Of a stretch of DNA of 50,567 bases, positions 1-50,567 are shown piece after piece (position 1 is the stretch's first letter; each line of letters starts with the position of its first letter). The translations under genes and the position numbers were made by a program. A model generated the notes under the pieces. The model was not told where the DNA came from and did no database searches. It saw only the letters and a program-made list of their open reading frames with translations. Source of the DNA: Paramagnetospirillum marisnigri (GTDB lineage: Bacteria; Pseudomonadota; Alphaproteobacteria; Rhodospirillales; Magnetospirillaceae); assembly GCF_001650715.1 (NCBI RefSeq), contig NZ_LWQT01000050.1, forward strand, positions 1-50,567, written 5' to 3'.

Positions 1-61
1 TGACGCCTCCGGGCGCTACGCACCCTACGCCATCATCCCCAGGCAAAAGCTGCTACACCAC

Positions 62-303
62 TCGACGGGACATGACCGCAACAGGGCAATCGGGTGAAGG
101 AAACATATCCGCTTTCCCCCCTCTCCCGCTTGCGGGAGAGGGGGGGTGAGGGCTTGGTGGCCGCTCGAATAGATGTGGGTTGGCGCGCCGACGCGCGCGC
201 CCTCACCCGTCTCGGCTTCGCCTCGCCACCCTCTCCCGCAAGCGGGAGAGGGAACATTCTCCTTCAAGCGATTGCCCTGCTCATTGCAATTCCATGTCGG
301 GAG
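62..303. repeat. Long inverted-repeat element upstream of fbp
   Basis: This stretch has nested dyad symmetry. The outer arms share CAGGGCAATCG (82-92) with its reverse complement at 269-279, extending on both sides with mismatches (for example TGAAGGA next to TTCAAGG). Inside lie two compact hairpins built on CTCTCCCGCTTGCGGGAGAG (121-140) and CTCTCCCGCAAGCGGGAGAG (231-250). Translations of this kind of element give the spurious 'PLSRLRERG' peptides found in many proteobacterial genomes, so no gene is called here. It is probably a non-autonomous dispersed repeat. No clear promoter was seen in the rest of 1-371. Confidence 0.75.
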
Positions 304-371
304 GACTAACACTTTCCCACCCATAATGACGGGAAAAATCCCGCCGCCGCCACGCCACCGAGAGGGACGAC

Positions 372-1385
<1,014 letters not shown>

Positions 1386-1399
1386 GGCTCAGGCGGAGC

Positions 1400-1417
1400 G
1401 CGGGCGTCCTCGCCCGC
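1400..1417. terminator. Hairpin between convergent fbp and nudC
   Basis: A perfect 7-bp GC stem with a 4-nt loop (GCGGGCG-tcct-CGCCCGC) lies in the 41-bp gap between the stop codons of fbp and nudC. There is only a weak T-run, so it is a candidate bidirectional terminator by position. Confidence 0.5.
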
Positions 1418-1426
1418 CTCTTGCCG

Positions 1427-2362
1427 TCAGCCCTCCAGCCAGTGCTGGATCAGGGCACGGGAAATGGAATCGCGGCTGGGCAGGAACCGGCCGTGTTCCC
1501 CCGGCGCGCTGGCCTCGCCGAAGCGGCTCACCTCGGCGCGGGTGAACCAGCGGGCATCCTCGATCTCGGTGCGGTCTGGATTGGGCTCCTCGCCATCGGC
1601 CGTGGCCATGAAACCGATCATCAGCGATGACGGAAACGGCCAGGGCTGGCTGGCGACATAGCGGGCCGAGCGCACCCGGATGCCCGCTTCCTCCCAGACC
1701 TCGCGGGCCACCGCCTCCTCCAGGGTCTCGCCGGGCTCGACGAACCCCGCCAGGCAGGAATACATGCCGGGGGCCCAGACCGGCTGGCGCCCCAGCAGGG
1801 CGCGGCCCTGGGGGTCGGTCACCAGCACGATGATGGCGGAATCGGTGCGGGGGAAATGCGGGGCGCCGCAGGTGTCATCCGAGCATTTGCCGCAATGGCC
1901 GGCATCGGCGACGGTCAGGGGCTGGCCGCAGACCGAGCAAAAGCGGGTGCGCTCGCGCCAGATCAGGATGCCGCGGGCATAGGCCAGCAGGGCCGCATCC
2001 TGGCGGGGCAGGGTGCCGCCCGCCGAGCGCAGCATCACCCAGCGCCCCAGGCCCAGGTCGGGGCCATCCTCGGGGGCCTCCAGGCCGGAGATGTCGGCGG
2101 CGACCACCGGGGCCTCGCCATCCTGGCCCAGCAGCACCAGGGGCGCCGCCAAGCTGTCGATCAGGCTGCCGACGCTGGCCCAATCGGTCAGCGCGGCCAC
2201 GGGCGGCTCGCCCGTCACCGGCTGGCGGCCTCGCCAGTACAGGCAGATGCGGGCACCTGGGTGTCGTGCCAGGGCCAGGGGATCGGAAGCGTGGCGGAGC
2301 CCATGGGCGCGGTCCAGCTCCAGTCCACCGTAAAGCATGGGATGTCTCATGGCGGGAACCAT
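1427..2362 (-). CDS. nudC: NADH pyrophosphatase (Nudix, NudC family)
   Basis: NudC hydrolyses NAD(H) to NMN(H) and AMP and, in other bacteria, removes NAD caps from RNA. The Nudix box is complete: GFVEPGETLEEAVAREVWEE followed by AG. Before it is a zinc ribbon with CSVCGQ and a second Cys pair in CGKCSDDTC, then the family segment HFPRTDSAIIVLV. After the Nudix box comes SQPWPFPSSLMIGF, the SQPWPFPxS signature that separates NudC from other Nudix enzymes. I chose the ATG at 2362 (311 residues) because AAGGGG sits 7 nt upstream. In-frame ATGs at 2350 and 2338 are alternatives. The long upstream open frame overlaps the next gene and is not coding. Confidence 0.94.
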   Translation of the reverse strand: MVPAMRHPMLYGGLELDRAHGLRHASDPLALARHPGARICLYWRGRQPVTGEPPVAALTDWASVGSLIDSLAAPLVLLGQDGEAPVVAADISGLEAPEDGPDLGLGRWVMLRSAGGTLPRQDAALLAYARGILIWRERTRFCSVCGQPLTVADAGHCGKCSDDTCGAPHFPRTDSAIIVLVTDPQGRALLGRQPVWAPGMYSCLAGFVEPGETLEEAVAREVWEEAGIRVRSARYVASQPWPFPSSLMIGFMATADGEEPNPDRTEIEDARWFTRAEVSRFGEASAPGEHGRFLPSRDSISRALIQHWLEG

Positions 2363-2496
2363 GACATAACCCCTTGTCCCAAGACCAGAAGAGGATTGCG
2401 CTTTGTGTCGCGATGGCGACAATGGCTCAGTGGTCCGATCCCGACGCTTGATTCCCCAAGCATCGGGTGAATCGGCCCACCAATGGATTGAATCGC

Positions 2497-2521
2497 GGAA
2501 ACAAATCCAGGATTTGTTTCC
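2497..2521. promoter_or_regulatory. 25-bp perfect palindrome before the GGDEF/EAL gene
   Basis: GGAAACAAATCC and its exact reverse complement are separated by a single A, and end 13 bp before the start codon at 2535, just before the AGGGTG ribosome-binding site. It could be a repressor operator or an mRNA hairpin that controls ribosome access. It is too close to the start codon to be the terminator of an upstream gene on this strand. Confidence 0.6.
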
Positions 2522-2534
2522 ACCAGGGTGATGA

Positions 2535-4196
2535 ATGAGTGACGCGCAGTTCATAGTCGATAGCTTGCTGGAGTGCCTCCGCGACGCGGTGATCATCGCG
2601 TCGCCGGATGGGGGCGTGCTCCGTCTGGGCAAGGCTTTCGCGACCCTGACCTGTTTCGATGGCGTTGATCCCGATGGTGGGGCCGTTGCCCTGGCCGAGA
2701 GCTTGATGCGTGATGCCATGGCGCCAGGTTCGGGCGGGCGCTGGCAGGGCCATGTGCTCTGCGGTGACGGGCGCGAGCGGCCTCTGGAAGTGGTGGTCCT
2801 GGCCGTCAACGGGTCGAATGCTTTTCCCAGCCAGTATATCGGTCTGGTGCGCCCCGCCCTGTCCGATCCCATCCTGGCGCCCGCGGTGTCGGAAGCGGCA
2901 TCCTTCGGCTATGACACGCTGACCGGATTGCCGAATCGCGACCTGTTCATTGATCGCGTGTCGCAGGCTGTTCTGATGGCCAATCGCGTCGGAGGCACCG
3001 TCGCCTTGATGCTGATGGGGCTGGATCGGTTTTCCCTGGTCAACGACGCCTTGGGCCATTCGGCGGGCGATCGCCTTCTGGTCGAGGTGGCGCGCCGTCT
3101 TCGGACCTGCGTGCGCGAAACCGACACGGCGGTGCGGCTGGACGGGGACAAATTCGCCCTGGTGATGTCCATCGCCGATGTGGATGACAGTGTCATCGTC
3201 GCCGAGAAGGTGCTGACTTCGGTCAAGGAGCCATTTCTGCTCGATGGCCAGGAGGTGGTCGCCACCTTCTCCATCGGCATCAGCGTCCTGCCGCTCGATG
3301 CCGAGAACGGCGCCCAGCTGACCAATCATGCCGAACATGCCCTGCACCACGCCAAGGTGTCGGGGCGCAACCAGTACCAGTTCTTCTCCAAGGACATGAA
3401 CCGCAAGGCCAAGTCGCGGCTGGAGCTGGAAACCCGCATGCGCCGTGCCCTGGCCCAGGACGAATTCGTGGTCTACTACCAGCCCAAGGTCTCGGCGGAT
3501 GCCGACACCATCGTGGGCGCCGAGGCCCTGATCCGCTGGATGGATCCCGAGCGCGGCATGGTCTCGCCCGGCGAATTCATTCCCGTCGCCGAGGAAAGCG
3601 GCCAGATCGAGGCCATCGGCAATTGGGTGTTGCTGCATTCCTGCCTGCAGAACAAGGCGTGGCAGGAAGCCGGGCTTACCCCCATCAAGGTGTCGGTCAA
3701 CGTCTCGGCGCGGCAGTTCCATTCCCGCGCCCTGCTGGATTCGGTGGTCCAGGTGCTCGAACAAACCGGCCTTGACCCCAAATGGCTGGAGCTGGAAATC
3801 ACCGAAAGCATGCTGATGAACGACGTGGACACGGCGGTGCGGAAAATGAAGGCACTGCGTGACCTGGGGATTGGCCTGTCCATCGACGATTTCGGTACCG
3901 GCTATTCGTCCTTGTCCTATCTGGGACGCTTTCCCATCACCACCTTGAAAATTGACCGCGCCTTCATCGCCGACGTTGACACCAACCCCAAGACCGCCGA
4001 GATCGCCCGGGCCATCATCGGCCTGTCACGCGGGCTCAATCTGGAAGTGGTGGCCGAGGGCGCCGAGATCGAGGCGCACATTTCCTTCTTGCGCGACAAC
4101 GGATGTGATACGGTTCAGGGGTTCTATTACTCACGACCGGTTGCCGCCGGGGAGTTCGAGAAGATGATGCGCCAGAAGGTCATGGCGCACGCCTGA
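2535..4196 (+). CDS. GGDEF-EAL protein, probable c-di-GMP phosphodiesterase
   Basis: This 553-residue protein has an N-terminal PAS-like sensor region (about 1-115), a GGDEF domain (about 125-290) and an EAL domain (about 305-550). The cyclase signature is degenerate (RLDGDKFAL instead of GGDEF), although an RETD sequence stands where the inhibitory RxxD site usually is. The EAL domain looks catalytic: GAEALIRW, EITESMLMND, DDFGTGYSSLSYL, KIDRAFI and VVAEGAE keep the metal-binding and base residues of the family. I infer a c-di-GMP hydrolase whose GGDEF domain is regulatory. There is no transmembrane segment, so it is cytosolic. It is a single gene between nudC (divergent) and the nap operon. 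The unusual palindrome upstream may control it. Confidence 0.92.
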   Translation: MSDAQFIVDSLLECLRDAVIIASPDGGVLRLGKAFATLTCFDGVDPDGGAVALAESLMRDAMAPGSGGRWQGHVLCGDGRERPLEVVVLAVNGSNAFPSQYIGLVRPALSDPILAPAVSEAASFGYDTLTGLPNRDLFIDRVSQAVLMANRVGGTVALMLMGLDRFSLVNDALGHSAGDRLLVEVARRLRTCVRETDTAVRLDGDKFALVMSIADVDDSVIVAEKVLTSVKEPFLLDGQEVVATFSIGISVLPLDAENGAQLTNHAEHALHHAKVSGRNQYQFFSKDMNRKAKSRLELETRMRRALAQDEFVVYYQPKVSADADTIVGAEALIRWMDPERGMVSPGEFIPVAEESGQIEAIGNWVLLHSCLQNKAWQEAGLTPIKVSVNVSARQFHSRALLDSVVQVLEQTGLDPKWLELEITESMLMNDVDTAVRKMKALRDLGIGLSIDDFGTGYSSLSYLGRFPITTLKIDRAFIADVDTNPKTAEIARAIIGLSRGLNLEVVAEGAEIEAHISFLRDNGCDTVQGFYYSRPVAAGEFEKMMRQKVMAHA

Positions 4197-4228
4197 GAGC
4201 GAAAATACCCCTTGAAGCCAAGGGGCAT

Positions 4229-4242
4229 TTGACCAACGTCAA
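4229..4242. promoter_or_regulatory. FNR/CRP-family binding site upstream of napF
   Basis: TTGACCAACGTCAA is a perfect dyad of TTGAC and GTCAA with 4 bp between the half sites. It fits the TTGAY-N4-RTCAA consensus of FNR and related Dnr/Nnr regulators. It is centred about 93 bp before the napF start and is the only such site in this gap, so control of nap by oxygen or nitrogen oxides is the natural inference. Confidence 0.65.
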
Positions 4243-4328
4243 AGTGACTTTTCATATGCAGTGACACCTTTCATGCCATGGATGACGACGGTGGGGGAGC
4301 CGGAGTCAGGCCAAGGAGGGCGTGTCCG

Positions 4329-4643
4329 ATGTCTGGGCCTGTGTCCCGACGTGCATTGTTGACCGGTCGTTCGGCCAAGGCCGAACCCGCACCCGTCGGC
4401 GTATCCGAAGATGGAACTCCGCTGGCCCTGGTGGCCGAGCTTGGCGGGGCCTGCATCTCGGTGCAGGGCGTGACCTGCCGTTTGTGCGGCGATCCGTGCG
4501 AGCCCGACGCCATTCGCTTCCGCCCGCTGCTGGGGGGGCGCGCCTTGCCTGAGATTTCGAATGAACGCTGCACCGGCTGTGGTGTCTGCGTGTCCGCCTG
4601 TCCTGTCGGCGCCCTGTCCATGGCGCCCAGGCCGAGTGCGTGA
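4329..4643 (+). CDS. napF: NapF-type ferredoxin, short form with two clusters
   Basis: NapF is a cytoplasmic iron-sulfur protein that helps mature or supply the periplasmic nitrate reductase NapA. The N-terminal SRRALLTGR is typical of NapF. The two C-terminal cluster motifs are present: C-x7-C-x2-C-x3-C (in ACISVQGVTCRLCGDPCEP) and CTGCGVCVSACPVGAL. The first two clusters of the roughly 160-residue enterobacterial NapF are absent; a short linker of about 30 residues joins the N-terminus to cluster three. I chose the ATG at 4329 (104 residues) because AAGGAGGG lies 8 nt upstream. It is first in the nap operon and ends 10 bp before napD. Confidence 0.88.
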   Translation: MSGPVSRRALLTGRSAKAEPAPVGVSEDGTPLALVAELGGACISVQGVTCRLCGDPCEPDAIRFRPLLGGRALPEISNERCTGCGVCVSACPVGALSMAPRPSA

Positions 4644-4653
4644 GAGGAACACC

Positions 4654-4962
4654 ATGCGACTTTCGACATTTGTGAATACCGAGCACGCCAAGCCCAGGGA
4701 GCAGATCGAGAACATCTGCGGCGTGCTGGTCCATGTCAAACCCGAGCGCCGACAGTCGGTTCATGACGCCCTTGCCGCCATTTCCGGCGTCGAGATTCAC
4801 GCCATGACCGATGACGGCAGGATGGTTCTGACCGTCGAGGATGCCGAGGGCATCTGGGCGGGAGCGAAGATCACCAGTTTCCACGACATACCGGGCGTCC
4901 TCAGCGTCGCCCTTACCTATCACCATTTTGATTCTGATCTGGAAGGGGAGAGCGTTCCATGA
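4654..4962 (+). CDS. napD: NapD, chaperone for NapA maturation
   Basis: NapD is a small cytoplasmic chaperone that binds the twin-arginine signal of NapA and holds it until cofactor loading is finished. The 102-residue product has the family features: [11 protein letters not shown] near the N-terminus, the [14 protein letters not shown] strand at the end, and an overall ferredoxin-like alternating pattern. The ATG at 4654 follows GAGAGG; the open frame extends further upstream only into napF. Its stop overlaps the napA start by 4 bp (ATGA), which suggests translational coupling with its client. Confidence 0.94.
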
Positions 4963-7442
4963 GCCTTACCAGGCGCGACTTCATCAAGGCGAACGCCGTC
5001 GCGGCCACTGCCGCCGCCGCCGGTATCGCCATGCCGGCCGTGGCCCAACCAGCCAAGGCCAATATCCGTTGGGACAAGGGTGTCTGTCGCTTCTGCGGCA
5101 CCGGCTGTGCCGTGCTGGTGGGCGTTCAGGACGGCCGGGTGGTTGCCACCCAGGGCGACCCCGACTCGCCGGTCAACCGTGGCCTCAACTGCATCAAGGG
5201 CTACTTCCTGTCCAAGATCATGTATGGCGAGGACCGGCTGACCAAGCCGCTGCTGCGCATGAAGAACGGCAAGTTCGACAAGAACGGCGAATTCACGCCG
5301 ATCTCGTGGGACCAAGCCTTCGACATCATGGCGGAGAAGTGGAAGGAACAGTTGAAGAAGCCGGACGGCGTCACCCGCGTCGGCATGTTCGGCTCCGGCC
5401 AGTGGACCATCTGGGAGGGCTATGCCGCTTCCAAGCTGTACAAGGCCGGTTTCCGCTCCAACAACCTGGACCCCAACGCGCGCCATTGCATGGCCTCGGC
5501 GGTGACCGGCTTCATGCGGACCTTCGGCATCGACGAGCCCATGGGCTGCTACGACGATATCGAGCAGACCGACGCCTTCGTGCTGTGGGGCTCGAACATG
5601 GCGGAGATGCACCCGATCCTGTGGTCGCGCGTCACCGACCGCCGCCTGACCCACGAGGGTTGCAAGGTCGCGGTGCTGTCCACTTTCGAGCACCGCTCGT
5701 TCGAATTGGCCGACCTGCCGGTGGTGTTCACTCCCCAGGGCGATCTGGCGATCCTGAACTACATCTGCAACTACATCATCTCGAAGGGCGCCTATAACAA
5801 GGAGTTCATCGAGAAGCACGTGAACTTCAAGAAGGGCGTGACCGATGTGGGCTATGGCCTGCGTCCGACCCACGCGCTGGAAAAGGACCAGGCCAACGCC
5901 GCGACGCCGGACAAGTCCGACCCCATCACCTTCGACGAGTTCAAGTCCTTCGTTGCCGAGTACACCGCCGAAAAGGTGTCGAAGATTTCTGGCGTGCCGG
6001 TGGAGAAGCTGGAAGCCCTGGCCAAGATCTACGCCGATCCCAAGGTCAAGGTGGTCTCGTTCTGGACCATGGGCTTCAACCAGCACACGCGCGGCACCTG
6101 GGTCAATAACATGATCTACAACGTGCACCTGCTGATGGGGAAGATCTCCGAGCCGGGCAACAGCCCGTTCTCGCTGACCGGCCAGCCCTCGGCCTGCGGC
6201 ACGGCGCGCGAGGTGGGCACCTTCGCCCATCGCCTGCCCGCCGACATGGTGGTCATGAACGACAAGCACCGCCAGATCACCGAGGAGATCTGGAAGGTTC
6301 CCGCCGGGACCATCAATCCCAAGATCGGCTATCACGCCGTGTTGCAGCACCGCATGCTGAAGGACGGCAAGCTCAACGCCTATTGGGTGATGTGCACCAA
6401 CAACATGCAGACCGCCCCCAACATGAACGAGGAGGGATATCCGGGCTACCGCAATCCCGCCAATTTCGTGGTGGTGTCCGATCCCTATCCTACCGTCACC
6501 GCCTTGTCGGCAGACCTGATCCTGCCCACCGCCATGTGGATGGAAAAGGAAGGCGCCTATGGCAATGCCGAACGCCGGACCCAGTTCTGGCGCCAGCAGG
6601 TCAAGGCTCCGGGCGAGGCCCGCTCCGATCTGTGGCAGCTGATGGAATTCTCCAAGCGCTTCAAGATCGAGGAAGTGTGGCCGGAGGAACTGATCGCCAA
6701 GAAGCCGGAAGTCAGGGGCAAGACCCTGTTCGATGTGCTGTTCAAGAACGGCCAGGTGGACAAGTTCCCGCTGGCCGAGCTTCAGGCCGGGTTCGAGAAC
6801 GACGAGTCCAAGGCCTTCGGCTTCTATGCCCAGAAGGGCCTGTTCGAGGAATACGCCGCCTTCGGCCGCGGCCATGCCCACGATCTGGCGCCGTTCGAAG
6901 TCTATCACAAGGCCCGCGGCTTGCGCTGGCCGGTGGTGGACGGCAAGGAGACCCTGTGGCGCTTCCGCGAGGGCTATGACCCCTATGTGAAGGCGGGCGA
7001 GGGCGTGAAGTTCTATGGCAAGCCCGATGGCAAGGCCTGGATTTTCGCGCTGCCCTACCAGCCCGCCGCCGAAAGCCCGGACAAGGACTACGACCTGTGG
7101 CTGTCCACCGGCCGTGTCCTGGAACACTGGCATTCCGGCTCCATGACCCGACGCGTGCCCGAACTGCACAAGTCGGTGCCTAACGCCGTGCTCTACATGC
7201 ACCCCAATGACGCCGCCAAGCGTGGTCTGCGCAACGGCGACGTGGTCAAGGTGGCGAGCCGGCGCGGCGAGGTGACCACCCGCATCGACACCCGTGGCCG
7301 CAACAAGCCGCCGGAAGGGCTGGTGTTCATGCCGTTCTTCGACGAAAGCCAGTTGGTCAACAAGCTGACCCTCGACGCCACTTGCCCGATCTCGAAAGAG
7401 ACCGACTACAAGAAGTGCGCCGTCAAGGTGATGAAGGCTTAA
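4959..7442 (+). CDS. napA: Periplasmic nitrate reductase catalytic subunit
   Basis: NapA reduces nitrate to nitrite in the periplasm with a bis-MGD molybdenum centre and one [4Fe-4S] cluster. The 827-residue precursor starts with a twin-arginine signal (TRRDFIKAN, then an Ala-rich stretch ending near AVAQPAKA). The cluster motif [10 protein letters not shown] with a downstream Cys in LNCIKGYF is intact, and RHCMASAV (about residue 176) supplies the Mo-ligating Cys. Length matches NapA from other proteobacteria. It overlaps napD by 4 bp. After the stop an 86-bp hairpin repeat separates it from napG. Electrons would arrive from NapC through NapB. No frameshift or missing ligand was found. Confidence 0.98.
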
Positions 7443-7456
7443 GGCAGCTCTCTCGT

Positions 7457-7542
7457 CTCGTCATTCCCGCGCAAGCGGGAATCCATGTCGGCCGCATTCC
7501 GGTGATGTCGACATGGACCCCCGCCTTCGCGGGGGTGACGAG
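7457..7542. repeat. Palindromic repeat between napA and napG
   Basis: The segment folds on itself at several levels. Outer CGTCA (7459-7463) pairs with TGACG (7536-7540), ATTCCCGC-GCAA-GCGGGAAT forms a hairpin at 7463-7482, CCATGTCG (about 7484) pairs with CGACATGG (about 7509), and CCCCCGC-CTTC-GCGGGGG forms a hairpin at 7518-7535. It fills most of the 118-bp gap inside an otherwise tightly overlapping operon. Such elements are dispersed between genes in alphaproteobacteria. Here it could protect the upstream mRNA or cause partial termination. Confidence 0.8.
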
Positions 7543-7560
7543 GGAGGAAAGGGAATTTAG

Positions 7561-8379
7561 ATGGCGACGCAACGCGACAGCGCACAGACACCGAACCGGC
7601 GGGCGATGCTCACCGGTGCGGTTCGGGGTGCCTGCGCGTTGGGCGTTTTGGGCAGCCTGTTGGCCTTGCCCTCGCGCAAGAAGGCCGAGGCGGTGGCGCT
7701 GCGCCCGCCCGGCGCCATCGCCGAGAAGGATTTCGCCGCCGCCTGCGTGCGCTGCGGCTTGTGCGTCAAGGATTGCCCCTATGACACGCTGAAATTGTCG
7801 GATAGGGGCGACGGCCCGACCCTGGGCACGCCGTTCTTCAACGCTCGGGCGGTGCCCTGCGAGATGTGCGAGCGGATTCCCTGTGTCGCCGCCTGCCCGA
7901 CCGGGGCGCTGGACAAGGGCCTGACCGATATCAACAACGCCAAGATGGGCGTGGCGGTGCTGGTGGGCCAGGAGACCTGCCTGAACTTCCTCGGCCTGCG
8001 CTGCGATGTCTGCTACCGGGTCTGTCCGCGCATCGGCGAGGCCATCACCCTGGAGCTGTCCCACAACGCGCGCACCGCCAAGCACGCCTTTTTCATTCCC
8101 ACCGTCCACTCGGCCAAATGCACCGGCTGCGGCAAGTGCGAGAAGGCCTGCGTGCTGGACGAGGCCGCCATCAAGGTGCTGCCCCATGCCCTGGCCTCCG
8201 GGCAGTTGGGCAAGCATTACCGGCTGGGCTGGGAAGAGAAGAAGAAGGCGGGCGGCTCGCTGGTGGAGCCCAGCCCCGAGGTCCAGGTGCGTGGCATGGA
8301 AGGGGTCGAGATGACCCCCGGCGGCACCTACAAGCTTGAAAAGCGTCCCGATGGCGGCTTGAAGGAGTTCAAGCCATGA
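7561..8379 (+). CDS. napG: NapG, iron-sulfur quinol-oxidation subunit
   Basis: NapG is a periplasmic ferredoxin-type protein that works with membrane NapH to pass electrons from quinol to the Nap system. The 272-residue product has a twin-arginine-like start ([11 protein letters not shown] followed by a hydrophobic stretch to about residue 35). Four cluster motifs follow: [43 protein letters not shown] and [18 protein letters not shown] precedes the ATG at a workable distance and directly follows the repeat. The stop overlaps the napH start by 4 bp. Confidence 0.96.
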
Positions 8380-9314
8380 GCCGCCCCGGCATCCATCATC
8401 CCGGCGCTTCCGCCGTGGCCGCCAAGGGCTGGGTCCAGGCCAACAAATGGCTGCTGGCCCGTCGGCTGTCCCAGGCGCTGGTGGTGGCGGTGTTCCTGAC
8501 CGGGCCGCTGTGGGGCGTGTGGATCGCCAAGGGCACCCTGGCGTCGAGCCTGACCCTCGGCATCCTGCCGCTGACCGATCCGCTGATGGTGCTGCAGGGC
8601 CTGTTGGCGGGTCATCTCATGACCGCGACGGCCCTGCTGGGCGCCGCCATCGTGCTGGGCTTCTATGTCCTGGTGGGCGGGCGGGTCTATTGTTCCTGGG
8701 TCTGCCCGGTCAATGCCGTCACCGATCTCGCCCACTGGCTGCGCCTGCGCCTCGGCATCGAAAAGGGCCTCAACCTCAACCGCGACACCCGTTTCTGGCT
8801 GCTGGGCGGCGTGCTGGTCGCCGCGGCTGCCACCGGCACCATCGCCTGGGAGGCGATCAACCCGGTGACCGTGCTCCATCGCGGGCTGGTGACCGGTTCC
8901 ATCCTCGGCCTGGGTTCTGCGGCGCTGGTGACGGCGGCGGTGTTCCTGTTCGACCTGGGCGTGGCCGCGCGCGGCTGGTGCACCCATCTCTGCCCGGTCG
9001 GCGCCTTCTATGGCCTGATCGGCCGTGCCGCCGTTTTGCGCGTCACTGCCGTGGACCGCGCCGCCTGTGACGATTGCATGGACTGCTTTTCCGTCTGCCC
9101 CGAACGCCATGTGATCGCCCCCGCCTTGCGCGGCGCGGCCAAGGGGGTGGGGCCGGTGATCCTGTCGGCGGACTGCACCAATTGCGGCCGCTGCATCGAT
9201 GTGTGTTCCAAGACCGTGTTCCGGTTCGGCACCCGTTTCCGCAACGCTCCCACCGATGCCCCGACGGGCTCGGCCGAGGCGGATGCGGCGGCGCCCCCGG
9301 CCAAGGTCGCGTGA
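8376..9314 (+). CDS. napH: NapH, membrane iron-sulfur quinol dehydrogenase subunit
   Basis: NapH is the integral membrane partner of NapG and is thought to oxidise quinol. The 312-residue protein has four hydrophobic segments (about residues 30-50, 65-105, 145-160 and 175-200). The conserved [10 protein letters not shown] and [11 protein letters not shown] motifs are present, as are two C-terminal [4Fe-4S] motifs, [12 protein letters not shown] and [12 protein letters not shown], on the cytoplasmic side. It overlaps napG (ATGA), as expected for a co-translated pair. The C-terminal tail after about residue 290 is Ala/Pro-rich and not conserved. Confidence 0.96.
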
Positions 9315-9381
9315 TGATATCGACGAGCCGATGACGCGGCTTGCCGAATTGAAATTGAGTTCTGGAAGGGGAGTGACCGCA

Positions 9382-9837
9382 GTGAAGACAAAGATCAAGG
9401 CAATCGCCCTCGCGCTGGCCCTGGCGCTTGGATTTGGTGTCCTGGGATCGGCCGTGGTGGCCAGCGAGGTCAAGTCGCTGAGGCCGACCGAGGCCAGCCA
9501 GCCCGACGCGCCGCCCGCCATCTACAAGGTGATGGAGGGGACCAAGCACGACCGCGCCTATCGCCAGCAGCCGCCGCTGGTGCCGCATCAGACCGACAAA
9601 TACGAGATCGACCTCAAGGTCAACCAGTGCCTGCGCTGCCACGAATGGCCCTATAGCGACCAGGAAAAGGCGCCGAAAATCTCCGACCTGCATTATCTCG
9701 ACCGCAACGGCGTCCGCCAGGACACCGTCAACGGCAACCGCTATTTCTGCAAGCAGTGCCATGTGCCGCAGGCCGAAGCCAAGCCGTTGGTGGAAAACAA
9801 GTTCCAGCCCGCCACGCTGAACACCAATCTCCGCTAG
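9382..9837 (+). CDS. napB: NapB, periplasmic diheme cytochrome c
   Basis: NapB is the small electron-transfer subunit that takes electrons from NapC and gives them to NapA. Two c-type heme motifs, CLRCH and CKQCH, lie in the 151-residue product, with the family segments [13 protein letters not shown] and a C-terminal [11 protein letters not shown] chose the GTG at 9382 because GGAAGGGGA lies about 9 nt upstream and it starts directly at a lysine-rich, hydrophobic signal peptide ([16 protein letters not shown], cleavage probably after VVA). In-frame GTG 9373 and ATG 9331 are alternatives. The open frame farther upstream belongs to napH. Confidence 0.94.
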
Positions 9838-9857
9838 AGGCAGGGAAGGAACGGGTC

Positions 9858-10502
9858 ATGAGCAACGATAACTCGGCCGAGGGCAAAGGCCTGCTGCGCG
9901 GCTTGTGGGCGACGCTCTCCAAGCCCACGTCGAAATGGTCGCTGGGCGCGCTGCTGGTGGTGGGCTTCGTGGGCGGCGTCGTCTTCTGGGGCGGTTTCAA
10001 TACCGTCCTGGAACTGACCAATACCGAGACCTTCTGCCTCAGCTGCCACGAGATGGAGCAGAACGTCTATCGCGAGTACCGGGGCACCATCCACGATTCC
10101 AACCGCTCGGGCGTGCGGGCCACCTGCCCGGATTGCCATGTGCCGCGTCCGTGGATCTACAAGATCCAGCGCAAGATCCAGGCCTCGAACGAGGTGTGGC
10201 ACAAGCTGCTGGGCACCATCGACACCCGCGAGAAGTTCGAGGCCAAGCGCCTGGAACTGGCCAAGCACGAATGGGCCCGGATGAAGGAAACCGATTCCCG
10301 CGAGTGCCGCAACTGCCACAATTTCAGCGCCTTCGACCTGACCCGGCAGCAGGCCCGCGCCCGCAACCGCCATGCCGAAGCCGAGCAACAGGGCAAGACC
10401 TGCATCGATTGCCACAAGGGCATCGCGCACCAACTGCCCGCCGGGGCCTTCAAGGCCGAGCGCGAACTGAACGAATCCCTAGGGAGCCCGCCCAAGCCTT
10501 AG
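9858..10502 (+). CDS. napC: NapC, membrane-anchored tetraheme cytochrome c
   Basis: NapC of the NapC/NirT family carries electrons from membrane quinol to periplasmic NapB. The 214-residue product has one N-terminal membrane anchor (about residues 28-50, rich in Gly and Val) and four heme motifs: CLSCH, CPDCH, CRNCH and CIDCH. The spacing and the ATG at 9858 (GGAAGGAACGG upstream) are typical. It is the last gene of the operon and is followed by a strong terminator. Presence of both NapGH and NapC means two possible quinol entry routes. Confidence 0.97.
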
Positions 10503-10532
10503 GGACCAAGGTTTGGGCAACCCTGCCACACT

Positions 10533-10568
10533 GGGCCTCCCGCGACTCCCCGGGAGGCCCATCTTTTT
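10533..10568 (+). terminator. Rho-independent terminator of the nap operon
   Basis: A perfect 10-bp stem, GGGCCTCCCG (10533-10542) and CGGGAGGCCC (10551-10560), has an 8-nt loop and is followed by ATCTTTTTT. It starts 31 bp after the napC stop. The rest of the gap to 10812 contains two CGATATCG palindromes near 10600-10620 but no gene I can support. Confidence 0.9.
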
Positions 10569-10812
10569 TCCGTGAAATATTTGTTGCGGCAGGCGCGTTC
10601 GCGATATCGTGGCGATATCGGATTTATTCAGCTATTTCATGGATGTCCCCGGTCCTGGGTCTTGGGAACCGACTGATTTCAAGGGGATTTTATCAAATAT
10701 CCCAACAAATCCGGGCCGAACGTCATTTGACCTTCCTCCCGGGCGGTCGCATGATTCCGCCATCGCGAGCGTAGGGCGAACCGTCCTTCGCTTCATCGTC
10801 AGGAGGGATACC

Positions 10813-11082
10813 ATGGACAGGCTCGCCAATACCGTGATTCCGTTTCCGGCCGGATCGCATCATGGGCTGCGCTGGCTGGCCCTCAGCCTCGGCAATGGAG
10901 CGCGGCTGGCCGAGGACGCCCTCAGCGGTGTTGCCCGCGACAGCAACGAGATTTCTGATCATGGCGAGAGCCTTGGCGGCCTTGCCGCCGATCTTGACGC
11001 GTTGGTCCAACGCATGGCCAGCCTGGAACATCGCATCGGTGTCGTCGCCGATCTGGCCGCGCGCATGGCCCTGGCTAAGTAG
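10813..11082 (+). CDS. Small protein of unknown function
   Basis: An 89-residue protein that I do not recognise. The ATG at 10813 has a consensus AGGAGG 6 nt upstream, which argues strongly that it is translated. The N-terminus (MDRLANTVIPFPAG) is followed by an amphipathic, Ala/Leu-rich region with heptad-like spacing (LGGLAADLDALVQRMASLEHRIGVV), so a short coiled coil is likely. No signal peptide or Cys is present. It lies between the nap terminator and a chemoreceptor gene, 118 bp from the latter, and may be cotranscribed with it, but no function can be assigned. Confidence 0.75.
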   Translation: MDRLANTVIPFPAGSHHGLRWLALSLGNGARLAEDALSGVARDSNEISDHGESLGGLAADLDALVQRMASLEHRIGVVADLAARMALAK

Positions 11083-11200
11083 CACCGCCATGCTGCATCG
11101 CAGCAAATTCACTGTTTCTTAATCTCCTTCCGGGGGCGGGTTTGGCATCATGCCGGTTCCGGCTGTGTGCCGAAGCTTCACCCGCTCCCCGGAGGATGCG

Positions 11201-12880
11201 ATGTTCACCCAGTTGCGTATCGGTCCCAGGCTTGCCGTTCTCGTCGCCACGATGATCCTGGTGCTGGTGGTTTGTGTCGGCATCGGCCACTGGGCCATGG
11301 GGCGGATCAACCACAGCCTCGGAACCGTCTATGACGACCGGACCGTGCCGCTGGTTCAGTTGGGGAATATCGAGCGTGCCCTGTTCACGATCCAGACCAG
11401 CCTTCCCAGGGCATGGCGGCAGGACGGGAGCGATATCGCCGGGCTCAAGCGTGAAATCGCTGAAAAGGACCAGGCCATCGACGCCGAGTGGAAGGCGTAT
11501 ATGGCCACCTATCTGACGCCCGAGGAAAAGGGTATTGCCGCGGATATCGAACACAGGCTGGCGACCTATCGCGGCGAGAAGCAGCGGGTGATGGCCATGA
11601 TCGAGGCGGGCGACATGGCGGCGGCTCGGGCCCAGGCTATTGGCCCCGCCACCGAGGCCTTCAATCTGCTCGACAAGGCCCTGGTCGCGGATATCGCCCT
11701 GCAGGACAGGGTGGCCCGCGAGGAGCACGACAATGGCGAGCAACTGTTCATCGCCGCCTCCACGGCCAATCTGATCATCGCCGGCTTGGGCTTGGCTCTT
11801 TCCTTGGTTCTGGCCCTGTCCATCGTCCGCTCCATCACAGTCCCTGTCCGCACCATGGTCGCGGCGATGACGGAACTGGCTGGCGGCAATACCAATGTCG
11901 AGGTCCCGGGCAGCGACCGGGTCGACGAGATTGGCGACATGGCCAAGTCCGTCGATGTGTTCAAGCGCAACGCCATCGAGCGCAACCGGCTTGAAGCCGA
12001 GGAACTGGCTTCCCGCCGTCGCCGCGAGGCCAGGCAGGTCGCCATGGAGACCATGTCGCGGGATTTCGACAAGGCGGTTTCGGACCTGCTGAAGGATGTG
12101 TCCGAGGCAGCCCGACACATGCGCGACACCGCGCGGGCCATGACGGCGAATGCCGAGGAAACCCAGCGCCAGAGCGCGGCTGTCTCCGCCGCCACCGGGC
12201 AGGCCAGTGCCAATGTCAGCACCATCGCGGCCGCCAGCAACCAATTGGTGGCCTCCATCAACGAAATCAGCATTCAGGTCAGTCGGGCCGCCGCCATTTC
12301 CTCGACAGCTGCCTCGGATGCCACCGCCACCAACGACAAGATGTCGAGTCTGGCCGACGCCGCCAGCAGGATCGGAGAAGTGGTCCGTCTGATCTCCGAT
12401 ATCGCCAGCCAGACCAATCTGCTGGCCTTGAACGCCACCATCGAGGCGGCGCGGGCTGGGGATGCGGGCAAGGGCTTCGCGGTGGTGGCCAACGAGGTCA
12501 AGCACCTGGCCAATCAGACCGCCAAGGCCACGGAAGAGATTGCCAACCAGATCGGGGCGATCCAGACCGAAACCATCGAGGCGGTGGACTCCATTCGCCG
12601 GATTACATCGGTGATCGGCGAGATCAGTGAAATGTCCTCGGCCATCGCCGGGGCGGTGGAGGAACAGGGCGCGGCCATGCAGGAGGTGGTCCGCAATGTC
12701 GAGCAGGCCGCCATCGGCACTGAGGAAGTGGCTCGCAACATCACCCAGGTGGTCGATGCCGCCGACAATACCGGACGGATGGCGGCGGGGGTCGAGGCGG
12801 CCGCCGGAACACTGTCCGGTCAGAGCGAGACCCTGCGCGGCTCGGTCGAGACCTTCCTGTCCGGTGTCAAGGCCGCCTGA
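11201..12880 (+). CDS. Methyl-accepting chemotaxis protein
   Basis: This 559-residue transmembrane chemoreceptor has a first membrane helix at about residues 12-34 and a periplasmic helical domain of about 150 residues resembling the four-helix-bundle (4HB) sensor. A second helix follows at about 187-210, then a HAMP linker ([11 protein letters not shown] onward). The long cytoplasmic signalling coiled coil has the conserved hairpin tip around [20 protein letters not shown] and [16 protein letters not shown]. No C-terminal CheR-tethering pentapeptide is visible. The ATG at 11201 follows GGAGG with normal spacing. The ligand cannot be predicted. It converges on the giant kinase gene. Confidence 0.95.
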
Positions 12881-12889
12881 TCAGATTCT

Positions 12890-12929
12890 GGGTCACTCGG
12901 CCCGGGGGGTCACTCGGCCCGGGTGACCC
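12890..12929. repeat. 17-bp tandem duplication and hairpin between convergent genes
   Basis: GGGTCACTCGGCCCGGG occurs twice in tandem (12890-12906 and 12907-12923) with no spacer. The second copy, with the following bases, forms GGGTCAC...GTGACCC (12907-12913 with 12923-12929). The stop codon of the minus-strand kinase-cyclase lies in the second copy. It may act as a transcription stop for one or both convergent genes. Confidence 0.7.
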
Positions 12930-15900
12930 GGTCGCGCCCGGCATCCTTGGATGCGTATAGCGCGTGGTCGGCGCGGGCAAACAACTGGTCGATGGTTTCG
13001 TCGCCACGACACTCGGCCACGCCGAAACTGGCGCTCAGGTGAATGTCTTGGCCACCCATCCGTGGCGGCCGCAGGGCGGCCACGGCCTGGCGCAAGCGCT
13101 CGGCCAGCGCCAGCGCGGCGGTGAGGCCGGTTTCGGGCAGCAGGATGCCGAATTCCTCTCCGCCCATGCGGCCGATCATGTCCTCGGACCTGACCATTTC
13201 GGCGCAGGCCTTGGCCGTCAGCCGCAGGACCTCGTCGCCCATGGCGTGCCCATGGCGGTCGTTGACCGCCTTGAAATGGTCGATATCCATCATGATCAGC
13301 GAAAAGACGGTGCCATGCCGGCGCATGCGGGCCAGTTCAGCCTCGCACCGGGTCATGAACTGGCGGCGGTTGGCGACACCGGTCAAATAATCGGTGGTGG
13401 CCATATGCGCCAGGGTGATCTCCAGATCCTTGCGCGCGGTGATGTCGACGATGGTGGCGAGGTCCGACGGGTCGCCGTTATAGGTGACGGGTACCATGGA
13501 TACCAGGACCCACAGGATACGGCCGTCGCGGGTCCGCAACCGGACTTCATGATCCTTCAGGGTTCCCTGGGCGTGATAGGCCTCCTGCAGGCGGGTGCGT
13601 TCGGCGGGGTCGGCGTAGAAATCGAGGGCGGGGGCGCCGATCATGTGCTCGACATCGTCCCCCATCAGCAGCCCCGCCGGTGGGTTGACATAGACGATCA
13701 ACGCATCGGAACGCCGGGTCAGCGACATGGGAACCGGGGCGTTGTCGAGGATGACCCGCAGCCGTTCCTCGCTGTCGCGCAGTTCTCGGGTGCGTTGCGT
13801 CACCCGCTGTTCCAGATTGGCGGCCAGGGTACGCAGTTCGTCGTTCAACCTGGCGCTTTCCACCGCGTTGACGATGCTGGCCGACAGCAGCTCGACGAAA
13901 TGGACCCGCTCGGGGGTGAAGATGCCGGCGGCGGCATCGTTTTCCAGAAATACCGCGCCCACCACCTGCCCCTGACGTTTCAGGGCCGCGCAGAGGAGGG
14001 AACGCGCCTGGGTCGCGGCCACATACGATTCCGAGCCCCATTCGGGGTCGAGATGGGCATCGTCGAGCAGCAGGCTTTGGCCGGTGGCCAGCACGGTGCG
14101 GATCAGCCCGGTCGGCACCCGCGTTCCGGCGCTGTCGAGGGCGATGCCCGTGGTGGTGCCAGGGGTTCCATCCTCGGCGGCGGTTTCGGCCGCCAGACGC
14201 CAGCCGTTTCCATCCGCCAGGATGACCACGGCGCGGCGCGCCCCGGCATTCTCGTTCATGACCCGGACCAGTCCGTCCAGCAGCCGCATCAGGCTGGTTT
14301 CGGCGGTGATGGTTTCAACGGCCTTCATCAGGCTGGCCAGATCGACCACATTGCCGCCCAAGGACTTGCTGCCCGGCCGCAAGCTCTGGGTTTCCACTGT
14401 CACCGGCAAGACGGTGTCGGCAATGGCCGGAGCCCCCCAGTGCAGGAAATGCAAGCGGGCCTCGGCCAGGGTCTGCGACACCAGCGGCAAGCGTTGCTCC
14501 TGGCGGAAAGTGCCGTGCAGCCAGGCGGCGATGCCCGCGTCGAGATGCAGGCCCGCCTCGCCCCCGGCGGCAAGCTCGGCCTGACGATACAGGGCGCAGA
14601 CGGCATCGGCGGGTTCGCCCCGGAACCGGGCGATCTCGGCCATCAGAATCAGGCGCTTGGCGGCGAAGGCCGTGGGGTTGACCTCGTAGACCCGAGTCAC
14701 ATGCTCCAATGCCCGTCCGGCGTCGGCCAGGGCCACTTCGGGGGGCAGGGGGGGCGTTTGGCGCAGTTCGGATACGGCGCGGCAGAACACCACCCAGGGC
14801 ACAACATGCATGCCGGGACCGCCAGGGAACAGCTTTTCCGCCGCCAGCCCCCAGTCGCTCGCCTGGGAGAACCGTCCGGCCAGGAAGTGCATCAGGCAGC
14901 GCCAGGCATTGAGGAACAGCAGCCCGGTCATGTCCTTGCGCTTCTCGCAGGTTTCGGCCAGGGCGCGGGCGGAGAAGCGGGCACTTTCCAGCGGTTCGTC
15001 GGGCAGCGATTCCTGCTGAAGTTCCACCGTCATCTCCAGCAGGGCCTCGACCCATTCCCGGGCCACGGGCTGACGGATGCGCTTCAGGATGACGGCGTGT
15101 TCGCTGAACTGGGCCGTCAGTTGTGGCACGGCCACGCCCGCCAGCAAGGCATGATAGTCATGGATGAAGAGGCTGAGCCCGGCATGGCGCAGATTGCCGA
15201 ATTCCAGGCCGTTGCGGTGTGCCTCCATCAGCGCGGGCAAAGTGACGGCCACGGACTCTCGCCAGTGGCGCACGAAGGTGTTGAAGGTGAAGGCGGTATG
15301 GGCGAACACATGGTGCCAGCCATGCCGTTCCACCAGTTGCAGCGACATATGCCCCAGCCGGGAGGCGAAATCGTATTCGCCCAGAAGTTCCTGGCACATC
15401 ATGCCGAACACGGAATAGGCGGGGATCGATGCCGCCACGGGGCCGGCGCTCATCATCATGCGCACGGGCAGAACCGTGAGCTGCGGCACCAGCGAGGGCC
15501 GCACGATATAGGCGGCCGCGGTCATCTTGGTGATGATGGACAACTGCGGCGCCGAGGCGGGATCGAGCATGGGCGGGCGCTCGGCCAGGGTGTCCAGGCC
15601 CATGGCGTCCATATCTGTCTTCAACTCGCGTACCATCCGGGCCACGTCGTCGGGTCCGTTGATCGGGGGCAGCTTCACCTCGATCATGGCCAGGATCTCA
15701 AGGCCAAGATCCACGGTCTCGACCAACTGGCCCGATGTGTAGAAGGCCTCGATGCGGACTTCCAGCAGCCTGGCCTTTTCCTGGGGGGTGACGGCATGGG
15801 ACAGTCCGGTTTCCACCAGCAGGTTCATGCGCTCGGTCCGGCCCGCCAGATAGGCCATGCGGGCGCCGTGGACATGCAGCGCCATCACCTGGGTGGGATG

Positions 15901-18285
15901 GTCCCGCCAGCGGGAGTCGGGCAACAGCCGCAACGCCTGGTCGGCGTAGTCGGCCGCCAGGTCGAAGGCCGCCGCCGCCGAGGCCAGGTGGGATGCGTGG
16001 GAATTCATTTCAGCGAGGCGCGAACGCTCGTGCCGGTCAATCATGAAGGCAATGCCCGCGTTCAGGTGGTTGACCACCTCGAACGGCACCGGCTCGTCCT
16101 GGGGCACCCGCGACAGCAGCAGGCGACCGATGCGCAGATGGCGCCGGGGACGGTCCGCCACGTCAATCAGGCCATAGGCGGCTTCCTGGACCCGGTCATG
16201 GGCGAAGACATAGGCGATCCCGGCATCCGGCGAGACTGTCTGGCCGAGACGGGCGGCATAGCGATAGCTGGAACTGGCGGGATAGATCAACCGCGCCTCA
16301 AGGGCGGGGCGCAGCGACAGCGCCACCTCGTCGGCGGGCCAGTCCAGGGCGGTTACCAGGGAGTCCAGGTCAAATCCGGCCCCCAGCATGGCGGCGGTGG
16401 TCAGGGTCTCGCGGGTCGCCTCGGGCAGCCGGCGTAGTTGGGCCAGCATCAGCGTGACCACATTGTCGGCCATGCCCTGCTTGCCGATTTCCTCGGTCGA
16501 CCATGTCCAGGCCTGCATCGCCGCATCGAAGCGCAGCAGGTTGCGCTGGTACAGATCCTCGATGAAACGGCGCAGGAAGAATGGATTGCCGCCGGTCTTG
16601 GCGTGGCACAGGGCGGCCAGTTCCTCCAGCACCGGCCCAGTGCCGCAGGCCAGGGAATCGGCCAGCATCGCGGCGGCATCCGCCTGGGACAGGGGGCCGA
16701 CCGCCAGATGGTGGTGACGCTCTCCCAGCTCCGCGAAGTCGGCCAGGTCCTGGGCAAAGGGATGGCCGGGGGGAACCTCGTTGTCGCGATAGGCCACCAC
16801 CACCAGCACATGGCGCATGGCGGTGTCGAAGGCCAGTTCCTTGAGCAGGCGGCGCGAGGCACGGTCGGCCCATTGCACGTCGTCCAGGAACAGAGTCAGC
16901 GGTTCGGCTTCGTCGGCCAGCGCCGCCAGGGCGAGAACCATGGTCCGCAGGAAGCGGTTCTCGGATTCCAGCGGTCCCAGTGTGGCGACGGGGCTGGTTT
17001 CCCCCAGGACGCGGCCCAATTCGGGAACGGCATCGGCCACCAGCCGGGCATTGCCTTCCAGCCCCCGGGCCAGTCGCTTGCGCCAGCGTAGGCGAGCGGG
17101 GCCGGGCAGGGCCAGGATCTGGCGCCCGCGCTGCCCCATGGCGGCGATGAAGGCGCCATAGGGAATGTGCTGGCCGTATTGATTGAACTTGCCCCGGATG
17201 AAGCTGCCGCGCTGGGCCAGCAGCGACCGCTGGGCCTGATGCACCAGGGCGGTCTTGCCGATGCCCGAAAAGCCGCCGATGGTGAGCAGCCGCGACAATC
17301 CGGTGGCGGCCGCCTCGAACTGGTTGGCGATGACCTCTGCCTCGGCCTCGCGGCCATAGAGATGGCCGGACAGATGGAACTGGCGCTGGGAATCGCCGTC
17401 ACCGGGAATGAAACCGGCCAGCGAGCCGCCATGGGCCAGGGCATCGCGGCAGGCTTCCAGGTCGCGCGCCAGCGACTCATGGGTCTGATAGCGGCTTTCC
17501 GGCTCCTTGGACAGCAGACGGGCGATGATCCGCGACACGGCGGGCAGCAGGTCGGTGCGATAGCTCAGGGCATCGGGGGGGTGGCGGGCGAGATGGGCGT
17601 GGACCGCCTCGGCGGCGTCGATGAAGCTGAAAGGGGCGCGGCCGGTGACCATTTCGAACAGGACGGCGCCCAAACCGTAGAAATCGGCGCGGTAGTCCAC
17701 GTCACGATTCATGCGTCCGGTCTGTTCTGGCGCCATATAGGCCAGAGTGCCTTCCAGTTCCTCGGGACGGACCAGCGCCTGGCGCTCGGATTCCATCTCG
17801 GAAGAAATTCCGAAATCGATCAGCTTCACCACGCCATCGGCGGTGATCAGGATATTGCCCGGGGCGACGTCCTTGTGGATCAGATGCGCCCCATGCACGG
17901 CTCGCAGGGCGTCGAGAACCGCCAGGGCGATTTCCAGGCTGCGCTCCTGGGCCAGGGGACCGGACCGAAGCAGATGCCGCAAGGAGGTGGCGCCTTCGTC
18001 GGGCATGGTGATGAACAGGCGGCCGCCGATGCCGTCCAGGTTCTGCGGATGGACGATGTGGGGATGGCGCAGGCGGCGGGCCAGATCGTACTCATGACGG
18101 AAGCGGCCAATTTCGCGCGCGCTGGGGCGTTCGGTCCGGAGCAGCTTCAGCACCACCCGGCGCTGGTCGGACTGGACGGCGCGGACCACCCAGGATCGGG
18201 AATTGGCGTGCAGACATTCGGTGACCGTGGCTCCGGCGACCTGATCGCCCGGTTCCCACCCTCGCTCCGTATCGGTGACGCTCAC
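12910..18285 (-). CDS. Ser/Thr kinase-AAA ATPase-GAF-PAS-diguanylate cyclase
   Basis: One uninterrupted frame encodes about 1791 residues. A Hanks-type kinase domain comes first (about 12-275), with the ATP lysine in VVLKLL, HKDVAPGN (about 135), IDFGIS (about 157) and MAPEQTGR (about 183). An AAA_16-type ATPase follows, with Walker A FSGIGKTALV (about 335) and Walker B LTLFLDDVQWAD. A long helical, TPR/MalT-like region (about 560-1300), a GAF domain (about 1325-1475) and a PAS domain (about 1498-1612) come next. The C-terminal GGDEF domain has an intact GRMGGEEFGIL (about 1707) and an RSED inhibitory site five residues before it. It should phosphorylate proteins and make c-di-GMP. I prefer the GTG at 18285 (AGAGGA 6 nt upstream); an ATG at 18435 would run into the divergent lipoprotein gene. 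No membrane segment is evident. Confidence 0.93.
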   Translation of the reverse strand: MSVTDTERGWEPGDQVAGATVTECLHANSRSWVVRAVQSDQRRVVLKLLRTERPSAREIGRFRHEYDLARRLRHPHIVHPQNLDGIGGRLFITMPDEGATSLRHLLRSGPLAQERSLEIALAVLDALRAVHGAHLIHKDVAPGNILITADGVVKLIDFGISSEMESERQALVRPEELEGTLAYMAPEQTGRMNRDVDYRADFYGLGAVLFEMVTGRAPFSFIDAAEAVHAHLARHPPDALSYRTDLLPAVSRIIARLLSKEPESRYQTHESLARDLEACRDALAHGGSLAGFIPGDGDSQRQFHLSGHLYGREAEAEVIANQFEAAATGLSRLLTIGGFSGIGKTALVHQAQRSLLAQRGSFIRGKFNQYGQHIPYGAFIAAMGQRGRQILALPGPARLRWRKRLARGLEGNARLVADAVPELGRVLGETSPVATLGPLESENRFLRTMVLALAALADEAEPLTLFLDDVQWADRASRRLLKELAFDTAMRHVLVVVAYRDNEVPPGHPFAQDLADFAELGERHHHLAVGPLSQADAAAMLADSLACGTGPVLEELAALCHAKTGGNPFFLRRFIEDLYQRNLLRFDAAMQAWTWSTEEIGKQGMADNVVTLMLAQLRRLPEATRETLTTAAMLGAGFDLDSLVTALDWPADEVALSLRPALEARLIYPASSSYRYAARLGQTVSPDAGIAYVFAHDRVQEAAYGLIDVADRPRRHLRIGRLLLSRVPQDEPVPFEVVNHLNAGIAFMIDRHERSRLAEMNSHASHLASAAAAFDLAADYADQALRLLPDSRWRDHPTQVMALHVHGARMAYLAGRTERMNLLVETGLSHAVTPQEKARLLEVRIEAFYTSGQLVETVDLGLEILAMIEVKLPPINGPDDVARMVRELKTDMDAMGLDTLAERPPMLDPASAPQLSIITKMTAAAYIVRPSLVPQLTVLPVRMMMSAGPVAASIPAYSVFGMMCQELLGEYDFASRLGHMSLQLVERHGWHHVFAHTAFTFNTFVRHWRESVAVTLPALMEAHRNGLEFGNLRHAGLSLFIHDYHALLAGVAVPQLTAQFSEHAVILKRIRQPVAREWVEALLEMTVELQQESLPDEPLESARFSARALAETCEKRKDMTGLLFLNAWRCLMHFLAGRFSQASDWGLAAEKLFPGGPGMHVVPWVVFCRAVSELRQTPPLPPEVALADAGRALEHVTRVYEVNPTAFAAKRLILMAEIARFRGEPADAVCALYRQAELAAGGEAGLHLDAGIAAWLHGTFRQEQRLPLVSQTLAEARLHFLHWGAPAIADTVLPVTVETQSLRPGSKSLGGNVVDLASLMKAVETITAETSLMRLLDGLVRVMNENAGARRAVVILADGNGWRLAAETAAEDGTPGTTTGIALDSAGTRVPTGLIRTVLATGQSLLLDDAHLDPEWGSESYVAATQARSLLCAALKRQGQVVGAVFLENDAAAGIFTPERVHFVELLSASIVNAVESARLNDELRTLAANLEQRVTQRTRELRDSEERLRVILDNAPVPMSLTRRSDALIVYVNPPAGLLMGDDVEHMIGAPALDFYADPAERTRLQEAYHAQGTLKDHEVRLRTRDGRILWVLVSMVPVTYNGDPSDLATIVDITARKDLEITLAHMATTDYLTGVANRRQFMTRCEAELARMRRHGTVFSLIMMDIDHFKAVNDRHGHAMGDEVLRLTAKACAEMVRSEDMIGRMGGEEFGILLPETGLTAALALAERLRQAVAALRPPRMGGQDIHLSASFGVAECRGDETIDQLFARADHALYASKDAGRDRVTRAE

Positions 18286-18433
18286 ACCCGGTCCTCTGAC
18301 TTTAGACAACAACGGACAGTATTCCGTGCCTTGCGACGATTGTCCATGAACCACAGCGAGTGACAGGGCGGATCGGAGAGGGATTGACTTCCCCCATGGG
18401 TGTGGTGGATTCGATGTCCCGGAGGGACCAACC

Positions 18434-19387
18434 ATGAAGCGCCTGTTCCTGTTCGGCCTGCTGGCTCTGGCGGCCTGCGGCGACGAGCCCGCCCCTATCT
18501 ACGGCTATGTCGAGGGCGATTTCGTTCGGGTCGGCCTGCCCGTGGCCGGGCGGGTGACGGAGGTCGCGGTGGAAAGGGGACGCCAGGTCCGGGCGGGCGA
18601 GCGCCTGTTCGCCCTGGAGGATCGGGCCGAACAGGCGGCGGTGGCCGAGGCCATGGCCCGGCTGGACCAGGCCCGCGCCGTCCGCGACAACCTGCTGACC
18701 GGCAAGCGCGTCCTGGAAATCCAGGCCATGGAGGCGCAGAAGGCCCAGGCCGAGGCCGATTTGCGCCTGTCCGAGGTTCAGTGGCGCCGCCAGAGCGACC
18801 TGATCCGCACCGAGACCACTTCGCGCTCGGCCCTGGACAATGCCCGCTCGGTTCTGGAGCGCAATCGGGCGCGGGTGGCGGAATTGACCGCGCAGTTGGG
18901 ATTCGCCAGGGAAGGCGGGCGCTCGGCCGAGATCGCCGCCGCCGATGCGTCCGTCGAGGCCGCCGCTGCCGCCCTGGCCCAGGCGGAATGGCGCCTGTCC
19001 AAGCGGGTGGCCGAGGCCCCGGTGGCGGCACTGGTGGAGGATGTGCTGTTCCGTGTCGGCGAGGATGTGGGGCCGGGCCAGCCGGTGGTGAGCCTGCTGC
19101 CGCCGGGTAATGTGGTGCTGCGCTTCTATCTGGGGCCGGAACGGCTGGGCCGACTGGCGCCCGGCGCCCGGCTGAATGTGTCGTGCGATGGCTGCCCGGC
19201 GGGTTTGGTCGCCACGGTCAGCTTCGTCGCGCGCGAGGCGGCCTATGCCCCGCCGGTGATCTATTCCCGCGACAACAAGGACAAGCTGGTCTTCCTGGTG
19301 GAGGCCAGGCCGGTGGAGCCCAGCGACCGCCTGCGCCCGGGTCAGCCCGTTACCCTGGCCATCGCCCCCGCACAGGCGGCGCCATGA
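18434..19387 (+). CDS. HlyD/YhiI-type membrane fusion lipoprotein
   Basis: This 317-residue periplasmic adaptor of an ABC exporter has a lipoprotein signal ending LALAACGDE, with lipidation at Cys16. It shows the usual fusion-protein order: a lipoyl-like half (YVEGDFVRVGLPVAGRV), a long alpha-helical hairpin rich in Ala, Glu and Arg (about 65-190), the second lipoyl half (VAEAPVAALVEDVLF) and a beta-barrel region. GGAGG sits 8 nt before the ATG. It overlaps the ATPase gene by 4 bp, so the three genes form one exporter operon, comparable to YbhG-YbhF-YbhS/R. The substrate is unknown. It is divergent from the kinase-cyclase with a 148-bp gap. Confidence 0.93.
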   Translation: MKRLFLFGLLALAACGDEPAPIYGYVEGDFVRVGLPVAGRVTEVAVERGRQVRAGERLFALEDRAEQAAVAEAMARLDQARAVRDNLLTGKRVLEIQAMEAQKAQAEADLRLSEVQWRRQSDLIRTETTSRSALDNARSVLERNRARVAELTAQLGFAREGGRSAEIAAADASVEAAAAALAQAEWRLSKRVAEAPVAALVEDVLFRVGEDVGPGQPVVSLLPPGNVVLRFYLGPERLGRLAPGARLNVSCDGCPAGLVATVSFVAREAAYAPPVIYSRDNKDKLVFLVEARPVEPSDRLRPGQPVTLAIAPAQAAP

Positions 19388-20337
19388 CCCCGGACATCGC
19401 CATCCAGGTCAGGGGCCTGACCAAGGCCTTCGATAGCAGGGTGGTGGTGGATGACCTGTCGCTGTCGGTGCCGGGCGGGCGCATCATGGGCTTTCTCGGC
19501 CCCAACGGCTCGGGCAAGACCACCACCATCCGCATGCTGTGCGGCTTGCTGACCCCCGATGGCGGCGGCGGCACCTGTCTTGGCCTCGACATCGTCACCC
19601 AGGCCCATGCCATCAAGCGGCAGGTGGGCTATATGACCCAGCGCTTTTCGTTCTACGAGGATCTGTCCATCCTCGAGAACCTGGACTTCGTCGCCCGCAT
19701 CTACGGGATCGACGACCGCAAGCGGCGCATCGCCGAATCGCTGGAACGGCTGGGGCTGGCCGAGCGCAGGAAGCAGCTGGCCGGGGAATTGTCGGGCGGC
19801 TGGAAGCAGCGCCTCGCCCTGGCCGCCTGCATCCTGCACCAGCCGCGGCTGCTGCTGCTGGACGAGCCCACCGCCGGGGTCGACCCCAAGGCCCGGCGCG
19901 AGTTCTGGGAGCAGATTCACACCCTGGCCGCCGACGGGCTGACGGTGCTGGTCTCTACCCATTACATGGACGAGGCCGAGCGCTGCCACGAGATCGCCTA
20001 TATCGCCTATGGCAAGCTGCTGGCCACCGGCACGGTGGAGCAGGTGGTGGCGGGGGCGGGGTTGACCACCTTCACCGCCCAGCCCAATGCTCCGGGCGCC
20101 CTGGTGACCGATCTGGCCCGCCAGTTGGCCGGTTTGCCGGGGGTGGAACTGATCGCGCCCTTTGGCGCCGCCCTGCATGTGGGCGGGGCTGACCGTGCCG
20201 CCCTCACCGCCAGTCTGGCGCCGTTCCTGACCGGGCGGGGCTTCGCCTGGAACGAGGACGTCGCCACCTTGGAGGATGTCTTCATCCACCTGATGGGGCG
20301 TTCGCGCGACAATTTCGGACGCGGGGGAGCGGAATGA
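19384..20337 (+). CDS. ABC transporter ATP-binding protein
   Basis: This 317-residue ATPase of the ABC-2 (drug/polysaccharide exporter) type has Walker A GPNGSGKTTT (about residue 41), the Q-loop region YMTQRFSFYEDLS, signature LSGGWKQRLALA, Walker B LLLLDEPTAGVDP and the switch His in STHYMDEAE. It has a single nucleotide-binding domain plus a C-terminal extension of about 80 residues, common in this family, so it probably works as a homodimer. The ATG at 19384 overlaps the fusion-protein stop, and the stop overlaps the permease start (ATGA both times). Confidence 0.95.
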   Translation: MTPDIAIQVRGLTKAFDSRVVVDDLSLSVPGGRIMGFLGPNGSGKTTTIRMLCGLLTPDGGGGTCLGLDIVTQAHAIKRQVGYMTQRFSFYEDLSILENLDFVARIYGIDDRKRRIAESLERLGLAERRKQLAGELSGGWKQRLALAACILHQPRLLLLDEPTAGVDPKARREFWEQIHTLAADGLTVLVSTHYMDEAERCHEIAYIAYGKLLATGTVEQVVAGAGLTTFTAQPNAPGALVTDLARQLAGLPGVELIAPFGAALHVGGADRAALTASLAPFLTGRGFAWNEDVATLEDVFIHLMGRSRDNFGRGGAE

Positions 20338-21473
20338 CGTCGCTGGGTTTCTCGTGGCGGCGCACCTTCGCCATGATGATCAAGGAATTCGTCCAGATGC
20401 GCCGCGACCAGCTGACCTTCGCCATGATGGTCGGCATACCGCTGCTGCAACTGGTGCTGTTCGGCTTCGCCATCAACTCCGATCCCAGGCGGCTGCCCAC
20501 GGCGGTGCTGGACGCCGATCACGGCACTTTCGGACGCGCCATACTGGCCGCCATGCAGGCCTCCAACTATTTCGAGATCACCGGCACCGTGGCGGGCGAG
20601 GCCGAGGCGGAGCAATTGCTGGCCGAGGGCAAGGTGCAGTTCGTCATCAGCATTCCCGCCGATTTCAGCCGTAAGGTGGCGCGCGGCGATCGTCCGGCGC
20701 TGCTGGTGGAGGCAGACGCCACCGATCCCGCCGCCACTTCCGGCGCCCTGGCGGCGCTGGCCGAGGTGTCGCGCCACGCCCTGGACCGCGACCTGTCCGG
20801 CCCGCTGGCCAGCCTGAAGCCGCCGCCGCCGCCGGTGGATCTCCGGCTGCACCGCCGCTACAACCAGGAGGGCAATACCCAATACAACATCGTTCCGGGC
20901 CTGATGGGGGTGGTGCTGACCATGACCATGGCCATGATGACGGCCCTGGCGGTCACGCGCGAGCGCGAGCGCGGCACCATGGAGAACCTGCTGGTGATGC
21001 CGGTCCGGCCCATGGAGGTGATGCTGGGCAAGATCGCGCCCTATGTCGTGGTGGGATATATCCAGGTGGCGGTGATCCTGGTTTCGGCCCGCCTGATCTT
21101 CCAGGTGCCCATCGTCGGCAGCCTGACCCTGCTGACCTCGGCCAGCGTGGTGTTCATCGCCGCCAATCTGGCCATCGGCTTCACCTTCTCCACCATCGCG
21201 AAGAATCAGATGCAGGCCATGCAGATGAGTTTCTTCTTCTTCCTGCCCTCGATCCTGCTGTCGGGCTTCATGTTCCCGTTCCGGGGCATGCCCGGCTGGG
21301 CCCAGACCCTGGGCGAACTGCTGCCGTTGACCCATTTTCTGCGGGTGGTGCGCGGCATCATGCTCAAGGGCAACGGCCCGGCCGAGATCGCGGGCGAGGT
21401 TGGCGCCATGGCGCTGATCCTGGTGGTGGTCAGCATCATCGCCATGGTGCGATACCGGGAAACCCTGGACTGA
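20334..21473 (+). CDS. ABC-2 type permease (YhhJ/YbhR-like)
   Basis: This 379-residue membrane component of the exporter has one N-terminal membrane helix (about 30-48), a periplasmic domain of about 130 residues, and five C-terminal helices. The sequence TRERERGTMENLLVMPVRPMEVMLGK, typical of ABC2_membrane_3 permeases, lies before the helices. Only one permease is encoded here, so a homodimer is likely, unlike the paired YbhS/YbhR. The stop directly abuts the stop of the convergent small membrane protein (TGATCA), with no room for a terminator in between. Confidence 0.93.
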   Translation: MTSLGFSWRRTFAMMIKEFVQMRRDQLTFAMMVGIPLLQLVLFGFAINSDPRRLPTAVLDADHGTFGRAILAAMQASNYFEITGTVAGEAEAEQLLAEGKVQFVISIPADFSRKVARGDRPALLVEADATDPAATSGALAALAEVSRHALDRDLSGPLASLKPPPPPVDLRLHRRYNQEGNTQYNIVPGLMGVVLTMTMAMMTALAVTRERERGTMENLLVMPVRPMEVMLGKIAPYVVVGYIQVAVILVSARLIFQVPIVGSLTLLTSASVVFIAANLAIGFTFSTIAKNQMQAMQMSFFFFLPSILLSGFMFPFRGMPGWAQTLGELLPLTHFLRVVRGIMLKGNGPAEIAGEVGAMALILVVVSIIAMVRYRETLD

Positions 21474-21767
21474 TCAGGCGGCGGCGGCGACCGTGATGCC
21501 CCATTTCGGCGAGGCGATCTCCCAGCCGGGGCCGACCGGCTTGTAGCCGTGTTCCAGGTAGTAGTGGGCGGAGGCCTTGTTGATCATGAACATCAGGAAC
21601 AGGTTGCTGAGGCCGAAGGTCACGACGCTCAGAACCAGCCAGATGAGTCCGTGCACCGGCATGCCGCGGAAGAAATAGACGAAGCCACCGAAAAAGAAAG
21701 CGGTCCAGGAAAAGCCGACCTTGACCTGACGGGTCAGGCCAGCATCGTTCTGCATGCTGACAATCAT
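21474..21767 (-). CDS. Small DUF2628-like membrane protein
   Basis: This 97-residue protein resembles the DUF2628 group: a short polar N-terminus, FSWTAFFFGGFVYFFRGM, a second hydrophobic segment (LIWLVLSVVTFGLSNLFLMFMI) and an aromatic tail (SAHYYLEHGYKPVGPG). Such proteins are inner-membrane proteins without a known biochemical role. The ATG at 21767 follows GGGGGTAAGAC; an in-frame ATG four codons later is possible. It is monocistronic and convergent with the ABC operon. Confidence 0.75.
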   Translation of the reverse strand: MIVSMQNDAGLTRQVKVGFSWTAFFFGGFVYFFRGMPVHGLIWLVLSVVTFGLSNLFLMFMINKASAHYYLEHGYKPVGPGWEIASPKWGITVAAAA

Positions 21768-21840
21768 GTCTTACCCCCTGAGGTATGAAACAGGGGGAAG
21801 ACTATGTCACCTTTGGAAGGGCGAGTCGAGTTGTCGGCAC

Positions 21841-22257
21841 TCAGGCCCGGCCGCGCTCGATCTCGATGCCCACCGAGGCCGCCTCGGCGTAGACATCCAG
21901 CTTCTCGACCCGGATACGGGTGGTTTCCACCCGTTCGTCGGACAGGCAGAGCTCGGCGATCTTTTCCGCCAGGGTCTCAACCAGATTGATGTGACCATCG
22001 GCCAGCAGGGTCTTGATGCCGTCGATGACATCCTCGTAGGACACCACATTGGCGATGTCGTCGCACAGCGGCCCGGCCTGTTCCAGCACGCTCATATCCA
22101 CGTTGATGCGCACCCGCTGGGGCGCCAGCAGTTCATGGGCATGGATGCCGATGGAGCATTTCAGCACCAGATCGCGCACCAGGATGCGATAAAGGCGGCC
22201 AGCCGGGGCCTCGCCCGAGCCGGTTTCCATTTGCTTGCGCTGCACGAACACGATCAT
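21841..22257 (-). CDS. folB: Dihydroneopterin aldolase
   Basis: FolB cleaves 7,8-dihydroneopterin to 6-hydroxymethyl-dihydropterin and glycolaldehyde in folate synthesis. Family features are present: LVLKCSIGIHAHE (the substrate-pocket strand), RVRINVDMSV, VVSYEDVIDGI with the pterin-contact Tyr, and NLVETLAEKIAELCL with the Glu that binds pterin. The length is 138 residues from ATG 22257, which has AAGGA close upstream; an ATG at 22290 would add 11 residues. It follows folK on the same strand, which catalyses the next step. Confidence 0.92.
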   Translation of the reverse strand: MIVFVQRKQMETGSGEAPAGRLYRILVRDLVLKCSIGIHAHELLAPQRVRINVDMSVLEQAGPLCDDIANVVSYEDVIDGIKTLLADGHINLVETLAEKIAELCLSDERVETTRIRVEKLDVYAEAASVGIEIERGRA

Positions 22258-22318
22258 CTGATCCTTGAGGCGAGGACGACGGCAGGTCATAGCGCGCCGC
22301 TTGCGTCGGGCGCAAGGG

Positions 22319-22804
22319 CTATAGCGGTCCCAGCAACCGGATATCGCCGTCATCGGGTAGGGCGGCCAGAAGTTGGGTGACGTTGCGTCCCAGCAGGGGA
22401 TGGACGATCCCGCCCGCGATCTCGGCCAGGGGGGCCAGGGCGAAGCGCCGCTCGGCCAGCCGGGGGTGGGGCAGGGTAAGTTCGTCCGTATCCATCACCA
22501 CCTCGCCATGGAACAGGATGTCCAGGTCGATCAGGCGCGGGCCATAGCGGACCGAGGCCACCCGGCCCAACTCGTCCTCCAGCCGCTTCAGGGCGCGCAG
22601 CAGCTCCAGCGGCGCCAGGGTCGTGGTGCCCCCCACCGCCATGTTGAGGAAGGCGGGCTGGTCGGTGACGTAAAGCGGCGCCGTCTCCCACAGGCTGGAG
22701 ACGGCGGTGATCTCCATCACGCCCTTGAGGGCGGCGATGGCGGCGCGCAGATTGGCGGCCCGATCGCCCAGATTGGTGCCGAGCCCGAGATAGACGGTAT
22801 GCAT
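22319..22804 (-). CDS. folK: HPPK, 6-hydroxymethyl-dihydropterin pyrophosphokinase
   Basis: FolK transfers pyrophosphate from ATP to 6-hydroxymethyl-dihydropterin. The 161-residue protein shows YLGLGTNLGDRAANL at the start, the metal-binding signature RYGPRLIDLDILF and the LTLPHPRLAERRF motif near residue 110-125. Length is normal. Its ATG at 22804 overlaps the last base of the stop codon of the upstream YdcH-like gene, so the order is small protein-folK-folB on one transcript. Confidence 0.96.
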   Translation of the reverse strand: MHTVYLGLGTNLGDRAANLRAAIAALKGVMEITAVSSLWETAPLYVTDQPAFLNMAVGGTTTLAPLELLRALKRLEDELGRVASVRYGPRLIDLDILFHGEVVMDTDELTLPHPRLAERRFALAPLAEIAGGIVHPLLGRNVTQLLAALPDDGDIRLLGPL

Positions 22805-23010
22805 CAGGCGATGATGTCGGGGATCAACTGGTTTTCCAGCCGGGCGATCTCGTCCTTCAGCGACAGCTTGCGCTTCTTCAGGCGCTGCAGGCGCAACTGG
22901 TCGAACGGCAGTTCTTCCGAGACGCGCGATATCACGTCGTCGAGATCGCGGTGCTCGGTCTTGAGCAGGGCGAGTTGACGGCGCACATCTTCAAGGGTGT
23001 CATCGATCAT
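22804..23010 (-). CDS. YdcH/DUF465-family small protein
   Basis: This 68-residue, highly charged helical protein matches the DUF465 (YdcH) pattern: LALLKTEHRDLDDVISRV followed by LQRLKKRKLSLKDEIARLE. It is predicted to form a coiled-coil hairpin. The role of this family is unknown. The stop overlaps the folK start, and the ATG at 23010 is 90 bp from the divergent phosphofructokinase gene. Confidence 0.88.
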   Translation of the reverse strand: MIDDTLEDVRRQLALLKTEHRDLDDVISRVSEELPFDQLRLQRLKKRKLSLKDEIARLENQLIPDIIA

Positions 23011-23100
23011 GGCGGGACAAGAACATCAAAGGAGGTTAGACGGTAGCAGAACTCGGCCGGAAACGGTATGGATAAGGTAGGGATGACTGGAGAAGATCAT

Positions 23101-24186
23101 ATGTCGGCAAAGCGCATCGGTATTCTGACCAGTGGCGGCGACTGCGCCGGTCTCAACGCGGCCTTGCGCGCGGTGGTGCATCGCGCCATCCGCAATTACG
23201 GCTGGCGGGTGTTCGGCATCCGCGACGGCAGCATGGGACTGATGGACCGGCCGCTCAATTTCGTGGAATTCGACCTGTCGCTGGTGACCGGGGACATGTT
23301 GCGTCTGGGTGGTACCATCCTGGGGACCATCAACAAGGGTGATCCCTTCGCCTATCCCATGCCCGACGGCAGCGTGAAGGACCGCTCGCAGGACTTCGTC
23401 GACGGCTACAAGGAGCTTGGCATCGAGGCCTTGATCGTCATCGGCGGCGACGGTTCCATGCGCATCCTCAACAATCTGTGCCGCAAGGGCGGCATTCCCA
23501 TGGTCGGCATTCCCAAGACCATCGACAACGACGTCGCCCATACCGACTACGCCATCGGCTTCGCCACCGCGCTGAACGTGGCGGGCGAGGCCATCGACCG
23601 CCTGGCCCCCACGGCGGCCAGCCATCATCGCGTCATGATCCTGGAGGTCATGGGGCGCGACGTGGGGCACATCGCCATCAATGCCGGCATCGCCGGAGGC
23701 GCCGACGTGGTGCTGATTCCGGAAATTCCGTATACGTTGGAAGGCATCGCCAAGAAGATCGCCGAGGTCAGCGACGAGGGCCGCAACCATGCCCTGCTGG
23801 TGGTGGCCGAGGGCTGCAAGACCGAGACCGGCCAGTCGGTGACCACCGTCCAGACCGGCGGCGAGGCCCGTTATGGCGGCATCGGCCAGTATCTGGCCGC
23901 CCGCCTGGGCGATCTGGTCAAGGCCGAGACCCGCGTCACCGTGCTGGGCCATGTCCAGCGCGGCGGCATGCCCTCCATGCGCGACCGCATCATCGCCTCG
24001 GCCTTCGGCGTCTATGCCGTCGATCTGATCGCCCAGGGCAAGCTGGGACGCATGGTGGCGTGGCAGCATGGTCAGGTCACCGATGTTCCCATCTCCGACG
24101 TGGCGGGGCTGACCCGGGCCATCGACCCCTACGGCACCCTGGCCGAAACCGCGCGCGGTCTCGGCATCTATATCGGCGAGATGTAG
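23101..24186 (+). CDS. 6-phosphofructokinase, ATP/PPi mixed group
   Basis: This enzyme phosphorylates fructose 6-phosphate to the 1,6-bisphosphate. The 361-residue protein has [16 protein letters not shown] at the N-terminus, GGDGSM for donor binding and PKTIDNDV for catalysis, then MGRDVGH and EIPYTLE. At the two donor-deciding positions (E. coli 104 and 124) it has Gly and Lys, not Gly/Gly (ATP type) or Asp/Lys (PPi type), which places it in the mixed-substrate group III. The donor cannot be told from sequence. I chose the ATG at 23101 because GGAGA lies 8 nt upstream and it starts directly at the first strand. msrA follows 14 bp after the stop. Confidence 0.93.
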
Positions 24187-24200
24187 GAAAGGGCACGGCC

Positions 24201-24836
24201 ATGTCGCTGTGGGGACCCAGCAAGACGGTGATGGTGACGGCGGATCAGGCCTTGCCCGGCCGCGATGCGGACATGCCGGTGCCTGAACGCCATCACGTGC
24301 TGGAGACCTTCCTGAAGCCGCCCTTTCCCGAAGGGGTCGAGGTGGCGGTGTTCGGCATGGGCTGTTTCTGGGGGGCGGAACGGCTGTTCTGGAAGGCGCC
24401 CGGTGTCTATTCCACCTCGGTGGGCTATGCCGGGGGCTTCACTCCCAATCCGACCTACGAGGAGGTCTGCACCGCGCGGACCGGCCATACCGAGGCGGTG
24501 ATGGTGGCGTTCCATGCCGATGCCACCAATTTCTCCGCCATGCTCAAGCTGTTCTGGGAGGGGCACAACCCCACCCAGGGCATGCGCCAGGGCAATGACG
24601 TGGGGACCCAGTACCGTTCCGCCATCCTGACCACTTCCGATGAGCAGAGCCGACTGGCCCAGGAAAGCCGCGACGCCTTCCAGGCGGTCCTGGCCAAGGC
24701 GCGCTTTGGGGCCATCACCACCGAGATCGCGCCTCTGGGGCGGTTCTTCTGGGCCGAGGGCTACCATCAGCAGTATCTTGCCAAGAATCCCGGCGGATAT
24801 TGCGGCCTTGGTGGGACCGGCCTTCGCCTCGGATGA
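24201..24836 (+). CDS. msrA: Peptide methionine sulfoxide reductase A
   Basis: MsrA reduces the S-form of methionine sulfoxide in proteins. The active-site motif [13 protein letters not shown] (Cys at about residue 53) is intact, followed by [23 protein letters not shown], and [15 protein letters not shown] with a C-terminal Cys for resolving disulfide exchange. The length, 211 residues, fits the family, and the long N-terminal extension before the Cys motif is like E. coli MsrA. AGGAAAGGG precedes the ATG at 24201. No signal peptide is present, so it is cytosolic. It probably shares a transcript with the phosphofructokinase. Confidence 0.96.
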
Positions 24837-24936
24837 TCTTTCTATAATTTAACTTACTATTGCGTGTTGTTGCGCCGCGAGATATCCTCTTGTCCTTGCC
24901 GTCGTGCCCGGCGGCCAGTGCTAGGGGGGATATGCC

Positions 24937-26061
24937 ATGAAGCGTGCCATCTGCTTGGCCGGAGGCGGTCCCGCCGTCGGCCTGTCCATCGGTGCCCTGG
25001 ATCGCCTGCACCGTGAAAAGGATATCCGGTTCGAAGTTTGGAGCACCGCCTGCATCGGCGCCTGGCTGGGCATCGCCTGGAACCAGTCGCCACGCGGTCA
25101 GGAGGTCGGTTGGGTCTCCGATTTCTTCAAGAAGATCTTCCGTCCCGACGATGTCTATCATCGCTTCCCCATCGCCGCCGCCTTCGCGCCCGACTTCGCC
25201 GGTTGCGCCGAGAATGCCCTGAACTTCGTCCTGGATTCGCGCAATTACGAGAAACTGGTGGTGCCCGAGGCCATCAAGCAGGCCAGCGACGATCTCGTCG
25301 ACTTCATGACCAAGCCGCAACGCTGGTCCAATGCAAACCTCAATGCGGTGATGCTCAACGATGTGCTGGCGGTCAATCCGGCCAGTCGGTTCCTCACCAG
25401 TTGGATGTATCTGTCCGCCACCAAGGGCCTGAGCCGCATCTTCTATTCCGACAGCGCCTTCCTGCAGGAACTGGATTTCACCAAGCTGTACGACGAGGGT
25501 CGCCCCGCACTCTACCACAATGCCTATAATCTGAGCGCCGGACGGCTGGAATTGTTCAGCAATCGCAAGAAAAGCGTCTTCCGCGACACCCGCAGCCCGG
25601 ATGACGCCCCGAAATACCTGCCCTGCCCAAGCATTTCCGCCCAGACGCTGTGCGCCTGCTCGGCCCTGCCCTATATCGAGGAGCCGGTCACCATCGGCAA
25701 CGAGACCTATTGCGAAGGCGCCACCGTCGATACCGTCAACTTCCAGGACCTGCTGACCAATCATCCCGACCTGGACGAGGTCTGGGTCAGCCGCATTCTG
25801 GATCGCAAGCAGATCCGCCGCCCTCATAACCTTTACGACGCCCTCAACAATCTGGTGATGCTGTTCGCCGCGACCACCAGCGAGGATGATGTGAAGTTGT
25901 TCAAGTATCACCTCATGGAAACAAAATCGAAAGTGACGGTGATCGAGATCCCGGTGGACCATCACATCAATTACGACTGGAGTTGGTCCAATCTGGACCG
26001 GTCCATCAGGGACGGTTACGCCGCGGCGGACAGGGCGATACGAAAGTATCGGGGCGGGTGA
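24937..26061 (+). CDS. Patatin-like protein with altered catalytic dyad
   Basis: This 374-residue protein has the start of the patatin fold: LAGGGPAVGLSIGAL, equivalent to the glycine-rich oxyanion loop. The nucleophile elbow, normally GxSxG, reads TACIGAWLG, so Cys replaces Ser. The second dyad segment, normally DG[GA], reads YCEGATVD, so Glu replaces Asp. Both changes fall where the two catalytic residues should be. It could be a cysteine-based hydrolase or a pseudoenzyme that binds lipid. It is a single gene. A TATAAT element at 24843-24848 in an AT-rich stretch may be its -10 box, without an obvious -35. No signal peptide is visible. Confidence 0.8.
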   Translation: MKRAICLAGGGPAVGLSIGALDRLHREKDIRFEVWSTACIGAWLGIAWNQSPRGQEVGWVSDFFKKIFRPDDVYHRFPIAAAFAPDFAGCAENALNFVLDSRNYEKLVVPEAIKQASDDLVDFMTKPQRWSNANLNAVMLNDVLAVNPASRFLTSWMYLSATKGLSRIFYSDSAFLQELDFTKLYDEGRPALYHNAYNLSAGRLELFSNRKKSVFRDTRSPDDAPKYLPCPSISAQTLCACSALPYIEEPVTIGNETYCEGATVDTVNFQDLLTNHPDLDEVWVSRILDRKQIRRPHNLYDALNNLVMLFAATTSEDDVKLFKYHLMETKSKVTVIEIPVDHHINYDWSWSNLDRSIRDGYAAADRAIRKYRGG

Positions 26062-26197
26062 CCAGGATGCGATTCTCCTTGATAAGTCGATCGGCGACGC
26101 ACTGTGCCTTTGCCGGGTGTATATGACAAATGTATCGCTCGCTGGGGGCCATCTCGCATGATATCAATAACTATTGAGCGTGCCTGAGGGGGAAGCG

Positions 26198-27898
26198 ATG
26201 CGGTTTCTCGATGACGTGAAGATTTGGGCCAAGATCGCCATCGTGCCCGTCGTCGCCACCATCGGTCTGGTCGTTATCGCCGTTCTCGGCATGCAGGGGC
26301 TGCGAACCCAGCAGGCCGCCCTGGACCACATCGCCGACGTCTCCTTCGCCAAATCGGTGCGGATCGGCGATTTCAGCGACATCCTGCAAGACGCCCATTC
26401 CGATCTCTACCGTCTGCTGACATGGAACGCGGCCGGAGTGGAGGAGGCCAAGGTCGCCAAGGTCGAGGTCGGCTTCAACGATGCCATGGTGAAGGCGCGG
26501 AAATTCATTGGCGAGTACCGCGCCCAGTTCGCGCTGGAACCGGAAGAAGACCGTCTTCTCAAATCCCTGGACGTGGCCCTGGCCACCTACAAGCAGAATA
26601 CCGACCAGGTGATTTCCATGCAGAAGATGGATTTCACCGCCGCCGTCTCCTTCATGTGGACAGCGCAGGACTCGTTTCAGGCCCTGATGGGCGAAACCCG
26701 CAGCTTCGTCGAGCTGGAAGCCAGACTGGTGGACAGCAGCCGCAAGGCGGCCGAGGTGGCGGCCTCATCGGCGCGGAGCTGGTTCATCACTGTCGCCTTG
26801 GTGGTGCTGGCCCTGTTGGCGGTGATCTCCATCTTGCTGGTGCGCGGCATTTCCAGCGCGGTGGGGGGTATGACCAAGGCCATGGAACGACTGGCCGATG
26901 GCGATCTTTCGGTGCAAGTCCCGGCCATCGGCCGCAAGGACGAGATTGGTGCCATGGCCGCCACTGTCCAGGTGTTCAAGGACAATGCCCAGCGGGTGCG
27001 CAAGCTGACCGAGGAGCAGGAAACCCTGCAGAATCAGGCGGAACAGGCCAAGCGCCAGGCCATGTCGGATCTGGCCGCCGAGATCGAGAGCTCGGTGCGC
27101 TCGGCGGTGGACGGCGCGTCCAAGGCCGCCGATTCCATCCGGGGCGAGGCCGAGGTGCTGGCGGCCAATGCCGAAACCGCCATCAGCCAGACCGCCCAGG
27201 TGGCCGATTCCTCGGAACAGGCCAACGGCAATGTGGAAACCGTGGCCCAGGCGGCCGAGCGTCTGGTGGGCTCCATTTCAGAGATCAACCGGCAGGTGGC
27301 GGAATCCTCGCGGGTGGCGGGCGAGGCGGTGGCGGAAGCCGCCAGGACCGACGAGACCGTCAAGACCCTGACCGCCGCTTCCGGCAAGATCGGCGTGGTG
27401 GTCGGCCTGATCAACGATATCGCGTCCCAGACCAATCTGCTGGCGCTCAATGCCACCATCGAGGCGGCAAGGGCGGGCGATGCCGGCAAGGGCTTCGCGG
27501 TGGTCGCCAACGAGGTCAAGACCCTGGCCAGCCAGACGGCGCGCGCCACCGAGGAAATCACCGGCGAGATCACCGCCATGAAGGCCGCCACCGATCAGGC
27601 TGTGCAGGCCATCGACGGCATCGTCGCCACCATCGGCCGGGTCAACGAGGCGCTGGAGGCCATTTCCGGCGCCGTCGCCGAGCAGGGCCGCGCCACCACG
27701 GAGATTTCTTCCTCGGTGGGGCAGGCGGCCGAGGGCACCCGAACGGTGTCGTCGGGCATCGGCGAGGTTCGCCGGGTTGCCGATCAGGTGGGGGCGGCGG
27801 CCGCGTCGGTTCATGTCACCACCGAGACCCTGGTGGGCGAGTTCGGCCGGTTGCAGTCCCAGGTGGACGGGCTGGTGGCTCGTCTGCGCTCCGCATAA
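26198..27898 (+). CDS. Methyl-accepting chemotaxis protein
   Basis: This 566-residue chemoreceptor has a membrane helix at about residues 12-32, a periplasmic helical domain to about 190, a second helix (about 195-215), a HAMP domain (about 216-270, with [22 protein letters not shown]), and the signalling hairpin with [20 protein letters not shown] and [15 protein letters not shown]. No C-terminal CheR pentapeptide is present. ATG 26198 follows TGAGGGGGA. It is followed after 22 bp by a secreted single-Cache-domain protein, which may be its ligand-binding partner. Sequence similarity to the chemoreceptor at 11.2 kb is clear only in the signalling domain. Confidence 0.95.
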
Positions 27899-27920
27899 CC
27901 AAACAAGGAGGAATGTCGTG

Positions 27921-28388
27921 ATGAAATTCGCCAAACTGGCCGTATTGGCCGCCTTTGCCGTGGGAATGGGGGCATCGCAGGCCCAGGCCGCCGACGAATG
28001 CCCCGCCGCCCAGGCGCTGGTGGACAAGGCTATCGCCCATTACAAGGCGGTGGGCCAGGAAAAGTCCTATGCCGATTTCATGAACAAGGACAACAAGGAC
28101 TGGGTCAATGGCGAGCTTTACGTCATCGTCTCGACCATGGACGGCATCTTCAAGGCCCATGCCATCAATCCCAAGTTGATCGACAATCAGCAGTTGCCGA
28201 TGTTGAAGGATACCAATGGCGTCCTGATCATCCAGGAGATGATCAAGGCGGGCAAGTCCGGTCCCGGCGGCGCCTGGGCCAAATACACCTGGACCCATCC
28301 CGAAACCAAGAAACTGGCGCCCAAGCACACCTGGGTGAAGCCCAACGGCGACCTGCTGTTCATGGCCGGATGCTATCCGCCGGCGTAA
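27921..28388 (+). CDS. Secreted single-Cache-domain protein
   Basis: This 155-residue periplasmic protein has a classical signal peptide (MKFAKLAVLAAFAVGMG, cleaved after AQAA near residue 23). The mature part carries features of the sCache_2 sensory fold: VDKAIAHYKAVGQEKSYADFM, VYVIVSTMDG-like strands (LYVIVSTMDGIFKAHAINP), GVLIIQEMIKAGKSGPGGAWAKYTW and a final FMAGCYPP. No membrane anchor follows, so it is a free periplasmic binding protein. AAGGAGG precedes the ATG. Tight linkage to the upstream chemoreceptor suggests a two-part sensor, with the Cache protein binding a small molecule and docking on the receptor. Confidence 0.85.
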   Translation: MKFAKLAVLAAFAVGMGASQAQAADECPAAQALVDKAIAHYKAVGQEKSYADFMNKDNKDWVNGELYVIVSTMDGIFKAHAINPKLIDNQQLPMLKDTNGVLIIQEMIKAGKSGPGGAWAKYTWTHPETKKLAPKHTWVKPNGDLLFMAGCYPPA

Positions 28389-28400
28389 GCGAAGTGCCAG

Positions 28401-28421
28401 GCTCTCACTGGGTTTGAGAGC
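28401..28421 (+). terminator. Possible terminator hairpin after the Cache gene
   Basis: GCTCTCA (28401-28407) pairs with TGAGAGC (28415-28421) across a 7-nt loop, 12 bp after the stop codon. No T-run follows, so termination here is only suggested by position. Confidence 0.35.
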
Positions 28422-28484
28422 ATCGCCTTGGGGGATTTACCACCAAGGCACCAAGAGTGCGGAGCAAGCCGCCCCTTTTTCGTC

Positions 28485-28507
28485 ATGGCCGGGCTCGTCC
28501 CGGCCAT
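28485..28507. repeat. Dispersed hairpin repeat, copy A
   Basis: ATGGCCGGGCTCGTCCCGGCCAT is a self-complementary unit (stem ATGGCCGGG) within about 110 bp of GC-rich repeat-like sequence extending to about 28590 with CATGACG-type ends. The same core is found at 42567-42589, so this is a repeat family of the genome. The remainder of 28389-28683 holds no gene I can support. Confidence 0.7.
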
Positions 28508-28683
28508 CCACGCGGTTCGGTCCGAGCGCCGTTGGGCATATTGGTTCTAGCGGATGGGCACGACGCTTTAGCCCGCGCATGACGGAAAAGGGAAATCCCC
28601 TTTGTGTTGCGATTCTTGGCCGCCAGGGGATCGCGCCGCCAAAATAAACCGCGCAGCCGTGGACTTGAACCGATCTCCCAGGA

Positions 28684-30693
<2,010 letters not shown>

Positions 30694-30716
30694 GGTGCTC
30701 CTGAGAAAATGCAGCC

Positions 30717-31013
30717 TTAGTCGTCGTAGGCGGCGAGGCTGACGAAGGGAACGTCCAATTCCTGCAGGCGCTGGCGCCCAGGCAGGAAGGACAACTCGAT
30801 GATGGAGGCGGCGCCGGTAACGTGGGCGCCGATCTTGCGCAGCAGCTCGATGCCGGCCAGCACGTCGGGCTGAAACTGGCGGACCTCGCGGGCGAGGCGG
30901 CCCATGGCCACGGCCCAGGCGTCGGCATGGGCCAGCAGGGTCGAAATGTCGTAGAACAGGATGCCCGGCTTGGGGAAGTCGGGGACGCCGCGAATGTGGT
31001 CTTTGATGTTCAT
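30717..31013 (-). CDS. apt: Adenine phosphoribosyltransferase with internal deletion
   Basis: The N-terminal 50 residues ([18 protein letters not shown] and following) and the C-terminal 45 ([28 protein letters not shown]) are typical APRT. The middle, about 73 residues, is missing, and the frame is kept across the joint at [11 protein letters not shown]. The lost part should hold the SRGF loop, the RKRGKLP-type loop and the PRPP-binding VVVDDLLATGGT motif, so the 98-residue product cannot be an active phosphoribosyltransferase as the family is known. The joint lies where intact homologues have two similar sequences (LAGIE and AAIE), which suggests recombination between short repeats. It could also be a collapse in assembly. 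Start ATG 31013. Confidence 0.85.
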
Positions 31014-31068
31014 GGCCGCGCTCGATGTTGCGAATTCTGACGTATGGTAACGGCAGGGGCAGGCCCGG

Positions 31069-32136
31069 TCAAAGCAAACACTCGGTGATGGCGCGCTCTA
31101 CCGCCGCCACCGGAATGGTGGCCATGTCGCTGCCGCCATAATCCTGGGCCCTCACCACTGTCAGCCGTTGGGCATTGGGGGCGAATTTCTCGGGCGGGGT
31201 CGGGCCGAACAGCGACACCAGCGGGATGTCGCCGCAGGCCAGCATGTGGCCGGTGCCGCTGTCATTGGCCAGGGCGCAGGCCATGCGGCGGGCCAGGGCG
31301 ATGGTCAGCATGGGCGAAGGGGCGGCGGCTTCCTGCAGCGGCAACAAGGCGCCGGGAAGCAGGCGTCGTACCGGCTCGATCCAATCGGCCTCGGCCGGTC
31401 CCAGCAGGACCACCGGAGTCATGCCCCGTCGCGCCAGGGTATTCCCCAACTCGCAGAACCGCTCCAGCGGCCAGCATTTGTGCTTGCCGCCCGCGCCGGG
31501 CGCCAGCCCCACATAGCACGGCCCGGCGGGCAGCAGGCGGTCGGCCTCGGCCTCCACTCCGGCGTCATGGGGCAGCGGCGCCATGTCACGGGGACGATGG
31601 GGGGCGGCGAGGTCCAGCAGCACCGTCATCTGCTTGGCCAGCGAGGCCGGGCGGCGGTGATCGGCGGGCCGGGCGGCCGACAGGCGGAATCCGGCGGCGG
31701 CCGAGATGAAGCGGCCATGGCGGATGCGCCTGAGGATCAGGGTGGTGAGCAGGCGGCGCTGGGTGTCGATGATCAGGTCGAAGCGGCGGCTGGGCAGGGG
31801 ATTGGCGAAAAGCTCGCTGACCCGGCTGCCGATTCCGGCATCGTCCAGCACCTCGTCCACCAGCCCGGCCACCAGCGGCGCCAGGATACCGGCGAAGACG
31901 GTATGGCCCTTCCCCGCCATCCAGGTGATGCGAGCCTGGGGGAAGGCGGCGCGCAGGGACCGCAGGAAAGGCAGCTTGATCAGCCCGTCGCCGACCGCAT
32001 CCAGGCCCACATAGACGAGAATGGAAGAGTTTTCCCCCTCCCCTCGGCCGTGCCGGGGGGAGGCCGGGAGGGGGGCGCCCCCACCCCGACCCTCCCCCAC
32101 CGGGGGTGGGGGAGGGGGGGGATTCGGCTCAGCCAT
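31069..32136 (-). CDS. Glycosyltransferase family 9 (heptosyltransferase-like)
   Basis: This 355-residue protein is like ADP-heptose:LPS heptosyltransferases (GT-B fold): [21 protein letters not shown] at the start of the first Rossmann half, [17 protein letters not shown] in the C-terminal half, and the nucleotide-sugar motif [14 protein letters not shown]. The likely role is addition of a sugar to lipopolysaccharide core or a related glycan. The first 35 residues are Pro/Gly-rich and come from a GC-rich repeat (32033-32121). The ATG at 32136 overlaps the purN stop by 8 bp (ATGGCTGA), which supports this start by coupling. No nearer ATG exists before the conserved region. Confidence 0.85.
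32033..32121. repeat. GC-rich repeat inside the 5' end of the glycosyltransferase gene
   Basis: A run of C- and G-blocks contains several self-complementary units, for example CCCCCACCGGGGGTGGGGG (32094-32112) and CCTCGGCCGTGCCGGGGGGAGG near 32043-32062. It has no relation to the conserved protein start and translates into low-complexity Pro/Gly. It looks like a dispersed intergenic repeat that lies within the open frame. Confidence 0.6.
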
Positions 32137-32739
32137 CGTCGCGGATGAAGGCGCGCGGACCCTTGACGGTGACGCGGCCCTCGGCCACCAGCTTCAGAGC
32201 CGCCGGATAGGCCTGGTGTTCCTGTTCCAGAACCCGGGCGGCGAGGCTGTCCTCGGTGTCGGAGTCCAGCACCGGCACCGCCGCCTGGATCAGGATCGGC
32301 CCGTCGTCCAGGTCGGGGGTGACCAGATGGACGGTGCAGCCGTGCAGCTTCACCCCGGCCTCGATGGCGCGCTGGTGGGTGTGCAGTCCCTTGAACGAGG
32401 GCAGCAGCGAGGGATGGATGTTGATCATGCGCTCGCGCCAGGACTCGACGAACCCGGCCGACAGCAGCCGCATGAAACCGGCCAGGCAGACGATCTCGAT
32501 CCCGGCGGCGCGCAGGGCTGAGTCCATTTCGGCGTCGAAGGCTTCGCGCGTGGCGAAGCCCTTGTGCGGAATCACCAGGGTGGGCACCCCGGCCTTCTCC
32601 GCCCGCTCCAGGGCATAGACGCCGGGAATGTTGGAGATCACCAAAGCGATCTCGGCCGGAAAAGCGGGATCGGCGCAGGCATCCAGCAGGGCCTGGAGAT
32701 TGCTGCCCCGGCCGGAGACCAGGACGCCGACCTTCTTCC

Positions 32740-32743
<4 letters not shown>
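32129..32743 (-). CDS. purN: Phosphoribosylglycinamide formyltransferase
   Basis: PurN transfers a formyl group from 10-formyl-THF to GAR in purine synthesis. The 204-residue protein has [16 protein letters not shown] at the N-terminus, the catalytic region [17 protein letters not shown] (with the NIHPSLLP motif) and [15 protein letters not shown] with the catalytic Asp. GTG 32743 overlaps the purM stop by 4 bp (GTGA) and starts directly at the first strand. The downstream glycosyltransferase overlaps its stop. It catalyses the step two before PurM and is usually adjacent to it. Confidence 0.95.
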
Positions 32744-33810
<1,067 letters not shown>

Positions 33811-33882
33811 GGGAATGGGCTTCCTCGGGGGCTTCGGTGTGGTATGGTCGGCACGAAAATCTGGTGGAAGATACTTCATCCC

Positions 33883-34959
33883 ATGTGGTTTGCAATGGCT
33901 TCTCTCCGCCGTCTCGGCGCAGCCCTCATCCTCGGAATTCTCCTGGCCGCGCCCGGCGCGGCGCGGGCGGCCGACGCCTTTGCCGTGCGCGGAATCGAGA
34001 TGGACGTGACCGCCCAATCGGTGGCCGCCGCCCGTGAGCAGGCCTTCGCCGAGGCTCAGCGCATCGGCTTCCGCCGTCTGCTGGAACGCCTGACCATGCC
34101 CGCCGATCACGGCCGCCTGCCCACCGCCGACGCGGTCCAGTATGTGCGCGATGTCGGCATCGAGCAGGAACGCTCGTCCTCGGTGCGCTATATCGCCACC
34201 CTGGCGGTGCGTTACAACCCGGCGGCGGTCAGGAAACTGCTGCGCGATGCCGGGCTGAAATACGCCGAGCCCCGGCCCCGGCCGGTGGTGGTGATTCCGG
34301 TGTTCAAGGCGCAAGGCGCGGGCCGCGCCGTGCTGTGGGACGACCCCAATCCGTGGCGGTCCGTCTGGAACCTGCTGGGCACGGGCGCCCTGGTGCCGCT
34401 GGCGGTGCCCAGCGGCGATACCACCGACATGGCCACGCTGGGGGCCGACAAGGCCTTGGCCGGGGATATGGCGGGGTTGTCGGCGTTCGGTGCCCGCTAC
34501 CGGACTTCGGATGTGCTGGTGGCGGCCGCGGCCGTCAACGCGGCGGGCAGCGCGCTGGATGTGTCCCTGGGCGGCATTCCCGGCGTTCTGAAGCCCTTCG
34601 ATGTCAAAAGCTATCCCATGGGTGATGCCGGAGTGGATGTGGCGCTACGCGCCGCCGCCCTGGATATCGCCAACGGCCTGGATGCCGCCTACAAGCAGCA
34701 GAACCTGCTGTCCTTCGACCGGGCCTCCACCATGGCGGCCATGGCGCCGCTGAAGGGGCTGGAGGACTGGCTGGCCATTCGTGAGCGTTTGGCCCGGGTG
34801 CCCATGGTGCGGCGCTGGGAAATCGTGTCGCTGTCGCGCGAGGAAGCCGCCCTGATGCTGTATGTGGCGGGCGATCCGGAACAGGTCAAGGCTGCCCTGG
34901 GCGGGGCGGGTCTGGCGTTGGACTGGGCCGAGGGCTACTGGACCATGAAGCCCAAATGA
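33883..34959 (+). CDS. DUF2066 exported protein
   Basis: This 358-residue protein has a signal peptide ([18 protein letters not shown], cleaved after ARAA) and a conserved region resembling DUF2066: [22 protein letters not shown]. Function is unknown. The family is often encoded upstream of perM and hdaA, as here, between purM and the membrane protein. ATG 33895 is an alternative start. The stop overlaps an ATG of the next frame by 4 bp, but the real start of that gene is probably at 34974. Confidence 0.8.
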
Positions 34960-34973
34960 CGGAGGAACGGCAG

Positions 34974-36047
34974 ATGAAACCGGCCATGACGCCGGGCCAG
35001 CGCATCAGGATCTGGGCCATGGGCGCCGTGGCCTTCCTGGTCATGCTTTACCTGCTCCGCAGCGTGCTGCTGCCCTTCGTGGCGGGCATGGCCATCGCCT
35101 ATTTCCTCGATCCCCTGGCCGACCGGCTGGAGCGGGCGGGACTGTCGCGCATCCTGGCGACCGCCATCATCACCTTGTTCTTCTTCTCGCTGTTCGGGGC
35201 GCTCCTGTTCCTGCTGATACCGGTGCTGGAGCAGCAGGTGGTGACCTTCGTGCAGAGGCTGCCCGGCTATGTGGCGACCCTGAACGAGCGGGCTCGGCCG
35301 CTGCTGCACGAGTTCTACAGCCATCTGTCTCCCGCCGAGGTGGAAAAGCTGCAAAGCTCGGTGGGGGCCTATGCCGGGACCGCCGTCGGCTGGGTGGTGG
35401 AGGTGGGCAAGGGCGTGCTGACCGGTGGCATCGCCATCCTCTCCATCCTGTCGCTGCTGTTCATCACCCCGGTGGTGACCTTCTATCTGCTACGCGACTG
35501 GGACCACATGGTCGACACCATCGACGGCTGGCTGCCCCGCCACCGCGCCGAGACCATCCGGGGCGAGTTGAAGACCATCGACCGGACCCTGGCCGGTTTC
35601 GTGCGCGGCCAGGCCACGGTCTGCCTCACGCTCGCGGTGTTCTACGGTGCCGGATTGACCCTGACCGGCCTCGATCTGGGGCTGATGATCGGCATCGGCA
35701 CCGGTCTTGGCGCCTTTGTTCCCTATGTGGGGATGTTGATCGGCCTGATCGCCAGCATGGGCCTCGCCATCGCCCAGGGCGCCGAGCTGCACCTGATCGG
35801 CGGTGTCGGCGTGGTGTTCATCATCGGCAACATCCTGGAAGGCAATATCCTGACGCCCAAGCTGGTGGGCGACCGGGTCGGGCTGCATCCGGTCTGGATC
35901 ATCTTCTCGCTGCTGGCGGGTGGCGCCCTGTTCGGCTTCGTCGGTATCCTGCTGGCGGTTCCGGCGGCGGCGGTGATCGGGGTGGTGGTGCGATTCACCC
36001 TGAACAACTACCTGACCAGTTCGCTCTATCACGGCGGAGAGACGTGA
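34974..36047 (+). CDS. AI-2E (PerM) family membrane protein
   Basis: This 357-residue protein has about seven membrane helices: a pair near the N-terminus, then a middle periplasmic or cytoplasmic stretch with LSPAEVEKLQSSVGAYAG, then FITPVVTFYLLRDWDHM, and a C-terminal set with the family-typical GNILEGNILTPKLVGDRVGLHPVWIIF. Members include YdiK, PerM and TqsA, which have been linked to transport or Na+/H+ antiport, so no substrate is assigned. I prefer ATG 34974, with GGAGG 8 nt upstream, to ATG 34956. Its stop overlaps the hdaA start (GTGA). Confidence 0.88.
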   Translation: MKPAMTPGQRIRIWAMGAVAFLVMLYLLRSVLLPFVAGMAIAYFLDPLADRLERAGLSRILATAIITLFFFSLFGALLFLLIPVLEQQVVTFVQRLPGYVATLNERARPLLHEFYSHLSPAEVEKLQSSVGAYAGTAVGWVVEVGKGVLTGGIAILSILSLLFITPVVTFYLLRDWDHMVDTIDGWLPRHRAETIRGELKTIDRTLAGFVRGQATVCLTLAVFYGAGLTLTGLDLGLMIGIGTGLGAFVPYVGMLIGLIASMGLAIAQGAELHLIGGVGVVFIIGNILEGNILTPKLVGDRVGLHPVWIIFSLLAGGALFGFVGILLAVPAAAVIGVVVRFTLNNYLTSSLYHGGET

Positions 36048-36742
36048 ACGGAGCCCAGCTTCCCCTCGATCTCGGACATGTCACCGCCCTGGCCGAGGAT
36101 GATTTCCTTCCGGCTCCCTGCAATGCCGAGGCCCTGGCCTGGCTGGAGCGCTGGCCCCACTGGAGCGGCAGGGTTCTGGCGATCCACGGGCCGGAAGGCT
36201 GCGGCAAGACCCATCTCGCCCATCTGTTCGCCGCCCGCACCGGCGGGGTGATCCTGCCCGCCCACCGGCTGGCGGTGGACATGGCGCCGCGCCTGCTGGA
36301 GGCAGCGCCCACCCTGGCGCTGGAGGATTGCGATGGCGGGGAACTGGACGAAGACGCCCTGTTCCACCTGATCAATCTGGTGCGCGAACAGCGCGCCTTC
36401 CTGCTGCTGAGCGGGCGTCTGGCGCCCGCCCGCTGGCCGGTGGTCCTTCCCGACCTGCGCTCCCGTCTCAATGCCCTGCCGGTGGCTTCCATCGGCGCCC
36501 CCGACGATGCCGTGCTGGCGGCGGTGCTGGTCAAGCAGTTCGCCGATCGCCAGATCAAGGTGGGGGAAGGGGTGGTGAGCTATCTGCTGGGGCGGATGGA
36601 TCGCAGCTTCGCCGCCTGCGCCCGGCTGGTGGAGCGCCTGGACAAGGCATCCCTGGCCGAGCATCGCGCCGTGACGGTGGCGCTGGTCCGCAAGGTTCTG
36701 GAACGGGAGGTGGAGCATGGATCTGGGACTGGCGGGCCGTAG
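36044..36742 (+). CDS. hdaA: HdaA, DnaA-regulatory AAA protein
   Basis: This 232-residue AAA protein of the DnaA-like Hda family helps switch off DnaA-ATP after initiation when bound to the replication clamp. The N-terminal QLPLDL is a clamp-binding motif, as in Hda. Walker A is HGPEGCGKTHLAH. A Walker B-like LALEDCD follows, then the LPDLRSRL sensor region. The GTG at 36044 overlaps the perM stop. The position between perM and ppk matches many alphaproteobacteria. The stop lies 26 bp inside the following SDR gene. Confidence 0.9.
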   Translation: MNGAQLPLDLGHVTALAEDDFLPAPCNAEALAWLERWPHWSGRVLAIHGPEGCGKTHLAHLFAARTGGVILPAHRLAVDMAPRLLEAAPTLALEDCDGGELDEDALFHLINLVREQRAFLLLSGRLAPARWPVVLPDLRSRLNALPVASIGAPDDAVLAAVLVKQFADRQIKVGEGVVSYLLGRMDRSFAACARLVERLDKASLAEHRAVTVALVRKVLEREVEHGSGTGGP

Positions 36743-37496
36743 GGCCATTGTCTGCGGCGCCTCCCGCGGCCTGGGCCGCGCCGCGGCCGAATCCCTGGCC
36801 CGCGAGGGTGTCCATGTGGTGATGGCGGCGCGCCGTTCCGATATTCTGGAGGCGGCCTGCGCCGATCTGCGGAACCGGTTGGGCGCCTCGGTGGAGGCGG
36901 TGGCGGTGGACGTCACCACGCCCGAGGGCCGCGCCGCCCTGCTGGCCCGGCTGCCCGATCCCGACATCCTGGTGACCAATGCGGGCGGGCCACCGCCCGG
37001 CGATTTCCGCGATTGGAGTCGCGACGACTGGATCAAGGCGCTGGACGCCAACATGCTGACCCCCATCGAACTGATCAAGGCCACGGTGGACGGCATGATG
37101 GCGCGTAGCTTCGGCCGCATCGTCAACATCACCTCGGGGGCGGTCAAGGCGCCCATCGACATCCTGGGCCTGTCCAACGGTGCCCGCGCCGGACTGACCG
37201 GCTTCGTCGCCGGTCTGGCCCGGAAGACGGTGGCCCGCAATGTCACCATCAACAACCTGTTGCCTGGCGCCTTCGACACCGACCGGCTGCGGGCCACGAT
37301 GGCGGGCCAGGCCAAGGCCCAGGGGATCGGGCTGGAAGAGGCCCTGGCCCGGCGGGCGAGCGGGATTCCGGCCGGGCGCTTCGGCGATCCTGCGGAATTC
37401 GGCGATGCCTGCGCCTGGCTGTGCTCGGCCCAGGCGGGCTATGTCACCGGCCAGAACATCTTGCTGGATGGCGGCGCCTATCCCGGGGTGATGTAG
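36717..37496 (+). CDS. Atypical short-chain dehydrogenase
   Basis: This 259-residue Rossmann-fold SDR has the cofactor motif GASRGLGRAAAESLA (about residue 14), NAGGPPPGD and a C-terminal GYVTGQNILLDGGAYPGVM. In the catalytic region the Ser is present (NITSGAVKAP), but 13 residues on the usual YxxxK reads SNGAR: Ser replaces Tyr and Arg replaces Lys. It may bind NAD(P) without classical SDR catalysis. ATG 36717 is inside hdaA, overlapping 26 bp, and starts at the first strand. Downstream, 34 bp of its 3' end and flank are repeated. Confidence 0.87.
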   Translation: MDLGLAGRRAIVCGASRGLGRAAAESLAREGVHVVMAARRSDILEAACADLRNRLGASVEAVAVDVTTPEGRAALLARLPDPDILVTNAGGPPPGDFRDWSRDDWIKALDANMLTPIELIKATVDGMMARSFGRIVNITSGAVKAPIDILGLSNGARAGLTGFVAGLARKTVARNVTINNLLPGAFDTDRLRATMAGQAKAQGIGLEEALARRASGIPAGRFGDPAEFGDACAWLCSAQAGYVTGQNILLDGGAYPGVM

Positions 37497-37634
37497 GGCG
37501 GGCTGAAGGACCGCCGCCACGAGCGCAAGGCGCCCGCGCCGCCCATGCGGCGAGAGCCAAGCCGCCGGAGGCGGCGCCCGGCGATTGAGGGCAAACGAGT
37601 CGGCGCCTATCCCGGGGTGATGTAGGGCGGGCTG
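37472..37634. repeat. 34-bp direct repeats flanking a 95-bp insert
   Basis: The segment 37472-37505 (the last codons of the SDR gene, its stop and nine following bases) is repeated exactly at 37601-37634. The 95 bp in between are GC-rich, with GCCGCCGGAGGCGGC as a palindrome. The pattern suggests either the insertion of a small element with a 34-bp duplication or slippage at a repeat. The rest of 37497-37778 is other repeats. Confidence 0.85.
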
Positions 37635-37643
37635 GGCTGCATT

Positions 37644-37750
37644 GTCATCCCGACGCCCCTTTGGGGGCGGAGGGATCTCCGCCTGGAATGGCTGTGCCCA
37701 ATTGGGAGACATCGGTCCAGGATGGGATCCCTCGCGTCGCTTGGGATGAC
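37644..37750. repeat. GTCATCCC-type inverted repeat element
   Basis: GTCATCCC (37644-37651) and its reverse complement GGGATGAC (37743-37750) delimit about 107 bp that also contains CGCCCCTTTGGGGGCG. This is the typical form of a dispersed alphaproteobacterial hairpin element. It lies between the convergent SDR and sixA genes. Confidence 0.75.
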
Positions 37751-37778
37751 GCGACCATCAGAATCGGGCTCGTGATGC

Positions 37779-38300
37779 CTATTCCGATCCGATATCCTTG
37801 GGCCGCACGAAGCGGACCAGCGAGCCGCTGCCCGCCTCCAGCTCGCCCCAATGGGTGATGCGCAGTTCGATCTCGGCCAGGGCGCCGGTAGAGAATTTCT
37901 CGTGCAGCTTGGCCAAGGCCTCGGGCTCGCCGTTATGGCCGACCAGGGTCTCGGCCAGGCGGCCGATGCCGGGATTGTGGCCGATCAGCAGTACCGAGCC
38001 CACATGATCGTCCAGGCGGCGCAGCCGGTGCAGCAGATCGCCCCGGCTGGCCTCGTAGATCTCGTCCTCGATGGAGACCGGCACGCCTTCCAGCCGGGGC
38101 TCGATGCGGTCCCAGGTGGCCCGGGTGCGCAAGGCCGACGACACCAGCGCCAGGGCCGGTCGGATGGCGTTGCGTTCCAGGTAATGGCCCATCACTCCGG
38201 CGGCGGCATGGCCGCGTTCCGACAGGGGGCGGTCGCGGTCGTCCTGGCCGGGAACGTCCCAGCTGGACTTGGCATGGCGCAGGAGAAAGAGTTTTCGCAT
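37779..38300 (-). CDS. sixA: SixA-type histidine phosphatase
   Basis: This 173-residue protein belongs to the histidine-phosphatase superfamily. It opens with LFLLRHAKSSW (RHxK at residues 8-11), keeps RPLSERG and VSSALRTRATW, and has LLIGHNPGI with the second catalytic His. SixA removes phosphate from phosphohistidine in signalling proteins in E. coli; here the substrate is not known. The start at 38300 is chosen by similarity; an ATG at 38321 would add seven residues. It is divergent from ppk with 89 bp between. Confidence 0.87.
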   Translation of the reverse strand: MRKLFLLRHAKSSWDVPGQDDRDRPLSERGHAAAGVMGHYLERNAIRPALALVSSALRTRATWDRIEPRLEGVPVSIEDEIYEASRGDLLHRLRRLDDHVGSVLLIGHNPGIGRLAETLVGHNGEPEALAKLHEKFSTGALAEIELRITHWGELEAGSGSLVRFVRPKDIGSE

Positions 38301-38389
38301 ATCCGTAACAGCCCGAACCATGACAGTGAGGTTTCCAGGATATATAAATAACTGCGGCAACGCCAAGCCTGCCCACTCGGAGTGATGAC

Positions 38390-40534
38390 GTGACCAGTTC
38401 CACCCCCGTCGATCTGCCTGCCATCGATATCGAATCCAAGGACCGCTTCATCAACCGGGAGCAGTCCTGGCTGGCCTTCAACGGCCGGGTCATCGACGAG
38501 GCCTTCAATCCTCATCACCCGCTGCTGGAGCGCCTGCGCTTCCTGTCCATCTCGGCCGCCAACCTGGACGAGTTCTACATGGTTCGCGTGGCGGGCCTGA
38601 AGGGGCAGGTGGAAGCCGGAGTGATGACCACCAGCCAGGACGGCCTGACCCCGGCGCAGCAGCTGGTCGCCATCAATGCTCGGGCGACCGAGCTGCTGAC
38701 GGCGCAAATGCGGTGCTGGCGCGAGTTGAAGGATGCCCTGCGCGACGCGGGCATCGCGGTGGTTGATCGTACCGAGCTGACCAAGTCAGACATGAAGTGG
38801 CTGGAAGACCGCTTCATGGAGCATGTCTTTCCGGTGCTGACGCCGCTGGCCATCGATCCGGCCCATCCGTTCCCCTTCCTGCCCAATGCCGGTTTCGCGG
38901 TGGTGCTGCACCTGTTCCGCCTGGACGATGGCGAGGTGCTGCGCGCCCTGCTGCCGCTGCCCAGCCAGGTGGAACGCTTCACCCGCCTGCCCGGCGACGC
39001 CATCCGGTTCCTGCCGCTGGAAGAACTGGTTCTCCTGTTCATCGGCCATATCTTCCCCGGCTTCCGCATGGAGGCCTATGGCATGTTCCGGGTCATCCGC
39101 GATTCGGAAATGGATATCGACGAAGAGGCCGAAGACCTGGTGCGGGTGTTCGAATCCGCCCTGAAGCGACGCCGCCGCGGCAATGTGATCCGTCTGTCCT
39201 TCAACGAGGGCATCCCCGAGGACCTGAAGAATCTGGTCATCGCCGAAATGCATGTCGATCCCGATGACGTGTTCGAGATCGACGGCGTGCTGGGACTGGT
39301 GGATACCAAGCGGCTGATCGTCGACGAGCGCCCGGACCTGCTGTTCGCGCCCTATAATGCCCGATTTCCCGAACGGGTGAGGGATTTCGGCGGCGACTGC
39401 TTCGCCGCCATCCGCAAGAAGGATATCGTGGTCCACCACCCCTTCGAAAGCTTCGACGTGGTGGTGCAGTTCATCCGCCAGGCCGCCCGCGACCCGCAGG
39501 TGGTGGCCATCAAGCAGACGCTGTACCGCACCAGCGCCGATTCCCCCATCGTCAAGGCGCTGGTGGAAGCCGCCGAGGCGGGCAAGTCGGTCACCTGCAT
39601 GGTGGAGTTGAAGGCCCGCTTCGACGAGGAGGCCAATATCCGCTGGGCCCGCGACCTGGAACGGGCCGGCGCCCAGGTGGTGTTCGGCTTCCTGGAACTG
39701 AAGACCCACGCCAAGATTTCCCTGGTGGTGCGCCGCGAGGGCGGCAATCTGGTGTCCTATGTCCATTTCGGCACCGGCAACTACCACCCCATCACCGCCA
39801 AGATCTATACCGACCTGTCCTTCTTCACCTGCGACCCGGCGCTGTGCCGCGACGCGGCCAAGACCTTCAACTACATGACCGGCTACGCCACGCCGGACAA
39901 GCTGGAAAGCCTGTCCATCGCGCCCATGTTCCTGCGCAAGAACATCGCCGCCCTGATCGAGAACGAGATCGAGAACGTCAAGGCGGGCAAGCCCGGCGCC
40001 ATGTGGCTGAAGATGAACTCCCTGGTCTGCCCGCAACAGATCGACGCCCTGTACCGCGCCTCCCAGGCGGGGGTGAAGATCGATCTGGTGGTGCGCGGCA
40101 TCTGCTGCCTGCGTCCTGGCGTTCCGGGGCTGTCGGAAAATATCCGGGTGAAAAGCATCGTCGGTCGCTTCCTGGAACATTCCCGAATCTTCTGCTTCGG
40201 CAACGGCCACCGGCTGCCGTCGCGCCACGCCAAGGTGTTCATCTCCTCGGCCGACTGGATGCCGCGCAACATGGACTGGCGGGTGGAAAGCTTCGTTCCC
40301 ATCGAGAATCCCACGGTGCATCGCCAGATCCTCGACCAGATCATGGTGGCCAATCTCAAGGATCAGGCCCAGACCTGGATTCTGCGCGCCGATGGGGTAT
40401 ATGAGCGCTTCATGGCCGAGGAAGGCGCCTTCAACGCCCATACCTATTTCATGACCAATCCATCACTGTCGGGACGGGGCAGCGCCGGAGAGCGGGGCAG
40501 GCGGCCCAAGCTCCAGATCGACTCGCCGGTCTAG
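38390..40534 (+). CDS. ppk: Polyphosphate kinase 1
   Basis: PPK1 makes long-chain polyphosphate from ATP at the membrane. The 714-residue protein has the N domain with [17 protein letters not shown], the head domain, and two C-terminal catalytic domains with [16 protein letters not shown] (containing the phosphorylated His, about residue 440) and [18 protein letters not shown] (second His). Length is normal. The GTG at 38390 has GGAG 8 nt upstream. It is followed by ppx after 6 bp, so synthesis and breakdown enzymes are on one transcript. Confidence 0.97.
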
Positions 40535-40540
40535 CCCGCC

Positions 40541-42025
40541 ATGAAGATCAAGCTGCGCCAGGACCCCATCGGCATCGTCGATATCGGGTCCAATTCCATC
40601 CGCCTGTGCGTCTATGACATCGCGCATCGGGTGCCCGTGCCGCTGTTCAACGAAAAGGCGGTGTGCGGTCTTGGCCAGGGCTTGGGGCAGAGCGGCAGAC
40701 TCAATCCCGAGGGGGTGGAAGCCGCCCTGGCCGGAGTCGGGCGCTTCGTCGCCCTGTGCCGGGCCATGGAGGTGTCGCGCCTCGACATCCTGGCCACGGC
40801 GGCGGTGCGCGATGCCAGCGATGGCGACGCCTTCGTGCGCGAGGTGGAACGGCGCTTCGACGTGGAGGTCAAGGTTCTGTCCGGCGGCCAGGAAGCCAAG
40901 ATGGCGGCCATGGGCGTGCTGTGCGGCACGCCCGACGCCAATGGCATCGTCGCCGATCTGGGCGGCGGCTCGTTGGAACTGGTGACGGTACAGGACCGGG
41001 ATTTCGGCCGTTACCAGACCATGCCGCTGGGCCTGCTGCGTCTGGCCGAGGCTTCGGGCGACGACCGCACCAAGGCCAGCGTCATCGTCGATGGCCACCT
41101 GAAGGCCATCACTTGGCTGGAGGAAGGCAAGGGCCGCAATCTCTATGCGGTCGGCGGCGCCTGGCGCGCCATCGCCCGCATCTGTATCGCCCAGACCCAG
41201 CATCCGCTGACGGTGCTGGACAATTTCTCGCTGGATGCCCGCGAGGCGCTGCGCATCCTGGATCTGGTCTCGGCCCAAAGCCGCAAGTCGCTGGAAAAGG
41301 TCCCCGGCGTGTCCCGGAAGCGGGTGGGGGGGCTGCCGCTGGCCGCCCTGATCCTGGAACGGGTGGTCCGCGCCGTCCAGCCCGCCCGGCTGGTGTTCTC
41401 CATCTATGGCATGCGGGAAGGCCAATTCTTCAAGCGCCTGCCCGACAAGATGAAGTCCGAGGACCCCTTGCTGGCGGTGTGCCGCCAGATGGCGGTGTTG
41501 AATTCCCGCTTCCCCGAGCATGGCGATGAGCTGCGCGCCTGGATGGCGCCGCTGTTCCCCGACGAGACCCCGCGCGAGAAGCAGCTGCGCCACGCCGCCT
41601 GCCTGCTGTCCGACATCTTCTGGAACGAGCATCCCGATTACCGGGCGGAGCAGGCCTTCCTGCGCATCCTGCGGCTGCCCTTCATGGGGGTCGGCCACCG
41701 CCACCGCGCCGCCATCGCCTTCGCCATCTATTGCCGCTATCAGGGCGACGAGGATTCTCCGCTGGTGGCCCGCGCCATCGGATTGGTCGAGGAAGACTGG
41801 CTGCGGCGCTCCCGCATTATCGGCCTGGCCCTGCGCCTGGCCCAGACCCTGTCTGGCGGCGCTCCCAATCTGCTGCGCCAGACCCGGTTGATGGCCGAGG
41901 ACGGCTATCTGGTGCTGGAGGTTCCCGCCAACAATCCGGCCTTCGGCATCGAGATCGACCGCAGCTTCGACCGGCTGGCCAAGGCCATGGGCTGCGAGGC
42001 CCTGGTGGTGAGGCGGGTGGCGTGA
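40541..42025 (+). CDS. ppx: Exopolyphosphatase / guanosine pentaphosphatase
   Basis: Ppx degrades polyphosphate from its end and, in many bacteria, removes a phosphate from pppGpp. The 494-residue protein begins IVDIGSNSIRLCVYD (phosphate loop 1), has TAAVRDASDGDAFV, the catalytic Glu region, and the second phosphate loop VADLGGGSLELVTV. A C-terminal HD-like helical domain follows (RHAACLLSDIFWNEHPDYRAE). Length is typical of Ppx/GppA. The stop overlaps the YaiI-like gene (GTGA). Confidence 0.96.
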   Translation: MKIKLRQDPIGIVDIGSNSIRLCVYDIAHRVPVPLFNEKAVCGLGQGLGQSGRLNPEGVEAALAGVGRFVALCRAMEVSRLDILATAAVRDASDGDAFVREVERRFDVEVKVLSGGQEAKMAAMGVLCGTPDANGIVADLGGGSLELVTVQDRDFGRYQTMPLGLLRLAEASGDDRTKASVIVDGHLKAITWLEEGKGRNLYAVGGAWRAIARICIAQTQHPLTVLDNFSLDAREALRILDLVSAQSRKSLEKVPGVSRKRVGGLPLAALILERVVRAVQPARLVFSIYGMREGQFFKRLPDKMKSEDPLLAVCRQMAVLNSRFPEHGDELRAWMAPLFPDETPREKQLRHAACLLSDIFWNEHPDYRAEQAFLRILRLPFMGVGHRHRAAIAFAIYCRYQGDEDSPLVARAIGLVEEDWLRRSRIIGLALRLAQTLSGGAPNLLRQTRLMAEDGYLVLEVPANNPAFGIEIDRSFDRLAKAMGCEALVVRRVA

Positions 42026-42480
42026 CGATTCGCATCTACATCGACGGTGACGCCTGTCCGGTCAAGGACGAGGTCTTCAAGGTGGCCGGGCGCTATGACC
42101 TGCCGGTGACGGTGGTGGGCAATGCCTGGTTGCGGCTGCCCAATGATCCCAGCCTGACCATGGTGGTGGTGCCGGAAGGGGCCGATGCCGCCGATGATCG
42201 CATCGTCGAGTTGATCGAGGCCGCCGATATCTGCGTCACCAACGATATCCCCCTGGGGGGGCGCTGCCTGGCCAAGGGGGCGCTGGCCATCCGGCCCAAC
42301 GGCAAGCCCTTCACCGAAGCCTCCATCGGCGACGCCCTGGCGACGCGGGAGTTGATGAACGCGCTGCGCGAGACCGGCGCCATCACCGGTGGTCCGGCCC
42401 CCTTCGCCAAGGCCGACCGCTCCCGCTTCCTGTCGGCGCTGGACACATTGGTCCATCAGGCCAGGCGCCTGAAGCGGTAA
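42022..42480 (+). CDS. YaiI/YqxD family protein (DUF188)
   Basis: This 152-residue protein of the UPF0178 family begins IYIDGDACPVKDEV, continues with TNDIPLGGRCLAKGA and ends ALDTLVHQARRL. The fold is PIN-like with several conserved Asp residues (DGDACP and TNDIPL), so a nuclease role has been suggested, but no biochemical function is established. It overlaps ppx by 4 bp and is the last gene of the ppk operon. Confidence 0.92.
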   Translation: MTIRIYIDGDACPVKDEVFKVAGRYDLPVTVVGNAWLRLPNDPSLTMVVVPEGADAADDRIVELIEAADICVTNDIPLGGRCLAKGALAIRPNGKPFTEASIGDALATRELMNALRETGAITGGPAPFAKADRSRFLSALDTLVHQARRLKR

Positions 42481-42527
42481 GGCTGTCCGAGTTTGGTGGG
42501 AACGGAGTTCTCTTTCGTCACCCCTGG

Positions 42528-42589
42528 CCCCCGGATCACCCGCAGACTTGATCCGGGGGTCCATGGATGGCCGGGTCGAGCCCGGCCAT
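42528..42589. repeat. Dispersed hairpin repeat, copy B
   Basis: Two hairpins are adjacent: CCCCCGGATCA (42528-42538) with TGATCCGGGGG (42549-42559), and ATGGCCGGGTCGAGCCCGGCCAT (42567-42589). The second has the same core as 28485-28507. No gene is supported in the 232-bp gap, and the repeat lies 48 bp after the YaiI stop, where it might help end the ppk transcript. Confidence 0.75.
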
Positions 42590-42712
42590 GACGAGGTGAG
42601 AGGGGGCTTCCACCTAAACCGGGCAAACTCTAGGACTCGTCATCTCCTTCCTTTATTCCCGGTAGGCGAGCGCCTATGCTGCGTCGCAGCAAGATTCTCG
42701 GACCCGATCCCC

Positions 42713-43528
42713 ATGCCCATCTATTATCTGCGCAGGCTGTCCGGCGACAAGCGGACATCCTCGGCCAACAAGCATCTCGGCTATTCCCTGGCCTTCATCG
42801 CCGGGGCGATCAACGCGGGCGGCTTCCTGGCGGTGGACCGCTATACCTCACATATGACCGGCATGGTTTCGTCCATGGCCGACAGCCTGATTCTCGGTCA
42901 TTTGGGCGTGGTGGTGATCTGCCTGGGGTCGTTGGCCGCGTTCGTGGCGGGATCGGCCTATTCTGCCATTCTGATCAACTGGGGACTTCACCACCGCACC
43001 CACAGCAAATATGCCTATCCGCTATTGTGGGAAGCCCTGCTGCTGCTGTGCTTCGGTCTGATGGGCGGCTGGCTGGAACTGCACGAAAGCGGCTTCATTC
43101 CGGTCACCGTGATGCTGCTCTGCTTCATCATGGGGCTGCAGAACGCCATCATCACCAAGATTTCCAATTCGGAAATCCGGACCACCCATATGACAGGCAT
43201 CGTCACTGATATCGGTATCGAATTGGGCAAGGCCTTCTATATCAATTCACAGGCCGAGACCGCCCACTACAAGCCGGTGCGAGCCAACAAGGCGCGACTG
43301 GCGCTGCTGTCTTGCCTGTTGCTCTCATTCTTCTGCGGCGGCGTGATCGGGGCCTTCGGTTTCAACCATATCGGCTATTCCTCGACCATCCCCCTGGCGG
43401 CTTTCCTGGTGGTGCTGGCCATCGTCCCCTTGGTCGACGATGTACGGACCCGGCGCCGGGTATTCCTGCGCCATCGCCTGCAAGACCGCTCCAGACGCCT
43501 CAGAAGGCCGCCGGCAGACGCAGAGTGA
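42713..43528 (+). CDS. DUF1275 (YoaK family) membrane protein
   Basis: This 271-residue inner-membrane protein has about six hydrophobic helices and the family motifs [25 protein letters not shown] (near the start), [17 protein letters not shown] and [14 protein letters not shown]. Function is unknown. The ATG at 42713 has no strong Shine-Dalgarno; the longer frame upstream runs into a repeat. The 3' end overlaps the convergent histidine kinase gene by 29 bp. Confidence 0.9.
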
Positions 43529-44831
43529 AGCGGGCGCCGCCGCCGGGCAGGTTGTCGGCATCCAGGCTGCCGCCATGGTCGCGGGCGATGCCATAGGAAA
43601 TCCACAGCCCCAAGCCCGTGCCCTTGCCAACCGGCTTGGTGGTGAAGAAGGGGTCGAACACCTTGGTCAGGATGTCCTCGGCGATGCCGGGGCCATTATC
43701 TTCCACCGTCAGCACCGCCTCGCCCTTGTCCATGTGGCCCTGGACCGAGATGCGGCCGCCACTGATTCCGGCCACCGCGTCCAGGGCGTTTTCCACCAGA
43801 TTGACGATGACCTGGTGCAATTGCCCGGCATTGCCGCGAATGGGCAGTGGCGCGGAGAGATCCACGCCCACCGCGGCGCTGCCCCGGCTGCCCGATGACG
43901 ACCATTGCACCGCCTTGGCCGCGACTTCCGACAGATTGAAGCTTTCCGGCCCGCCCGCGCTGGAAAAGGACAGGCGTTTCAGGCTGCGCACGATATCGGC
44001 CACCCGCTGGGCGCCCTCGGTGGTGCCGCCGATCAGGGCCGGGAGGTCGGCCAGGGTATTGTCGATGCGCAGTTCCTGGCGCAGGCGCTGGCGCAACTCG
44101 TCGGAGCAGCCGCCGTGGATGGCGTCGAGATAGGCGCCGATGCGCTCGGAATACTTGGCCAGGGCGTGGACATTGCCGTAGACGAAGCTGATGGGGTTGT
44201 TGAGCTCGTGGGCGACACCCGCGATCAGGCGTCCCAGCGAGGCCATCTTCTCCTGCTGCACCAGTTGCGCCTGGGCGGTCTTCAGCGCCTCGTAGGCGCG
44301 GCGCAACTCGCCCACCGGCCGCCCGGTCAGCACGATCCCGGCGGGCAGGCCGCGATGGTCGAGGCGGGTGGCGCAGTTGAGCGCCACCGGCTCGGTCTGG
44401 CCGCCATCGGCGGAGCGGAAGCGGACCTCGCGCTCGAGGCCGGGCTGGGCATCGATCCAGCTATAGAGGCGCAACTCGCCGGTGGTTTCGGCCAGCAGCT
44501 CGTCCAGCGGCCGTTCGAACAGGTCGACCTCGGCATGGCCGGTCAGGCGCAGGAAGGCGAGATTGACCTGGAGGATATGGCCGCGCTGGTCGCAGACGAT
44601 CAGGATGTCGGACACCGCCGACAGCACCGAATTGATGAAACGCTGGGCCTCCTCCAGGGCGGTGTTCTTTTCCTCCAGTTCCACCTCGTACTGGATCAGG
44701 TCGGAATAGACCTCCTCCATCTTGCGGATGACCTCGATCCAGGCGGTCTCCTGGGCGGTGGCGGCATCGGGTTCGGCGGCTCCGGCGAAGTCATAGGCGG
44801 ACGAGGGGCGGGGATCGGCATAGGTGGCCAT
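43500..44831 (-). CDS. PAS histidine kinase, partner of the sigma54 regulator
   Basis: This 443-residue cytosolic sensor kinase has a coiled-coil start (about 25-65), a PAS domain (about 68-185) and a linker with [33 protein letters not shown], the DctB/NtrB-like H-box (His about 210). HATPase motifs follow: [28 protein letters not shown] and GTGLGLWIS. It lacks membrane segments. The ATG at 44831 is next to a MITE, and the only upstream sequence that resembles a ribosome-binding site (GGGAGGG) is on the far side of the element. An in-frame ATG at 44849 inside the MITE end is an alternative. Confidence 0.88.
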
Positions 44832-44833
44832 CT

Positions 44834-45103
44834 TAGGGCGTAAACCCATAAATGGCGTGGTCGCGACACTGGCGATTTTTGCTTCCGGACAGGCGCCCGG
44901 CCTTCCGTGGACTGGCGGTCCACCAGGGGCGGGCAACGCAGCCGGGGGCCAAAATCGCCGTGTCCGTTCCGGCTGCGGACAAAATGGTGGACTGGTGCGT
45001 CGAAACGCTCGTCCATAGCCCCACTATGCTCATCGCGTTTCTCCTGCCATTCCGCCATTTTCTCCAGCAGCGCGTCTAGCGCCATTTATGGGTTTATGCC
45101 CTA
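44834..45103. mobile_element. 266-bp MITE with 22-bp inverted ends and TA duplication
   Basis: The ends GGGCGTAAACCC... (44836-44857) and ...GGGTTTATGCCC (45080-45101) are inverted repeats of 22 bp with one mismatch, and TA flanks each end (44834-44835 and 45102-45103), as expected of IS630/Tc1-mariner-type insertion. An internal inverted repeat (44865-44880 and 44949-44964, around GGCGATTTT) is also present. It carries no transposase. It has inserted in the stop codon/start codon junction of the two-component gene pair and is likely mobilised by a transposase encoded elsewhere. Confidence 0.88.
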
Positions 45104-46525
45104 GCCCTCCCGTTCCAATCCATAGCGCCGCAGCTTGGCCCGCAAGCCGACGCGCGACAGGCCGGTTTCCTCGGCCACCCGGGTGATATTGCCATGATGG
45201 CGGCCAAGCGCCTCGGCCAGGATGCGGGCTTCCAACGCTTCCACCTGATCCTTCAGGCTGCCCGGGCGGCCGGGGCCGCAAATGGCGCCCTGGCGCCTGA
45301 GGCGCGGGCTGATCAGGTCGGGGCCGAGGCGCTTGCCATCGGCCAGGGCGGCCATGCGCTGAATCTCGTTTTGCAGCTCGCGGACATTGCCGGGCCAGTC
45401 ATGGACCGCCAGCAGCTCCAGCGCCTCGGGGGCGAAGGCCAGGTCGGGCCGGGCGAAGCCCTTGCGGGTTTCCGCCAGCAACCGCTCCGCCAGCAGCGGA
45501 ATATCCATGGGCCGTTCGCGCAGCGGCGGCAAATGGATGGGAAAGGCGGCCAGCCGGTAGAACAGGTCGCGGCGGAAGTGTTTTTCCCGCACATCCTCTT
45601 CCAGGTTGCGGTTGGTGGCCGCGATGACGCGCACATCGACCCTGCGGGTCAGGCGGGCACCCAGGGGGCGGATTTCGCCCTCCTGCAACACGCGCAGCAG
45701 CTTGACCTGGAAGGCGGGTGAGGTTTCTCCGATCTCGTCCAGGAAGATGGTGCCGCCATTGGCCTGTTCGAACAGGCCGATGCGGTCCTCATAGGCGCCG
45801 GTGAAGGCGCCCTTCTTGCAGCCGAACAGTTCCGATTCCAGCAACTGGTCGGGCAGGGCGCCGCAGTTCTCCACCACAAAGGGCTTGTTGCCGCGCGGGC
45901 TGGAATAATGGATGGCGCGGGCCAGCAGTTCCTTGCCGGTGCCGGACTCGCCGGTGATCAGCACCGAGATGTCGAAACCCGACGCCCGCCGCGCCATGTG
46001 GATGGCCTCGGCCAGCGGCGAATTGGCGGCATGGGTGATGCCGTCGAAATGGTGGTGGCGCTTCAAGGTGCCGGTCTTGGCGACGATGGCCTTTTCCAGC
46101 ATGGCCGGAGCCACCTTGAGGTCCAGGCTGGCCTGGGCGCTTTCCCGCTGCAGCTGATAGAGCCGAAGGGCGCCGTGCAGGGTCTGGACCAGGGCGTCGG
46201 GTTCCCACGGCTTGGTGATGTACTGGTAGATGCCCGCCTCGTTGACGCCCGCGATGATATCCTCGGCGTCGGAATAGCCCGAAATGATCATGCGCACCGG
46301 ATCGGGCCAGCGGGCGCGAACCGTCTTCAGGAATTCCACGCCCTGGACTCCGGGCATGCGCTGGTCGCACAGGATGGCATGGACCATTTCCTGCTCCAGC
46401 AGTGTCTCGGCTTCCTCGGCGGTGGAGGCGGTCAGGACTTGGAACTCATCCGACAGCACCCGGCGCAGCGCTTCCTGCGACTGCCGTTCGTCGTCCACCA
46501 CCAGGATGATCGGAAGATTGGTCAT
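45101..46525 (-). CDS. NtrC-family sigma54-dependent response regulator
   Basis: This 474-residue regulator has a receiver domain (about 5-120, phospho-acceptor Asp in [10 protein letters not shown] near residue 54). A sigma54 AAA domain follows (about 170-390) with [32 protein letters not shown] and the R-finger region LRERPMDIP. The C-terminal Fis-type helix-turn-helix is [23 protein letters not shown]. It activates sigma54 promoters when phosphorylated by the downstream kinase. The stop is TAG, with TA from the target site and G from the MITE end; the protein sequence is unchanged compared with the inferred TAA before insertion. Confidence 0.96.
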
Positions 46526-46587
46526 GAGGGCATTGTTCGCAGTATCCTGCTGCAGGTCAACACCAACCCAAGGCGATCGAGGATGAC

Positions 46588-47379
46588 ATGTCGGAACTGA
46601 TGACGGAAATCCGCGATAGCCGGGTCGAGGTGGGAAGCTTGGCCCTGTGGTTCCTGGGCCAGAACGGCTGGATGGTGAAATCGCCCGAGGGCGTGGTGGT
46701 GGCGGTGGACCCCTATCTCTCCAATTCCTGCCATCCGTCGCGGCGCGGGCTCGACCTGGATCGGCTTGTGCCGGTGCAACTGGCCCCCGAGGCGCTGGAA
46801 GCCGATCTGCTGATCTGCACCCATTCCCACAAGGATCACGCCGATCCCGAGACCCTGTGTCCCTGCGCCCGGTCAGGCAAGGTGAAGCGGTTCATGGGGC
46901 CCGGCGATACCCAGGCGGTATTCGATCTCGCCGAAATCGCTGAAAGCGACCGTCTGCTGTCCTGGCCCAATCAGGTCACGGAATTGGGGGATCTCACCCT
47001 TACCGGGACCTTCGCCCTGCCCACCGACGCGGGCGACCTGACCCATATGGGTGTCATGGTCCAGGCGGGGACCGGCCCGAAGCTTTGGATCACCGGCGAT
47101 ACCGCCTGGTGCGACCTGCTGGCCGAAGCTGGGCTGAAGCATTTGCCCGACGTGGTCTGCCTGCCCATCAATGGCGGCTATGCTAACCTGTCTCACTGGG
47201 AGGCGGCGGAACTGGTGCGCCGGGTCGATCCGGCCCAGGCGATACCCTGTCACTGGGACATGTTCGCCGATAACTCCTGTGATCCTCGCATGTTCCAGGC
47301 TTCGCTGACCGTCAAGGGCATGGGCGAGAAGTACCGCATGCCGCAACATGGGGTCCGCATGGTGATTGAGAAGGGGTGA
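46588..47379 (+). CDS. UlaG-like metallo-beta-lactamase-fold hydrolase
   Basis: This 263-residue cytosolic metal-dependent hydrolase has LWFLGQNGWMVKSPEG, VDPYLSNSC, THSHKDHADPETL (first metal motif), ITGDTAWCD and LPINGGYANLSHWEA with AIPCHWDMF. This set matches the UlaG branch (L-ascorbate-6-phosphate lactonase-like), but no other ascorbate genes are near, so the substrate is unknown. It is divergent from the sigma54 regulator (62 bp apart), and its promoter may be a target of that regulator. The stop overlaps a GTG in the next gene. Confidence 0.88.
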   Translation: MSELMTEIRDSRVEVGSLALWFLGQNGWMVKSPEGVVVAVDPYLSNSCHPSRRGLDLDRLVPVQLAPEALEADLLICTHSHKDHADPETLCPCARSGKVKRFMGPGDTQAVFDLAEIAESDRLLSWPNQVTELGDLTLTGTFALPTDAGDLTHMGVMVQAGTGPKLWITGDTAWCDLLAEAGLKHLPDVVCLPINGGYANLSHWEAAELVRRVDPAQAIPCHWDMFADNSCDPRMFQASLTVKGMGEKYRMPQHGVRMVIEKG

Positions 47380-47384
47380 CGCGA

Positions 47385-48497
47385 ATGTGGATACGGGGTC
47401 TGGCCAGGACGGGAGTCTTCCTTGCTGTCGTCTTGCTGTTGGCTGGTCCGGCCGGGGCCAGCGGGCTGATCGAGGAAGGCATCACTCTGTCGGCACGGTT
47501 CGATGGCGATGCGCTCGATCTCGAGGCGTTGGTGGTCAGGCCCGATGACGGCGGCCGCCATCCCCTGGTCCTGCTGAGCCATGGCGCGCCGCGCCGGGCC
47601 GAGGACCGCGAGGGCATGCACGCCAGCGCCCAATTATCGAAGGCCCGTGAATTCGCCCGTCGCGGATGGGTGGCGGTGGCGGTGATGCGCCGGGGCTATG
47701 GCAATTCCGAGGGGGACTACGTGGAAAGCTCGGGGCGCTGCGACAATCCCGATTATGTGGGATCGGGGCGACGATCGGCGGAAGATCTGCGCCAGGCCAT
47801 CCGGGCCATGGCCGCCAAGCCCTATGTGGATGCCTCAAAGGTGGTCGCGGTGGGGCAGTCGGCGGGAGGCTTCGCCAGCGTGGCCCTGGCCGCCGATCCC
47901 CCTCCGGGCCTGGCGGCGGTGATCAATTTCGCGGGCGGCCGTGGGTCCACCAAGCCGGACGAGGTCTGCGTCGCCGACCGGCTGGTGGCGGCTTTCGCCA
48001 CCTTCGGCCGCACCGCGCGGGTGCCCATGCTTTGGGTCTATACCGAAAACGACCACTATTTCGGACCGCGACTCGCCAACCGCTTTCATACCGCCTTCAC
48101 CGAGGCCGGCGGTCGGGCGCAACTCATCCGGGCCCCGGCATTCGGCGACGATGGCCATCTGCTGTTTTCCACCAAGGGCATCGGCCTGTGGACTTCCTAT
48201 GTGGATGACTTCCTGGCCGCCCAGGGGCTGACCCAGTTCGCCCGGCCGCTGCCGCCGCGCGACGTCTCGGCGATTTCCTATCCCAGCGGCCTGTCGGACA
48301 AGGGACGGGCGGCCTATGCCCAGTTCCTCGATGCCGGGCGCCACAAGGCCTTTGCCATGTCGAAAACCGGGGCCTACGGTTGGCGTTCCGGGCGGTCAAG
48401 CACTGACGAGGCCATGGAAGAGGCATTGGAAAAGTGCACCAATTTTTCGACCAAGCGATGTTTCCTGGTGATGGTCGATGATGAAGCAATACAGTAA
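47385..48497 (+). CDS. Secreted alpha/beta hydrolase with C-terminal DUF4189-like tail
   Basis: This 370-residue protein has a signal peptide (RTGVFLAVVLLLAGPAG, cleaved near ASG). The hydrolase core has the nucleophile elbow VAVGQSAGGFAS (Ser at about residue 166) and dienelactone-hydrolase-like features, with a likely Asp after the fifth strand (TENDHYFG) and His near DDGHLL. The last about 60 residues (AFAMSKTGAYGWRSGRSS, then EALEKCTN and RCFLVMVDDE) resemble the small DUF4189 domain. I chose the ATG at 47385, with AAGGGG 8 nt upstream, over GTG 47376. It may be cotranscribed with the UlaG-like gene. Confidence 0.85.
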   Translation: MWIRGLARTGVFLAVVLLLAGPAGASGLIEEGITLSARFDGDALDLEALVVRPDDGGRHPLVLLSHGAPRRAEDREGMHASAQLSKAREFARRGWVAVAVMRRGYGNSEGDYVESSGRCDNPDYVGSGRRSAEDLRQAIRAMAAKPYVDASKVVAVGQSAGGFASVALAADPPPGLAAVINFAGGRGSTKPDEVCVADRLVAAFATFGRTARVPMLWVYTENDHYFGPRLANRFHTAFTEAGGRAQLIRAPAFGDDGHLLFSTKGIGLWTSYVDDFLAAQGLTQFARPLPPRDVSAISYPSGLSDKGRAAYAQFLDAGRHKAFAMSKTGAYGWRSGRSSTDEAMEEALEKCTNFSTKRCFLVMVDDEAIQ

Positions 48498-48757
48498 GAC
48501 TATCGATCGATAATTACTGAATGCCGAGTTTCGGTTTCATGTTGCTTCATTCCGGAAAGCATCATCTTGTTTGCACGTATTAATGCGTTCAAATCGTGCG
48601 CCCATGGCTTCACTTGTGTGTCGGGGCGATGATGGGTAGGGTCTCTGAATCTGACAGCAGGCGGGGCTGTCGTGCAGAGTGACGCCAAGGCACGTCTTTG
48701 GTGATGGATGGAGGCGACGTCTTGCCAGGCTCTCCGCCACAAGCCGAGGAGGGGTGA

Positions 48758-49870
48758 ATGTTCTTCAAGACCTGGTCTGACCTGGGCGCGGAAAAACAGC
48801 GGCTCGTTACCTACATGGCTGCCCTCGTGGCGGTGGTGTATGGCTCCCTGATCTGGATCAGCGCCTCGAACATGGCCGACAATCGCATGCGCGCCAGCCA
48901 TAACCATCAGGTGCGCATGACCGCCGACGTGGTCGAACGCGGCCACACGCCGCCGGAGGCCCTTCCTGCCGATGGCAATTTCGCCACTGTCACGGTGGGA
49001 ACCTATCTGGACAATATCGATACCTTCTCGATCAAGGATTCGAGCTGGTCGGCCAATTTCTACATATGGTTCAACTGGACGGGGCCAAAGACGCTGGACC
49101 CCGGCGGCAAGATGGTGGTGGTGGATGGCATCATCAGCAAGAAGGACCTGCTTGAGGAATATCACGGGGACAATGACAGCCATTACCAGAAGTATCGGGT
49201 ATCGGCGAAATTCCTGAAGTTCTTCGACACGTCGCGGGTTCCTATCGAAAGCCACATGCTGAACATCTATATCGAGGATGGTGCCCGCGACGGGACCAAG
49301 CTGCGCTATGTGGCGGATAAGTCCGCCAATATCAGCTCTCGGGTCCAGATTCCCGGCTATAAGGTGGCCAGCCACGCCAATGTGGTGAAGCCCCACACCT
49401 ACCGCTCGGCCTATGGCGATCCCCGCCTGCCCGCGGGTGACAAGAAGACCTTCACCCAGTACATCGTCGGCATCGACATCGTTCGGGCCAATATGGGCGT
49501 CTACGGCAAGATCTTCCTGTCGCTGTTCGCGGCCCTGGCCCTGGCCCTGTCCAACTTCTTCGTCAAACCCTCGGATGTGGGGCCGCGCTTCTCGCTGCCC
49601 ACCGCCGCCTATTTCGGCGCCGTGGCCAATTCCTATGTCGCCAATTCCATCCTGCCGCCGTCAGGGTCGTTCGGATTGGTGGATTATGTGGCGGCCTTCG
49701 GCCTGGGAACCATTTTCCTCACGATCGCCCTGGCCCTGTTGTCCAACTACATCTTCGTCAAGAAGGATGACAAGGCGCTGTCCTATGTGCTGGACCGCAC
49801 CATGTTCTTCGTGCTGCTGGCCTGCTGCCTGATCGGCAATATCGTCATTCCGTGGAGCGCCATGGGCTGA
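48758..49870 (+). CDS. Prokaryotic pentameric ligand-gated ion channel homologue
   Basis: This 370-residue membrane protein has one N-terminal helix (about 17-37) and a beta-rich periplasmic domain (about 75-245). Four helices follow at about 248-269, 279-299, 309-334 and 349-366. The domain order and motifs match bacterial pLGICs such as GLIC: VGTYLDNIDTFSIKDSSW and NFYIWFNW, VPIESHMLNIYIED (Cys-loop region without Cys), YKVASHANVVKP, and M2-M3 ANSYVANSILPPSGSFG, close to GLIC TSNILPRLPYTTVID. The N-terminal helix is not followed by a clear cleavage site and may stay as an anchor. GAGGAGGGG precedes the ATG. The 260-bp gap before it (48498-48757) shows nothing else. Ligand and ion are unknown. 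Confidence 0.8.
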   Translation: MFFKTWSDLGAEKQRLVTYMAALVAVVYGSLIWISASNMADNRMRASHNHQVRMTADVVERGHTPPEALPADGNFATVTVGTYLDNIDTFSIKDSSWSANFYIWFNWTGPKTLDPGGKMVVVDGIISKKDLLEEYHGDNDSHYQKYRVSAKFLKFFDTSRVPIESHMLNIYIEDGARDGTKLRYVADKSANISSRVQIPGYKVASHANVVKPHTYRSAYGDPRLPAGDKKTFTQYIVGIDIVRANMGVYGKIFLSLFAALALALSNFFVKPSDVGPRFSLPTAAYFGAVANSYVANSILPPSGSFGLVDYVAAFGLGTIFLTIALALLSNYIFVKKDDKALSYVLDRTMFFVLLACCLIGNIVIPWSAMG

Positions 49871-49887
49871 CCCGGTCGGTTCAAGAT

Positions 49888-49921
49888 GCCCCCATCCCGG
49901 CTTGTCGGTCGGAATGGGGGC
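49888..49921 (+). terminator. Possible terminator after the channel gene
   Basis: GCCCCCAT (49888-49895) and ATGGGGGC (49914-49921) form a perfect 8-bp stem, with CCG/CGG inside extending it. It is 18 bp after the stop. No T-run follows. Confidence 0.5.
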
Positions 49922-50087
49922 GCTGGCTGGGGGGCTGGAAATAGGGGTCCTGCCATGGAAAGGCGTGAGTCCTGTTGATTGTCCTGTGAATTCATGGCGT
50001 TGTCTAAAAATAGCGGCGATTGGAGGGGGATGATCGGCTGGACGTCTGGAAAAGCCGGTTGCCGCACGGGCATTTCCGTATTTCCTT

Positions 50088-50187
50088 GATGTGCCCCCGG
50101 AGTTTGGATCGCCGGAGGCTGGAGTTTCCGGCGTTCTGATGTGCCCCCGGAGTTTGGATCGCCGGAGGCTGGAGTTTCCGGCGTTCT
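50088..50187. repeat. 50-bp tandem duplication at the end of the IS
   Basis: A 50-bp unit starting GATGTGCCCCCGGAGTTTGG occurs twice without spacer (50088-50137 and 50138-50187). Each unit includes the hairpin CGCCGGA...TCCGGCG. The second copy ends 1 bp before the transposase stop, so this is probably the IS end in two copies. The part of the gap from 49922 to 50087 holds no gene I can support. Confidence 0.85.
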
Positions 50188-50188
50188 A

Positions 50189-50567
50189 TCACTGTGGCCG
50201 GCTGGATGAGCCATCGTGATTTTGCAACGAAATCGGGACCTTGTACCCGATGGCGCCATGGGGGCGCTGCTCGTTGTAGTAAGTACGCCAAGCCTCTAAT
50301 TTTTCCCGGGCGTCGTCAAGGCTGAGAAACCAGTGGGCGTTCAGGCACTCGGCTCGGAAGCGCCCATTGAATGCCTCGATGAAGGCGTTGTCGGTGGGCT
50401 TGCCGGGACGCGAGAAGTCCAGAACCACGTCATGGACATAGGCCCAGAGGTCCAGGTCCCGGGAGATGAATTCCGAGCCCTGATCGACCCGGATCGTCCT
50501 TGGATAGCCAACTTGGCGGCAGACCTGCTCTAGCGTCTGGACCACATTCTCGGCCCGGTAGCTGAAA
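50189..50567 (-). CDS. IS3-family transposase OrfB, partial
   Basis: This is the C-terminal part of an IS3-type integrase-core transposase; the gene continues beyond the window end, so there is no start here. Reading from the edge it keeps SYRAENVVQTLEQV, VDQGSEFISRDLD (the second catalytic Asp) and, 35 residues later, FIEAFNGRFRAECLN (catalytic Glu), then WRTYYNEQRPHGAIGY, typical of the rve_3 end. The GTG at 50545 is an in-frame codon, not the start. The frame is open, so the element could be intact. Confidence 0.9.
   Translation of the reverse strand, partial: FSYRAENVVQTLEQVCRQVGYPRTIRVDQGSEFISRDLDLWAYVHDVVLDFSRPGKPTDNAFIEAFNGRFRAECLNAHWFLSLDDAREKLEAWRTYYNEQRPHGAIGYKVPISLQNHDGSSSRPQ

Follow-up and report, generated by a model that had tools for sequence, protein, structure and literature searches.

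What lies between the two genes of a sensor pair in Paramagnetospirillum marisnigri, and what does it do to the output of the second gene? The window, meaning the whole 50,567-nt stretch of contig NZ_LWQT01000050.1 analyzed here, carries on its minus strand, where all window features named below lie, a sigma-54 response regulator of 474 aa (45101..46525) and a PAS-type histidine kinase of 443 aa (43500..44831). Between them is a MITE-like element of 266 bp (44836..45101), recognized by direct reading, by the pairing of its ends, and by further copies in the genome. Its terminal inverted repeats (5′, 45080..45101; 3′, 44836..44857) span 22 nt, or 24 nt counting TA, and are 96% complementary; the end motif had 0 matches in 100 shuffles of the window. 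The TA target duplication forms the first two bases of the regulator’s TAG stop on the 5′ side (45102..45103), and on the 3′ side (44834..44835) it combines with 44833 to give TAA. Joining the flanks without the element yields GGGAGGGCTAAGATGGCC, in which a TAA stop, 1 nt, and the kinase ATG follow one another and GGGAGGG (45105..45111, within the regulator’s last codons), presumably the former kinase Shine-Dalgarno (SD) sequence, lies 5 nt ahead of that ATG. With the element in place the regulator’s stop becomes TAG (45103–45101), taking the element’s first base and leaving the protein unchanged, and the kinase ATG (44831) comes directly after the right inverted end. The original prediction had placed a MITE exactly at this stop/start junction, flanked by TA, with both frames kept and the regulator ending in TAG instead of TAA; each of these points can be read from the sequence.

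The own genome contains five further copies of 266–338 bp at 79–94% identity (two on contig C109, one each on C89, C39, and C10), the C39 copy carrying a 72-bp insert, as well as a 50-bp copy on C62 made of the two ends joined. These are the TA-flanked, like-ended copies that the original prediction had expected elsewhere in the genome. Among 16 congeners, regulator and kinase are adjacent and the element is absent in 11 (G001, G004, G005, G007, G009–G013, G015, and G016). The empty site had been expected to read TAAGATG, and here the prediction stood only in part: none of these junctions, which come from congeners and not from strains of the same species, has that reading, and most are TGATG overlaps. 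At the G006 junction about 1.2 kb of other sequence separates regulator and kinase, G014 has the pair split between contigs, and searches of G002, G003, and G008 yielded no regulator/kinase junction. Because 11 of 16 congeners lack the element at this junction and the own genome holds further copies, we identify the spacer as a non-autonomous transposable element, a MITE: it is short and without a transposase gene, has terminal inverted repeats and a target duplication, occurs in multiple copies, and has empty sites. A search of plasmids for copies of the window element or of G002b found none. Two side observations concern these loci. The ~1.2 kb in G006 (L043) holds an apparent opposite-strand gene, judged by eye. 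Contigs C62 (1–126, L059) and C89 (1–342, L055) start with a common flank, followed by the 50-bp end-to-end copy in one and a full copy in the other, which reflects either a repeat at contig ends or loss of the arms at one site.

The identity of the two flanking genes gives the insertion its context. The regulator has the receiver, sigma-54, and Fis domains of a HupR/HoxA response regulator. Among receiver-only chains of solved structures, its receiver is closest to HupR1 (PDB 2jk1, 4.4e-40), and the next such chain from another protein matches at 2.7e-15. Two plasmid-borne relatives of the kinase, at about 50% identity (2 of 37 records looked at), have hydrogenase genes nearby; a Bradyrhizobium relative lies after hypBF-hypCDE and directly downstream of a sigma-54 regulator, and an Azospirillum relative lies upstream of hydrogenase genes. 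Given the HupR1-like receiver and the hydrogenase genes near kinase relatives, we call the pair HupR/HoxA- and HupT/HoxJ-like, and the element sits between the genes of what is, judged by these similarities, a hydrogenase-type sensor pair.

The fold of the element was derived from an alignment of twelve 266-bp copies, those with inserts or truncation being left out. The consensus consists of a terminal stem and two hairpins, arm A (alignment columns 31–130; 44972..45071 in the window) and arm B (columns 138–237; 44865..44964). Compensatory changes on both sides are found at 27 of the 102 pairs, and 97.1% of cells are paired vs. 90.1% in shuffles, none of 500 reaching the observed value. Slid controls leave 38–43% of cells paired, a comparison biased toward the structure, since it was derived from the same sequences. 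Folded singly, the window copy has a z of −8.6 and G002b one of −11.0. Eight of 102 pairs are broken in the window copy, vs. 1–3 in the four others of its end type (9 in G002d), so that this copy may be decaying. On the arm A strand, G-U cells outnumber A-C cells by 115 to 32 in the best 59 rows for arm A, and the counts are 15 and 31 in the remaining 24, made up of antisense and arm B matches; for A1 they are 20 vs. 9 pair positions. The G-U excess fits selection as RNA, with the qualification that the structure was drawn for that same strand. When the window junction and six relatives were compared with Rfam, every listed match was far below its gathering score.

The distribution of the family was surveyed with a covariance model (R1) built on columns 28–130 of arm A, whose short calibration makes for rough E-values. 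Counting the own genome in each set, it had matches in 8 of 17 genomes from the genus, in 71 of 297 from the order (E 1e-4), and in 12 of 289 sampled across the class (1e-6). Of 40 top-listed order matches, 36 passed the inverted-end score. Twenty-six of these 36 are 262–266 bp long; the remaining copies measure 183 (two), 250, 269, 271, 309–314 (four, with an extra hairpin), and 366 bp, and the boundaries of a few (L178, L195, and L205) are uncertain. End sequences vary between groups while size and arms persist, and a three-way fold kept near 266 bp under such differing ends is a structural puzzle in itself. The arm A model also hits arm B, on the opposite strand, in several relatives (L191, 54.6 bits; L198, 54.1 bits; also G405 and G574), and on the evidence of these relatives the element resembles an old inverted dimer with halves of ~133 nt. 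For the window copy itself, the half-to-half alignment does not exceed shuffles (z 1.0), and the dimer can no longer be detected there. Five copies (L057, L181, L183, L188, and L177) exceed 266 bp by 72, 48, 45, 45, and 43 bp, four of the five values being multiples of three; L181 and L188 are without the ATG motif described below. The f4 inserts may be of one origin.

Copies with a visible right end have TAR directly after the element in 17 of 17 cases and TA ahead of it in 14, which points to YTAR as the target, with duplication of TA. Such sites are few in the own GC-rich genome (310 in 450 kb, 106–109 of them within called coding sequence). For a source of transposase, the IS5 family NF033580 was searched in 17 genomes, and a scan for inverted ends flanked by TA was run on the 30 resulting loci. 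Four loci (L235, L248, L237, and L238) scored 10 and have ends in or near the MITE end classes; the remaining 26, some of them cut by contig ends, did not exceed 8 under this simple scoring. All four are IS5-type elements of congeners, 838–854 bp long with TA on both sides. The left end of L235 is GGGCGTAAACTCATAAA, its right end being similar, not identical, and the domains that this element encodes, DUF4096 and DDE_Tnp_1, lie in a pair of overlapping frames. The ends read GGCCGTAAACTCATAAAC in L248 and GGGTCAGGAC-CAT in L237 and in L238, which is interrupted and has stop codons in its transposase region. The arrangement from which an IS5-derived MITE is recognized, a DUF4096/DDE_Tnp_1 transposase between similar inverted repeats with TA duplication, is found in congeners only. 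In the own draft assembly there are four NF033580 matches, partial or interrupted, and no intact IS5 partner with such ends; Pfam DDE_Tnp_1_2 found nothing in that genome, in which the broader NF033580 did match. The original prediction had named an IS630-type partner. In this comparison of ends, which covered IS5-type loci, that attribution finds no support: the similar ends belong to the IS5-type elements of congeners, and the own genome has one partial DDE_3 match, on contig C86. An IS5-type transposase most likely mobilized the family, judging from these shared ends. Transposase-like ORFs beside one matching end (L080) were also considered as a partner and set aside: they are of a degraded IS5 type, in two frames and below the family cut-off, and the four loci above are better partners.

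Insertion into a stop codon recurs in the genus. Our count covers every genus copy that retains arm A in whole or in part, 22 in all (17 copies plus G015:C211, G001:C16, two in G005, and one in G008), and in 11 of them a stop is rebuilt from TA and the element’s first G, every one of the genes concerned having Pfam domains. The 5′ end lies within the stop of a same-direction gene, rebuilt as TAG, in 10 copies (window, C10, G014, G002a–e, G003b, and L125). In L129 the 3′ end rebuilds the stop of an opposite-strand gene, and L125 (G005:C214) does both. The C89 copy, with 76 bp of flank, permits no call, and G003c, G003d, and G008 are cut or decayed; all are among the 22. Eight other upstream proteins are a TylF-type protein, a gamma-glutamyltranspeptidase, a zincin, an SbcC Walker B protein, SoxY, a PEP mutase, a pyridine oxidoreductase, and a histidine kinase; the domain ends at most 5 residues from the stop in four of the eight and 19–73 residues before it in the others. 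As background, 36–41 of the 310 YTAR sites in 450 kb of the own genome (12–13%) are stops on either strand, over four settings of a simple gene caller, and among non-coding YTAR sites the share is 18–20%. Against these backgrounds the P values for 11 of 22 are 1e-5 to 4e-5 (all sites) and 0.0006–0.002 (non-coding sites), with the caveat that 16 of the 22 copies are in species other than that of the background and that their stop criterion does not come from the same caller.

Orientation is less clear-cut. The sense stop arrangement occurs in 7 of the 36 order copies, six of them Pfam-supported, and of 10 antisense 3′-end candidates six are Pfam-supported (L176, L202, L211, L186, L125, and L129). 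Overall there are 16 sense and 6 antisense Pfam-supported stop genes (two-sided P 0.05), and the orientation bias over all copies is marginal. The nine window-type and G002/G003 stop copies are sense throughout. A strong bias, at one stage 15 sense to 3 antisense, was given up when the remaining candidates and four more genus copies were included.

The effect of the insertion on the kinase can be predicted from its start region. The kinase had been said to be cut off from its ribosome-binding site, and the predictions agree: GGGAGGG is now 266 nt off, and the strongest anti-SD pairing predicted ahead of the kinase ATG changes from −10.8 kcal/mol in the joined flanks to −3.1 with the element (random positions: mean −3.06, sd 2.65). 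The 11 congener kinase starts range from −3.5 to −10.3, with weak values in G005 (−3.5), G004 (−4.6), and G011 (−4.8), so a poor SD may suffice for this gene. A hairpin just before the kinase ATG is likewise upheld by predicted pairing around that ATG. Mean predicted unpaired probability is 0.17 at the kinase start with the element, 0.28 at the joined junction, and 0.35 in a stretch inside the element where an SD-like AGGAG in arm A (columns 57–61; 45041..45045) precedes an ATG (column 69). Predicted anti-SD pairing at this ATG is −7.4, and from it a frame of 66 codons (44833..45033) runs to the duplicated TAA, which a single nucleotide separates from the kinase ATG. An in-frame ATG is indeed present at 44849, but a predicted pairing of only +0.4 lends no support to its earlier proposal as a new start. 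Of 30 copies with the motif, 28 keep the column-69 frame open; a second frame is equally open, and we therefore do not count this as support. AGGAG with ATG is missing from 17 of 47 full-size copies. No selection on the mini-frame peptide was seen (dN/dS ~1.1 in the ATG frame), and the idea of a protein-coding element was rejected on this ratio, on a lack of codon-position bias, and on finding no Pfam match above cut-off in four ORFs within the element. A tblastn search of plasmids with two element frames gave one weak Azotobacter match (E 0.03) for one and nothing for the other, and a search of the element for a promoter found no sigma-70-like site. Most likely, by these predictions, the insertion removes the kinase SD and leaves the two cistrons separated by a strong block of double-stranded RNA; that the kinase is thereby uncoupled from the regulator is plausible.

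We think it likely that a MITE, probably IS5-mobilized, inserted in the regulator’s TAA stop, rebuilding the stops and altering kinase output. The TA of the YTAR target would have been that of the regulator’s own TAA stop. With G as its first base, the element would restore the upstream stop as TAG, and the duplicated TA would leave the original TAA ahead of the kinase; both proteins remain whole, which would explain how such insertions persist. Once transcribed, the 266 nt would form a long terminal stem and two hairpin arms, a structure that could block the former termination-reinitiation coupling and offer RNase III-type double-stranded targets. With the kinase’s SD presumably removed as well, kinase output per regulator would fall or come under separate control. 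A smaller part may be played by ribosomes that enter at the element’s AGGAG-ATG and stop at TAAG-ATG, which would restore some kinase translation. A far bolder extension, which we regard as improbable, would make the family order-wide mobile two-armed RNA elements landing in stop codons, whose first purine rebuilds the upstream stop, whose duplicated TAR keeps the original stop by the downstream start, and whose built-in ribosome entry feeds that start, a ready-made replacement for translational coupling. The locus shows a mobile element entering the tight space between translationally coupled genes with neither protein broken. The family provides naturally occurring insertions that separate operon partners (HupR/HupT-like, SoxY and the next gene, SbcC-like/JetD), and with the empty relatives of the window junction for comparison, their effects on dosage and polarity can be measured directly.

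Other accounts explain parts of the same evidence. The element may be a neutral survivor that landed at one of few harmless YTAR sites and has no selected effect, the kinase being made by weak initiation or reinitiation. The rarity of YTAR sites, the intact kinase ORF, and the fact that no other copy of its end type has as many broken pairs as the window copy all suit this account, which we hold to be a serious possibility, somewhat short of an even chance; the over-representation of stop codons even against non-coding YTAR sites and the large predicted SD loss argue against it. We consider it unlikely that the element is a co-opted device for RNA processing or stability, like Correia or ERIC, whose junction position was selected and sets different doses of the partner proteins. 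The conserved fold, the G-U excess on the arm A strand, the sense majority among stop-codon genes, and the nature of the operon partners affected, including SoxY with its next gene and SbcC-like/JetD, would be in keeping with such a role. However, the orientation bias is marginal, the G-U and A-C cells were counted on a structure drawn for one strand and the excess is reversed in the other rows, orientation is a weak concept where arm B is related to arm A in inverted form, and the families in which RNA processing has been demonstrated are other ones. A non-mobile spacer, whether a plain long intergenic region or a regulatory RNA of the operon, could have the strong fold and would suit the lack of any second copy identical to that in the window, but the five like-ended, TA-flanked copies and the 11 empty congener junctions refute it, and we give it virtually no credence.

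MITEs are a known kind of element, and several repeat systems resemble the one in the window by description. Chunjie of Geobacter uraniireducens is a 235-bp MITE in an operon, inserted, according to the title of its paper, without disturbing operon structure (PMC10969869); the likeness to the window element, in another organism, is that of a MITE in an operon, by description only. The Correia element (CREE/NEMIS) of Neisseria is, in the portions of the sources available to us, a TA-flanked MITE with 24-bp terminal inverted repeats whose transcript hairpins are cut by RNase III (PMC10969869, PMC2229807). It thus shares TA flanks and inverted repeats with the window element but comes in 107- and 155-bp species, compared with 266 bp and two inner arms here. 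From the available text of PMC2229807, ERIC/RU-1 of enterobacteria also has TA at its ends, is co-transcribed, and has an orientation-dependent effect on upstream mRNA; it is 127 bp long with a 7-bp inverted repeat, and we liken it by description, not by sequence. The same portion describes CIR of Caulobacter and Brucella, with an RNA model of two long hairpin arms and TA termini. CIR is alphaproteobacterial and two-armed like our element, but is ~110 bp long, lacks terminal inverted repeats, and carries GANTC; the window copy has no GANTC and has a terminal stem, and so is not a CIR. The portions of PMC10969869, PMC2229807, and PMC2759123 available to us hold no description of the family, and we found none in literature searched by title and abstract start, a scope outside which most subscription journals lie; within it, the two-armed architecture and the stop-codon habit were not found described.

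Several individual copies merit mention. L186 (G102:C8) and L125 lie between converging genes, both of whose stops are rebuilt by the element’s two ends. L116 (G002:C23, near 2380–2436) is a 57-bp copy of the two ends only, and an opposite-strand ORF there ends in a TAG formed with the element’s last base. In G003a (L111) and C39 (L101), an opposite-strand ATG inside the inverted repeat opens into the adjoining long ORF, and the element may there have supplied a new start to its neighbor. L107 (G002:C11:94400–99600, sense 2471–2743) lies between the SbcC Walker-B and JetD_C proteins, in what we take from its appearance to be a Wadjet-type defense operon, with the next ATG 3 nt past the TAG. 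L108 (G002:C17, sense 2515–2790) follows directly after SoxY, and the next ATG, 4 nt past the TAA, begins a protein that, as we take it, starts like SoxZ.
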